From assembly GCA_016873095.1 (NCBI GenBank), contig VGYC01000001.1, forward strand, positions 1-64,000: a DNA stretch of 64,000 bases, read 5' to 3'. Of this stretch, positions 1-64,000 are shown piece by piece. A model generated the notes under the pieces. The model saw nothing but the letters and a program-made list of their open reading frames with translations. It was not told the DNA's origin and did no database searches. Source of the stretch: Planctomycetota bacterium. GTDB lineage: Bacteria; Planctomycetota; Planctomycetia; Gemmatales; Gemmataceae. Position 1 is the stretch's first letter. Every line of letters starts with the position of its first letter. The translations under genes and the position numbers were made by a program.

Positions 1-349
1 TCGGGACCATCACCGCCATGCGGTAAAACGGGCCTGCTTCGGCAGACCCATCATAGGCTCGACCGGAGCCTTTTATATTGACCTGCATCGGGGCACGCCT
101 CGTCGGTCTGAGGCGAAGCCTCGCTAGCCTGTCCCATCCTGCCGTATGCCCCGTCTTTGAATGTCGCGAATTACCAGGAGATCGTCCAGCAGCTAAATTC
201 AACGAAAAAACCTGGCATTATCACTTGGGCAGCCAATTATGGCTCTCCCCTCGGCTTGACGCCACCTGGGACCGACTTCCAGCCATGCAGAAAGAGGATT
301 CGCATCTCAGTATTGTAGCCTTGGAAGAAGCTCATGCCGTGGTGCCAGC
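1..349. other. Tail of an upstream gene, terminator, then unassigned sequence
   Basis: One frame entering from the left edge ends in GTITAMR and a TAA stop at 24-26. It is followed 28 bases later by a terminator-like hairpin, so this is probably the last few codons of an upstream plus-strand gene, too short to identify. From 75 to 349 short open stretches exist in several frames, but none shows a recognisable domain, a good ribosome binding site or a convincing start. I see no RNA gene here. Confidence 0.4.
55..74 (+). terminator. Probable rho-independent terminator
   Basis: A 6-bp stem (AGGCTC / GAGCCT) closes a 5-base loop GACCG and runs into a short T tract. It lies just after the TAA at 24-26, which suits the end of the upstream transcript. 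The stem is short, so efficiency is uncertain. Confidence 0.5.
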
Positions 350-529
350 ATGAAGCAGAGCCTCTGCGAATCCTGTCGATGGATGCGTGAAGTGACCACG
401 CCACGGTCACGCTTCCTGCTGTGTGAGTTGTCGAAGACGGATGAAGCGTATCCGAAGTATCCTCCGCATTCGGTTGTGCGGTGTGAAGGGCATCAGAAGA
501 AGGCAGACGAAACGACCGAAGTGAAGTGA
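350..529 (+). CDS. Small zinc-ribbon-like protein (59 aa)
   Basis: A 59-residue protein with a start MKQSLCESCRW and four cysteines arranged as CxxC near the N-terminus (residues 6 and 9) and two single cysteines later (about residues 25 and 44, the latter in RCEGH). The Cys pairs and nearby His suggest a small zinc-binding fold; no family name is certain. The stop codon lies 3 bases before the ATG of the phosphatase-SUI1 gene, so the two are almost surely co-transcribed and perhaps translationally coupled. There is no strong Shine-Dalgarno sequence upstream. Codon use is less GC-extreme than in genes further right. Function unknown. Confidence 0.6.
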   Translation: MKQSLCESCRWMREVTTPRSRFLLCELSKTDEAYPKYPPHSVVRCEGHQKKADETTEVK

Positions 530-532
530 ACG

Positions 533-1267
533 ATGGCGAAGCAAAAGACGATCCTGTTTCTTTGCACCGGCAACTACTACCGCAGCCGGTTCGCCGAGGT
601 TCTGTTTGTCTCCGTCGCCAAGAAGATGGGTTTGCCGTGGAATGCGTCGTCACGAGGGTTGGCCCTGGAGCGAGGCGTCAACAATGTCGGCCCGATGGCG
701 ACGGCGGCGATCAGGCCGCTTGAATCGATGGGCGTTCGTGACGCCGAGCGATGTGGGCGATCTCCCGCCTCGGTGACGATGGAGGAGCTTGAGCAAGCCG
801 ACGTTATCATTGCCCTGAAACACGCCGAGCATCTGCCTCTTCTGCAAGAACGGTTCCCAGCGTTCGCAGAGCGTGTCGAGTTCTGGCATGTTGATGACGC
901 TCCCGAAGCATTGACCTTGATCGAGTCCAAGATCATGGACCTCATGGCTCGTCTACTCGGAGGAGGCGGCGAAGCTCCACGGCACGAAGCTATCGAAGCG
1001 GCACCGTCATCCGAAGCTCCCAAGAAGCTGCTGACCGCCAAGGTCGGCAGAGAGACGGCAGGGCGACGAGGCAAGGGCGTGACGACCGTATTCGATTTGC
1101 CGCTGGACGAAGATGCCTTGAAGGAACTTGCCGCCAAGCTCAAGCAACGCTGCGGCACAGGAGGCACCGTCAAGGATGGCCGGATTGAGATTCAGGGCGA
1201 TCAACGTGAACGCATCGTGTCTGAACTTGAGAAGATGGGCTTCAAGGTGAAACGAGTTGGTGGATGA
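533..1267 (+). CDS. Low-molecular-weight phosphatase / YciH-SUI1 (eIF1-like) fusion protein
   Basis: The 244-residue product has two domains. Residues about 5-140 resemble low-molecular-weight protein tyrosine phosphatase/arsenate reductase: the N-terminal strand runs into CTGNYYRS, which fits the catalytic P-loop CX5R(S/T), and a later ADVIIAL strand is typical. A general-acid Asp may lie in WHVDDAPE. After a linker, residues about 164-244 closely resemble the bacterial YciH/SUI1 domain: GRRGKGVTTVFDL, then LAAKLKQRCGTGGTVKDG, then RIEIQGDQR, and the GFKVKRVGG end. YciH-type domains are eIF1 homologues that act at the ribosomal initiation site. The join is in one frame with no stop between. 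It could link dephosphorylation to translation, but that is inference. It sits in a tight operon of small proteins. Confidence 0.85.
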   Translation: MAKQKTILFLCTGNYYRSRFAEVLFVSVAKKMGLPWNASSRGLALERGVNNVGPMATAAIRPLESMGVRDAERCGRSPASVTMEELEQADVIIALKHAEHLPLLQERFPAFAERVEFWHVDDAPEALTLIESKIMDLMARLLGGGGEAPRHEAIEAAPSSEAPKKLLTAKVGRETAGRRGKGVTTVFDLPLDEDALKELAAKLKQRCGTGGTVKDGRIEIQGDQRERIVSELEKMGFKVKRVGG

Positions 1268-1270
1268 TCC

Positions 1271-1504
1271 ATGACAATCGACTCTCTCCTCGATGCTTGC
1301 GAAGTCGTCCTGCATGAACAGGGGGAGCCACAGAGCAGCTATTGGCTGGCATCGCAGGTCATGGAAATGAAGCTGTGGCGAGCGAGTGAGGCCGATGTGC
1401 GAGACGCCCTTCGCAAAGACATTGCGAAGCTGGGCCAGTCCTCCCGCTTTGTCGCCTTGCCCGACGGCGAGTGGGGCCTGCGTTCATGGGGTGAGGATAA
1501 ATGA
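1271..1504 (+). CDS. HARE-HTH-like winged-helix small protein
   Basis: The 77-residue product fits the HARE-HTH / RpoE-delta type of winged helix: an N-terminal helix (LLDACEVVLHEQG), a second helix beginning SYWLASQVMEM, a helix with VRDALRKDIAKLG, then a wing ending SSRFVALPDGEWGLRSW. Such domains bind DNA or polymerase partners. The start is 3 bases after the stop of the phosphatase-SUI1 gene. The stop overlaps the start of the next gene in an ATGA (1501-1504), which indicates translational coupling. A role as a regulator in this operon is plausible but unproven. Confidence 0.6.
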   Translation: MTIDSLLDACEVVLHEQGEPQSSYWLASQVMEMKLWRASEADVRDALRKDIAKLGQSSRFVALPDGEWGLRSWGEDK

Positions 1505-2256
1505 AACGACCGTTGCCCCGAACACCTGCCCAATGGCTCAAGGAGATCAAACTGGCGATGGCCGACGCTGCCGAGGCCGCTCCGTTTGGTCCGCTTGCTG
1601 GGACCGAGATCACGCCGGACAACCTCTTTCATCTGGCACCGCTGGTCTGCTTGAAGTTTCGGGGCAAGAAGCTGAAAGGCCGAGAATCTGATCGGGTCAT
1701 CAAGGTCGCATTGGCGAACTACGTCGCCAACTCCGACCCCGAAGGCATCGACCACGGCTTGGAGCAGCGGCCCCTGATGGCCTTCACGCTTTGCTACGTC
1801 GCCGCTCACCTTGCTCTTGATCTGGTCGATGAGCAAGAAGCCGAGGCGATTCTGACCTATTGCGAGAATCGCCTGTCACAAGGATGGACCAAGATGAACG
1901 AGCCGCAGCCTCCCCTTGCTTCTGTCGAAACTGATCTGTTCGGCCTCCTCTTTGCATTCCACCGGACAGCTCCGTACTGGCATCGTCGCCATCGGCGGCG
2001 AAACTACCGGCACCATCCTCGAAACGAAAAAAGGCTCGTTCGAGTTGGAGTTTGGCAAGCAGAAAGAGCTTCGACAAAAGGCCGAGAAACTCAACGGCAA
2101 GACCGTTACCGTGGTCGGCAAACTGGAAATTCGCAAAGGCGTGGAAGTCAAGGAACGCCGGATCGTTACCGTGACAAGTCTGGAGGAAGCAAAGGACAAG
2201 TAGCCGAGGCAAGCCATGAAGGACGACGCCAGCTACATCTGCGATTCATGCGGTGA
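1501..2256 (+). CDS. Hypothetical protein; 3' part reads out of frame over the next gene
   Basis: The first roughly 130 residues (MKRPLPRTPAQWLKEI... to CENRLSQGWTK) look like a genuine soluble, helical protein with balanced composition. I do not recognise the family. Beyond about nucleotide 1900 the same frame becomes abnormally rich in Arg, His and Gln. The frame one base over encodes a plausible beta-rich protein there (see 1916-2203). The open frame therefore probably overruns the true end of the gene, either because a stop was lost or because a base was gained or lost near 1890-1960. Its start is coupled to the HTH gene by an ATGA overlap. Confidence 0.45.
   Translation: MKRPLPRTPAQWLKEIKLAMADAAEAAPFGPLAGTEITPDNLFHLAPLVCLKFRGKKLKGRESDRVIKVALANYVANSDPEGIDHGLEQRPLMAFTLCYVAAHLALDLVDEQEAEAILTYCENRLSQGWTKMNEPQPPLASVETDLFGLLFAFHRTAPYWHRRHRRRNYRHHPRNEKRLVRVGVWQAERASTKGRETQRQDRYRGRQTGNSQRRGSQGTPDRYRDKSGGSKGQVAEASHEGRRQLHLRFMR
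1916..2203 (+). CDS. Small beta-rich hypothetical protein, N-terminus unresolved
   Basis: This frame opens at 1898 and contains GQLRTGIVAIGGETTGTILE, then ELEFGKQKELRQKAEKLNGK, then VTVVGKLEIRKGVEVKERRI. The pattern resembles small planctomycete exported beta proteins (an OB-like or binding fold), but I cannot name the family. No ATG is available; TTG at 1916 or 1952 would have to be used and neither has a clear ribosome binding site. The expected signal peptide is missing. A frameshift near 1900-1950 joining it to the frame of the preceding gene would explain this. The stop lies 13 bases before the next gene. Confidence 0.45.
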   Translation: MLLSKLICSASSLHSTGQLRTGIVAIGGETTGTILETKKGSFELEFGKQKELRQKAEKLNGKTVTVVGKLEIRKGVEVKERRIVTVTSLEEAKDK

Positions 2257-2398
2257 GGAGATCGTCGTGCCCATCGACTTGTCAGCAGGGGCCGAGCAGG
2301 AGTACATCGAAGATTGCCCGGTGTGCTGCTGCCCAAACGTCGTGCATTTGGAAGTGGATGAGGAGGGCGAGGTCCGAGTCTGGGCTTCACGAGAGTGA
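2216..2398 (+). CDS. CPXCG-motif cysteine-rich protein
   Basis: The 60-residue product matches the small cysteine-rich CPXCG family (PF14255 type): an N-terminal YICDSCGEEI knuckle, a conserved Asp (VPIDLSAGAEQEYIED) and then CPVCCCPNVVHLEVDEEG. The two Cys pairs probably bind one zinc ion. Members are widespread and of unknown function. It is complete. The stop is 4 bases before the next ATG, continuing the tight operon begun at 350. Confidence 0.8.
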   Translation: MKDDASYICDSCGEEIVVPIDLSAGAEQEYIEDCPVCCCPNVVHLEVDEEGEVRVWASRE

Positions 2399-2402
2399 CA
2401 AA

Positions 2403-2672
2403 ATGCTGCCGCTCTACCACGATCCCTGCTTCACCTTCCGCTTCGCAGATGACCGGATCATCCCTCGCTTTCATCTGGAGGGCGTTGAGGCCGGGCGGCG
2501 TGTATCGGTTATCAAGATCGACGCAGCAACAGGCAAGCGGCAAGAAGTTCATGTCCACCGAATGGGTGCTTCATCGCGTCCTTCGGCGTTGGGGGGCATT
2601 CGAGCGCCGCGTTTCATCCTTCCGGCGCGCAAATTGCCTTCTGCACTCAAGATGGCCACGTCAAGGTCGTGA
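2403..2672 (+). pseudogene. Truncated small hypothetical gene
   Basis: The first 47 or so residues (MLPLYHDPCFTFRFADDRI, then a helix-poor stretch ending KIDAATGKRQE) read like an intact N-terminus of a small conserved planctomycete protein. After about nucleotide 2545 the frame turns into arbitrary sequence, while other frames start to show WD40 and then kinase fragments. The 3' part of the gene has therefore probably been lost by a deletion or rearrangement with a breakpoint near 2545-2595. Recognition of the N-terminal part is from memory of similar proteins, not a search. Confidence 0.5.
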
Positions 2673-2990
2673 ACGCCGCGGACGGCAAGGAACTCAGGAG
2701 CTGGAAGTTTCCCGGCCACGTCGGCTCCGTTGAGTACTCGCGCGATGGCCGCTATCTCTTCACGCACAACGGCAACGGCACCATCTACGTCCTGCGGCTC
2801 AACCAGTTCGCCCCGATCCCGAAAGGCGCCCCTGACCAACCGCGCAGTGGCCGAGCGGCAGCGCGGCAACACTACCAGGATTCGCGCTCGGCGCGCCGCA
2901 GTTCATGAGCCCCGAACAGGTCGCGGGACGCCTGAACAATTGGCTTCGCAAGCGACATCTACAGCCTGGGCGCGAATGTGTTCGACCCGG
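2597..2990 (+). pseudogene. Decayed WD40-repeat and Ser/Thr-kinase fragments
   Basis: From 2597 to about 2815 one frame reads FHPSGAQIAFCTQDGHVKVV, then GKELRSWKFPGHVGSVEYSR and DGRYLFTHNGNGTIYVLRL, which is a WD40 blade pair without a start. From about 2881 a second frame reads LGAPQFMSPEQVAGRL, followed one frame over by FASDIYSLGANVF. This is the activation-segment APE region and alpha-F segment of a Hanks-type kinase broken by a frameshift. Kinase-WD40 fusions are common in planctomycetes with the kinase first. Here the WD40 piece comes first, so these are two separate fragments. No intact product is possible. Confidence 0.65.
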
Positions 2991-3113
2991 ACGTGCGGAC
3001 CAGACATCGAAATGTCTCGCGCGGCGTTGTTTCGATTTCCGAAGAGTGTTCGGCCTGCGGTAATAGCATCTCGCGAACGGGTTGAACTGAAAACGCCAAG
3101 CAGGACAGGCAGA

Positions 3114-3554
3114 CTATTTGTCGGCGCGCTTCCAGAGTTGCAGGAGCCTGCCGCTTCCCGCTGGCGCTGAAAGGTCCTTCGGTCGGTGCTTGCCGGCGGC
3201 GGCGAAGCAGATCTTGTGATGCACGTCGTCGATTTCGTAAATTGCCAGGAAGGTCTTGCCCTTGCGCGGGCCGGCCGTCAATGTTTCGTCTATGGCTTTC
3301 GGATTCGTGGCATCATCGAGCGAGAACGTGCCTTCCGAGAGCACCTTGTCATCCCTGCGCAGCACGAACCTGTTGCCCTGAATCGTCAAGCGGATCTTCT
3401 TGACCTCCTCGTCGGGTGTCTTCTTGCCGTCAGCTTCGGCCCGGACGAGCCGCCAGGCTCCCTGGAATTTCTTGAGATCGCTGGCTGCCTCCTGCGCGCT
3501 GGCATGAGCTAGGGCAAGCAGTCCCGCCGACGAGATGACAAGCAGCAAACGCAT
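3114..3554 (-). CDS. TIGR03067-type secreted protein (lipocalin-like)
   Basis: The start MRLLLVISSAGLLALAHASA forms a signal peptide and is preceded by AAGGAAGG on the coding strand; an ATG six codons further upstream is also possible. The mature part has features of the planctomycete TIGR03067 family: DLKKFQGAWRLVRAEADGKK, a RLTIQGNRFVLRRDDK strand pair, then DPKAIDETLTAGPRKGKTFLAIYEID and a C-terminal GSGRLLQLWKR. This family has a lipocalin-like barrel and unknown function. The product is about 146 aa, usual for the family. It diverges from the hydrolase gene at 3741. Confidence 0.8.
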   Translation of the reverse strand: MRLLLVISSAGLLALAHASAQEAASDLKKFQGAWRLVRAEADGKKTPDEEVKKIRLTIQGNRFVLRRDDKVLSEGTFSLDDATNPKAIDETLTAGPRKGKTFLAIYEIDDVHHKICFAAAGKHRPKDLSAPAGSGRLLQLWKRADK

Positions 3555-3677
3555 CAACCTTCCTTTCTTCATTCCGTTCGGCTGGGCCTTGCAGCGTGGG
3601 TCGCTGTCCCGGGATGGTCGCGCTGACGCCGCCATGTGGCCATGGTAGCAAATGCGGGACTGGCAGGGCAATTGTTA

Positions 3678-3705
3678 TTGCTGCGCGTCGGCCGTTGGCT
3701 ATCAT
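3678..3705 (+). promoter_or_regulatory. Putative sigma-70 type promoter for the FAH-family gene
   Basis: TTGCTG at 3678-3683 and TATCAT at 3700-3705 are separated by 16 bases, and the ATG of the downstream gene lies 35 bases beyond. Similar TATCAT or TATAAT boxes appear before other genes here (12417, 22904). Prediction by eye only. Confidence 0.4.
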
Positions 3706-3740
3706 ACGGGCATCGCCGTTCCCTCTCACTGGAGACCATC

Positions 3741-4700
3741 ATGCGTCTTTGCCGTTATCAGCACAACGGGCATGCCGAGGTGGCAATCTACCTGGAAGAT
3801 CGCGTGGCGAGCCTGAATCGGGTCGCCGACGAGCTGAAGATCAAGCTGCCGACTGCCAATTCGACCAACATCCTCGACTACCTGCCGGTGTCGGGCAAGT
3901 CGGCCAAGGCAGCGGCGCAGGTGGAGGAACGGTTCCGCAAGCTGCCGGCCAAGGACCAGGCACGCCTGAGCCGGCCGGTGAAGGAAGCCCGCCTCAGGGT
4001 GCCGCTGCCTGACCCCAAGAAAGTCATCCTGCTGGCCGGCAACTACAACGCGCATATCGAGGAGGGGGGCGGTCGTGCCGTCGAGCGGGCCGCGACTTTT
4101 CCTTATTTCTTCTGGAAGCCGCCGACCACGACGCTGACGGCCCCCGGCGATCCGATCAAGATCCCGCTCGTCTCGCCCAAGTCCATTGACTGGGAGTGCG
4201 AACTGGGAGTGATCATCGGCCGCACGTGCCGGCACGTTTCCGAGAAGGACGCGCTGCGCTACGTGGCCGGCTACAGCGTGTGCAACGACATCTCCGATCG
4301 CCGTTTCCGCATCAATCCAAAGCGCAAGCCGCGCGACAAGGACTCGTTTTTTGACTGGCTGCACGGCAAGTGGCACGACACGTTCCTGCCGATGGGCCCG
4401 TGCATTCGCTCGGCGGACTCCGTGTCCGATGTGCAGAATCTGCGCGTGGCCCTGCGCGTCAACGGCAAGACCATGCAAGACGCTAGCACGCGGCAAATGA
4501 TTTTCCCGGTGGCGGCGCTGGTATCGATCCTGTCCACGTTCACGACGCTTGAGCCGGGGGACATCATCTCGACGGGCACTCCGGCCGGCGTGGGGGCCGC
4601 CCGCAAGCCGCCAATCTTCCTGGCCGCCGGTGACACCGTCGAGGCCGAGATCGAGGGCATCGGCGTGCTGCGCAATCCGGTGGTGATGGAGAAGGCGTGA
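3741..4700 (+). CDS. Fumarylacetoacetate hydrolase (FAH) family protein
   Basis: A 319-residue protein beginning MRLCRYQHNG; the ATG has GGAG 7 bases upstream. The N-terminal 85 residues form the small domain (VAIYLEDRVASLNRVADELK). The rest is the FAH fold: KVILLAGNYNAHIEE, then FWKPPTTTLTAPGDPI, the metal-binding IDWECELGVIIGR (two Glu), YSVCNDISDRRF (Asp), and the closing TLEPGDIISTGTPAGVG. Family members hydrolyse or decarboxylate 2-oxo-acids or act as hydratases in catabolism of aromatics. The exact substrate cannot be read from sequence. The enzyme is cytoplasmic. It is followed by the DUF2071 gene in the same direction, with no obvious pathway link. Confidence 0.88.
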   Translation: MRLCRYQHNGHAEVAIYLEDRVASLNRVADELKIKLPTANSTNILDYLPVSGKSAKAAAQVEERFRKLPAKDQARLSRPVKEARLRVPLPDPKKVILLAGNYNAHIEEGGGRAVERAATFPYFFWKPPTTTLTAPGDPIKIPLVSPKSIDWECELGVIIGRTCRHVSEKDALRYVAGYSVCNDISDRRFRINPKRKPRDKDSFFDWLHGKWHDTFLPMGPCIRSADSVSDVQNLRVALRVNGKTMQDASTRQMIFPVAALVSILSTFTTLEPGDIISTGTPAGVGAARKPPIFLAAGDTVEAEIEGIGVLRNPVVMEKA

Positions 4701-4815
4701 TCATCCAGACGAACGTGGCTTCACTTCGCCTGGTGGTGTCGCACGTGACATGGCGCTCGAAATCGTCAGGCGAGCTTTGAGCGCCTGTCTGGATGTTCAC
4801 TCCCTGGACGAAGCC

Positions 4816-5535
4816 ATGCCCCGTTTTCTCACCGCCGAATGGCGCAATTTGGTGATGCTCAACTACGAGATCGACGCGGCGCGGTTGCTGCCCTTCTTGC
4901 CGGGCGGCGTCGAGGTGGATGCCTGGAACGGCCAGTACTTCATCAGTGTTGTCGGCTTCCAGTTTCTCCGCACGCGCGTGCTCGGAGTGCCCGTCCCCTT
5001 TCACTGCAACTTCGTGGAAGTAAATTTGCGTTTCTACGTGCGGCGACGGGCGCACGACGGCTGGCGGCGCGGCGTTGTCTTTGTTCGCGAGCTGGTGCCG
5101 CGCTGGGCGATCGCGTTCGTTGCCCGCCGGGTCTATAACGAAAACTACCTGTCGTGCCGCATGAGCCATGAGGTGCGTCTGCCTGAGTCCGGCCAGACTG
5201 GGCTGGTACGCTATGGCTGGGCCGGCGGACACGCCGTCATGGCGGAATTCTCGGGCCTGCCCGAATCGGCGCCGCCGGGCTCGGAGGAGGAATTCATTAC
5301 CGAGCACTACTGGGGCTACGCCAGGCAGCGCGACGGCGGCACGGTGGAATACCGCGTCGAGCATCCGTCCTGGCGCGTCTGGCGGGCGACGACGGCGCGG
5401 CTCGAGGGCAATGTCCCTGCCTTTTACGGCAATGGCTTTCAGGAGGCCCTCAGGCAGCCGCCAAGCTCCGCCTTCATTGCCGACGGATCCGCAATCCTTG
5501 TGCAGCGCGGCGTGCGCCTCGACGGTCCTGGATGA
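4816..5535 (+). CDS. DUF2071 (YqjF-like) family protein
   Basis: The product of about 239 residues begins MPRFLTAEWRNLVMLNYEID and continues LLPFLPGGVEVDAWNGQYFI, SVVGFQFLRTRVLGVPVPFH, NFVEVNLRFYVRR and later EHPSWRVWRA, all typical of the DUF2071/YqjF family (acetoacetate decarboxylase-like fold, function unknown). An upstream ATG at 4750 in the same frame would add 22 residues without similarity to the family, so 4816 is preferred. The MATE gene follows after 3 bases, so the two are likely co-expressed. Confidence 0.85.
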   Translation: MPRFLTAEWRNLVMLNYEIDAARLLPFLPGGVEVDAWNGQYFISVVGFQFLRTRVLGVPVPFHCNFVEVNLRFYVRRRAHDGWRRGVVFVRELVPRWAIAFVARRVYNENYLSCRMSHEVRLPESGQTGLVRYGWAGGHAVMAEFSGLPESAPPGSEEEFITEHYWGYARQRDGGTVEYRVEHPSWRVWRATTARLEGNVPAFYGNGFQEALRQPPSSAFIADGSAILVQRGVRLDGPG

Positions 5536-5538
5536 ATC

Positions 5539-6960
5539 ATGGACGCGAACGCATCTCTCGCTGAATCGCGCTTGCCGACATGGCGTCTCATCCTGTCGCT
5601 GGCCATTCCGGTACTGGCCCAGCAATCGCTGGTCTTCGTCGTCATGCAGTCGGATCGCTTTCTGGCCGGGCACCTGTCCGCTGCCGGCGAGCGACAGCCG
5701 GCCTTCCAGGCTGCCCAGACGACCGCCAACTATCTGGCCTGGCTCATCAACAGCTACACGGTGACTGTGACCGTGGGCAGCATCGCCCTGGTGGCACGCT
5801 TCACCGGCGCCGGCGACCGGTCACTGGCAAACCAGGTCATGCATCAGTCCCTGATGTTGGCCAGCGGGCTGGCGATCATCGGCAGCGTGGCGGCACTGGG
5901 CGGCGGGCTCCCCTGGCTCATCGACTTGTTGAACCTCGACGGCGATGCTGCCGAACTGGCCGATCGCTACTTGCAACCGCTCTTCGTGCTGCTCGTCTTT
6001 CAGATGCTCGAATCAGCGGGCATCGCCTGTTTGATCGGAGCCGGGGACACGCGGACCGGGTTGTGGGTGATGCTCGGTGTCGCCATCGTCAACCTGCCGC
6101 TGGCCTGGGGCTTCGTGCGTGGCTGGCCGCCTTTGCCTGAGCTGGGATTCGTCGGCATCGCGCTGGGGACGGCGCTGAGTCACGCGCTCGGCGGTCTGGC
6201 AATTTTGGTTGTGCTAACGCGTGGCCGTTTCGGATTGAAGCTGCACCTGTCGCAGCTGACGCCGCGCTGGGACCTGCTCTCGCGCCTGCTGCGCGTCAGC
6301 GTGCCGGCCGCGCTGGATAGTCTTTCCGTCGTGGTCGGGCAGTTCTGGTTCCTGGCCATCGTCAATGAGCTCGGTTACGAGGCAAGCAGCGCGCACGGCA
6401 TTGCGCTGGGCTGGGAGGCACTCGGGTATCTCTCCGGGGCGGCGTTCGGCACGGCAGCCATGACGCTGGTCGGCCAGAACCTGGGCGCTCAGCAACCCAG
6501 CCAGGCCGCTCGTGCCGGCTGGACGGCGTTCGGCATCGGTTGCGGCGTGATGTGTGTGATGGGTGCTGTGTTCTTCGTCCTGGCACGGCCGATGTTTCGC
6601 CTGTACTGTCCCAGTCCGGCTCAAGCGGGGATCGTCGCCGCCGGCGTGCCCGTGCTGCGCCTGGTTGCCTTCGCCATGCCGGCGGCAGCCAGCACGTTCA
6701 TTCTCACTCAGGCCTTGCGCGGCGCCGGCGACACGCGCTTCCCGTTGCTGTTCACCTGGATCGGGTTCTTCCTGGTGCGCATTCCCTGTGCCTACTATTT
6801 CGCCTTCGAGGTCGTTTCGGTACCGCTGCTCGGCAACATGACCGGTCTTGGCATGGGCCTGCTAGGCGCCTGGCTGGCGATGTTTGCCGACCTGATGGTG
6901 CGCGGCGGTTTCTTCTTGCACCGTTTTGCCGGAGGCGGCTGGCGGCGCGTGCAGATTTGA
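5539..6960 (+). CDS. MATE family multidrug/organic cation exporter
   Basis: The 473-residue polytopic membrane protein has about 12 predicted hydrophobic segments in two MatE halves, the normal length for NorM-type transporters. Recognisable parts are LILSLAIPVLAQQSLVFVVM in helix 1, SDRFLAGHLSA, GSIALVARFTGAGD, ACLIGAGDTRTGLWVMLG in the first half, and FGTAAMTLVGQNLGA and LRGAGDTRFPLLFTWIG in the second. MATE proteins export drugs or metabolites in exchange for Na+ or H+. The substrate is unknown. The gene is 3 bases downstream of the DUF2071 gene and converges on the E2 gene at 6985. Confidence 0.9.
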   Translation: MDANASLAESRLPTWRLILSLAIPVLAQQSLVFVVMQSDRFLAGHLSAAGERQPAFQAAQTTANYLAWLINSYTVTVTVGSIALVARFTGAGDRSLANQVMHQSLMLASGLAIIGSVAALGGGLPWLIDLLNLDGDAAELADRYLQPLFVLLVFQMLESAGIACLIGAGDTRTGLWVMLGVAIVNLPLAWGFVRGWPPLPELGFVGIALGTALSHALGGLAILVVLTRGRFGLKLHLSQLTPRWDLLSRLLRVSVPAALDSLSVVVGQFWFLAIVNELGYEASSAHGIALGWEALGYLSGAAFGTAAMTLVGQNLGAQQPSQAARAGWTAFGIGCGVMCVMGAVFFVLARPMFRLYCPSPAQAGIVAAGVPVLRLVAFAMPAAASTFILTQALRGAGDTRFPLLFTWIGFFLVRIPCAYYFAFEVVSVPLLGNMTGLGMGLLGAWLAMFADLMVRGGFFLHRFAGGGWRRVQI

Positions 6961-6984
6961 AGCACGAGGGCAAACGGTCCGCTT

Positions 6985-8307
6985 TCAGCTTCCGTCCCGA
7001 TCTCGGGTCTTTGAAGTAGCGACCATGGCGCAGATGGAGTCGAGGAAGCGGGCGGCAGGTGCACCGTCCACTATTCGATGATCAAATGCGAGACTCAGTA
7101 CAACTTGGTCCCGCGGCACGACCGCGTCGCCGACGACGGCCGGAACGCGACTGATCTTGCCGATGCCCAGCACGGCGCATTGCGGCGGCGTGATGATCGG
7201 TGTGAATTCCTCGACCCCGTGCATCCCAAGGTTGGTGATCGTGAAGGTGGCATCCCGCATGTCGTCGCCGCTGAGCTTGCCCGCACTCGCTCGTTCCATC
7301 AGGGCGAGAGCCTGCCTGGCGACTTCGCACAAGCTGAGCCGGTCCGCGTTGCGGATGACCGGGGCGAACAGGCCGTGCTCGGTATCGACCGCGAAGGCGA
7401 TGTCAATGCGTTCGGGAACAAGCAGGCCGTTGTCGCGCCATTGGGCTTGCATGAGCGGTTGGCTACTGAGGGCTACGGCGACGATTTGCAGCAGCATGTC
7501 GGCGTAGGTCGGCACGGGATCGCCGGGCGAAGTTGCGGTCTTGAGCCGGCGACGGCGTCTGACCAGTTCCCCGGCCTCGGCCCGCGCGTGCAGCGTTACC
7601 GGTGCGGCCTGCGTGATGCCGGCGATCATGCGGGCGGCGATGGCCTTGCGGACGGCTGTATGCGGAATGATTCTTCCTGCTGCAACCTGGCTGACGGCGG
7701 CGCGGATGTCGCGTTCGCGAATCCGGGCATTGCGGCCGCTGCCGGGCAAGCCGTTCCAGTCGACGCCCAACTCGCGCGCGACTCGCCGTGCCCTCGGGGA
7801 GATGGCGACACGCTGTCGGCTCATCGGCGACGTGGGGCGGGACGCCATGCCTGCCGGGCTGGACAAGTCGGACGAACGAACCTTCGCGTCATTGATCGGT
7901 CCCGCGCTTGACACCGCGAGCTGCGCGAGATCGACACCAAGCTGCCGGGCCAAAAGCCGCACCGACGGACTGGCGGCCGGTGGTACGCGTGCGGCGGGAC
8001 ACTGATCCTGCCCGGTGGGTTGCAATGCTGGAGGCCGCGCGGCGGCAATCGGCAACGCCTCGCCCTGAGCCAGCAGATGGGCTATCACCTGACCGACCTT
8101 CACCTTGTCGCCCGGCCTGGGTCCGTCGGCCGCGATGCCCAGGATACCGCCGTCCAGAGTCTCGATTTCCTCGGCTGCCTTCTCGCTTTCGAGGACATAG
8201 AGGACGTCCCCCGGCCGGATTGTATCGCCGTCGCGCTTGCGCCACTCGATGAACGTTCCTTCCTCCATGTTCCAGCCGAGGCGCGGAATGGTGATGGGAA
8301 TGCTCAT
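6985..8307 (-). CDS. 2-oxo acid dehydrogenase E2 (dihydrolipoamide acyltransferase)
   Basis: The 440-residue product shows three parts. Residues 3-78 are a lipoyl domain with the modified Lys in VLESEKAAEEIET. Residues about 165-205 are a peripheral-subunit-binding domain (ISPRARRVARELGVDWNGLPGSGR, shortened here to its core ISPRARRVARELGV). Residues about 215-440 are the catalytic acyltransferase, ending LSLAFDHRIVDGAPAARF with the active-site HRxxDG. There is one lipoyl domain only. The enzyme transfers an acyl group from lipoate to CoA in pyruvate- or branched-chain-type complexes. No E1 or E3 gene is nearby. It starts 35 bases after the anti-sigma gene in the same direction. Confidence 0.9.
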   Translation of the reverse strand: MSIPITIPRLGWNMEEGTFIEWRKRDGDTIRPGDVLYVLESEKAAEEIETLDGGILGIAADGPRPGDKVKVGQVIAHLLAQGEALPIAAARPPALQPTGQDQCPAARVPPAASPSVRLLARQLGVDLAQLAVSSAGPINDAKVRSSDLSSPAGMASRPTSPMSRQRVAISPRARRVARELGVDWNGLPGSGRNARIRERDIRAAVSQVAAGRIIPHTAVRKAIAARMIAGITQAAPVTLHARAEAGELVRRRRRLKTATSPGDPVPTYADMLLQIVAVALSSQPLMQAQWRDNGLLVPERIDIAFAVDTEHGLFAPVIRNADRLSLCEVARQALALMERASAGKLSGDDMRDATFTITNLGMHGVEEFTPIITPPQCAVLGIGKISRVPAVVGDAVVPRDQVVLSLAFDHRIVDGAPAARFLDSICAMVATSKTRDRDGS

Positions 8308-8342
8308 GATGCCATGAACGGGTTTATGAAGCGTGACCGAGG

Positions 8343-8576
8343 CTACGATTCGTTCTCCGCTTTCTTCAGCACTTCACGCAAGCGTTGCAACAACTGATCG
8401 GGGACCGGACTCTCCGACAGCCGTCGCGACAAGTGGATGGTAATCTGGTAGGTCTTCACGTACGTGACGCAATGGGAGCAACAATCCAGATGCTCCTGCA
8501 TGTGCCGAGAGAGTTCCTCTTCCAGCTCGCCCTGGATGAAATCGTAAAGCCGCTCAACGAGTTGCTTGCAGGTCAT
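8343..8576 (-). CDS. Zinc-finger anti-sigma factor (zf-HC2, RsrA-like)
   Basis: The 77-residue cytoplasmic protein has the HxxxCxxC zinc motif of ZAS anti-sigma factors (His29, Cys33, Cys36 in HMQEHLDCCSHC) with an N-terminal Cys3 (MTCKQL). Without a membrane segment it resembles RsrA-type redox-responsive anti-sigma factors. Such proteins hold the partner sigma factor until zinc is lost by oxidation. Its ATG overlaps the stop of the sigma gene by 4 bases (ATGA at 8573-8576), strong support for a pair. The direct redox role is inference. Confidence 0.82.
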   Translation of the reverse strand: MTCKQLVERLYDFIQGELEEELSRHMQEHLDCCSHCVTYVKTYQITIHLSRRLSESPVPDQLLQRLREVLKKAENES

Positions 8577-9148
8577 GTTAGGGCCTCCTCGAAGTGGGGG
8601 GCCAGGGCCTCGCGCATGAGCAACCGGGCGCGGTGCAGCCGACTCTTGACAGCCGGCACACTTAATTCTAGCAGCTCGGCGATCTCGTTGTTTGGCAAAG
8701 CCTCAATGTCGGCAAGCACATAGACGTCGCGATAGACCTCGGGCAGGCCGGCGATCGCCTTCTCGATCAGCTGCTGCGTCTCCTGGTCGAGTGCCTGCTG
8801 ATCCGGGGCGACGGACCAGGGCTGAATCGAGTTGGAGTGCTGGCCGGTTTCCAGAAAATGATCTAGCGGATCATGGGCCTCACGTTCCTGCCGCAGAGCC
8901 CGCTTCTTGCGATTCGCCAGCGCCGCATTGACCGTGACGCGATGCAGCCAGGTAGGAAAGCTGGAGTCCCCTCGAAACGTGTCGAGCTTGCGGACGACTT
9001 GCAGGAGCACGTCCTGCGTGACGTCCTCGGCGTCGGCATCATTGCCGAGCATGCGGCGGGCGAGATTGTAAACGCGCGGAGCGTAATCGTGGAAGACCCG
9101 CTCCGGAGTCAGCACCGCGCTATCGCCATGCTGGCCGTTGTCAGCCAT
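8573..9148 (-). CDS. ECF-type RNA polymerase sigma factor
   Basis: The product (191 aa from the ATG at 9148) contains region 2 (VFHDYAPRVYNLARRMLGND, ADAEDVTQDVLLQVVRKLDT, FPTWLHRVTVNAALANRKK) and region 4 (IAGLPEVYRDVYVLADIEAL, then NNEIAELLELSVPAVKSRLH). It recognises promoters of an unknown stress regulon and is presumably held by the zinc anti-sigma factor encoded next. The start was chosen because it overlaps the stop of the preceding DUF4337 gene (TGATG) and excludes non-sigma sequence upstream. The insert with DHFLETGQHSNSIQPW between regions 2 and 4 is ordinary linker. Confidence 0.9.
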   Translation of the reverse strand: MADNGQHGDSAVLTPERVFHDYAPRVYNLARRMLGNDADAEDVTQDVLLQVVRKLDTFRGDSSFPTWLHRVTVNAALANRKKRALRQEREAHDPLDHFLETGQHSNSIQPWSVAPDQQALDQETQQLIEKAIAGLPEVYRDVYVLADIEALPNNEIAELLELSVPAVKSRLHRARLLMREALAPHFEEALT

Positions 9149-9807
9149 CAGTGCGCGTCCCCAAGGAACAGGCCGAGCAATCCCGACAGAGCGACCAGCG
9201 TGCCCAGCAGGCAGCTCACGATGCCTATGTACCAGAAGCTCTTGCGCTTGGTGAGCAAGGCCAGCGAGCACAACACGACTGCGAATTCCACGCCCAGCTC
9301 GCCGTAGTCGAAACGGTCGGCACGCAGGTGCGCGACATGGCTTTCCTGAATTTTCTTGCGGGCGAGATTCTGGTAGTCGACAACGGTTTTCTCGATCTGT
9401 CGGGCCTCCGTTTGCAAACCGGGCATGTTTCCTTCATACTTGTCGACCTGTGCTTTCCAGCGCTTGGCGGCCTGAGAATTCGGCGTCCCCTTCCCATGTG
9501 CCCGTGAGATTTCATCCAGCAGTTCCTGACTGGCCTGGTACATGTGGCTGCGAATGTTCAGGGCCTGGAAGAAGGCCCACTTGTTGGTCACCCTGGTATG
9601 TTCGATGCCCGCCTCGGTCTGCGCCTGAATGGCCTCGCCCTGAAGCAGCAGCGTCTGGTTGTGGGCGCGATGTCCCAGCATGGAGACGCAAGCCAGGATG
9701 GCCGCGACGATGGCGATGGACAGTGTCACGCGCTTGTCAAACGGGTTATGGGCTGCATGCTGGGCATGCTCGGCGTGCTCGATGTGGTGTTCCGGTCCGT
9801 GCGGCAT
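9148..9807 (-). CDS. DUF4337-type membrane protein
   Basis: The 219-residue product starts MPHGPEHHIEHAEHAQHAAH (His/Ala-rich), preceded by GAGGAAGGA on the coding strand. Transmembrane helix 1 (residues about 25-47, TLSIAIVAAILACVSMLGHR) is followed by NQTLLLQGEAIQAQTEAGIE, then a long alpha-helical soluble part, and two closely spaced C-terminal helices (VEFAVVLCSLALLTKRKSFW, IGIVSCLLGTLVALSGLLGL). The pattern fits DUF4337. Its function is unknown. Overlap with the sigma gene places it first in a three-gene unit DUF4337 - sigma - anti-sigma, hinting at a membrane input, which remains inference. Confidence 0.78.
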   Translation of the reverse strand: MPHGPEHHIEHAEHAQHAAHNPFDKRVTLSIAIVAAILACVSMLGHRAHNQTLLLQGEAIQAQTEAGIEHTRVTNKWAFFQALNIRSHMYQASQELLDEISRAHGKGTPNSQAAKRWKAQVDKYEGNMPGLQTEARQIEKTVVDYQNLARKKIQESHVAHLRADRFDYGELGVEFAVVLCSLALLTKRKSFWYIGIVSCLLGTLVALSGLLGLFLGDAH

Positions 9808-10012
9808 GATTCCTTCCTCGCCTGTGCTGGTAGCCCCAATCCTATTGATGCCAGCAAACCCTGGAAACCCCGCACTCTGCCTGCGCGTGGAAATGGACTT
9901 TACAGAGGCGGCAGCGTTCGCTATGAGCCGGTCCTCAATCAATCTGCCCGATTCGTCAACTGATCGCGGCGACAAGCAGTGCGCTTGTGGCCACGGCAAA
10001 CAAGGGGGGGCC

Positions 10013-10591
10013 ATGAACTCGTCCATGCCGGAACTTGGCTTGTTTTGGCTGCCTTGTCTGGTTTTCCTCGCTGAAATGTGTGTCGTCACCCTCGGCACCA
10101 TCCGCATCATCTTCGTGTCGCGCGGCATGAAAGTGCTCGCGCCGATCCTGGGATTCTTCGAGATCACGATCTGGCTGTTCGCCATCAGCCAGATCATGCA
10201 GAACCTGAACAATATCTCGTGCTTTCTTGCCTTCGCCGGCGGTTTTGTGGCGGGCAACTTCCTCGGCATCCTCATCGAGGAGAAGCTGGCGATGGGGACA
10301 GCCCTGGTCCGGCTCATCACCAGCAAGAACATCCATGACCTGGTTGGCACGCTGAGCAGCGCCGGCTACGGCGTGACCTGCATGGACGGACAGGGCGCCA
10401 ACGGCCCGGTACAAGTCGTGTTCACGGTCGTCCGCCGCAAGGAGATTGACAAGATCACGGCGTTCATCAACAAGTTCGATCCAAAGGCGTTCTACTCGAT
10501 CGACGAGGTGCAGGCCGTGAACGAAGGCGTGTTCCCGCTGCTGCGTGAACGCGCTGCCGTGTTTCGGCGCGACGAAGCGCTTGCAGCCTGA
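10013..10591 (+). CDS. DUF2179/DUF5698 (UPF0316) membrane protein
   Basis: The 192-residue protein starts MNSSMPELGLFWLPCLVFLA, with a G-rich tract just upstream. Three hydrophobic helices occupy residues about 8-90 (EMCVVTLGTIRIIFVSRGMK, ILGFFEITIWLFAISQIMQN, FLAFAGGFVAGNFLGILIEE), followed by a cytoplasmic DUF2179 domain (GYGVTCMDGQGANGPVQVVF, TVVRRKEIDKITAFINKFDP, AFYSIDEVQ). This is the usual UPF0316 layout. The C-terminal domain is shared with proteins that bind nucleotides, but the role is unknown. It diverges from the DUF4337 gene and converges on the channel-like gene, ending 14 bases from it. Confidence 0.82.
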   Translation: MNSSMPELGLFWLPCLVFLAEMCVVTLGTIRIIFVSRGMKVLAPILGFFEITIWLFAISQIMQNLNNISCFLAFAGGFVAGNFLGILIEEKLAMGTALVRLITSKNIHDLVGTLSSAGYGVTCMDGQGANGPVQVVFTVVRRKEIDKITAFINKFDPKAFYSIDEVQAVNEGVFPLLRERAAVFRRDEALAA

Positions 10592-10605
10592 CGACGGCGC
10601 ACGGA

Positions 10606-12345
10606 TCACCCGGCCGGCACTTTTTCTTGTTCCAGCAGGCCCTGCAAAGCCACGAGCGACATGACTACCGTCATGCGATCGCCAAGCTGCACGGTGGCGT
10701 TCGGCTCGAGCGGAAGCGTTTTCTCGCCGCGGTGCATTGTCAGCAACTGTAGCCGGAATTCGACCTGTAACTGCGCGAGCGACTTGCCGGCAAACAGCGG
10801 ATCATCCGGATAAACGACCAGATCGACCACGGCAAACAACCGCTCATCCACGGAAAAGACGCTGCGCACGCGCTCGCCGAAAAGGGCGGCCACGAACGCC
10901 GGCCCGGCCAGCTCCGGAATCGACAGTGCCAGCCGAACATCGGCCGCCTCGCGCAGCGTCCGGGCCAGCTGTACGTCGGTGAGGCGGACGACCACGCGCG
11001 TGCCGGGAGCCAGCTCGCGGACCAGAAGCGCAATTTCCAGGTTGATCAGCTCGTTGCTGGTGGCGGCAATGACAGCGCGGGCCGACAGTGCGTGAGATTG
11101 CATGAGTACTTCCTTGATAACGGCGTCGCCGATTATGACGGCGGCGCCCTGCCGCCGCGCGGTGGGGATGAAGCTGTTATCACGAGAGCGCTCGATGACC
11201 ACGACACGCTGGTCCTGGCGCAATAATTCCTGCACGACGCGGAAGCCGACGTTGCCCAGGCCGCAAACGATGATGTGCCCGCGTTCCGGTATCCGCCGTA
11301 CCTCCAGGGCGCCACCCAGATGGGCACGGACCAGGTAATTGGTCAAGATCGCCGTGAACGCCGCGACCAAAGCCATGCCCAGCAGGCGCAGCGCACTGAT
11401 GAACGCCTTCTGCCAGGCGCCGGCCGGCAAGTCGCGGCCGCCCATGTCCGCCCCGGTGGCCATCAGACTGATCGTGCGGTAGAAGGCATCCACAGGCGTG
11501 TCCTTGGCCATGCCCAGATGAAAGACGAGTACGCTGAGCCCGATGACGCCGATCAGCACGCTTGTGCAAATCTTCACCGGCAGGTCGATCTCCTTCAAAG
11601 TCTGCCAGGCAGTGCGACCCATGCGCCGCGAAAAGCCGGCCCAGAGTAGTTCGGGCAGCGACTCCGTCGACATCTGGCCGAGCATGTGCGATACGTTGCG
11701 GGCCTCGCCGCACACGATGAGCCGATCACCGGCAGCCAGCCGAGCCGCACGCGGAATCTCGCTGCCGAAGAATTCCTTGCCGGAGGCAGCGAACAAGGCA
11801 GCTGCCTGCAGCTGGTCCGCCTGCAGCGCCTCGGCAACTGTCTTGCCCAGCAGCGGCGATGACGTGGACACGGCCAGCTCCGAGACTTGCTGCGTCGTGC
11901 CATCGTCGAGCTGGAATGCTCCCAGGGCCTTTCCGGTCCGCGCGATCAAGGCCAGCAGCGGCGCGGCGAGGGCTGACGTGCTCAGGGCGACAACATTGTT
12001 CACGGCACGGCCCAGCCGCGCGATCAAGCCCTCATTGAACATGCGGACGACGATGCGCACCGTCGGATTCAGCCTGCGGACCATCAGCGCCGTGGAGATG
12101 TTGATCAGGTCGTCGCTGGTGAGGATGAGGACGCCCTGGGCTCGTGCCAGACCTGCTTGTTCCCAGATTTCGGGTCGCCGGCAATCGCCCGCGTGCAGGG
12201 CCGCGCCTTGCATGCGGGCATCGCCGGGCGCTGCCCGATTGTCGATCACGGCCACGGGAGCGCCAGCGGAGCACAGGTGCTCCAGTACGCGCTCGCCGAC
12301 CCGGCCGAGGCCGCAAACGATGAAGTGTTGATCCAGTTGCCTCAA
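10606..12345 (-). CDS. RCK - two-helix pore - RCK channel-like protein (TrkA-N domains)
   Basis: The protein has a Rossmann RCK_N domain at each side of a small membrane unit. The first begins DQHFIVCGLGRVGERVLEHL, followed by an RCK_C-like part. Two hydrophobic helices around residues 265-345 (KICTSVLIGVIGLSVLVFHL and LRLLGMALVAAFTAILTNYL) flank AFYRTISLMATGADMGG. The second RCK_N begins GHIIVCGLGNVGFRVVQELL and ends with an RCK_C (VVDLVVYPDDPLFAGKSLAQ). This resembles K+ channels gated by RCK domains, but the filter is not TxGYGD. TTG at 12345 is preferred as start because AGGAGG lies exactly 5 bases upstream; the ATG at 12366 has no ribosome binding site. Confidence 0.75.
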   Translation of the reverse strand: MRQLDQHFIVCGLGRVGERVLEHLCSAGAPVAVIDNRAAPGDARMQGAALHAGDCRRPEIWEQAGLARAQGVLILTSDDLINISTALMVRRLNPTVRIVVRMFNEGLIARLGRAVNNVVALSTSALAAPLLALIARTGKALGAFQLDDGTTQQVSELAVSTSSPLLGKTVAEALQADQLQAAALFAASGKEFFGSEIPRAARLAAGDRLIVCGEARNVSHMLGQMSTESLPELLWAGFSRRMGRTAWQTLKEIDLPVKICTSVLIGVIGLSVLVFHLGMAKDTPVDAFYRTISLMATGADMGGRDLPAGAWQKAFISALRLLGMALVAAFTAILTNYLVRAHLGGALEVRRIPERGHIIVCGLGNVGFRVVQELLRQDQRVVVIERSRDNSFIPTARRQGAAVIIGDAVIKEVLMQSHALSARAVIAATSNELINLEIALLVRELAPGTRVVVRLTDVQLARTLREAADVRLALSIPELAGPAFVAALFGERVRSVFSVDERLFAVVDLVVYPDDPLFAGKSLAQLQVEFRLQLLTMHRGEKTLPLEPNATVQLGDRMTVVMSLVALQGLLEQEKVPAG

Positions 12346-12394
12346 GCAGACCTCCTGGACTTCCATTCTATTATTCGCCGCCGCGGGTCCGGGT

Positions 12395-12422
12395 TTTAAC
12401 TCGGGCGGCGCGCGGCTATCAT
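12395..12422 (+). promoter_or_regulatory. Putative promoter for a leaderless BFD-like gene
   Basis: TTTAAC (12395-12400) and TATCAT (12417-12422) are 16 bases apart. The next gene's ATG is at 12429, about where transcription would start, and there is no Shine-Dalgarno sequence. This suggests a leaderless or very short-leader transcript. Predicted by eye. Confidence 0.3.
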
Positions 12423-12428
12423 GGCAGC

Positions 12429-12752
12429 ATGGACCTCGATGCCAAGATCTGTTATTGCTTTCACATCAGCCGGCGAAAACTGGTAAACTTCGCGCGACAA
12501 AACCGGCCCAAGGTGGCCAGCCAGCTTTCCGAGTGCGGCGGCGCCGGCACCGGCTGCGGCTGGTGCATTCCCTTCCTCAAGCAGATTTACCAGCAAGCGG
12601 TCGATGGCGGCGAAACCGAGCTGGAACGCTTGACTCCGGATGAGTATGAAAAGCGCCGGGCCGCCTATATCCGCGCCGGCAATGGCACGCCGCCGCCCGG
12701 AGCCACGCCGTTGCCGACACAACAACCAGGCCCATCAGGCAAGCGCGATTGA
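12429..12752 (+). CDS. BFD-like [2Fe-2S]-binding protein
   Basis: The 107-residue product has four cysteines in the pattern of bacterioferritin-associated ferredoxin: CYC at residues 8-10 and GTGCGWC at about 43-46, preceded by another Cys in SECGGAG. The spacing CxC...CxxC fits a BFD-like [2Fe-2S] site, found alone or at the end of nitrite reductases and other redox enzymes. The C-terminal 25 residues are Pro/Gly-rich and probably disordered. Likely an electron-transfer or iron-handling protein; no ferritin gene lies nearby. The last codons overlap a dispersed repeat (12731-12774). Confidence 0.75.
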   Translation: MDLDAKICYCFHISRRKLVNFARQNRPKVASQLSECGGAGTGCGWCIPFLKQIYQQAVDGGETELERLTPDEYEKRRAAYIRAGNGTPPPGATPLPTQQPGPSGKRD

Positions 12753-12774
12753 ACCGCGCTCGGCGGTTTCGCGC
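12731..12774 (-). repeat. Dispersed short repeat, copy A
   Basis: The reverse strand carries GCGCGAAACCGCCGAGCG (12757-12774) followed within about 25 bases by CGCTTGCCTGATGGG. The same core and a related CGCTTGTCTGG tail occur at 36391-36430 and 53351-53389. Copy A covers the stop codon of the BFD-like gene. The rest of 12775-13027 holds the leader of the SBP56 gene and nothing else recognised. Confidence 0.7.
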
Positions 12775-13027
12775 ACTTCGCCCGCCGCGACCTCGCTATT
12801 GACGCGCCGCGCGGATGGAATCGGCGACTGCGGCTGGCATAGATCACTACTCGTCCATATCAAAACAGCGGGCCCTTCGTGGATCTTACGATGGGAAATC
12901 GTAACTTCTCATAACCCTGGGTAAACGTGGCGATGGATTGCGTTGCGCCTGCGGGTTTTGCACACGCGCCCAGACATTGAGGCCCCCCTTCACCCAGACC
13001 TATTGAGAAGTTACGGGAGAACAAATC

Positions 13028-14236
13028 ATGAAACGCAGTGCCGTTATCGGTCTGGTGTGTGTCGCCGCCGCTTTGGGATTCGTCACGGTCGGCAACGCCG
13101 AGACGTGCCTGTCGCCGTTCGTCAAGCGGCTGGATCGGCCGGAGAAATTTCTGTACGTCTATTGCGTCGATGCCGACGCCAAGGACAACGATTTCCTGGC
13201 GGTCGTCGATGTCGCCAGGGGATCCGACAGCTATGGGAAGATCACCTACCAGCTCGACCTTGGCACGAAAGGCAACGAGACGCACCATTTCGGCTTCACG
13301 GATGATCGTACGCACATCTGGGGGATGACGCTGTTCGCCAATCGCGTGTTCATCATTGATGTGGCCAGCGACCCTGCGAAACCCAAGGTCGTCAAGATCC
13401 TCGAAGAGCCTGGTGCCGGGGCCGGCTTTGCCAGCCCGCACACGCCATACGCGCTGCCGGGCCGTATGATGCTCAGCTTTTTGAGCGCCAAGGACGGCGG
13501 GCTGCCGGCCGGCCTTGCCGTCTTTCGCAACGACGGCACCATGATCGAAAAGCTTGCGCTCCCGGAAGACACGCCCTATGGCTACGACGTGGCCATCAAG
13601 CCGGACATCAACCGCATGGTCACTTCCAGCTTCACATACTTCAACAACTACAAGAACCCGCTCGCCAAGATGGACTTCAAGAAGTTCGGCAACGACTTGC
13701 TCGTCTGGGACTTCCGAAAACGCACGGTGCTGGCCAAGCTCAAGACCGGCGGAGCACCCCTGGAGTGCCGCTGGTCCTTGACCAAGGGAACCAATCATGG
13801 CTTCACCAACTGCGCACTCGATAACTCGCTCTGGGTCTGGGAAGGCACGGAGGATGGCAAGTACAGCGCCCGCAAGCTGTGTGACACAGGCAAGCTCCCA
13901 GCCGACCTGCGGCAATCCCCCGACGACCGTTACCTGTTCGTGAGCTGCTTCGCCTCCGACGAGATTCAGCAATGGGACGTGAGCGACTTGAAGAACCCGA
14001 AACTGCACAGCACGCTCAAGCCCGGCATTCAGCCCAACATGATGCACGTCACCGGCGACGGCAAGCGCATGTACATCACCAACTCGCTGCTGAGCACGAT
14101 GGATCGCTCGGAAGATTTTTGGGTGAAGCTCGCACGCATCACGCCGGAAGGCATGAAGCTCGACGAAACGTTCCACGTGGACCTGACCCGTTTCAAGACC
14201 GGCCCCGCCCGCGGCCACGACATGCTGTTAAACTAG
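13028..14236 (+). CDS. SBP56 (selenium-binding protein / methanethiol oxidase) family protein, exported
   Basis: The 402-residue product has a signal peptide (MKRSAVIGLVCVAAALGFVT, cleavage likely after NA). The beta-propeller part matches SBP56/SELENBP1 in order: YVYCVDADAKDNDFLAVVDV, an NETHHFGF segment, NRVFIIDVASDPAKPKVVKI, TPYGYDVAIKPDINRMVTSS, NDLLVWDFRKRTVLAKLKTG, QSPDDRYLFVSCFASDEIQQ, MHVTGDGKRMYITNSLLSTM, and the ending GPARGHDMLL. Family members in bacteria are periplasmic copper-dependent methanethiol oxidases. The SCO gene directly downstream, a copper delivery type, fits that. The CSSC motif of human SELENBP1 is absent and the end is shortened, so substrate assignment is cautious. 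The start has GGGAGAAC upstream. Confidence 0.82.
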   Translation: MKRSAVIGLVCVAAALGFVTVGNAETCLSPFVKRLDRPEKFLYVYCVDADAKDNDFLAVVDVARGSDSYGKITYQLDLGTKGNETHHFGFTDDRTHIWGMTLFANRVFIIDVASDPAKPKVVKILEEPGAGAGFASPHTPYALPGRMMLSFLSAKDGGLPAGLAVFRNDGTMIEKLALPEDTPYGYDVAIKPDINRMVTSSFTYFNNYKNPLAKMDFKKFGNDLLVWDFRKRTVLAKLKTGGAPLECRWSLTKGTNHGFTNCALDNSLWVWEGTEDGKYSARKLCDTGKLPADLRQSPDDRYLFVSCFASDEIQQWDVSDLKNPKLHSTLKPGIQPNMMHVTGDGKRMYITNSLLSTMDRSEDFWVKLARITPEGMKLDETFHVDLTRFKTGPARGHDMLLN

Positions 14237-14326
14237 ACGTCTGTAGTCCGCAGCCTGCGCGTCGTAACAGCGCCGCTTCACCTCACGTGGAGCGAAAGGC
14301 CCACACGGCCCACACCAAGGACCGCC

Positions 14327-14887
14327 ATGACAGCGTGCATTCTCCTAGCTGGTTTTGTCTGTGGCTCCGCGGAACAAGCACCACGCTTGCACATCATCCA
14401 GGCCGCTCCGGCGTTCGTCCTCAGCGATCAGTCCGGCAAGAACGTCGCCCTTGCCGACCTCAAGGGCAAGGTCCTGATCGTCGGCTTCATCTTCACGACG
14501 TGCAACGGCAGCTGCCCCGCCACCACCAGCCGCATGGTGCTGCTCCAGGAGGAGTTGAAACGTCGCGGACAGTGGGGCAAGGACGTGCAACTCCTGTCCA
14601 TCACGCTTGACCCGGTCCGCGACACGCCGCAGAAACTACGTAGCTACATGGGCCTGTACGATATCGATGCACGAGGCTGGAGCTTCCTGACCGGCCCGGC
14701 AAAGCAAGTCAAGCGCGTGATCGCCGACTGGGGCATGTGGGTCAAGAAGGCGGCCAACGAGCAGCTTGATCATCCGTCGCGCGTCTTCCTGTTGGACCGG
14801 CGTGGCCGTATTCGCGAGATTTACAACCTGGAGTTTTTTCGTATCCCATGGGTATTGGAGGATATCGGCAGCCTCCTCAAGGAGTGA
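14327..14887 (+). CDS. SCO1/SenC/PrrC family copper-binding thioredoxin-like protein
   Basis: The 186-residue product has an N-terminal signal (MTACILLAGFVCGSAEQAPR). The thioredoxin fold has FVLSDQSGKNVALADLKGKV, then IVGFIFTTCNGSCPATTSRM with the copper-binding CxxxCP, LSITLDPVRDTPQKLRSYMG and the conserved His in LDHPSRVFLLD. SCO proteins deliver copper to oxidase centres, classically cytochrome oxidase CuA. Here, directly after the SBP56 gene, it may metallate that enzyme, as in known mtoX-SCO gene pairs. The stop abuts the start of the next gene. Confidence 0.88.
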   Translation: MTACILLAGFVCGSAEQAPRLHIIQAAPAFVLSDQSGKNVALADLKGKVLIVGFIFTTCNGSCPATTSRMVLLQEELKRRGQWGKDVQLLSITLDPVRDTPQKLRSYMGLYDIDARGWSFLTGPAKQVKRVIADWGMWVKKAANEQLDHPSRVFLLDRRGRIREIYNLEFFRIPWVLEDIGSLLKE

Positions 14888-15799
14888 ATGACCGCCATGA
14901 CGACTCGCATCCTCTGTCTGTCCGTTCTGCTAATCTGTCAGTCGGCCATCCAGGCAGACGAGAAGACCGCCATGCCGTCAACCGTGGCCGACGGCGCGCG
15001 GCTGGTTGCGGAATACGTCAGCCCAAAGGTCTTCTTTGAGGGGCCGACCTGGGACCCCAAGGGCAAGAAGCTCTATGTCACCGCCTTCGGCAAGACCACC
15101 GACATCTTGCGGCTGGAAGGGGACAACAAGGCGACGGTCTGGCTTGAGAAAACGGAGGGAGTGAACGGTACCTACCTGTCGCGCGACGGCCGCTTGCTTG
15201 GCGCCCAGGCATTCGGCCATCGCGTCATGAGCTATGCATTCGGAAACAAGGGCCCGTCCGACACCAGGGTGCTGCTCTTCGACAAGAAACGCAACCAGCC
15301 CAACGACCTGTGTCAGGCGCCCAACGGCGACATTTACTTCACTGACCCGGATTTCGACAAGCGCAAGACCAGCGCCGTTTATCGCCTCACGCCCGACGGC
15401 AAGGCGACCAAGGTCATTACCGATATGCCGGTGCCAAACGGCATCAAGACTTCACGCGACGGCAAGACACTTTACGTCAGCGATAGCTTCCGCATGTTGT
15501 GGCGGTCCTATCCCATCAAGGACGATGGCACGGTCGGCGCTGGCAAGGATTTCTTCAATCCCCAGAAGGCGCCGATGAAGGAACCTGACGGCCTGTGCCT
15601 GGATGAAAAGGACAACCTGGACTTCAGCGGCCGCGGCGGCGTCTGGGTCGTGCAGCCCGACGGCAAGGAACTTGGCCTCATCGCCATCCCGGAGTTCTGC
15701 TCCAACGTCACCTTTGGCGGTGACGACGGCAAGACCCTGTACATGACATGTCAGGACAAGGTCTACAGCCTGCGCATGAAGGTGCGCGGGGAAAGATAG
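14888..15799 (+). CDS. SMP-30/gluconolactonase/LRE-like exported protein
   Basis: The 303-residue product has a signal peptide (LCLSVLLICQSAIQADE) and a six-bladed propeller of the SMP-30/LRE type: FFEGPTWDPKGKKLYVTAFG with the metal-binding Glu, NQPNDLCQAPNGDIYFTDPD, MPVPNGIKTSRDGKTLYVSD, MKEPDGLCLDEKDN and CSNVTFGGDDGKTLYMTCQD. Family enzymes hydrolyse sugar or other lactones with Ca2+ or Zn2+. The specific substrate is unknown. The ATG directly follows the SCO stop; a second ATG at 14897 is equally possible. This is the third gene of the SBP56 cluster. Confidence 0.85.
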   Translation: MTAMTTRILCLSVLLICQSAIQADEKTAMPSTVADGARLVAEYVSPKVFFEGPTWDPKGKKLYVTAFGKTTDILRLEGDNKATVWLEKTEGVNGTYLSRDGRLLGAQAFGHRVMSYAFGNKGPSDTRVLLFDKKRNQPNDLCQAPNGDIYFTDPDFDKRKTSAVYRLTPDGKATKVITDMPVPNGIKTSRDGKTLYVSDSFRMLWRSYPIKDDGTVGAGKDFFNPQKAPMKEPDGLCLDEKDNLDFSGRGGVWVVQPDGKELGLIAIPEFCSNVTFGGDDGKTLYMTCQDKVYSLRMKVRGER

Positions 15800-15851
15800 C
15801 CGCCTGCGCCTCTCGCGCGTACACATCACGCAGCCGCTCGACGGGCCTGCC

Positions 15852-16940
15852 ATGAATGACATTCCAGCCAGCACCGTCATCCATCCGCCGCTCTTGACCG
15901 CCGACTTGCCCGGCCTCGGCGGCCGCATTCGAACCGTGCCCGAGGACTTCGAGGTTGAGGAGATTCCCGCGTATCAGCCGTGCGGCAGCGGCGACTTCTT
16001 GTTTCTCTGGATCGAGAAGCGCGACTTGGGGGCGGAGTATTTCGTTCGCCAGGTTGCGAAGCGGCTGGGCATCGCGGCTGCCGATATCGGCACTGCCGGA
16101 CTGAAGGATCGCCACGCCGTCACGCGGCAAATGATTTCCATCCCCGTACACGTCGAGGAGCGACTCGCCCGGCTTGACGGCGACGGCATTCGGCTGCTCC
16201 AGATCGGCAAGCATACCAACAAGCTGAGGCCCGGACATTTGCACGGCAATCGCTTCCGCATCCTGATCCGGGATGTTGCGGATGCATCAGCGCGAACCGC
16301 GATTCTGGAGCGGCTGGAGCAGCACGGGCTGCCGAACTATTACGGCCCGCAACGCTTCGGCCACGACGGCGAAACGCTGCATGCAGGGCTGGCCATGTTG
16401 CGCGGCCAGAAGCCTGCCGGCGGCTCGGACTGGCGCAAGCCGTTTCTGCGCAAGCTGGCGCTTTCCGCCGCCCAGTCGGGACTGTTCAATCGCTGCCTCG
16501 GTCAACGGCTCAGCGACGGGCTGTATCGCCGCGTGCTTACGGGCGATGTGCTGGCGAAGTGGCCCTTCGGCGGCATGTTCGTGGCGGAGGATGCCGTCCG
16601 CGAGCAAGAGCGCTTCGATGCCCGGGAAATCGTGACGGCGGGGCCGATGTTCGGGCGCAAGATGTTCGCCGCCGCCGGCGCGGCCGCCGAGCGCGAGGCC
16701 ATCGTCTTGCAGGAGTTTGACCTCACGACGGCATCATTCAGCGGCTTCGGCAAGCTCTTGCAAGGCACGCGCCGCCACAACGTCGTCTACCCAACGAATC
16801 TGTCAGCTGCCATGGAAGAAAATGGGCTGCGACTTTCCTTCGCGTTGCCAGCCGGCAGCTACGCCACGGTGCTGCTGCGCGAGCTGATGAAAATCAGGCT
16901 CGACGATGAGGACGCCGACTCGACAGCCGCGCTCGCATAG
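15852..16940 (+). CDS. truD: tRNA pseudouridine(13) synthase TruD
   Basis: The 362-residue product matches TruD: an N-terminal RTVPEDFEVEEIPAYQPCGS, the catalytic motif TAGLKDRHAVTRQ with Asp86, NKLRPGHLHGNRFRILIRDV, NYYGPQRFGHDG, an inserted TruD-specific domain, and a final LRLSFALPAGSYATVLLREL. TruD converts U13 of certain tRNAs to pseudouridine in the cytoplasm. The length is usual for the family. It stands 52 bases after the SMP-30 gene, without a functional link to it. Confidence 0.95.
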   Translation: MNDIPASTVIHPPLLTADLPGLGGRIRTVPEDFEVEEIPAYQPCGSGDFLFLWIEKRDLGAEYFVRQVAKRLGIAAADIGTAGLKDRHAVTRQMISIPVHVEERLARLDGDGIRLLQIGKHTNKLRPGHLHGNRFRILIRDVADASARTAILERLEQHGLPNYYGPQRFGHDGETLHAGLAMLRGQKPAGGSDWRKPFLRKLALSAAQSGLFNRCLGQRLSDGLYRRVLTGDVLAKWPFGGMFVAEDAVREQERFDAREIVTAGPMFGRKMFAAAGAAAEREAIVLQEFDLTTASFSGFGKLLQGTRRHNVVYPTNLSAAMEENGLRLSFALPAGSYATVLLRELMKIRLDDEDADSTAALA

Positions 16941-17110
16941 CGGCACGCGCGTTTCATCGAAGTTATCAGCTGTTCGCGGCGCACGCGCGGAATACATTGC
17001 AAGCATCACTCTATTTCACGGGACAATCCGATTCAGGGAACGCAGATTGGGGGAGTCGGATCCCGATCAGGAGAAGGAGATCTTTTGGCAAACCTGTTTG
17101 GGGGATCAGC

Positions 17111-17791
17111 GTGACAACGAATGTCGACGAATGCACCGTTCCAGAAAAGATCCTGCTGGCAGCGGATCAACTGGACAAGCAAGGACAGTCGCCCTTCAGT
17201 GCGGAGGCACTCATCGTCGCCGCCTGGCAGAAATTTCCGAGGACCTTCGGCCTCAAGGGCTTCGCGGACCAGTATCCCGACTCGAACAAGATTCTCAGCA
17301 GCATCATGGGGGAGAAAGGTCTGGCGCGGCGAGGCTGGCTGGTCAAGATGGGGCAGAAGATGTATTCCCTGACGCGCGATGGCCGCCAGGTCGTCCGCCG
17401 GGTCCTGCTGCAAGAAGAGGAAGACCCGGCCCCGGCGAGCATGGTCAAGGTCTCGCGCGAGCAAGAAAAGTTCCTCCACGGCCTGCTCGATAGCACCGCG
17501 GTGCAAAAGTTCGAGGAGAACCGCAAGGGGGAACTGGCTTTTGCCGACGCTTGTCGTTTCTGGGGAATCACCGAGAACATGAAGGGTGATGTCCTCGATG
17601 AAAAGATGGGCCAGTTCGACGACAGCCTCGCCGAGCTCGACCGCCTTTTCGGCGACAACGAAGGCGAGCTTTCCAGCGGCCGGATCGTCACCCCTGGCGA
17701 CATCCGGGTTCTCACCAACATTCATCGCTACATGGAGGACCGCTTCGACCGCCACCTGAACCTGCTACGCACGCGTTCGGGCCGGCGCTAG
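17111..17791 (+). CDS. Hypothetical protein, winged-helix-like N-terminus
   Basis: The GTG at 17111, preceded by GGGGGATC, gives 226 residues. The N-terminal 90 residues contain helices and a wing-like end: KILLAADQLDKQGQSPFSAE, ALIVAAWQKFPRTFGLKGFA, KILSSIMGEKGLARRGWLVK, MGQKMYSLTRDGRQVV. This could be a DNA-binding winged helix. The C-terminal half is helical and charged (REQEKFLHGLLDSTAVQKFE, FDDSLAELDRLFGDNEGELS, IHRYMEDRFDRHLNLLR). The frame stays open upstream to 16997 but lacks a good start there. I do not recognise the family. Confidence 0.7.
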   Translation: MTTNVDECTVPEKILLAADQLDKQGQSPFSAEALIVAAWQKFPRTFGLKGFADQYPDSNKILSSIMGEKGLARRGWLVKMGQKMYSLTRDGRQVVRRVLLQEEEDPAPASMVKVSREQEKFLHGLLDSTAVQKFEENRKGELAFADACRFWGITENMKGDVLDEKMGQFDDSLAELDRLFGDNEGELSSGRIVTPGDIRVLTNIHRYMEDRFDRHLNLLRTRSGRR

Positions 17792-18092
17792 TCCATCGTC
17801 AGTAAACCAGTTGCATCGCCCACGACCGCGTCCCATTCCAGTCTGCCGCCTTCCACCCACGCGCTCCCCGGGAAGGCCGGCAAGCGAGAATCGGACGCGG
17901 TTTGTGCGCGCCCCACGGGAAATCACCTGCCAGGAGCACTATCGCAGACTTCGTCCAGTATTCGTCCAGAAAGAGACATACACCCCCTCGGCAAATGTTT
18001 ACAAAGTATTACCAGTCCGATCGGAATGAACCGGGCCAGGTCGGTAAAGATCACCAGGTCAGTTTGGCCAGGCCGGCGGCAACATTTCCAGA
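17792..18092. other. Intergenic region with dispersed element
   Basis: About 300 bases between a plus-strand gene end and the end of a minus-strand gene. It holds one copy of a dispersed element (17950-17996). Otherwise there are only short, unconvincing open frames. No clear terminator hairpin was found. Confidence 0.6.
17950..17996 (+). repeat. Dispersed element, copy 1 (paired TTCGTCC plus 37-base core)
   Basis: A 37-base core (17960-17996, beginning ATTCGTCCAG and ending CCCCCTCGGCAAAT) matches 35368-35404 with two substitutions. In both places another TTCGTCC lies 11-12 bases upstream of the core's own TTCGTCC. Both copies are downstream of the 3' end of a minus-strand gene. Role unknown. 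Confidence 0.75.
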
Positions 18093-18737
18093 TCAGTTTC
18101 GCGGCGGTTGCTCCCGCCGATCGATCAAGAAATACGGCAACAGCTTTGTACGCTGAGGCGCCGGCGCGGGCACGATTCCGGCATTCGACGGCGTTGGATA
18201 CTGTGCGCCCCTGAGAAGTTGGCCATCAGGTCCAGTGGCCGGAGGAGGAATTGCCAGTCCCGCCTGCCCCGCCTGTCCCAGGCCCTCCGTGCATGGTACC
18301 ACCCGGTACACTCTGCATGGGATCTGTTCCATGGTTTTCTTGACTTCGCACTTGTACCCATCGCAGATTTCGATTTGTTTTTTGACCAGCAACTGGCGAG
18401 TGCAATTCCGACAGTGAGGCTTCTTGTCGCAGCCTGGTTGATGCAAGGGTGTATGCGGGATGCAGAAACCGTCGTCCACCGATTCATAGACCCACTTCTT
18501 CTTGATCTTGGGCACGACCTCGCAGCAAAAGCGCGGCTGCTCTTTCATGACAATCTCTTCGACGACCTTGTAGCCCGGCGGACAGGTCGGCTTTGAGCCG
18601 ACTGGCGCTTGCGCCCCGCCGGGCCCAACGACCCAGAGCGCAGGCAATGCGAAAAGAACTCCGAACCATGTCCGGCCGAGCAATCCGGAGCGCCGCCCGG
18701 CAAGCATGGTCGCACCTGCTTTGAATCGTCCCTGCAT
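18093..18737 (-). CDS. Cysteine-rich secreted protein
   Basis: The 214-residue product starts MQGRFKAGATMLAGRRSGLL, with GGGAGGAA upstream on the coding strand. A hydrophobic stretch (TWFGVLFALPALWVVGPGGA) forms a signal peptide or anchor. The mature part has about ten cysteines in short repeats of similar type: PTCPPGYKVVEEIV, RFCCEVVPKIKKKWVYESVD, DGFCIPHTPLHQPGCDKKPH, CRNCTRQLLVKKQIEICDGY, KCEVKKTMEQIPCRVYRVVP. The strand-like VKKxxEx(I/V)xC pattern recurs. Pro-rich tail. It resembles planctomycete cell-surface Cys-rich proteins, function unknown. It follows the porin gene by 26 bases and is probably co-transcribed with it. Confidence 0.72.
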   Translation of the reverse strand: MQGRFKAGATMLAGRRSGLLGRTWFGVLFALPALWVVGPGGAQAPVGSKPTCPPGYKVVEEIVMKEQPRFCCEVVPKIKKKWVYESVDDGFCIPHTPLHQPGCDKKPHCRNCTRQLLVKKQIEICDGYKCEVKKTMEQIPCRVYRVVPCTEGLGQAGQAGLAIPPPATGPDGQLLRGAQYPTPSNAGIVPAPAPQRTKLLPYFLIDRREQPPRN

Positions 18738-18763
18738 GAGTTCCTCCCTGGCCGTCGTCACGA

Positions 18764-20659
18764 TTACCAGTCGAAGGCGAAGCGCATGCCCACCTGCGCG
18801 AATGGCCCGGACGCCTCCGTATCGGGGATGTGTCGCCAACCCTGCGCATAGTTCCACTGGACCTTGAAATTCGGATTGAGATACCAGTTCAGGCCGAGTG
18901 TCACGTTGTTGAGTTGCCCGCCCAGGATACCTGCGTTGGTCAGGTCCAGGTAGGAATAGCGAACACCGACCTGCCAGGCGCCGCAACTGAACGGATTGGG
19001 AACGCCATTGCCGGGAACCCAGTAAAAGTTGCGATAGGGAATGACCCGGGCCGTTGTGTTCCCGCCTGTGTGCAGTGGTGTTCGAACATAGTTGCGATTT
19101 TCACCCGTCAGGAAGTAGAGTGCCTCGACATAGGCTCCTTGCGCGAAATACTGGCGAATATTGACAGGCACTTCATTCTGCGTCGGGGTTCGGATGATGC
19201 GTGTGACCTGGTTGACCCAGACCGGATTGTATTCGGCCTGGATGGAGAACGGACCGAGGTTCATGTAGAACTCGGGTACGACCATGGCCTGATTGGCTCC
19301 AGCCATGCGCGCGAAGGCGGCAATGTTTTGCAACTGAGCGGGACCGTTACGAATCAGCGTACGGGCCCGAAAACGGGTGTTGCCATCGTCCAGGTTGGTC
19401 CATTCGCCACCCACGCCCAGGTGGATCATGTATCGTCCTTCATCCTGGTACCACGGCAGCCAGGTCATCCGGCCCGCGTAGCCCCACTCACCGTCGCCAA
19501 CATTCCACCCCATGATGCTGCGCGTGTTGTTGAAGACTGCCACCTGTGCCACCAATCGCTCGTTGTCCGTCCATGTGAGCGCCTGAAAGCCTGGACTGAA
19601 ACCGTTGTCGCCATTCTCGAGGAAGGCGTCAAATTGATAGGAGCGCTCCAGGAAGTTGAGATAGCGGCTGCTGGTCAGGTGCTCGAAACCGAGGGGAACC
19701 TTCATGTTGCCGGCACGAAAGGCGCGGATGAATGGCAGGTGGTTAATGCCGATCCATAGCTCGGTAGGCACCGGCACGTTGGAGACCCGGCCGCCAAAAT
19801 CTTCGTTCTGATTGATGGTCTTGCCGGTGTCGAACGTGTTGAGAAAGTCGTATTCACAATAGAAGTCGATGACTTCGTACATCCACCCGTCAACTTGCAA
19901 GCGGGCGCGGCGGAAATTGACCGCGTCCAGAAACGAGCCGATGCCGCCCGGATCGGAGAATTGCACGTTGTCCGGCGCCCAGCTGCCAACGGTATCAAAC
20001 TGTGTGCGGCCGCTCAGGTGAATCTGGAATGACTTGTCGGCTGTCTCCAGATACGGCCCGTAATTCCACTTCCCTTTCAATTCGAGGTTTCGGCCGACGA
20101 CAAAGCCTTTTTCTCGCTCCTCGCTGGCGCGGGAGTCCTCGGCCACCTTCTTCTTGTCCGCTTCCGTCTTGAGGTATTCACCGACGATCTTGCGCACGTC
20201 GTCGGTGCTGAAGGGCGTGAAGGGAGGATCGCCTTGCCCCCCTCCGGGCGCGGCAAGCATCGTTCCATCGTTCAAGGTCGGACTGGTGGGCAATGTCTGT
20301 CGGCTTCTCAGCGCTTCAAGTAGTTCACGGTTCTGCAATTCGAGACGTTCGATGCGCTCGCGCAGTTCAGCGTCGTAGGGCGATTCCGGGGACGACGAGG
20401 CCGATATGGACGGGAGTGCGGGAGGTGCAGAACGAATACCTTCGCCAAGCGTGGGAAACTCCAGGCGCTTTTTGAGGGCCTCAAGCTGTTTTCCCTGTTC
20501 CTCGATCAGTTTTCCCTGTCGTTCAACGAGAGCGCGCAATTCGTTTTCGCGATCCTGGGCGGGCGCCGCGCTGACAAAGAGAAGCAGCCCTGCAAGACAC
20601 GCGAAAAATCCGCAACCTAGCAACAAGCGCACGGTGGTCACCTGTTGGTGACGGCGCAT
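18764..20659 (-). CDS. OprO/OprP-like outer-membrane porin with N-terminal coiled coil
   Basis: The 631-residue product starts MRRHQQVTTVRLLLGCGFFA with GGGGGGAGAT upstream. After the signal peptide (ending AAPAQ), a coiled coil covers about residues 35-70 (ENELRALVERQGKLIEEQGK) and 100-120. From about residue 200 the sequence reads as a phosphate-selective porin barrel: FQIHLSGRTQFDTVGSWAPD, FRRARLQVDGWMYEVIDFYC, FGRPH-free strands such as ERSYQFDAFLENGDNGFSPG, and the C-terminal LNPNFKVQWNYAQGWRHIPD ending in an aromatic residue (FAFDW) as expected for BAM substrates. It transports anions such as phosphate in relatives; selectivity here is unknown. The coiled coil may attach it to the cell wall. 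Confidence 0.85.
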   Translation of the reverse strand: MRRHQQVTTVRLLLGCGFFACLAGLLLFVSAAPAQDRENELRALVERQGKLIEEQGKQLEALKKRLEFPTLGEGIRSAPPALPSISASSSPESPYDAELRERIERLELQNRELLEALRSRQTLPTSPTLNDGTMLAAPGGGQGDPPFTPFSTDDVRKIVGEYLKTEADKKKVAEDSRASEEREKGFVVGRNLELKGKWNYGPYLETADKSFQIHLSGRTQFDTVGSWAPDNVQFSDPGGIGSFLDAVNFRRARLQVDGWMYEVIDFYCEYDFLNTFDTGKTINQNEDFGGRVSNVPVPTELWIGINHLPFIRAFRAGNMKVPLGFEHLTSSRYLNFLERSYQFDAFLENGDNGFSPGFQALTWTDNERLVAQVAVFNNTRSIMGWNVGDGEWGYAGRMTWLPWYQDEGRYMIHLGVGGEWTNLDDGNTRFRARTLIRNGPAQLQNIAAFARMAGANQAMVVPEFYMNLGPFSIQAEYNPVWVNQVTRIIRTPTQNEVPVNIRQYFAQGAYVEALYFLTGENRNYVRTPLHTGGNTTARVIPYRNFYWVPGNGVPNPFSCGAWQVGVRYSYLDLTNAGILGGQLNNVTLGLNWYLNPNFKVQWNYAQGWRHIPDTEASGPFAQVGMRFAFDW

Positions 20660-21133
20660 TTTATCTCCCCCCTGGACAGCGGCGCGGGCGCATCATCGTC
20701 ATACATTGCAAAGTTCGACATTCGGCAATGAATAATTCTGTCCAAAACAACACACGCCGGACGCCACGCTGTCCGCATACGCGCCACAATCCGAATAATC
20801 GGTAAACCCTTCCCAGAGTTGCAAATTTCCCAGACTGCCGAAGCTGACGTGACGGACGAATTACCCAATCCTTCCACGATTAACTTGGGTCCTGGCTGAG
20901 ACGATCGATGGGCCCTGCTCGCTTCCTGGAGGAACTGCAGCACGGAGCGTTGTTGTGGACGCAGCGTTTGCACGACGGTCGATTCCGGCAGTCCTCGGCG
21001 ATATTCTTGGCCGTGCCACCGCGGTCGGCCATCTTTCCCAGTTCCGCTTGAGAGGCTCCCAGCACACCTTTCGACGTGGAATGAGTCCGTCTGGCACTCT
21101 TGATGTCGGTTCGAGCCGCGCTCAGCAATTGAT
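20660..21133. other. Intergenic region: porin leader and a transposase remnant
   Basis: The stretch between the porin start and RNase P RNA. The part next to the porin (20660-20800) should hold its promoter; I cannot assign clear boxes. At 20880-20985 there is a short transposase-like remnant (listed separately). Nothing else is recognised. Confidence 0.5.
20880..20985 (-). pseudogene. Remnant of an IS66-like transposase C-terminus
   Basis: The minus strand reads STVVQTLRPQQRSVLQFLQE followed by ASRAHRSSQPGPKL, similar to the end of IS66-type transposases (short helix with RSVL(E/D)(F/Y)L, then a P-rich end). It has no start, no catalytic residues and no visible inverted repeats. Identification rests on about 35 residues only. 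Confidence 0.4.
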
Positions 21134-21606
21134 AATCCACGAGCCGGCCTGTAAGCCGGGTTCTGTCCCGGAGCGCGACGGCTCCGGCGACGGTCATTTC
21201 TCTAGCCGGCCGGTTGCCCGGCCGATCGAGCAGCCTACCCGGGAGTCGTTAACGGGCCGGACCAGCCCTGCTCCCATACTTGGCCTTGCTCCCGGTGGGG
21301 TTTGCCGAGCCAGCCTGTCACCAGGCTGCTGGTGGGCTCTTACCCCGCCTTTTCACCCTTACCATCACAGTGTTCAGTGTTCAGTTTTCAGTGTTCAGTG
21401 AAGAAGGCAGCGACCTGAAAACTGAAAACGGGACACTGAACACTGTGATGGCGGTATTCTTTCTGTTGCACTTTCCCTATCCTTGCCCGGCCCGCTGACC
21501 GAGCTTGGACGGTGGGCGTTACCCACCACCGCGTCCTGTGGAGCCCGGACTTTCCTCTCCCCAGGCACGAGGCCCAGGCAGCGACCGTCCAGCCGACTCG
21601 TGGATT
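21134..21606 (-). ncRNA. rnpB: RNase P RNA (class A), expanded P12
   Basis: The minus strand carries all universal blocks in order: GAGGAAAGTCCGGGCTC, CAACAGAAAGAATACCGCC, GGTAAGGGTGAAAAGG, GTAAGAGCCCACC, GGAGCAAGGCCAAGTATGGG, GGGTAGGCTGCTCGA and ACAGAACCCGGCTTAC. Ends were set from P1: AATCCACGAG at the 5' end pairs perfectly with CTCGTGGATT at the 3' end. The RNA, about 473 nt, cleaves the 5' leader from precursor tRNAs. It is longer than the roughly 380 nt of E. coli mainly because the P12 position holds a 90-nt hairpin (21362-21451). It ends 58 bases from ruvB, which follows on the opposite side, same strand. Confidence 0.96.
21362..21451 (-). repeat. Repeat-built hairpin at P12 of RNase P RNA
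   Basis: The outer stem is 18 perfect base pairs (CCATCACAGTGTTCAGTG and its complement). Inside, one arm contains tandem units TGTTCAG, TGTTCAG, TTTTCAG, TGTTCAG, and the other arm CTGAAAA repeats that pair with them. The loop is about AAGAAGGCAGCGAC. It sits where E. coli RNase P RNA has the P12 helix, between ACCGCC and GGTAAGGG. Confidence 0.85.
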
Positions 21607-21663
21607 CTCTCATTGTACGCACGAAGTGTGCACCAAGCTCGACACCGGCCGACGCGCAATGGT

Positions 21664-22710
21664 TCACTCGCTCATGTCGAACAGCGTCCCGCGAACATCG
21701 TCGCAGGGCTTTTTTCTGCCGAGATGTTCATAGGCGCGAGCGGTGGCCAGCCGGCCGCGCGGCGAGCGGATGATGAATTGCTCGCGGAGCAGAAACGGTT
21801 CGATCTCATCGCTGAGCGTGTCGGCGGGAAGATTCATGGTGGCGGCCAGGGCCTCGATGCCGGTCGGGCCGCCGGAGAATACACCGATGAGCGTCTCGAG
21901 ATAACGACGGTCCTGCTTGTCCAGGCCGACCACATCGACCTCGGCCATGCTCAGAGCCGCCCGGGCAACATCAAGTGTGATGTTGCCGTCCGCCTCGCTG
22001 GTCGCGAAATTGCGAGCCCACCACAAGCGGGCGTTGGCGATGCGCGGCGTGCCGCGGCTGCGCCGCGCCAGCTCGACGGCGGCGTCTTCAGCCAGCGGTG
22101 TCTGCAGCTTCCGGGCATTGATGTTCATCAGTTGCGACAGCTCGGCTTCGCTGTAGAACTCCAGGTGCTCATGCATCTTGAAGCGGTCGCGCATCGGTCC
22201 GGACAGCATGCCGCTGCGTGTCGTGGCGCCGATCAGCGTGAAGCGCTTCAGTTTCATTGAAATGGTGCGAGCGTTGATGCCTTCGCCCAGGATGATGTCG
22301 ATCCGAAAATCCTCCATGGCCGGGTAAATGAACTCCTCGACGGCCCGCGGCATGCGATGAATCTCGTCGATGAAGATGATCGAGCCTTCCTCGGCATTGG
22401 TGAGGAACGGGAGCAGATCCTTGGGATTGGTCAGGGCCGGGCCGCTGGTCATCTGGATGCCGGTCCCGAGTTCGTTGGGCAGGACCGTCGCGAAGGTCGT
22501 CTTGCCGAGTCCCGGCGGGCCGTCGAAAAGGATGTGCGAAAGTGGCTCCTTGAGCTTCTTGCAGGCATTGAGAACGATCTCCAGGCGCTGCACAACAGCC
22601 TTTTGCCCGATGACTTCGCGCAGCCGCTTGGGGCGCAGGGCCGCGTCGCGGCGGCGTTGCTCGTCGGCATCCTCCGGCTGCCCGCCGTGGACGATCGGTT
22701 CACGCGCCAT
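21664..22710 (-). CDS. ruvB: Holliday junction branch migration ATPase RuvB
   Basis: A 348-residue product starting MAREPIVHGG. AAA+ motifs are clear: Walker A GPPGLGKTTFA, Walker B SIIFIDEIHRM, sensor 1 LIGATTRSGML, the arginine finger region GPMRDRFKMHEHLEFYSEAE, and sensor 2 RSRGTPRIANARLWWARNFA. The C-terminal winged helix ends GGPTGIEALAATMN and RGRLATARAYEHLG. RuvB drives branch migration of Holliday junctions with RuvA, then resolution by RuvC. Neither ruvA nor ruvC is adjacent here. An ATG 27 bases upstream is possible but adds residues outside the family pattern. Promoter region is shared with the divergent giant gene. Confidence 0.95.
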   Translation of the reverse strand: MAREPIVHGGQPEDADEQRRRDAALRPKRLREVIGQKAVVQRLEIVLNACKKLKEPLSHILFDGPPGLGKTTFATVLPNELGTGIQMTSGPALTNPKDLLPFLTNAEEGSIIFIDEIHRMPRAVEEFIYPAMEDFRIDIILGEGINARTISMKLKRFTLIGATTRSGMLSGPMRDRFKMHEHLEFYSEAELSQLMNINARKLQTPLAEDAAVELARRSRGTPRIANARLWWARNFATSEADGNITLDVARAALSMAEVDVVGLDKQDRRYLETLIGVFSGGPTGIEALAATMNLPADTLSDEIEPFLLREQFIIRSPRGRLATARAYEHLGRKKPCDDVRGTLFDMSE

Positions 22711-22882
22711 CAAGGCCCCCGGAAAAGCCCAAGCCACGTATCACTCGAATTCCTCCGTTATCTTATCGCTGACTTGCCGGCCGGTCATTGGCAAGTTGCC
22801 TGGCCGCGGGGTGTTTCCTCGCATAACGCGCATAATCCGCGCGTGCCGCCCCGGAAACTGGGGCGGCCGGGCAAAGTCGTCC

Positions 22883-22909
22883 TTCCATTCCGTTTCGATC
22901 GGTTATAAT
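22883..22909 (+). promoter_or_regulatory. Putative promoter of the giant envelope-protein operon
   Basis: A perfect TATAAT lies at 22904-22909 with a weak -35-like TTCCAT at 22883-22888 (15-base spacer). It is about 20 bases before the first possible start of the giant gene. The -35 box is poor, so confidence is moderate. Confidence 0.4.
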
Positions 22910-22929
22910 GACCGAGTCGGCTGCCCTTC

Positions 22930-25900
22930 GTGCGCATGGCGTCCATGGAATCACCTGAGCGGGTGCGTGCAACCATGATCGGCCTGTTTCGCGGCTGCCT
23001 CATTGGAGCCCTGTGTTGTGCCAGCGCCGGCCTCGCCGCAGGGCAGGGGCCCAAGGGATTGCCGCAGACAAAAGAGCCCGTCAAGAAAGAGCCCGCCAGC
23101 AAAGAGCCCGTCAAGAAGGAGCCCGTCAAGAAAAGCGCGGACCCGAAGGACTCGCAAGTCGAACCACCCAAGAAGATGGACAAGTCCGACGCAGCCGCCA
23201 GGATGAAATTTCCGCCCGGGGCAATCGTCGTCCTTGTCGATGAGCTCAAGGACATTCTGGCCGCCGTGCCCAAGATGATCTTCATTCGCATGGAAGAATA
23301 CCAGGCGATGCAAGAGGAAATCCGCGCCCTGAAAGCCAAGCTCAAGAACGAGAAGCTGCTGCCATTCGCCTGCAAACTATCCGGCCGCGTGGACGGCGAT
23401 TTCGTACTTCTCCAGGCCGATTTCACCTTTGAGACAGACGAGGCAAAGCGGACGCTGATTCTAGGCCTGCAAGGAGCCCATCTTCTCGAGGAAGGAAACC
23501 TGGATGGTCAGTCGCCGCACCTGGATTTCGGCCCGGACGGATTCACTGCCCGAGTCGAAAAGGCAGGCAAGCATCATCTGACCTTGAAGTTGAAACTGCC
23601 CGTGTCCTTGAAGCGAACGGGCACGCCGGGCAGCGGCACGGAGCGTGGCTTCGAGCTGGGCTTGCCGGGGTCGGCCGTGACGCTGCTCGCGCTCGAAGTG
23701 CCCGCGTCGGTCCAGGAACTTCGCTGGAACGATCAGCCGGGCCAGAAGTGGAAACCCGGCTCTCCCAAGGGCAAATGGGACATCACCCTGGGCAAGATCA
23801 AGAGCCTCAGCCTTTCCTGGAAGGAGCCGGTTTCGCTGCCGGGAACCGGGCCGTTGCTCTCCGCCGATGGCAAGATCATCGTGCGCGTCGAAGACAATCA
23901 GGCACTGACCAGGGCGGAGATTTCACTCGTGGACCTGCGTGGGCAGGTTCGCGAATTCGCGTTGCATTTGCCGCCGCAAGCCAAGGTCGAGGTCAAATCA
24001 CCGACCGGCATGCTCAAGGAGATTCATCCACCGGACGAGAAAAAACCATTTCACCTTCTCCAGCTCAACGAGCCGACTTTCGAGCCGATAATCGTGGAGG
24101 TTCTGGTACAACAGCCGTGGCCGCCCGCCGGTCAGCGACTGGCCATTGGTCCCTTTTTCCTCGTCAATGCTTACAAGCAGCAGGGAACGATCCTGGTCCG
24201 GGCACAACAGGAAGCGTTGCGTGGCATGCGCTGGACGTTTCAGCGGCACGGCGATGTGTTTCAGCGCGAGGTCCCGGGCAGTCTTTCTGGCCCGGATGTG
24301 CTGGGGTACTTCGAGTACCTGGACATGCTGGCGCCGGCGGCAGCTGCCAAGTCGCCTGACAAGATGGGCGCGGCAACGCCGCTCGTGCTGCGCCTGAGCG
24401 AGGACAAGGCCCAGCTGGAAACGACGACCGAACATTCGATTCAGGTATCGCGCCTGGCCGGCGCGTTTCAGGCAGAAATCACGACGCGCATCAAGGTCAA
24501 GTCGCTGTCGCCTGGAGTGGATTTCATCGATGTGCAGTTGCCGCGCCCGCGCGTGGACGGCCTGGCGCAACTGGGCATTGCTGCCGCCGGCTGGCCAGCC
24601 AACATCCCCTGGAGTGCCATGGTCCTGGCCGCGCAAAAGAACTGGCCGGCGGCCGCGGCAGGCGATTTTCTCATTCAGGGAGAGGGAGGCCTGCTCACGG
24701 AAATGCAGCCGGCGGACAGCAACCGGCGTGCCCGCATCACACTCAGCCGGACCGAAGCACGCGAGTTCACAGTCGTTCTGACCGGACGCTATGTCCTGCC
24801 CGCATATCCGTTGCGCGCCGTCGTGGATATGCCGAGGCCGATCGGCCTGCTGGATCGCGGCGGCAAGATCACGATCGTCGGCAAGAACGACGTCGAAATC
24901 ATGCCGCCAGGGCAGGAAGGCGCCGTTGCTTCTCCTGATCGCAAGCCGCAAGCGCAGCTACTGGACAAGGCTCCTGCGCGAATCGATATGGCCTGGCGCC
25001 TGCGTCCCGCCGAGTTTCCGGTGCGGGGTGTGGTGGATATCGTCATTCACGGCAAGCAGGCGCGCGTCCAGCAGCACCTGCACTTTGCCGGCAGCGATCG
25101 AAAAGACCGCGACGACAAGACGAGTCGGGACGCCGTGCTGTTACGACTCCCGCCGCAGGTAAAGGCGTTCCGCGTCGAACCGCCGAGTCGCCTGGCGGCG
25201 CATTATCCCGAAAAGGGCCAGGCGTGGATCCGGCCTCCGGCAGATGCCCGCCAGTCCGAGCCGGTTTTGCTTGATTATGATTTCACGCTGCCTGCGCACA
25301 CGCTCGACAAGGGAGTGACAGTTCCGCTGGTCTGGCCAGAGCCAACGACACGGCTGGACGTGAAAGTGCGCATCTGGAGCGATGCGGGAATGGTACCGGT
25401 GCTGGCAGCAGCCATTGCCGACCACTGGCGCGTGCGCGGCACCGAGCGCGGCAACAATGACGTCATGCCGGCTCTGGTGCTGCGAGCAACCGGCGGGGTT
25501 GAGCCCTTGATTCTGCACCTGTACGAGAGCCCAGCGCCGTTGCCCGACGCGATCTTCGACCGTGGTCTCGTGCAGATTGCCATTGGTGAAGATGGAGGGC
25601 ACTCCTATCGCGTTCGCTTCCTTGTCCGCAAGCTGAATACAGATCGACTGGAAATCCGCTTGCCGGCAGGTGGAACGTTGCAATCGGCGAGCTATGGCGG
25701 CGACAAACTGACCAACTGGTCGCCCGCTCCCGATGACAAGAACCTGCTACGGTTGCCTCTTCACGCAACCGCCAATGGCCGGCCCACGGTTCTGGACCTT
25801 GAGTTCAAGCTGACGCCATCAGCCAGCGGGCTCGCGTGGCACGAGTCACTGCGACCGCCATCATTCGTGAATGACATACACTTTGGCCCACTGCGCTGGC

Positions 25901-26547
25901 ATGTCTGGACGCCGGTAGACTGGATCGCTTTTGCCGGAGGCGCCAATGTGCAGCTGGACTACCACTGGGTTGTTGAAAATGGCGTGTTCACTCCAGAGGC
26001 AAGTCTAAGCGCCGATGACCTGGAACGCTGGCTGACAGGCGGAGCCGTGGCCCCAACCGGCACGGCAGGGGGCATGGTGTTTTGGCGATCGTCGCTGGAG
26101 CCGCTGTCGCTCTGGCATTTTCCCAGACGGGCCTGGCTGCTGCTCTGCTCGGGCGCGTTGCTGGCGGTCGGTCTGGGTCTGTGCGTGTTGCTGCCGGGAG
26201 CGAATCGAGTGTCGCTCGGCATCCTGATGCTCTTGGTGGCGGCCGGTGGTCTGGCGACGGCGTTGTTCTGGCCTGCCTTGCTCCCCTGGCTTGTGTATGG
26301 TTGCCAGCCCGGATTCGCCGTGCTGCTGATCGTGCTCGGCGTGCAGTGGCTCTTGCAGGAGCGGTATCGGCGCCAAGTGGTCTTCATGCCGGGCTTCACA
26401 CGGCTTGGTTCCAATTCTTCATTGGTCCGCGCCGGCAATCGTCCGCAGGCGTCCACGGTTGATGCGCCGCCGTCCGCCTCCTCGCAACCCGCGCAGCCGT
26501 CGCGCGGCAGTAGCCAGCTCAACGCCGGCGTGTCCCAGGGATCCTAG
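22930..26547 (+). CDS. Giant secreted/membrane protein, one copy of an unknown ~1200-residue module
   Basis: About 1205 residues; starts at 22930 (GTG), 22936, 22945 or 22975 are possible, the last giving the cleanest signal peptide (MIGLFRGCLIGALCCASAGL). A Lys/Pro-rich linker with repeated KEPVKKEP follows. A conserved beginning (PPGAIVVLVDELKDILAAVP, then a helix EEYQAMQEEIRALKAKLK) leads to repeated beta-rich segments such as KLSGRVDGDFVLLQADFTFE and GGHSYRVRFLVRKLNTDRLE. Near the C-terminus are three or four transmembrane helices (AWLLLCSGALLAVGLGLCVL, LGILMLLVAAGGLATALFWP, FAVLLIVLGVQWLLQ) and a polar Ser/Pro tail. The bulk probably lies outside the cytoplasm. The next gene starts 3 bases after the stop. 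No known domain recognised; function unknown. Confidence 0.8.
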   Translation: MRMASMESPERVRATMIGLFRGCLIGALCCASAGLAAGQGPKGLPQTKEPVKKEPASKEPVKKEPVKKSADPKDSQVEPPKKMDKSDAAARMKFPPGAIVVLVDELKDILAAVPKMIFIRMEEYQAMQEEIRALKAKLKNEKLLPFACKLSGRVDGDFVLLQADFTFETDEAKRTLILGLQGAHLLEEGNLDGQSPHLDFGPDGFTARVEKAGKHHLTLKLKLPVSLKRTGTPGSGTERGFELGLPGSAVTLLALEVPASVQELRWNDQPGQKWKPGSPKGKWDITLGKIKSLSLSWKEPVSLPGTGPLLSADGKIIVRVEDNQALTRAEISLVDLRGQVREFALHLPPQAKVEVKSPTGMLKEIHPPDEKKPFHLLQLNEPTFEPIIVEVLVQQPWPPAGQRLAIGPFFLVNAYKQQGTILVRAQQEALRGMRWTFQRHGDVFQREVPGSLSGPDVLGYFEYLDMLAPAAAAKSPDKMGAATPLVLRLSEDKAQLETTTEHSIQVSRLAGAFQAEITTRIKVKSLSPGVDFIDVQLPRPRVDGLAQLGIAAAGWPANIPWSAMVLAAQKNWPAAAAGDFLIQGEGGLLTEMQPADSNRRARITLSRTEAREFTVVLTGRYVLPAYPLRAVVDMPRPIGLLDRGGKITIVGKNDVEIMPPGQEGAVASPDRKPQAQLLDKAPARIDMAWRLRPAEFPVRGVVDIVIHGKQARVQQHLHFAGSDRKDRDDKTSRDAVLLRLPPQVKAFRVEPPSRLAAHYPEKGQAWIRPPADARQSEPVLLDYDFTLPAHTLDKGVTVPLVWPEPTTRLDVKVRIWSDAGMVPVLAAAIADHWRVRGTERGNNDVMPALVLRATGGVEPLILHLYESPAPLPDAIFDRGLVQIAIGEDGGHSYRVRFLVRKLNTDRLEIRLPAGGTLQSASYGGDKLTNWSPAPDDKNLLRLPLHATANGRPTVLDLEFKLTPSASGLAWHESLRPPSFVNDIHFGPLRWHVWTPVDWIAFAGGANVQLDYHWVVENGVFTPEASLSADDLERWLTGGAVAPTGTAGGMVFWRSSLEPLSLWHFPRRAWLLLCSGALLAVGLGLCVLLPGANRVSLGILMLLVAAGGLATALFWPALLPWLVYGCQPGFAVLLIVLGVQWLLQERYRRQVVFMPGFTRLGSNSSLVRAGNRPQASTVDAPPSASSQPAQPSRGSSQLNAGVSQGS

Positions 26548-26550
26548 GCG

Positions 26551-29500
26551 ATGATATCCAAGCTCGAATCGCGATATTCGGGAATGGGGCTGCCTGTCTG
26601 CGCCGGAATGTGCGTTGTGGTTGCCGGCATTTTCTCGCCTCCCGGATTCGGTCAAGCGCCGGCAGCGGAAGATCCCGTGCCCATTCGGCGAGTGAAAGTG
26701 CCGGCGTCGCGGTTGGCGGCGGAACTGGAGCGAGCCCGCGCCGGCATCCTGGTCCCGCTCTCTCGCGACGAGTTCGAGAAACGTGTGCGTCTTGCCGGCA
26801 AAGTCCGTCAAGAACAGCCGCGATTGCTCAGGGCAAGCTATCGCGCCACCGTGGATGATAATGCATTGATCAATGGCCGCGGTGAGTGGACAGTCCAGCA
26901 TCAAGGCAGGACGCCAGCCATCCTGCCGTTGCCAGATTTCAACTTGGCTCTCAGCCAGCTACGTGACGCGAACAACAAGGATGCAGTCCTGGCCGAGTTC
27001 GATGGCAAGTCATTGGGCCTGGTGATCGCCAAGATAGGCGACAAGATCGGAAGTGATCAGGCCGGAGGAGAAAAGCCAGCGAACCAGAAGTTCTACTTTG
27101 ACTGGACTCTGCGTGCCTCTCCAAGCGCCCTCGGACAAACGTTCGTCATGCAGATCCCTCCATGTGCAGCCGCAACTCTGGAATTGCGCCTGGGAGCCGA
27201 TCAACTGCTTGTCGTCTCACCCAAGTCAGCCATGCTCTCGGGGCCCCATGAATCGGAGAGCCCCAAGCACCGCATTTGGCGGCTGAACTTCACCGGCCGG
27301 TCGCAGATCGAGTTCGCCGTCAAGAAGCAGTCCGGTCCTGAAGGCCGGCCGGCCGTGCTGACCAGCCTTCAATGCAGGCAGCAACTGCAGCCCGGGCGTT
27401 GCCAGTCCGAGTTCGAATATCAATTCGAGTGCGCGCACGGATTTCTTGAGCAGTTCGCCTTCATCTGTGACCCCGATCTCGAACCGTATGAAGTCACTGT
27501 AAAAAATGTCGAGCTGAAGGGCTGGGTGATCCGTGAGGAGTCCAAGGGCAAGAAGCTGCTGCTGGTCTCCCTGCGAGAACCCATTCAGGGGACGCTGTCC
27601 GGCCTGGTCGTTCGTTGCTTCTCGCCGCTGAAGGCGGATCAGCGCTGGATCAGCCCGGGACTGCATGTCCAGCAAGCGTTCACGCGCGGCGAAGTCATTC
27701 AACTGACGCTGCCCCCGGAGGTGCAACTTCAGGGTTGGAAATCGGGCCAATTTCAGCTTCTGCGTTCCAGCGTCAATCCCGGCGGCGCGAAAACTCTGAT
27801 CCTGGCACGCTCGGGCGCCGGTCCCAAAGAGCAGGCAGAACCGAGCACTCGACCGACAGGAACACCACGATTCGGCAGCGTGGAATTTCTTGCAAAACAG
27901 CAAAGCTGGTGGAATATCGGGCCGCGCGGGGCTACCTTGACGACCGAAATCGCCTACGAGATTCACCGCGGCAACCTGTTTCAGCTCGAGTTGAAGCTGC
28001 CCGAGCCGGTAACGGACTGGACGGTGGAGGCCGTCCAGCTCAATCCCGGCAAGAAAACGCCGACCTGGATGCTGGCGGGAAGCAACCTGTTGATAAAGCT
28101 GGACGCGCCGCTGACATCCACGGAAGACGTTCGCCTGCGCGTGCGCTTGCGATCCGAAGCACCTCGCAACTGGCCGGCCGGGGGACTTGTCATGCCTTTT
28201 GCGGATCTGGCCCCGGCCGAACCATGTCTGCACGCCGGCGAGCTTGGCGTCAGCATCGATCCTACACTGGACGTGCGCGTGCTGGGCACCGAACTGGCGT
28301 CCGGCCCCGTGGATGTTCACGGCCCATGGGGCAAGAACGCGCTCGATTATGTTTTCTCCTACCGCCAGCAAGCCGTCGCTGGCAAGTTGCAGGTGAAGCC
28401 GCGGCGTGCGAGGCTCGATGCGCAAGTTTTCACCGAGGCGACATTGTCGGGGCCTCTGGCTGCCTGGCGAACAAAACTGACGCTAACGCCGAGGGCAGGC
28501 ATCCCGTCGAGTATTGAACTCGCGATTTCCGGGACCGAGTTGCGTCGGCTGCGCCTGGAGTCTCTGACGACAGCCGTTCGTGCCTTGTCACGACAGCCGA
28601 TCGCCGAGGCCCTGCCGGTGTTGCTGGCCCTTGGTTGTCGCAGCGAGGTGGAACAAGCTCTTCTTGGGTTGGCCTTGCCGCGCGGCCAGCGCTGGCGCAT
28701 CGAACTGGTCGAGCCGCTCGAGCAGCGCACCGAGATCAACCTCGAAGCAACGCTGCAACCGCTCCCCAGCCTCGGCGGCGACGCTGCGCACAAGGAAAAC
28801 CGGAACCGGGACCAGCAGGCGTGGCACGTCCCTCTGGTAACCGTGCTGGACGCCGAACGACAAGAGACGCAGGTCGCCGTTCAGACTATGACCACAGAGG
28901 TCCAGCAGAGCTACTATTCAGGACTCAGTTCCGATGCGGCGCCGCCGGGCGGCGCTCAAAGTCGGCTCACGCTTCAAGGCACATCACCATTCCCAAGCCT
29001 GGCTGTGATCACGCGCCTCAATGCGGGATCTCCTCAGGGCGCGGCCGAAACCTGCGAGCACGCGCTGCTCTTGACCGAATGGCAACCGGATGGCACGCTC
29101 GTGCATCATTTTCGTTTCGAGTTGCTCAACTGGAGCAAACCCAGCATGCCCGTCGTGCTGCCGGCGGGCGCGCGACAGGTGCTTGGCGTCCGTGCGGATG
29201 GCCGCTGGCTCGACACGTTTCCGCGCGAGCTTGTCCCGGATGGTCTGCGCGTTGATTTGCCGGTGCCGGCCGACGGATTCAGGCACGTCTTCGAGCTCGT
29301 CTATCTCGGCCCGCCGGCGCAAGCGGAATGGCCCATCGGAGATTGGTTTCTTGGCGGCGTCTTGCCTGCGCCGCTGCCCAAGCTGCCCGTTGCCGTACTG
29401 GCTTCGCAGCGCCGCTGGCTGTTGCCGCCCGACATGGTTCCTCTGCGTGGTACGGCCTTTCGCAAGGTAGGCGACCCCCATTCCGGACTGCATACTCCTC

Positions 29501-32500
29501 CCGGAACAGCACAGTTGCGCCGACTGTGGCACACCGGCGACTCATTGTTCACGGCCATGGGCTTCAACCCGGGCGCGGCAGCCATCGAAGGACAGCGCGA
29601 ACGACTGGCTGCCGCAGAAATCGCGCTACGAAAGAGGACCACCAAGCCGCGACATCTTGGCGACCTGCTGCAGGACCTCGCCCTGGAACTTGGCCGGAAC
29701 GACGTACTGGTGCTGGATGCCTACTCCCTGAGCGCAGCCGGGCTGCATGTGCAATCGCCCGTCAATGCGGCCCGATCCGACGCTCGCGGTCCTCTCTGGC
29801 GACAAGCGGGGCTGATCATCGTGCCGTGCCAGGCCACGCTGCTTGTGACCACGCGTGCCTGGCTCGACAGTCAGACAAATCGAGATTTCCCGGAACGCGC
29901 TGACGATGAGCTGGCGAGGCCGGTCCAGGAAGCTTTGCTGAACGGCCAGGACGGCAGCGGACGGTTTCGCACGTTGGCATCCTGGTTGCGCGTGCCGGCC
30001 CGAGCCGGAGACGCGACCGCCGGACTTGAGGGCAGCGCGCATGTGCCCGGTCGGCTTCCGGGCTGGACCGAATGGGAGATCGTGCCCGGGCAACCAGAAG
30101 TGGAAGACCTGACAGTCATTCGTCGCCAGTTCATCACGGTATGCGGCATAGTGCTCGCGCTGGCAATGCTCCTGATTGCCAGATCGATCAGCAAGCACGT
30201 GACCGGTGCATGGCGCTTCAGGCTATTGCTTACCTGGATGTGCGCTGCGTTGCTGGGTTGCATCTGGCTACCAAGTCCGTTTGCGGTACTGCCGGTCGCG
30301 CTGCTGTTCTCCGCATTCTTGCTAGGAGTGGTGCACGGGCTGTCCGGACTCTGGGGAGTCCGCGATCGTCCGCTTGCCGGCATTCGACGAAGTCTGACAA
30401 TCTTGCTTGCCGGGGGATGCAGCCTCGCGACGATGGCACCGGCCCGCTCGGGTGGCGACGAGCCGTTCACCGTGTTTCTCCTGCCCGGCAAGAATGCCGA
30501 TGCGCCGAACACCGAGCAGCGTGTGCTCGTCCCACAAGAATTGCTGACGCAGCTCGAACGACTCGCGAACGGGGCTTCGCCGCTCGACGATACTGTCGTG
30601 CTGACCGGGGCACGTTATCAAGGCACAGTGTCGGGCGCTTCCGCCGATTTGACCGTGGATTTTTCCTGTTTCAGCTTCGTTGACAAGAGTCAGCTTTTCG
30701 TGCCGCTGGACGGCGTCGATCTACGACCGGAGGCCTTTCTGGACGGTGCTCCGGTGTACCCAGTCGTTGCACCGGCGCCGCGGAGCGGTTACTTGATTCC
30801 GGTGCAGGGCAGGGGGCCGCATAAGCTCGCGCTTTCCTTCACGACACGAGTGTCACAGTCCGGCGCCAATCAGCAAGTTCGTTTTCAGATTCCAAGACTC
30901 GCCCAAAGTCAGCTCGCAGAATTAAAGTTGCCCGCAAGCATTCAAGATGCTCAGGCCATTGGTGCGCTTGGCAGCCAGGCCCTTGCCAGGTCCGGCAGCG
31001 ACTGGGTGCTCAAGGCGCAGATCGGGCCGCAGCAATTGCTTGATGTTCGATGGCGGTCCGCCACGGAAAAACCGACTCCGGCTGCTCAGATCGAAGTGCG
31101 GGAACTCTATTACTGGGACCTGCGTTTGCCGCTGCCGAGCCTGACCGGAATCCTGAGATACTCAATCGGCAAGGGCCAGATTTCAAGTCTTTCTGTTGCG
31201 CTGCCGGAGGAACTGGAAGTGCGGAGCGTGGAAGCACTGCCCGGGCCGACGTCAGAGAGTATTCCGCGCTTGAAATCTTGGAGTGTTCGCGCGGACAAGA
31301 ACAGGCGAATCCTGGCAGTGGAATTGTTCACGCCGTTTACCGGGGAAATGCAGCTCAAACTTGGCATGGCGCCGCGCCTCGCGGTCCGGCCCGGCAATGT
31401 GGCCTTGCCATTGCCGCTTCCGTTGCAGGTGAAGCCAGCCGGCTTTCAGGAAGGCTTCCTGGCCTATCGCATTGCCGGACTGGAGGCACGCGAGATCCCC
31501 AAGGATCTTGGAATCATCGGCATCGAGCCGGCGGCGTTCATCAAGGTATGGCGGCAGGTCGATGATCGTGACGAAGTACGGCCGACCCGAGCGGTGAACT
31601 TCCGTCGCAACGCACCCAGTGCCAGCCTCCGCCTGAATCTGCTTGCCCCAGGCGCCAGTGCTGCGCAGGAAATAACCTGGGACGTGCAACCGTTTCATGC
31701 CGACGTGACGGCGATATGCGAGATCCATGCCCCCGCCGGCGACCTCATGCTCATTGAATGGCATGTCCCCGCCGCAGTCGTGCTCGCAGATATCCACGGC
31801 CCGCACGTGCATAGCTGGTCGCGACAGAATGCGATCGTGCAAGTCTGGCTGACGCAGCCACAGAAAGAAACACGCGTGACCCTGTGGGGCTGGATGCGGC
31901 TGGCCGCGCCACTGCTGCCAGGCAAGGCCGGCACGATGGCGCTGCCGCACGTGTCCTTGCGTCAACCGATGCCGACGTCGACCGCCGTCCGGTTGCAGCC
32001 CGAGAAGGGCCTCAAGCTTGAGCCGGCTCGGCTTGATGGGTTGCGGAGGTTGCCACCCGGCGAGTCCTCAAATGCCTTGCATTTGACCCCGACTGGATTA
32101 CCTGGAAGCAATTATTCGGCCAGCGTTCGCCTGACGCACGCACCCTTGGCGCCAACGTATCGCTCGTTGACAGTGATGCAGGCGCATGGCGACCGTCTCA
32201 CCCTTGCCGCCGACCTCGCCGTTCAGGGATCGCCGGACGGCACCCCTCTGCATGCACAAGCACGAGGATGGCCGGATCATGTGCAGCTGGACCTTTCCGA
32301 TTTCGTGGCGTCGCCGCGGCGACACAAGAATGTTGCCGGCGTTTCATGGACCGTTCTACTTCCCCCCGGCTTATCACAGCGCATCCCCTTGCGACTTCGA
32401 GCTGAAACATCGCTGACAAACACAGGCGACATGTTAATGCCCGACGTCAGGATCGCTGGAGCTAGCGCGCAGGATCGCTGGGTCGGCGTTCTGGGGTCTG

Positions 32501-33777
32501 AACTGGTCGGCGTGGCTGCAACCGATGCCAAGCCGACTGCAGAACGTGCATCAATCCTCGCGCTCTGGCCTGACATTGCCAAGCAGTTACACGCTGGTGG
32601 AACCTTGTGGAAACTTCTATCGAACGACTGGCGACTTGCGGTGAAGGTGCGCCCATCGTTTGCGGAACCATCCGTGCAGGTTGTTGCTGCAGAACTGGAT
32701 TCCGCGCTGGCACCGGACGGCCGATGGTTACATGAGGCACGATTCGATCTTTATGCCCGCGCCGAAGGCAGTCTCCGATTATTGCTTCCTGGAAACAGCA
32801 GCTTGCTGGCACTGTATCTCGACGCACAGCCGGTCGTGGCAGCACGCGAAGGCAAGTATTTGCGGCTACCCTTGCCAGGTACGGCGAACGCGCACGTGCT
32901 ACGCGTGCGCTGGCAACATGCCGCTTCAGATGAATCCATCGAGGCGCCCAATCTCACCATGCCGACGATCGCCGGTTTGCGGCAGGTCCAGGTAGTGGGT
33001 ACGGTCTGGCTGCCTGCCGGATTCCGTGAAGGATCGCTTTCCCGTGGGCAACCGCTATCGACGGCGCAATGGATGCTCGAGCGAGCACGCGCGCAGCTTC
33101 GGATCATTACACTTCTCGCCCAGCAACGCAAGGACACCGATGTAGAAGCCTGGGAGCAGAGTATGCGCCGCCTCCAGGCAAGACTATACTGGTGCTGCCG
33201 CCAGGCCGAACATCAGTCAAATCTCGCTCGAAGCGAAGAGCCAGGCGCAGGGAACGATGCTGGAATAGTTGAAGCTTCCCGGCAGCTTCAACTGGAGAAT
33301 GCCAGGCTGGCGGAAAATCAACAATTCATGAAACTGCAGAAGACTGCCGCCAAGATCTCGAATCTGCGCGATCCCGATTCGATCGACTACGTCTCATCGC
33401 TGACACGAATTGGCATGACACGCTACTGGAAGGGTGAGCCCGGGGTGACGCCACTCATGCATCTGGCCGCGGAAGCTTCCAGGCAGTATCGTCGGCAATT
33501 GCTCGTCAGCCAGGCGACTGTCATGGCATTAGTCGGCCTGTTGATCCTGTCATGTCTTCCAGTTGCCGCCTGGCTCGGGCGCGTTTTGTGGCCCGAACAG
33601 CTCTTGTTACTGGCCGCCGCCGGTTGCATTGCGTTCGGCTTCAGTCTGCCTGGCGCTGTACTGATCATGCTCGGCTTGCTGGCGCGCGTCATGCTGCTGA
33701 CGCGCCTGGGACAGCGCTGGCAGTCTCGTCGCGCTGACTCTGCCCCAGGCGGCAGCAGCATGCATGCTGCTGGTTGA
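26551..33777 (+). CDS. Giant secreted/membrane protein, two copies of the same unknown module
   Basis: 2408 residues. A signal-like N-terminus (GLPVCAGMCVVVAGIFSPPG) precedes module 1, which begins RRVKVPASRLAAELERARAG. Residues about 1190-1295 hold a group of transmembrane helices (FITVCGIVLALAMLLIARSI, LLLTWMCAALLGCIWLPSPF, LLFSAFLLGVVHGLSGLWGV). Module 2 then starts like the first (QRVLVPQELLTQLERLANGA) and ends with another helix cluster (ATVMALVGLLILSCLPVAAW, LLLLAAAGCIAFGFSLPGAV). Between are long beta-rich stretches with recurring LP-G patterns, for example VLPAGARQVLGVRADGRWLD in module 1 and LLPGNSSLLALYLDAQPVVA in module 2, matching one in the preceding gene. It forms an operon with that gene. 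Function unknown; a cell-envelope assembly or surface layer role is a guess. Confidence 0.8.
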   Translation: MISKLESRYSGMGLPVCAGMCVVVAGIFSPPGFGQAPAAEDPVPIRRVKVPASRLAAELERARAGILVPLSRDEFEKRVRLAGKVRQEQPRLLRASYRATVDDNALINGRGEWTVQHQGRTPAILPLPDFNLALSQLRDANNKDAVLAEFDGKSLGLVIAKIGDKIGSDQAGGEKPANQKFYFDWTLRASPSALGQTFVMQIPPCAAATLELRLGADQLLVVSPKSAMLSGPHESESPKHRIWRLNFTGRSQIEFAVKKQSGPEGRPAVLTSLQCRQQLQPGRCQSEFEYQFECAHGFLEQFAFICDPDLEPYEVTVKNVELKGWVIREESKGKKLLLVSLREPIQGTLSGLVVRCFSPLKADQRWISPGLHVQQAFTRGEVIQLTLPPEVQLQGWKSGQFQLLRSSVNPGGAKTLILARSGAGPKEQAEPSTRPTGTPRFGSVEFLAKQQSWWNIGPRGATLTTEIAYEIHRGNLFQLELKLPEPVTDWTVEAVQLNPGKKTPTWMLAGSNLLIKLDAPLTSTEDVRLRVRLRSEAPRNWPAGGLVMPFADLAPAEPCLHAGELGVSIDPTLDVRVLGTELASGPVDVHGPWGKNALDYVFSYRQQAVAGKLQVKPRRARLDAQVFTEATLSGPLAAWRTKLTLTPRAGIPSSIELAISGTELRRLRLESLTTAVRALSRQPIAEALPVLLALGCRSEVEQALLGLALPRGQRWRIELVEPLEQRTEINLEATLQPLPSLGGDAAHKENRNRDQQAWHVPLVTVLDAERQETQVAVQTMTTEVQQSYYSGLSSDAAPPGGAQSRLTLQGTSPFPSLAVITRLNAGSPQGAAETCEHALLLTEWQPDGTLVHHFRFELLNWSKPSMPVVLPAGARQVLGVRADGRWLDTFPRELVPDGLRVDLPVPADGFRHVFELVYLGPPAQAEWPIGDWFLGGVLPAPLPKLPVAVLASQRRWLLPPDMVPLRGTAFRKVGDPHSGLHTPPGTAQLRRLWHTGDSLFTAMGFNPGAAAIEGQRERLAAAEIALRKRTTKPRHLGDLLQDLALELGRNDVLVLDAYSLSAAGLHVQSPVNAARSDARGPLWRQAGLIIVPCQATLLVTTRAWLDSQTNRDFPERADDELARPVQEALLNGQDGSGRFRTLASWLRVPARAGDATAGLEGSAHVPGRLPGWTEWEIVPGQPEVEDLTVIRRQFITVCGIVLALAMLLIARSISKHVTGAWRFRLLLTWMCAALLGCIWLPSPFAVLPVALLFSAFLLGVVHGLSGLWGVRDRPLAGIRRSLTILLAGGCSLATMAPARSGGDEPFTVFLLPGKNADAPNTEQRVLVPQELLTQLERLANGASPLDDTVVLTGARYQGTVSGASADLTVDFSCFSFVDKSQLFVPLDGVDLRPEAFLDGAPVYPVVAPAPRSGYLIPVQGRGPHKLALSFTTRVSQSGANQQVRFQIPRLAQSQLAELKLPASIQDAQAIGALGSQALARSGSDWVLKAQIGPQQLLDVRWRSATEKPTPAAQIEVRELYYWDLRLPLPSLTGILRYSIGKGQISSLSVALPEELEVRSVEALPGPTSESIPRLKSWSVRADKNRRILAVELFTPFTGEMQLKLGMAPRLAVRPGNVALPLPLPLQVKPAGFQEGFLAYRIAGLEAREIPKDLGIIGIEPAAFIKVWRQVDDRDEVRPTRAVNFRRNAPSASLRLNLLAPGASAAQEITWDVQPFHADVTAICEIHAPAGDLMLIEWHVPAAVVLADIHGPHVHSWSRQNAIVQVWLTQPQKETRVTLWGWMRLAAPLLPGKAGTMALPHVSLRQPMPTSTAVRLQPEKGLKLEPARLDGLRRLPPGESSNALHLTPTGLPGSNYSASVRLTHAPLAPTYRSLTVMQAHGDRLTLAADLAVQGSPDGTPLHAQARGWPDHVQLDLSDFVASPRRHKNVAGVSWTVLLPPGLSQRIPLRLRAETSLTNTGDMLMPDVRIAGASAQDRWVGVLGSELVGVAATDAKPTAERASILALWPDIAKQLHAGGTLWKLLSNDWRLAVKVRPSFAEPSVQVVAAELDSALAPDGRWLHEARFDLYARAEGSLRLLLPGNSSLLALYLDAQPVVAAREGKYLRLPLPGTANAHVLRVRWQHAASDESIEAPNLTMPTIAGLRQVQVVGTVWLPAGFREGSLSRGQPLSTAQWMLERARAQLRIITLLAQQRKDTDVEAWEQSMRRLQARLYWCCRQAEHQSNLARSEEPGAGNDAGIVEASRQLQLENARLAENQQFMKLQKTAAKISNLRDPDSIDYVSSLTRIGMTRYWKGEPGVTPLMHLAAEASRQYRRQLLVSQATVMALVGLLILSCLPVAAWLGRVLWPEQLLLLAAAGCIAFGFSLPGAVLIMLGLLARVMLLTRLGQRWQSRRADSAPGGSSMHAAG

Positions 33778-42084: not shown

Positions 42085-42669
42085 TCAGTTCAAAACCTTG
42101 CGGAGCTTTTCCAAAGCAGTGCGCATCTGGGTCTTGATGGTTCCGACGGGGCAACGGCGCATCTCGGCGATCTGCTCGTAAGTGAGGTCGCCATTCTGCC
42201 GGAGCAGGAAGACTTCCTTTTCTTCGTCGCGCAGACCCAGGATGGCCTGGCGGACGCGGTCGATGGATTCCTTGTGTTCCAGCACCTGTGCGGGAGCGGG
42301 TTCGCGCGTCAACATCGTGAATTCCTCCCCACCCAGTGGGCGCGACTTGCGGCTCCAGGCGCTGCGCTGCATGTCCTTGGCGGTGTTGAAGCACACCCGA
42401 AAGATCCATGCTCGCAGATTGAGTACCTGGCCAAGTTGGGCGCGGGCCCCCCAGCACTTGACGAACGCCTCCTGGGCCGCATCCTGGGCGTCGTCCTTGT
42501 TGCCCAGCACGTAGACCAGCGTGCTGATGAGCTCGTCACGCAGGTCGTTGAAGGTGCGAACCAGCACATCGGCGGTGGCAAGCGCCCCGTTGGCGTCTCC
42601 CGCGTTGGCGTTGCCCGCCCTGGCGTCCGCTGCCGCCCGGATCGACCCAGACTCGACTGCCTTGGCCAT
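42085..42669 (-). CDS. ECF-type RNA polymerase sigma factor
   Basis: The 194-residue product from the ATG at 42669 has sigma region 2 (LVYVLGNKDDAQDAAQEAFV, KCWGARAQLGQVLNLRAWIF, RVCFNTAKDMQRSAW) and region 4 (ILGLRDEEKEVFLLRQNGDL, TYEQIAEMRRCPVGTIKTQM). An Ala-rich N-terminal extension of about 35 residues precedes region 2. Its gene is followed by the macroglobulin gene whose N-terminus is an anti-sigma finger, so it is probably a membrane-held sigma factor responding to an extracellular signal. Regulon unknown. Translation start lies after GGTGGA. Confidence 0.9.
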   Translation of the reverse strand: MAKAVESGSIRAAADARAGNANAGDANGALATADVLVRTFNDLRDELISTLVYVLGNKDDAQDAAQEAFVKCWGARAQLGQVLNLRAWIFRVCFNTAKDMQRSAWSRKSRPLGGEEFTMLTREPAPAQVLEHKESIDRVRQAILGLRDEEKEVFLLRQNGDLTYEQIAEMRRCPVGTIKTQMRTALEKLRKVLN

Positions 42670-42828
42670 ATATTCCACCGGAAAAGACGAGAACCCCCCA
42701 ACCATGGTTTTCCCGCACCAGGAAAAAAGGGGCCGTGAATGGACCGGCGGCGCTATTCTAGCGGGGCAGAGGCGAAAGACAATTTTCGACGGGGCCAACG
42801 CGCAGACCCTGCAAACGGCGACGAGGAC

Positions 42829-45800
42829 TCACTTCGCCACGCGCTGCGTCAGCAAATACCCCACGAGATCGCGAAAATCGCGTTCGGAGACCTGATCCAC
42901 GAAGTTCGCCGGCATCGGCGACAGTGGGGCCGTCGCACGCTCATCGACATCCGAGCGAGCAACGCGCACCTCCTTGCCCGTCTGGTCAGCGAGTACATAG
43001 ACTTCGCCGTCTTGCCGCAGGAACAGGCCGTTGACCAGCCGGCCGTTCTTGAGCGTCAGCACCGTCACGCGGCAGGCCTGATCGACGTTGCGATTCGGGT
43101 CGAGGATGTCTTCCAGCAGGCGATCGAGGCCGCGGATGCCGACGCCGTCAAGCTGCGGGCCGATCTTGGCGCCCTGATTGGCAAGCTGATGGCAGGACGC
43201 ACAGTGCTTGGCGAAGACCTTGGCGCCGGCGGCGGTGTCGGCCTTCCCGGCCAGGAAGCTCTGGCGACGCTGATTGAAGAGCTGCTGCAAGCGGGCATCG
43301 ACCGCCGGCAGGCCGCGCGTCAGGTCGGCGAGTTTCTTGTCGATGTCGGGGATGCGTGCCTGTCGCAGCCGCACATCCACTTCGCGATCCTGCAAGAGCC
43401 GGCCGGATGCCTTGCCCTTGGCGACGGCTTCCAGCAGCCTGGTTCCGCCCATGGAACTGCCCGATAGCGCCAGCGCGATGGCCCGCTGCAGCGGGGCTGG
43501 CGCCGCTTGCAAAGCATCGATGAGCTTGCCATGCGCCTTGGGCGTTTGGGCGGCGGCAAGGGCGACAGCCGCCTGCGCGCGGACCTCGAAGTTCTCGCTA
43601 TCGTCGGCCAGCAGCTTGGCCAGCATGCCTGCGTGCTTGACAGGATCCAGACTGGCCAGCGTTTGCAACGCTTTCTTGCGGCGCGGGACTTCGACCCGGC
43701 GGTCGCCCGCCAGGTCGGCGATGGTGTCCTGAACGTTTAGCAGCCGCAGACTGCCGGCCAGGTCTAGGCCCAGGTCTTTCTGCTCCCCGGCCGGCGAGCG
43801 CAACAGCTGATTGGTCAACTCGCCGGCATGACGCTGCTCCGCATCGGCAAGCCTGCTGCCACGTTCCTGGTTGGCCTCGACCACGATCTTGAGCAAGCGT
43901 GCTTCGCCGGGCAGGTCGCGCGGAACCCTGGCCCGATACAGGGTCAGCACTTCGTTGCTCATCTCCGCCGGCCCGTAACGAGCAATGTGATGAGCGAACC
44001 GCGGCAACGCCGCTAGCCCCTCGGCGCTCCTCTTGACGTGGTCCATCAAGAATATCGCCGACTCCTTGGAGCGCAGGCCGGGGCAGACCTCGGCCAGCGC
44101 GCGGCGTTCCTTCTCCGTCCAGTCCATCTTGGTCACGTCCTTCCAGGCGGACGCGATTAACTGGTCGCGCAGGGCCATGCGTTTCGCATGGATCAAATGG
44201 TCGTCCTCGCGCGGCGTCGCGTGCAGCAGCGCCAGCAACGGCTTCAGATGCCCGGGTCCGGGATGTCCGCCCAGGGCCTCGGCGGCAGCGCGCTGCACGA
44301 ATGCGTCCTTGTCTTTCAGTCCGGCGAGTGCGGCCGAGCGTGTGCCATCCGTCCAGGGCTTGTGCTCCGCCAGGATGCGCATGGCGTGGACGCGGACCAG
44401 GGATTCCGTGTCACTCAGCGCGTGCAGGAGCACCTTCTCGTCCAGCGATTGCGTCCGCTCCAGCACCCACAGGGCGTGGGCGCGCTGCCTCGGCGTCCCC
44501 TTGGCGGCAAGCCGCCGCGCTGTCTCGATGCCCTTGTTGCCGCCGCGCTCGACAAGCTGATGCGTCGCGAACAGGCGGGCGGTCAGGTTCGGACTGTCGA
44601 GCGCCTCGGCCAGATCGCTGACCTTCATACGCGTGAAGTCCGGCATGGCGGGAACGGGCAAATTGCTTCTGGGCCCGCGATAGACGATCCGCCAGATGCG
44701 GCCACGGAAGCGGTCCCGCCCCGGATGATCCAGCGGCACCTCGTAATGCCCGATGATGCGGTTGTAGAAATCGGCGACGTAAAGCGCCCCGTCCGGGCCG
44801 AGCTTGATGTCCACCGGCCGAAACCACGGATCGTCGCAGGTCACGAAGTCCGGCATGGCGATGGCCTTGTAGGTCGAGCCATGCCGTTCGAGCCGGTCGC
44901 GATTGACGCGGTTGGTCACGACGTTGCCGATGAAGATGTTGTCGCGGAACGCCCGCGGGAAACGGTCGTCCGCATAGTAGGCGATGCCAGCGATGGCGGT
45001 AGAGCCGTGATCGTGCGCCAGCATCTCCGGGCCGTAGCCGAGGCCGTCGTGCGGCCGGCCGAAGCTGGGATAGTACGCGCCCTTCAAAAGTTGATAGATC
45101 GGCCGGCTATGGCAATCGCACGAGTAGAGATTGCCGAGCGGATCGAACGCCAGCCCGAACGGGTTGACCTGCCCGTGCGTGAAATGCTCGAGCCGCGAAC
45201 CATCGGCCTTGAAACGATACGTGTTGCCGGAAGACATGTGGATCGGATTCGTGTCCTTCGTCTTGACGCTCGACTTGTTGGCGAAGCCGTGGCAGGCGTA
45301 GATCCAGCCGTCGAAGCCCAGCGCGAACTCGCCGGTGAGCCCGTGCGTGTCGTTGAAGCCGTACTCGCTGAGCAAGATCTCGCGACGATCCGCCTTGCCG
45401 TCGCCGTCGGAGTCGCCCAGGCGATAGACATTGGGGATGCTGAAGACGATCGCTTCGGTCCTGGCGGGCGGCCCGGCGTCAGCCCGCCGTGTGCCGCGCG
45501 GCAACGGCAGCACGCCGATGGGGATGTTCAGCCCGTCAGCGAAGACGGAGATCTTGCGTGCCCGGCCGTCGGGTCCGAAGTCCTCGAGAATCTTGACGCG
45601 GTCTTTCGGCTTGCGCCCCGGCGGCGCGGCATAAGGATACTCCACCGACTCCGTCACCCACAATCGCCCGGCGGCGTCAAAGGCGATGTTGATCGGCTTG
45701 TTGACCTCCGGTTCCGCCGCCACCAGCTGCACGATGAAGCCCTCCGGTACTCGCAGCGTCTTGAGCTGCTTCTCCGCCGGCAACGGTTCGGTGGCGGCGA

Positions 45801-45891
45801 TGTGCGGCGACGGTTTCCAGGGTTGCTGAGACTGGGATTTGGTCAGCAGGCTGTAGGCCAGGAATACCGCGAAAATGACTCTTCGGCACAT
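42829..45891 (-). CDS. PVC-type propeller-HEAT-cytochrome c (CxxCH) protein
   Basis: About 1020 residues. A signal peptide (MCRRVIFAVFLAYSLLTKSQ) precedes a dehydrogenase-like propeller (TLRVPEGFIVQLVAAEPEVN, KPINIAFDAAGRLWVTESVE, NPFGLAFDPLGNLYSCDCHS, DIKLGPDGALYVADFYNRII). HEAT-like repeats cover about residues 440-850. The C-terminal cytochrome c domain has the heme motif AKHCASCHQLANQGAKIGPQ and ends DFRDLVGYLLTQRVAK. This matches the planctomycete TIGR02604/TIGR02603 arrangement. Expected in the periplasm, oxidising an unknown substrate and passing electrons to the heme. It diverges from the DUF1549 gene at 46043 with about 150 bases between. Confidence 0.9.
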   Translation of the reverse strand: MCRRVIFAVFLAYSLLTKSQSQQPWKPSPHIAATEPLPAEKQLKTLRVPEGFIVQLVAAEPEVNKPINIAFDAAGRLWVTESVEYPYAAPPGRKPKDRVKILEDFGPDGRARKISVFADGLNIPIGVLPLPRGTRRADAGPPARTEAIVFSIPNVYRLGDSDGDGKADRREILLSEYGFNDTHGLTGEFALGFDGWIYACHGFANKSSVKTKDTNPIHMSSGNTYRFKADGSRLEHFTHGQVNPFGLAFDPLGNLYSCDCHSRPIYQLLKGAYYPSFGRPHDGLGYGPEMLAHDHGSTAIAGIAYYADDRFPRAFRDNIFIGNVVTNRVNRDRLERHGSTYKAIAMPDFVTCDDPWFRPVDIKLGPDGALYVADFYNRIIGHYEVPLDHPGRDRFRGRIWRIVYRGPRSNLPVPAMPDFTRMKVSDLAEALDSPNLTARLFATHQLVERGGNKGIETARRLAAKGTPRQRAHALWVLERTQSLDEKVLLHALSDTESLVRVHAMRILAEHKPWTDGTRSAALAGLKDKDAFVQRAAAEALGGHPGPGHLKPLLALLHATPREDDHLIHAKRMALRDQLIASAWKDVTKMDWTEKERRALAEVCPGLRSKESAIFLMDHVKRSAEGLAALPRFAHHIARYGPAEMSNEVLTLYRARVPRDLPGEARLLKIVVEANQERGSRLADAEQRHAGELTNQLLRSPAGEQKDLGLDLAGSLRLLNVQDTIADLAGDRRVEVPRRKKALQTLASLDPVKHAGMLAKLLADDSENFEVRAQAAVALAAAQTPKAHGKLIDALQAAPAPLQRAIALALSGSSMGGTRLLEAVAKGKASGRLLQDREVDVRLRQARIPDIDKKLADLTRGLPAVDARLQQLFNQRRQSFLAGKADTAAGAKVFAKHCASCHQLANQGAKIGPQLDGVGIRGLDRLLEDILDPNRNVDQACRVTVLTLKNGRLVNGLFLRQDGEVYVLADQTGKEVRVARSDVDERATAPLSPMPANFVDQVSERDFRDLVGYLLTQRVAK

Positions 45892-46042
45892 CCTCAAGTC
45901 TCCAAGTCCAGGGAACGACATTCTATGAACCAGCAACGGTCTTCAGAGAATCTTGCAAGACTTGTCGAATCGTTGGATGTAAAATAGGCCCAGCCTGCCT
46001 GACGCCCTTTTTCCGCCCGAATGCTTGTGCGAGAATGTCGTT

Positions 46043-48553
46043 ATGAAGCGGGTCCTCTTTCTTGTCGGCGGTTGCGTACTACTCTCGCTGATCTCCAGCG
46101 CCCGCGCCGATCCAGCGGGCGCCGAGGCGCGTCCCGTTGACTTCAATCGCGACATCCGGCCGATCCTGTCCGATGCTTGCTTCACCTGCCACGGTCCAGC
46201 GAAAGGCGCTCGCAAGGCAGGTCTACGTCTCGACACCGAGGAGGGCGCCTTCGCCGATCTCGATGGCAAAAAGGCCATCGTCCCCAGCAAGCTCGCCGAC
46301 AGCGAGCTATGGAAGCGAATCGCCCACGCGCAACCGGGCAAGCGCATGCCCCCGCCCAGGACCGGCAAGAAGCTTACACCCAAGCAGATCGACCTCGTCA
46401 AGCAGTGGATCGAGCAGGGTGCGACGTGGGCGAAGCACTGGTCGTTCATTCCGCCGGCGCGACCTGTCTTGCCAGCGGTCAAGAACCCGAGCTGGGCGCG
46501 AAACCCCATCGACCGTTACATCCTGGCCGGCATGCAAGAGAACGGCTTGCAGCCGTCTCCCGAGGCAGCGCGCGCGACCCTGATCCGCCGCCTGAGCTAC
46601 GACCTGACGGGCCTGCCGCCGACACTCGCCGATATCGATGCGTTTCTCGCCGATCAAGCGCCGGACGCTTACGATCGGCTGGTGGACCGGCTGCTGGCGT
46701 CGCCGCGCTACGGCGAGCGTATGGTGCTCGACTGGCTGGACGCGGCGCGTTACTCCGACACCAACGGCTACCAGACGGACGGCACGCGGCCCATGTGGCC
46801 ATGGCGCGACTGGGTCATCGCCGCCCTCAACAAGAACATGCCGTTCGACCAGTTCACTCTGGAACAAATCGCCGGCGACATGCTGCCGGCGGCGACCGTG
46901 AAGCAAAAGATCGCCACCGGCTTCAATCGCAATCACATGCTCAACGGCGAGGGTGGCCGCATCGCCGAGGAATCGCGTGTCGAGTACGTGGTGGACCGCG
47001 TCGAGACGACGGCTACGGTGTGGCTGGGCATGACTGCCGGCTGCGGTCGTTGCCACGACCACAAGTACGATCCGCTCTCGCAGAAAGAGTTCTACGGGCT
47101 GTACGCGTACTTCAACAACATCTCTGAATCCGGCTCGGTCGATCGCCGCAGCAGCACCGCGGCGCCGATCATCGAGCTGCCTACCGCCGAGCAACAGAAG
47201 AAGATCGCCGCCGAAACTAACCGAATGAAGATGCTCGACGGTCAACTGAAGTCGATCACGGACAAGCTGAGGGCAGGGCAGGGGGGCTGGGAGAAAACCG
47301 TCCCGCGCGACAAGCTGCCGGGCAACGTGGCCGAGGCGCTGAAGATCCCAGCGGACAAGCGCAAACCGGAGCAGGCCAAGGCGGTGACCGATCATTACCT
47401 GTCGCAAGCGCCCGAGTGGCGTAAAGCCAAGCAAGAGCTGGACGCCACGAGCAAGGCGTTGCAGGCGCTCAAGAATTCGGTGCTGGTGACGATGGTCATG
47501 GAAGAGCGACCACAGCCACGCGACACGTTCCTGCTCATTCGCGGCTCCTACGACAAGTACGGCGACAAGGTGCAACCCGGCATCCCCGCCTGCTTGCCGC
47601 CGTTGCCGAAGGAAGCGCCAAACAACCGCCTGGGCCTGGCTCGCTGGCTCGTCGATCGCGGCAATCCGCTCACGGCGCGAGTGACGGTCAATCGTCACTG
47701 GCAGATGTTCTTCGGCACCGGGCTGGTCAAGACCAGCGAGGACTTCGGCTCGCAGGGCGCCGCTCCGAGCCATCCGGAGCTGCTCGACTGGCTGGCCGTC
47801 GAGTTCATGAGCAACTGGGACATGAAGGCGCTGCATCGGCTGATCGTCACGAGCGCGACTTACCGGCAATCGTCGCGCGTCAGCGACGACACGCTCGACA
47901 AGGACACGGACAACCGCTACCTTTCGCGCGGCCCCAGGCACCGGCTCAACGCCTTCATGCTTCGCGACCAGGCGCTGGCGCTCAGCGGCCTTTTAGTGGA
48001 AAAGCTCGGCGGTCCGCCGGTCCGGCCCTATCAGCCCAAGGGCATCTGGGAGGAGTTCAGCTTCGGGCAGATTCGCTACCCGCAGGACAAGGGCGAGAAC
48101 CTGTATCGCCGCAGCCTGTATACGTTCTGGCGACGCTCCGTCGGACCGCCCAACCTGTTCGACACGTCGGCGCGGCAGGTGTGCACCGTCCGGCCATCGC
48201 GGACGAACACGCCGACGCATGCGCTGACACTCATGAACGACGTGACCTTTGTCGAGGCCGCCCGCGTGTGGGCCGAAGGGCTCATGAAGCAGGGCAGGGG
48301 ACCGGAAGATCGCTTGGCCCTGGCCTTCCGCGCCGCCACCGGACGGCAACCGACGACGCAGGAGCGCAGCACCCTGCTGCAAGGCTTTAAGCGCACGCTC
48401 CAGCAGTACCGCAACGACAAGAAGGCTGCCGCTGAGTTGATCGCCGTTGGGGAGTATCCGCGCGACATGACACTGGATGTCGTCGAGCTGGCGGCGTACA
48501 CCGGCATGGCGAATATGATCTTGAACCTGGATGAAGCGGTGTGCAAGGAATAA
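46043..48553 (+). CDS. DUF1549/DUF1553 protein with planctomycete cytochrome domain
   Basis: 836 residues with a signal peptide ([20 protein letters not shown]). A PSCyt1 domain begins [20 protein letters not shown] with a single CxxCH heme site. DUF1549 follows ([60 protein letters not shown]) and includes [23 protein letters not shown]1553 begins [20 protein letters not shown] and has [27 protein letters not shown] and [20 protein letters not shown]. These multidomain proteins are common in planctomycetes and always paired with DUF1501, as here, 3 bases downstream. They are linked by genome context to breakdown of complex organic matter; biochemical function is not established. Confidence 0.93.
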
Positions 48554-48556
48554 CAG

Positions 48557-50017
48557 ATGAACCCGATTCTTGAACATCAATTGCGCCTGACCCGCCGCCA
48601 GTTCTTCGGCCGAACCAGCGTCGGCATCGGCACGGCGGCGCTGGCGACGCTGCTTGCCGAAGAGCAGGGCAGGGGGGCGCCGGGGCAGGGGACCGGTGGG
48701 CTGCGCGGCTTGCCGCACTTCGCGCCCAAGGCGCGGCGGGTCATTTACCTCATGCAATCGGGAGCGCCCACGCACGTCGATCTCTTCGATTACAAGCCGG
48801 GGCTGGCGGCGCGACGCGGGCAGCAACTACCCGATTCGGTGCGCATGGGGCAACGGCTCACGACCATGACAGCGAACCAGGCGCGGCTGCCCATCCTGCC
48901 CGGCATCTCGCCGTTTCGCCGTCGCGGAAAGTGCGGCACGTGGCTGTGCGACTTCCTGGAACATACCGGGACCATCGCCGACGACATCTGCGTCATCAAG
49001 TCGATGCACACCGAGGCGATCAATCACGCGCCGGCCGTCACGCTGCTGCTCACCGGCGCCGAGCAACCCGGCCGGCCCAGCATGGGCGCGTGGACGTCCT
49101 ACGGCCTGGGCAGCCTCAACCAGGACCTGCCCTCGTTCGTCGCCATGACCTCGCGCGACCGCGAAGCATCGTGCGGGCAGCTCTTCTACGACTATTACTG
49201 GGGCTCGGGATTTCTGCCGTCACGCTTCCAGGGCGTCAAGCTGCGCTCCAGCGGTGACCCGGTGCTCTATCTGTCGAATCCCGCCGGGATGAGTACCACC
49301 GTTCGCCGCGGCTTGCTCGACGATCTCGCGCGACTCAATCACCTTCGCCAGCAGGAAGTCGGCGATCCGGAAATCACAACGCGCATCGCACAGTATGAGA
49401 TGGCGTACCGCATGCAGACATCGGTGCCGGCACTGGCCGACATCAGCACGGAGCCCCGGCACATCCTCGAGATGTATGGGTCGGACGTGCGGCGGCGCGG
49501 CTCGTTCGCCTACAACTGCTTGCTGGCGCGACGGCTGGCGGAACAGGGCGTGCGTTTCATCCAGCTCATGCACGCCGGCTGGGACCAGCATCGAAACCTG
49601 CCGACCCAGCTGCGCATTCAATGTCTCGACACCGATCAACCATCGGCGGCCCTTGTCAAGGACCTGAAGCAGCGTGGCTTGCTGGAGGACACGCTGGTCA
49701 TATGGGGTGGTGAGTTCGGCCGCACCGTCTTCGGCCAGGGAGACATCGACGATCCGCGACAACATGGTCGCGACCATCACGGGCGTTGTTTTTCCATCTG
49801 GATGGCCGGCGGCGGCATCAAACCCGGCATCACCTACGGCGAGACCGACGACTTCTGCTACAACGTCGTCCGCGATCCGGTGCACGCCCACGACTTCCAG
49901 GCGACCATCCTGCACCTGCTCGGCATCGACCACACGCGGCTGACCTATCGCTACCAGGGCCGTGATTTTCGGCTCACGGATGTGGCGGGCAACGTCGTCG
50001 AGGGCGTGCTGGCGTGA
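48557..50017 (+). CDS. DUF1501 protein, Tat-exported
   Basis: 486 residues. A twin-arginine signal lies near the N-terminus (LTRRQFFGRTSVGIGTAALA). The core fits DUF1501: RRVIYLMQSGAPTHVDLFDY, LPGISPFRRRGKCGTWLCDF, ICVIKSMHTEAINHAPAVTL, RPSMGAWTSYGLGS, ARRLAEQGVRFIQLMHAGWD and the metal-site region VIWGGEFGRTVFGQGDIDDP, RQHGRDHHGRCFSIWMAGGG. The fold is related to alkaline phosphatase/sulfatase superfamily enzymes. It forms a two-gene unit with the DUF1549/1553 gene. Substrate unknown. Confidence 0.93.
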   Translation: MNPILEHQLRLTRRQFFGRTSVGIGTAALATLLAEEQGRGAPGQGTGGLRGLPHFAPKARRVIYLMQSGAPTHVDLFDYKPGLAARRGQQLPDSVRMGQRLTTMTANQARLPILPGISPFRRRGKCGTWLCDFLEHTGTIADDICVIKSMHTEAINHAPAVTLLLTGAEQPGRPSMGAWTSYGLGSLNQDLPSFVAMTSRDREASCGQLFYDYYWGSGFLPSRFQGVKLRSSGDPVLYLSNPAGMSTTVRRGLLDDLARLNHLRQQEVGDPEITTRIAQYEMAYRMQTSVPALADISTEPRHILEMYGSDVRRRGSFAYNCLLARRLAEQGVRFIQLMHAGWDQHRNLPTQLRIQCLDTDQPSAALVKDLKQRGLLEDTLVIWGGEFGRTVFGQGDIDDPRQHGRDHHGRCFSIWMAGGGIKPGITYGETDDFCYNVVRDPVHAHDFQATILHLLGIDHTRLTYRYQGRDFRLTDVAGNVVEGVLA

Positions 50018-50113
50018 CGGGTTCGACAAGCGTTGCGGTTCATTCGGCCTTGGAATGTGCTATCATATCCTTCGATTTCCCGTGTTGTTTCAAGCAAGGA
50101 AGTGAGGTTGTTC

Positions 50114-51139
50114 GTGTTGCCAAGCGTTGCGGTTGTCGGCGCCACCGGGGCGGTGGGGGAAATCATGCGGCAGGTGCTGGCCGAGCACCAGTTCGCGTTT
50201 CGCGCGATCAAGTTCCTGGCCTCCGAGAAAAGCGCCGGCAAGCCCATCGACTTCCTGGGCAAGAAACACCAGGTAGAACTGCTGCGACCCGAGGCATTCG
50301 CGGGCATCGACATTGTCCTGTCCAGCACGCCGGCGTCGATCAGCCGGGAGTACAGCCCCATCGCCGCCCGCGCCGGCGCCATCGTGATCGACAACTCCAG
50401 TGCCTGGCGGATGGACCCTGCGGTACCGTTGGTCGTTCCCGAAGTCAACGCGGACGCACTCAAAAAGATCCCGAAGGGCATCGTCGCCAATCCGAATTGC
50501 TCGACGATCCAGATGGTTGTGGCGCTCAAGCCGCTGCATGACCTGGCGCGGATCAAGCGCGTGGTCGTGGCCACGTACCAGGCCTCGTCCGGCAAGGGGG
50601 CGAAGGCGCTCTTCGAGTTGGAGGCCCAGGTGGCGGCGATCGGCCGCGGCGAACCGGTTCCCAAGGTGAGCGTCCATGCCGCGCAGCTTGCCGGCAACGT
50701 CCTGCCGCACGACTGGAAGGCGGGCGAGGACGGCTACAGCGAGGAAGAGATCAAGATGATCCGCGAGACCAGGAAGATCATGGGTGACGACAGCATCCAG
50801 GTCTCGCCGACCACGGCGCGTGTGCCGGTGCGCATCGGCCATTCCGAGGCGATCAATCTCGAGTTCGACAGGCCCATCACGCCCGAGGCGGCCCGCGACG
50901 CGTTGCGCCGCGCGCCCGGCATCATCATCGTGGACGATTACGCCAAGGGGCAGGTGCCGCTGGCAATCGACGCGACGGGGCGGGATGAGGTCTTCGTCGG
51001 CCGCATTCGCCGCGATGCCACGGTGGCGAACGGCCTCAATCTCTGGGTCGTCGCCGACAACCTGCGCAAGGGCGCCGCGACCAACGCCGTGCAAATCGCC
51101 GAGGTCCTGGTACAGCGCGGTTGGCTGCCGAAGAAGTAA
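50114..51139 (+). CDS. asd: Aspartate-semialdehyde dehydrogenase
   Basis: 341 residues from the GTG at 50114, with GAGG 6 bases upstream; a longer frame to 50033 lacks family similarity. The NADP-binding SVAVVGATGAVGEIMRQVLA, the active-site VANPNCSTIQMVVALKPLHD (Cys), ATYQASSGKGAKALFELEAQ and the C-terminal RIRRDATVANGLNLWVVADN, LRKGAATNAVQIAEVLV are diagnostic. It reduces aspartyl phosphate to aspartate semialdehyde, the branch point to lysine/diaminopimelate, methionine and threonine. It stands alone from other genes of the pathway. Length is as in the family. Confidence 0.96.
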   Translation: MLPSVAVVGATGAVGEIMRQVLAEHQFAFRAIKFLASEKSAGKPIDFLGKKHQVELLRPEAFAGIDIVLSSTPASISREYSPIAARAGAIVIDNSSAWRMDPAVPLVVPEVNADALKKIPKGIVANPNCSTIQMVVALKPLHDLARIKRVVVATYQASSGKGAKALFELEAQVAAIGRGEPVPKVSVHAAQLAGNVLPHDWKAGEDGYSEEEIKMIRETRKIMGDDSIQVSPTTARVPVRIGHSEAINLEFDRPITPEAARDALRRAPGIIIVDDYAKGQVPLAIDATGRDEVFVGRIRRDATVANGLNLWVVADNLRKGAATNAVQIAEVLVQRGWLPKK

Positions 51140-51144
51140 TGCTC

Positions 51145-51207
51145 GTTTACGTTTCGCGCTCGCTGGATGTTGTCGAAAGAGAGACCCTCCGAGCGCGAAA
51201 CGTAAAC
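51145..51207. repeat. Long hairpin between asd and truA
   Basis: GTTTACGTTTCGCGCTCG (51145-51162) is exactly complementary to 51190-51207, with a 27-base loop. The right arm ends 13 bases before the truA start, so its effect on truA translation is possible. It could equally be a terminator-like palindrome of a dispersed family; no U tract follows. Confidence 0.8.
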
Positions 51208-51220
51208 TCGATTAATCAGC

Positions 51221-51958
51221 ATGCGCAACATCAAGCTCGTCCTCGCCTATGACGGCAGCGAATTCTCCGGCTGGCAGACCCAGCCCGGCTTTCGCACGGT
51301 TCAGGAAGTGCTGGAACAGGCGATCGCCAAGCTGACCGGCGAGGAGCGCATCCGGGTCAATGCGACCGGCCGGACCGATGCCGGCGTGCATGCCCTCGGC
51401 CAGGTGGTCAACTTCTTTTCAGCAACGCAGCTTGCAGCGGATGTCCTGGTACGGGCGATCAACGCGCATCTGCCGGACGATGTCGCTGTCTCGTCGGCAG
51501 AGGAAATGCCGCAGGCGTTCGACGCCAATCACGATGCCCGCCGCAAGCTGTATCGTTACGTCATCCACGATGGTCCCGTGCCCAGTCCATTCCTGCGGAA
51601 ATACTGTTGCCAGAGCCGGCACGTGCTCGACGTCGACTCGATGCGCCAGGCCGCCGAATGCCTGAAGGGCCGGCACGACTTTCACAGCTTCGAGACGGAA
51701 TGGCCCAACCGGGCGTCGAGCATACGGACCATCACGCACCTGGCCGTCAATCGCTTCGGCGACTGGATCTGGCTGGATGTGGAGGCGGACGGCTTCCTGT
51801 ACAATATGGTGAGAGCGATCGCCGGCACGCTGATGAACGTGGGCCGCGGTTACTGGCCGGCGGCCAGGGTCGCCGAGATTCTGCGGGCCGAGGATCGCGT
51901 GCAAGCCGGGCCGACGGCGCCCGCTCAGGGGTTGTTCCTGGTGCGCGTGACCTTTTGA
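51221..51958 (+). CDS. truA: tRNA pseudouridine(38-40) synthase TruA
   Basis: The 245-residue product fits TruA: NIKLVLAYDGSEFSGWQTQP, the catalytic ATGRTDAGVHALGQVVNF with Asp53, DARRKLYRYVIHDGPVPSPF, GRHDFHSFETEWPNRASSIR and FLYNMVRAIAGTLMNVGRGY. It modifies uridines 38-40 in the anticodon stem-loop of many tRNAs. It follows asd after a hairpin and precedes aroA by 16 bases, so truA and aroA may share a transcript. Confidence 0.96.
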   Translation: MRNIKLVLAYDGSEFSGWQTQPGFRTVQEVLEQAIAKLTGEERIRVNATGRTDAGVHALGQVVNFFSATQLAADVLVRAINAHLPDDVAVSSAEEMPQAFDANHDARRKLYRYVIHDGPVPSPFLRKYCCQSRHVLDVDSMRQAAECLKGRHDFHSFETEWPNRASSIRTITHLAVNRFGDWIWLDVEADGFLYNMVRAIAGTLMNVGRGYWPAARVAEILRAEDRVQAGPTAPAQGLFLVRVTF

Positions 51959-51974
51959 TCGTCGAAGGCATCGC

Positions 51975-53339
51975 ATGTCGTTTTCGCAGAGCATCGAGAT
52001 TGTGCCGCTGAAGCGTCCGCCGCAGGTCGCCGTCTCGGTCCCGGGTTCAAAAAGCATCACCAACCGCGCGCTAGTGCTGGCGGCCCTGAAGGCAAAGGGT
52101 TATGTCCAGGCCATTCGCGGCGCCTTGCGCAGCGAAGACACGGAGATCATGGTCGAGTGCTTGCGGACCCTTGGCTTCCGGATCCTGACCGAATGGCATG
52201 AGCAGGCGATCTTCGTCAGCTCCGGCCTCGATGAACCGACCATCCCGGCAGACAGCGCGACCCTGTTCGTCGGCAACTCGGGAACGACGATGCGTTTCCT
52301 GACTGCCATGGTCAGCCTGGGGCACGGCCGGTATCGGCTCGACGGCGTGCCGCGCATGCGTGAACGGCCAATCGAGGATCTGCTAGTTGCCCTGCGCCAG
52401 CTCGGCGTGCATGCCTACAGCGAGAAAAACAATGGCTGTCCGCCCGTGATTGTCGAAGCGCGCGGCCTGGCCGGCGGTCACGTCAACATCAAGGGAGACC
52501 TGAGCAGCCAGTTCCTGACCGGCCTGCTGCTGGCCGCTCCCTACGCCGACGACCTCATGGACGTCGAGATCGACGGGTCACTCGTGTCGCGGCCTTACGT
52601 TGACATGACGTTGCGGATGCTGCGCCACTGGGGGCATACCGTCGTCGAGACGGACGCCGGGTTTCGCTTCTTGCCGGACGGCGGCAACGAGGATGAACTG
52701 GTGCAACGACGGATCGACGCAGCGGCGTTCCACGACGGCTTCGATCCACGGCATCACACGCTGCTCGAGGATTATTGCATCGAGCCGGATGCCTCGGCCG
52801 CCAGCTATTTCCTTGCCGCGGCGGCGATCAGCGGCGGCCGCGTTACCGTTCTGGACCTGCCGGCCAACAGCTTGCAGGGCGACGTGGCGTTTGTTGACGT
52901 GCTGGCGGACATGGGCTGCCGGGTCGAGCGTTGCTCGTCGGGCATCACGGTGCACGGCCGGCCGCTGCGCGGCATCGATGTGGACATGAACGGCATCAGT
53001 GACACGGTGATGACGCTCGGAGCCGTCGCCTGCTTTGCCGACGGGCCGACGACGATTCGCAACGTCGGCCATATCCGGCACAAGGAAACGGATCGCCTAA
53101 GCGCCCTGGCGACCGAGTTGCGGCGCATCGGGGCCGAAGTCGAAGAGTTCACAGACGGGCTGACCATCACGCCTGGACCGTTGCACGGCGCGGAGATCGA
53201 AACCTACAACGATCATCGCATGGCGATGAGCCTTGCCCTGGTGGGACTGAACGTGCCTGGTATCGTGATCAAGGATCCCCGATGCGTGGGAAAGACGTAC
53301 CCTGAGTTTTTTCGGGATCTGGAGAGGTTGCGCGAATGA
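51975..53339 (+). CDS. aroA: 3-phosphoshikimate 1-carboxyvinyltransferase (EPSP synthase)
   Basis: 454 residues, slightly longer than most. Diagnostic segments: VAVSVPGSKSITNRALVLAA, TLFVGNSGTTMRFLTAMVSL, RMRERPIEDLLVALRQLGVH, NIKGDLSSQFLTGLLLAAPY, IEPDASAASYFLAAAAISGG, the catalytic-base region SDTVMTLGAVACFADGPTTI, IRHKETDRLSALATELRRIG and NDHRMAMSLALVGLNVPGIV. It joins PEP to shikimate 3-phosphate in the aromatic amino acid pathway. Its stop overlaps the next gene's ATG by 4 bases. Confidence 0.96.
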   Translation: MSFSQSIEIVPLKRPPQVAVSVPGSKSITNRALVLAALKAKGYVQAIRGALRSEDTEIMVECLRTLGFRILTEWHEQAIFVSSGLDEPTIPADSATLFVGNSGTTMRFLTAMVSLGHGRYRLDGVPRMRERPIEDLLVALRQLGVHAYSEKNNGCPPVIVEARGLAGGHVNIKGDLSSQFLTGLLLAAPYADDLMDVEIDGSLVSRPYVDMTLRMLRHWGHTVVETDAGFRFLPDGGNEDELVQRRIDAAAFHDGFDPRHHTLLEDYCIEPDASAASYFLAAAAISGGRVTVLDLPANSLQGDVAFVDVLADMGCRVERCSSGITVHGRPLRGIDVDMNGISDTVMTLGAVACFADGPTTIRNVGHIRHKETDRLSALATELRRIGAEVEEFTDGLTITPGPLHGAEIETYNDHRMAMSLALVGLNVPGIVIKDPRCVGKTYPEFFRDLERLRE

Positions 53340-55213
53340 CCTTCATGAGCGCGCGAAACCGCCGAGCGGTACTGGTGACGCTTGTCTGGGCAGGCTGCGC
53401 CATTGCCGCGTGTGCGGAGCCGGTGCTGGGGCCGTGCAAGCTCCGCGTCGTCTTGCACTTCGCGGAGAACCGGGTGTTGACACCCATCTTCCAGGATCGA
53501 GTCGAGCGTGAACTACGGCGCGATCTGTTGCTGGCACACGGCGACCTGGCGGAGATCGAGGTCGTCCGCAGGCATCCGCGCCTCCGCGAACTGGCCGGCA
53601 AGGGCTTGCAAGCTCTGGACATCTGGGACGAACTGGCCGATGAGCGCGATCATTTCGTGTTCATTGATCATGTCGATGGCCGGTACGAGGTGCATGCCCG
53701 CGCCCATGACGGCGCGACCGGACTATGCACTCCCGTGGTCCGGCGCGGCCAGACCGTGGATCGCCGGCAAGTTTCCCGTCTGGCGGGCCAGCTTGTCGAG
53801 CGCGATCTGGGGCTGGCGGGGCAGGTGATGAAAGTCGGCAAGGATGAGATCGTCATCGCCCTGCAAGGCAAGCACGACGCGGAACTTGCCCGGCGCGTGC
53901 AGAAAGGGGATGTGTTCGCGGTGGTGCGCCTGCATCGCAAGGGGACCCAGCTGCACGCGGTGCGCTTGCCGTGGGCAGTGCTGCAAGCAATCGAGGCGCC
54001 GCGCGGCGGCCGCTGCCGCTGCCGGTTGTTTCATCGCTTCGAGCAAGAGCGGCTCACACCAGGGCCAGGAATCGAGGGCTATCGCTGCCTGCAACTGGCC
54101 ACCGTCACTGCGCCGGTACGCCTGAGGCTCATCGACGACAAGACCGCGCAGCCGCTCGACGGGCTACAAGTCTATGTGAGCCAGAGAGGCTTCGGCGGCA
54201 AGGGACGCGAAATGACGAGCAACGCCGAGGGCCTGGCCGATACCAAGGAGTCGTTTGCGCGCCTCGCCTTTGTGCGTGTGCAGAGCGGCGGCAGCATCAT
54301 CGCACAGTTTCCCGTGCCGCTGGTCGATGAACGCATCCTGTCTTGCCGGTTGCGTGCCAGCGCGCAGACCAGCGCCCTGGAGGCGCTAGACTTCCGCAAG
54401 GAACTGTGGGTGCAACGCATCTATGACAACCTGCTGGCCGGTTCCGATCGCGTCAAGGAAGTGGACCGCCTGGTTGGTAAGTCGCTTGAAGCAGCCCTGG
54501 CCAAGGCGCGCGAAGGGGCCAAGAATCTGCGCGACCAGGTTGATAGCCTGGAACTGGAGCGCACGCAACTGTTACGGCAAGCGTCTGAAATGCGCATCGG
54601 GGCGGCGCAGCTGGACCTACGCGAAGGAGAACAAAGGCTGGAAGAGCTGCGCGGCCGCGGCCCGCGCATCGACGAGTTCATCGGCCGTCTCCAGGATGCG
54701 ATCAAGACCGCCGGCAGCGAAGAGACCAAGCAATTGCGGCGACTGCTGGAACGCGCCCGCCTCAAAGAGGGGCAAACCGAGATCGATGAAGCAATTACTC
54801 TCTACGAGGAAGTTGTCGCTCAGGATCCCGGCCAGGTCAAGGTGCGCGCCCATCTGGAAAACCTCAAGAAAGCTTGGGCTCCGCGCAACCCGGAACACGT
54901 CCAGGCCCGGGAGTTCATACTGAAAGTCTGGCCGCTTACCGAGGTTGCGAAATTGAAGGCGGATCTTGCGGAAGCCGAGAAAGCTCTGGAAATCTGCCGC
55001 AAGAACGCGGATACCCTGACGCCGCGTAAACTGCCGGCCGCCAACCTGATTCATGCGGCCAATCTTCGTAAACGCCTGGACACTCTGAAGCGTCGGGACA
55101 CCGAAGACAGCCGAGCCGAAGCCCGCGTGCTTGCCGCTGTCGCCCAGGACCTGATGCGATTCCACCGCGCGCTGGCAACGTCGTCGTCAACCACTGCAAC
55201 CAAAAAGCAATGA
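53336..55213 (+). CDS. Secreted hypothetical protein with C-terminal coiled coil
   Basis: 625 residues. The N-terminus (RRAVLVTLVWAGCAIAACAE) is a signal peptide, possibly a lipoprotein signal. The first 380 residues are beta-rich (KLRVVLHFAENRVLTPIFQD, RDHFVFIDHVDGRYEVHARA, VTAPVRLRLIDDKTAQPLDG, LQVYVSQRGFGGKG) and may contain a carboxypeptidase-regulatory-like segment. Residues about 400-480 form a coiled coil (LEAALAKAREGAKNLRDQVD, LELERTQLLRQASEMRIGAA), then a TPR-like helix pair (EIDEAITLYEEVVAQDPGQV). Function unknown. Start overlaps aroA by ATGA. A second ATG at 53345 is possible. A dispersed repeat (53351-53389) lies within the signal-peptide codons. Confidence 0.72.
   Translation: MTFMSARNRRAVLVTLVWAGCAIAACAEPVLGPCKLRVVLHFAENRVLTPIFQDRVERELRRDLLLAHGDLAEIEVVRRHPRLRELAGKGLQALDIWDELADERDHFVFIDHVDGRYEVHARAHDGATGLCTPVVRRGQTVDRRQVSRLAGQLVERDLGLAGQVMKVGKDEIVIALQGKHDAELARRVQKGDVFAVVRLHRKGTQLHAVRLPWAVLQAIEAPRGGRCRCRLFHRFEQERLTPGPGIEGYRCLQLATVTAPVRLRLIDDKTAQPLDGLQVYVSQRGFGGKGREMTSNAEGLADTKESFARLAFVRVQSGGSIIAQFPVPLVDERILSCRLRASAQTSALEALDFRKELWVQRIYDNLLAGSDRVKEVDRLVGKSLEAALAKAREGAKNLRDQVDSLELERTQLLRQASEMRIGAAQLDLREGEQRLEELRGRGPRIDEFIGRLQDAIKTAGSEETKQLRRLLERARLKEGQTEIDEAITLYEEVVAQDPGQVKVRAHLENLKKAWAPRNPEHVQAREFILKVWPLTEVAKLKADLAEAEKALEICRKNADTLTPRKLPAANLIHAANLRKRLDTLKRRDTEDSRAEARVLAAVAQDLMRFHRALATSSSTTATKKQ
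53351..53389 (+). repeat. Dispersed short repeat, copy C, inside a signal-peptide coding region
   Basis: GCGCGAAACCGCCGAGCG at 53351-53368 is identical to the cores of copies A and B and is followed by GTGACGCTTGTCTGGG, nearly as in copy B. Here it codes for part of the N-terminus of the downstream protein and lies 12 bases after the aroA stop. Confidence 0.7.
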
Positions 55214-55650
55214 TCTCATCATGCCTGGCCGGGCAGCATCGGTGTTCTGCTCATGTCGCAAAGATGGTGCCGCGAAACGACATCAGTCCCAACAGGCGAT
55301 TTGCAAGTGATTTGCGGATTCGGAACCCACTCGAAATTATCAAAATCCGTGTCGCTCGTCCCCGAAAGCTAGGCAGACGTGTCCACTTTCCGATGCAGAA
55401 TCTCGCTGCAATGACGGGATCTCGCCAAGTTTCCGCGCGAATCGCGCGCAATTGTTGTCAGGCTCATTCGTCTCATGTAGGGATCCCGGTGTAGCGGCGT
55501 GCAGCGCCGGGTATAATTACCTTGATGATCGTGAGTCCCAGGCAGCGCTCCAATCGGGCAAGTCAGCGCGGGAGGGCGCATGCGAGAGCGACACGGCGAG
55601 GCTCCTGCCGAGCCACGAAACGATAATCACCAAGCGCGCGGAGGGATATC
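55214..55650. other. Gene-free region upstream of the selenoprotein candidate
   Basis: 437 bases without a convincing gene. A perfect TATAAT at 55512-55517, lacking a clear -35, may be the promoter of the next gene, which begins 134 bases further on. Just before it GCGGCGTGCAGCGCC forms a small hairpin. Short open frames have no family similarity. The last bases hold GGAGG at 55640-55644, the ribosome binding site for the GTG at 55651. Confidence 0.5.
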
Positions 55651-57270
55651 GTGAGCAAGCGAATGTTGGCCAAAGTTTTCACGTTGGCGCGGATGCTGGC
55701 GCAGCGCGGCCGCTGGCTGGTCATCGCCGCCGTCATTGCCCTGGCAGGTTTTCAGGATGCGCTTCCGCAGGGCAACGACATCCTGGCGACGCATGCCGAC
55801 GCAGCCCAGCCGAAATCGGACCCGCTCGAGGGGGGCACCGCCTGGCTGAACACCGAAAGCCCGCTCTCCCTTGCCGAGCTCCGCGGCCGGGTCGTCCTTC
55901 TCGATTTCTGGACCCTCTGCTGAATTAACTGCTTGCACATCATTCCCGACCTGGTCAGGTTGGAAAACAAGTATCCGGGCGTGCTGGTCGTCATCGGCGT
56001 TCACTCCCCGAAGTTTCCCCACGAGAAGAACACGGCCAGCATTCGCAAGGCCATGCTTCGCTACGGTGTGACGCACCCGGTGATCAACGACGCCAACCTC
56101 GTTCTCTGGAAGCGCTTCGAAGTCAACTTCTGGCCCACTTTCGTGCTCATCGATCCCGATGGCCGTTTCTACGGCAAGGTCAATGGCGAGGGACTGTACA
56201 AGGCCCTGGATCTCCACATAGGCAAGCTCGTCAAGGCCTATAAGGCGAAGGGCAGGCTCAAGGAAACGCCGCTGCGCTTCGCCCTGGAGAAAGAGAAGAT
56301 CAAGGGCCCGCTGTTCTTCCCAGGCAAGGTGCTGGCTGACAACTTGACCGACCGGCTGTTCATCGCCGACAGCACGAACAATCGCATCGTCATCACGGAC
56401 CTGCAAGGCAACGGCATCGCCGTGGCCGGCAGCGGCAAGGAAGGCAAGAAGGACGGTTCCTTCGCCGAGGCGACCTTCGCCGAACCGCAAGGCATGGCCT
56501 GGGACGGCAAGCTACTCTACGTTGCCGACCGCAAGAATCACCTGATCCGCTCGCTCGACCTCAAGGCCAAGACGGTCAAGACCATCGCCGGAGTCGGCTA
56601 TCAGGAACGCAAGATAAAATCCGGTCCGGCGTTGCTGACCGGCCTCAACAGTCCGTGGGACCTGCTCTACATGCAGAATCGGCTGTTCATCGCCATGGCC
56701 GGGCATCATCAGATCTGGATCATGGACATGGTATCCCGGCGCATCGGGCCGTTCGCCGGCGACGGCGACGAGAACCTCATGGACGGTCCGCCGTCGCGTG
56801 CCAAGTTTGCGCAGCCAAGCGGTCTCGGCACCGACGGCCGCGAGCTGTTCATCGCCGATAGCGAGACCAGTGCCATTCGTGCAGTGCCGCTCAGCGGTCG
56901 CGGCATGGTACGCACCATCGTCGGCGCCGGGCTGTTCGAGTTCGGCGACACGAACGGCCAGGGCAAACAGGTCCGCCTGCAGCACGCCCTCGCAGCGATC
57001 CATCACCAGGGCAAGCTCTACGTCGCCGACACGTACAACAGCAAGATCAAGCTCATCGATCCCGTGCAAGGCACCTGCACCACCTTCCTGGGAGATGCCG
57101 AGGGCACGTTCGACGAGCCGAGCGGTCTCAGCATCGCCGCCGGCAAGATGTACGTCGCCGACACCAATGCCCATCGTATCCGCGTCATCGACCTGGAATC
57201 CAAGGACATCACAACCGTCGAGCTGAAGGGCGTCAACCCGCCGACCACGCAGGCCGCGCGGAGCAAGTGA
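55651..57270 (+). CDS. Thioredoxin-like / NHL-repeat protein with in-frame TGA (candidate selenoprotein)
   Basis: If TGA at 55921-55923 is read as selenocysteine the product is 539 residues. GTG at 55651 has GGAGG 6 bases upstream; residues about 20-40 are a signal or anchor ([19 protein letters not shown]). A thioredoxin fold follows: [19 protein letters not shown], then TGA, then [20 protein letters not shown]. Homologues have FWTYCCINCMHVLPDL, so the TGA stands for the first Cys of the redox CxxC, giving UxxC at position 91. The cis-Pro loop [18 protein letters not shown] is present. NHL propeller repeats fill the rest ([99 protein letters not shown]). Both sides of the TGA are intact. Alternative: recent nonsense mutation or sequencing error. 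Confidence 0.8.
55924..55963 (+). promoter_or_regulatory. SECIS-like hairpin after the in-frame TGA
   Basis: CCGACCT (55946-55952) pairs with AGGTTGG (55957-55963) in seven base pairs, one G-U, around the loop GGTC (55953-55956). The loop starts 30 bases after the TGA. Bacterial SECIS elements recognised by SelB need a hairpin just downstream of the UGA with G in the apical loop; the E. coli fdhF loop also contains GGUC. The bulged U below the loop of fdhF is not obvious here. Confidence 0.5.
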
Positions 57271-57648
57271 CGCATCCGTGCACACGACAGCCGCGGCCTG
57301 TCCCAGTAGCCGGGCGCAGCAAATCGAGCTTCCGGCCTCCTTACCCTCGCGATACTTGGCCCGGACGCGATTCGCTGCTTTGAGCCGAGCGACGAATGGC
57401 CGGCAACTGCTGTGCGGGCCCGAACAGCTTCGCGGAAAGCCCCGTGGGACGGGGCTAAAGGACCTCGTCGCGCACCTGAATCCGGATCACGTCCGTGGTT
57501 TTCGCCACGTTCCCGGCCGCCACGAGCCCAATCGTGGTTCTCGGGAGGAGTACCGAGGACTGCCGCGGTAGCTAACCTTGAGTCTCGCTGCCGTTTCCCG
57601 GTAGAATCTCTCAAGTCACGACCAGTCAATCCAACCGTGAGTTGCATC
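57271..57648. other. Intergenic region with small hairpin and kinase promoter
   Basis: 378 bases. AGCCCCGT-GGG-ACGGGGCT at 57438-57456 is a perfect 8-bp hairpin in the middle. The frame of the downstream kinase is open from 57412 but codes for Arg/Pro-rich sequence with no family similarity. A promoter-like pair is listed separately. Nothing else recognised. Confidence 0.5.
57578..57607 (+). promoter_or_regulatory. Putative promoter for the kinase-TPR gene
   Basis: TTGAGT (57578-57583) and TAGAAT (57602-57607) are 18 bases apart and lie 41 bases before the ATG at 57649. Good match to the housekeeping consensus by eye; no test possible here. Confidence 0.4.
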
Positions 57649-60600
57649 ATGAGCCATGATCCCGACAAGACCGGCGAGGATCTGTCGCAGGCCACCGCGC
57701 CGCCCGCGGAACCGCAGGAATCGACTGTCGATATCGATTCCAACGCGCCGCGCGTCGAAGCGCCGGACTCGACGCTGCAGCTTCACCAGGCGACGCCGCC
57801 GCTTCAGGAGTCGGACCAGACGCTGGACTCGGAAACGAGTCGCATGCTCGATGGGCCGGCCAGCCCGGATGCAACCCTGGGCGTACCCTCGATGGAGCTG
57901 CCCGAGCGCATCGACGGCACGCTGGACATTGATTGGCCAGAGTCAGATGCCGGCGGCAAGACGCGACAAGCCGGCACCGGGGGCACGACTTTTCAGCGCG
58001 AGGCTAGCGACCGGACCGGCGCCTGGAACGACGGTTCGGATCGCACCGGGGCCTGGGGAGACGAGGACGAGGCTGCCGACCGCACCGGCGCCTGGGAAGG
58101 CGCCAAGACGGGCGCGCCGGCTCGCGACCACGATACCGAGCACATGGATGGTGGCAAGAAAGCCGGCAAGGGTGCGCTTCCCAGCACCGTGGCCGGATAC
58201 GAGATCCTGGGCGAACTCGGCCGCGGCGGCATGGGCGTGGTCTACAAGGCCAGGCAACCGGGGCTCAACCGTCTGGTCGCGCTCAAGATGGTGCTGGCCG
58301 GCACGCACGCCAGTCCCGAGCAACTGGCTCGCTTCCAGATCGAGGGCGAAGCGGTTGCGCGATTGCAGCATCCGAACATTGTCCAGGTGTATGAACTCGG
58401 CAAGGTCGAGGACTGCCCATTTCAGGCGCTGGAGTTCATCGACGGCGACAGCCTGACCAGGAAGATCGATGCCACGCCGCAGCCGCCCATCGAAGCTGCG
58501 AAGATGGTTCGCAAGCTGTCCCAGGCCATGCACGCCGCCCATCAGCGTGGCATCATCCATCGGGACCTGAAGCCGGCCAACATCCTCCTCACCAGGGAGG
58601 GGGAACCGAAGATCACCGACTTCGGCCTAGCCAAGCGCTTCGAGGACGACGCGGACGACGGGCACACTCGCGACGGCGCCATCATGGGCACGCCCAGCTA
58701 CATGGCTCCCGAGCAAGCCGAGGGCAAGACCAAGCACACCGGCCCGCCGGCAGACATCTATGCACTGGGCTCGATTCTCTACGACCTCATTACCGGCCGG
58801 CCGCCGTTTCGCGGGACAACGCTGCTGGAGACGCTGCAACAGGTGAAGTCGATGGAGCCGCCGCCGCCGGCCCGTCTGCAACCCGGCGTGCCGCGCGATC
58901 TGGAGACCATCTGCCTGAAGTCGCTGGAAAAGGATCCGAGGAAGCGTTACGCGACTGCCGGCGATCTTGCCGAAGACCTGCGCCGCTTCATCGAGGGGGA
59001 GCCGATCCTGGCCCGGCCGACGCCGTGGTGGGAACGAACCATCAAGTGGGCACGGCGCAAACCGGCGGTCGCCGCCCTCATCGGCGTGGGCGCGCTCGCC
59101 CTTGTCAGCCTGCTGACATTTGGCGGTTTATGGCTCGACGCGGAACGCCGTTCCGCCGAAGAGCGTGAGATCCAGCAAGCCAGGCTGGCGCAGAGCGAGC
59201 GCGAGAAGGCCGCCAAGGAGGAACAGCTCCGCAAGGCCGCCGAGGAACGCGAGCAGGAGAAAGCCCTGCAAGCGCTGCGAGAACGGAAGCTGCGCCAGAG
59301 CGCCGAACAGAACTTCAAGCGGGCGCAGCAGGCGGTTGATTTCATGCTCAGCAAGGTGGGCCAGGAACGACTGGCGCACGTGCCGCAGATGCAGAACGTC
59401 CGCCGTGAGCTGCTGATGGAGGCCCTGAAGCTCTACGGCGAGTTTCAAAAGGAGAAAGGTTCCGACCCGGATGTGCGCTGGCAGGCAGGCCAGGCCATGC
59501 AGCGTGTGGCCGACATTCAAGGCATGCTTGGCAGGCCGCGCGATGCCGTCAAGCCGTACCTGAACGCCATCGCCACGTTTCGAGACCTGGCGAACGCGGA
59601 GCCGGAACAGTCCAAGTATCGCAAGCATTTGGCCGGCGGCATCGACAGCTACGCCACCCTGCTCAAACAGCTCAAGAATAACCGCGCGGCTGAGAAACTC
59701 TACCGCGAGGCGATGGAGATACGCAAGGAGCTGGCCAGAGGCGCCCCGAAAGAACCGGACATGCAACGCGCCCTGGCCAAGAGTCACAACAATCTTGGCG
59801 TCGTTCTGCTCGGTTTAGGAAAGTACGCCGACGCGGTCAAGGACTTCGCCTCTGGTCTCGCCATCTTGCGGACTCTGCTCAAGCATGATGCAAGCGACGC
59901 GTCCTGTCAGGAGGAGCTGGCACGCGCTCTCAACAATCAGGGGGCTGCTTTCAAGGCCATGATCCAGCCGGACGCGGCGCAACAGAAGTTCGTCGAAGCT
60001 CGCGACAAGCTCGCCGCGCTCGACAAGGCCAATCCAGGCGTCCCCGAGTATCGCCAGCAGCTTGCCGTCGCCTGGAATCATCTGGGCGATCTGTGGCGCG
60101 ACAAGAAACCAAAAGAAGCCGAGGATGCCTACGAGCAGGCGCGGGCCGCTCGGGCCAGGCTGGTAAAGGACTTCGATTCCGTGCCCGCCTATCGAGAAGA
60201 GCTGGCGCAAACATACGCCAGCATGTCGATCCTCTTTCAGTCCACGGGCCGGCCGACGGAAGCAGCCGAGGCGCAGAAGCAGGCACTCGAGATTCAGGCC
60301 AAGGCCGTCGCCGATTTCGCGCATCTACCGGAATTGCGCGCCAAGCTCGCATCCAGTCACAACAATCGCGGTATCGTCTTGCTCACTCAGCACAAGCTCA
60401 AGGAGAGCGAGGAATCTCTCAGGACCGCCCTCAAGATCTTCGGCGACCTGACCAAGGAATTCCCCGATGTGCCCTTCTATCAGCAAGAGCTGGCGGGCAC
60501 GCACATGAACCTTGGCACGCTCTTCCAGGTCACCGGCCGTATGCCCGCCGCGGAGAAAGCCAACCGTCAGGCTCTGAGCATTCGCAACGACCTGGCGACG

Positions 60601-64000: not shown

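Follow-up and report, generated by a model that had tools for sequence, protein, structure and literature searches.

Ost1 (ribophorin I) is thought to serve oligosaccharyltransferase, its lumenal M1N domains catching emerging proteins and holding them near a separate membrane enzyme. The pair of giant planctomycete genes analysed here, P1 and P2, may resemble Ost1 in its predicted tandem M1N-like β-domains, without a peptidase domain, beside a transmembrane (TM) segment, and Ost1 was among its best structural matches. However, Ost1 has two such domains and one TM helix, whereas each of the three modules here has some five domains and at least three TM helices. P1 and P2 showed no sequence similarity to Ost1 and no ribophorin I Pfam match, and no oligosaccharyltransferase genes are constantly linked to them. 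Membership of the ribophorin I family was rejected, as there was no family match.

M1 aminopeptidases and LTA4 hydrolase are alike in that the predicted domain fold is that of their N-terminal domain, but P1 and P2 have no HExxH catalytic domain and repeat the domain in long arrays. Assignment as an M1 peptidase was rejected because the zinc motif and a Pfam peptidase M1 match were both absent. The VIT domain of inter-α-inhibitor heavy chains (6fpy) was matched with a Foldseek probability of 1.00, but a Pfam search of P1/P2 detected neither a vWA domain nor any other ITIH feature. Large arrays of β-sandwich domains also occur in α2-macroglobulin/complement proteins and integrins; Foldseek TM-scores to these were near 0.1, with low probability or poor superposition, and P1/P2 lack the CxEQ thioester. 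Giant planctomycete cell-surface proteins of 4,000–10,500 aa with a planctomycete export motif have been described (PMC8567305). They share very large size and (for P1/P2, predicted) export, but have a different N-terminal motif and are set apart from the P1/P2 family by their description in that paper.

P1 and P2 lie in a window of 64,000 nucleotides, the whole stretch of DNA analysed, from contig 1 of an 8.36-Mb assembly. The nearest named relatives found by a contig search with a Gemmataceae profile were Gemmataceae/Gemmatales and other planctomycete MAGs. P1 (22930..26547, + strand, 1205 aa) has a predicted signal peptide, five β-domains, three TM helices and a cytoplasmic tail, and is kept across the phylum. 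P2 (26551..33777, + strand, 2408 aa) carries two modules, P2A and P2B, probably fused. Both ORFs are open at these coordinates on the same strand, with a spacer of 3 bases (26548–26550), and together they cover 10,845 bases or 16.9% of the window, confirming the gap and the ~17% share given by the first-pass annotation.

That annotation had also read P1 and each half of P2 as three copies of one module. To compare them, P1/P2 relatives were gathered from 59 related genomes, and 30 P1 and 29 P2 proteins were aligned. The hhalign comparison of the profiles for P1, P2A (P2 residues 1–1300) and P2B (1300–2408) gave E values of 2e-37 for P1 versus P2A, 1e-34 for P1 versus P2B, and 6e-33 for P2A versus P2B, with 99.9% probability in all three pairs and collinear matches across 940–1000 columns. 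Reversed or column-shuffled control profiles stayed at background (E 0.0025 or worse), so the three copies are borne out over their whole length. A HMMER profile of P1 proteins only matched the P2 proteins of relatives with E values down to 1e-34, and a wide P1 profile (A8) covered whole P2 modules in other families at E < 1e-70. Against the window's own 8.36-Mb genome, this same profile, built on 30 P1 proteins drawn across many families, detected P2B (9.5e-43) and P2A (3e-24), and nothing better than E 0.065 in the rest of the genome. Direct blastp among the window's own three modules was weak (best E 2e-5, then 5e-4), so by eye the three-way likeness is visible as a pattern alone. The literal start motif proposed for all three modules, VPx(2)Lx(2)L[ED], does not occur anywhere in P1 or P2. 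The actual starts are VPASRLAAELE in P2A and VPQELLTQLE in P2B (VPx3Lx2-3LE), and the equivalent place in P1 reads VLVDELKDIL.

Self-comparison of each module profile revealed repeats at shifts of ~165–195 residues and multiples thereof. When the modules were cut into five pieces, D1 matched D1 across modules at 97–99% and D5 matched D5 at 97–98%, while D2 to D4 scored mostly high across modules and D2, D3 and D4 were also similar to one another. The position-matched similarity, together with this cross-similarity, indicates that each module is an array of five domains and that the array was duplicated as a unit. At the sequence level, each module is about five related β-domains of 170–200 aa followed by a C-terminal membrane cluster. 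The proposed ~1200-residue unit thus stands as a full-length, β-rich, membrane-anchored copy but not as a single domain; the repeat is ~180 residues long, in roughly 15 copies.

In P1, hydropathy places a signal-peptide region at residues 1–40 (22930..23049), though translation may in truth begin at an ATG further downstream. D1 (residues 110–304, 23257..23841) matches P2A-D1 (97%) and P2B-D1 (99%). D2 (305–489, 23842..24396) was delimited by profile match and a self-repeat shift of ~192 residues, and D3 (490–693, 24397..25008) by self-repeat and profile match. D4 (694–867, 25009..25530) and D5 (868–1069, 25531..26136) have the predicted M1 aminopeptidase and M1/M61 N-domain fold, respectively. 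Hydropathy and the model then give a three-TM-helix cluster (1070–1142, 26137..26355), followed by a tail (26356..26544) predicted to be cytoplasmic by the positive-inside rule. Its motif, RYRRQVVFMPGFTR...SS...STVDAP (RYRRQ-type), is kept in the alignment of Gemmataceae relatives.

P2, also on the + strand, opens with a signal-peptide region by hydropathy (residues 1–36, 26551..26658). Mapping from the P1 profile located P2A D1–D5 at residues ~66–263, 264–439, 440–619, 620–825 and 826–1010 (26746..29580). From sequence and alignment, an α/β-looking insert specific to P2A (residues ~1011–1190, 29581..30120) lies between D5 and the TM cluster; it is conserved and found in module A alone. The central membrane cluster (1195–1300, 30133..30450) was set by hydropathy and relatives. 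Its last segment, which was below the hydropathy cut-off in the window and was read off the sequence, resembles a signal peptide, as if from an ancestral third gene. P2B D1–D5 occupy residues 1329–1506, 1507–1675, 1676–1866, 1867–2036 and 2037–2170 (30535..33060; model m155807f98612). A predicted helical segment (2171–2269, 33061..33357) follows D5, and a C-terminal TM cluster (2308–2397, 33472..33741) was detected by hydropathy and in the model.

A terminal TM cluster in each module, as first annotated, was recovered by hydropathy at P1 1070–1142, P2 1195–1261 and P2 2324–2377, and in all three modules the side predicted to face inwards carries positive charges. The predicted topology of P1 is a signal peptide, an array outside, three helices and a tail inside; that of P2 is a signal peptide, array A, the central membrane cluster, array B and the final cluster. 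The envelope localisation of the first-pass annotation and, more narrowly, an inner-membrane-anchored periplasmic location are likewise predicted, from signal-peptide and TM calls.

AlphaFold2 models built on 13-sequence alignments had a mean pLDDT of 72.4 (pTM 0.42) for P1 and 77.1 (pTM 0.46) for P2B. The local domain folds are usable, but at these pTM values the inter-domain arrangement is not, so a rod shape is a guess. In Foldseek and VIA-align comparisons P1 D4, P1 D5 and P2B D1 matched the N-terminal domain of M1/M61 peptidases in two independent models (Z 11.5–13.5, rmsd ~3.0–3.8 Å, ~145–163 residues). P1 D4 (model 605–777) aligned to 4qhp with Z 11.5 and rmsd 3.5 over 151 aa, P1 D5 (model 779–980) gave Z ~12 and rmsd ~3.0–3.8 over 146–163 aa, and P2B D1 aligned to the ERAP1/IRAP N-domain with Z 13.5 and rmsd 3.0 Å over 153 aa. 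Models without relatives typically top out at Z 7–8, so the module domain match stands out. The remaining domains were assigned to the fold through homology to the matched ones. All domains for which a match was possible were predicted to adopt the M1-aminopeptidase N-domain fold, which is accordingly the predicted fold of the repeating unit.

The statement that no known domain is present holds for sequence, but not for predicted structure. Pfam, NCBIfam and PDB sequence searches with single proteins and profiles gave nothing credible; Pfam had no match for P1 or P2 at E up to 5, nor for any of the 25 P1 relatives examined (E up to 1). Scattered Pfam matches in single family members were rejected, as the other members did not share them. 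A motif search of P1 and P2 detected no HExxH zinc motif, GAMEN-type motif or CxEQ thioester. Since the zinc motif and any Pfam family are absent, we regard the array as enzyme-free. In bacteria this would be the M1N fold as a long enzyme-free array, whose nearest structural match is the two-domain version in eukaryotic oligosaccharyltransferase.

The broad P1 profile matched 129 of the 142 good genomes of one planctomycete class (~91%) and 76 of the 236 genomes of a phylum sample. Five near-complete Gemmataceae genomes (G009, G013, G021, G024 and G367) gave no match to the P1 profile; these apparent losses indicate that the proposed P1/P2 complex is not strictly essential. The contig search with the Gemmataceae profile returned planctomycete records only, and this profile is too insensitive to exclude other phyla. 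We found no description of the pair in the open literature searched. The planctomycete envelope is atypical, and its lineage-specific structural proteins are mostly unknown. With its presence in ~91% of the sampled good class genomes and its lack of any Pfam entry, this giant two-gene system makes a strong core-component candidate. Its role is directly testable, as Planctopirus limnophila has been the subject of a genome-wide transposon-insertion (TraDIS) study (PMC10632474).

In 55 of the 56 loci showing both genes, P1 and P2 were same-strand neighbours; the exception was genome G008, where they lie on different contigs. A 4-bp overlap is frequent and spacing mostly ranges from this overlap to ~120 bases; larger overlaps arise because ORF starts are over-long. 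In the neighbourhoods of related loci, no third conserved gene was constantly linked to the pair. Partial neighbours were an inositol monophosphatase upstream in some families, a GNAT gene downstream in others, and an S9 peptidase in some Gemmataceae. A search for plasmid carriage gave no match. In the window, a BBP7 β-barrel gene (33893–35245, − strand) adjoins P2 in convergent orientation; among relatives, it was not seen to accompany the pair constantly.

In a tree of 153 modules, P1, P2A and P2B formed the three main clades, with a few long branches misplaced. At locus L156 (2334–12887), P1 and the fused P2 are replaced by three single-module genes in tandem, all of which begin with a segment like a signal peptide. 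Following their order in the locus, these genes joined the L157/L159 P1, P2A and P2B, respectively (supports of 0.989 and 0.966, with a weak grouping for 2A). The clades and this positional grouping indicate that the triplication is older than the sampled families. Because three separate secreted genes occur in some relatives, P2 is probably a fusion of two modules, the alternative being a split in L156. P1 length is steady, whereas P2 ranges from ~1170 to 2720 aa across relatives. Some Gemmataceae have P2 cut to 1170–1650 aa, and their P2B is missing D4, D5 and the final TM cluster. In L080, L081 and L085, module B of the shortened P2 stops after D2–D3 and has no TM cluster.

We tentatively favour, at somewhat less than an even chance, a reading in which P1 and P2 are the two subunits of a single periplasmic scaffold complex, characteristic of planctomycetes, that is anchored in the inner membrane and contains three copies of the module that are not equivalent. 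The enzyme-free binding fold and the array form suggest this function, as do the TM clusters, steady presence, operon-like adjacency and conservation throughout the class. The arrays would project into the periplasm as jointed rods, and P1, P2A and P2B, kept together in fixed order, could form a pseudo-threefold complex evolved from a homomeric ancestor. By analogy with Ost1, PIG-T and TAF2, whose M1N domains are also enzyme-free, the module domains may bind and position other proteins. The complex may arrange proteins of the envelope, or keep membranes a set distance apart, in the highly invaginated planctomycete cells. The shortened P2B of some Gemmataceae implies that strict pseudo-threefold symmetry is not needed everywhere. 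A bolder version, in which a class-defining complex of three paralogous periplasmic arrays would be a pseudo-threefold skeleton of a kind new among bacteria, setting the spacing and shape of the invaginated envelope, is doubtful.

P1 and P2 could instead act like Ost1, as a partner that holds substrates for an enzyme that modifies envelope proteins or takes part in secretion. Ost1 was among the best Foldseek/VIA matches and P1 D4–D5–TM follows a similar order; in addition, a gene for a PMT-type mannosyltransferase lies immediately upstream in one of the relatives, L152. P1 D4–D5 and P2B D2–D3 matched the two lumenal Ost1 domains with Z ~13, but with an rmsd of 15–16 Å over both (16 Å for P1 D4–D5), because the domain orientation differs. 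The fold is also common to many unrelated proteins, and neither a glycosyltransferase nor any other enzyme is linked constantly to the pair. We consider this role unlikely.

A bridge from the inner to the outer membrane or from membrane to wall, possibly moving lipids along a continuous β-surface as in bridge-like transport proteins, would fit long β-arrays anchored by TM clusters and a P2 array of variable length, as expected of a spacer. The adjoining BBP7 gene also points this way, but it is convergent and did not emerge as a conserved neighbour. Prediction gives the unit as a closed, M1N-like domain and not a groove repeat. We consider a bridge quite unlikely. A surface receptor or adhesin signalling through the P1 tail is less probable again; the conserved motif after the last TM helix and the frequency of β-repeat arrays among bacterial adhesins favour it, but a single copy set in most Gemmataceae and class-wide conservation are unlike fast-changing adhesins, and anchoring by several C-terminal helices suggests an inner-membrane location. 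Convergence of β-rich, TM-ended proteins in place of homology would agree with the weak blastp matches, but is already contradicted by collinear full-length profile matches (E 1e-33 or better, controls at background) and by the genome-wide specificity of the P1 profile for P2 modules, and is almost certainly wrong.

Several minor observations were made beside these results. The window holds two further large + strand ORFs, of 1047 aa (37099–40242) and 599 aa (44188–45987), without a Pfam match at 1e-3. P2 is split into two ORFs at L084. In family f4, a ~200-residue stretch lies between predicted TM helices of the ~2690-aa P2. Most Gemmataceae genomes have one P1–P2 copy set; many f4 genomes carry two pairs, and genome G289 has paralogous pairs (L154 and L155) at distant loci.
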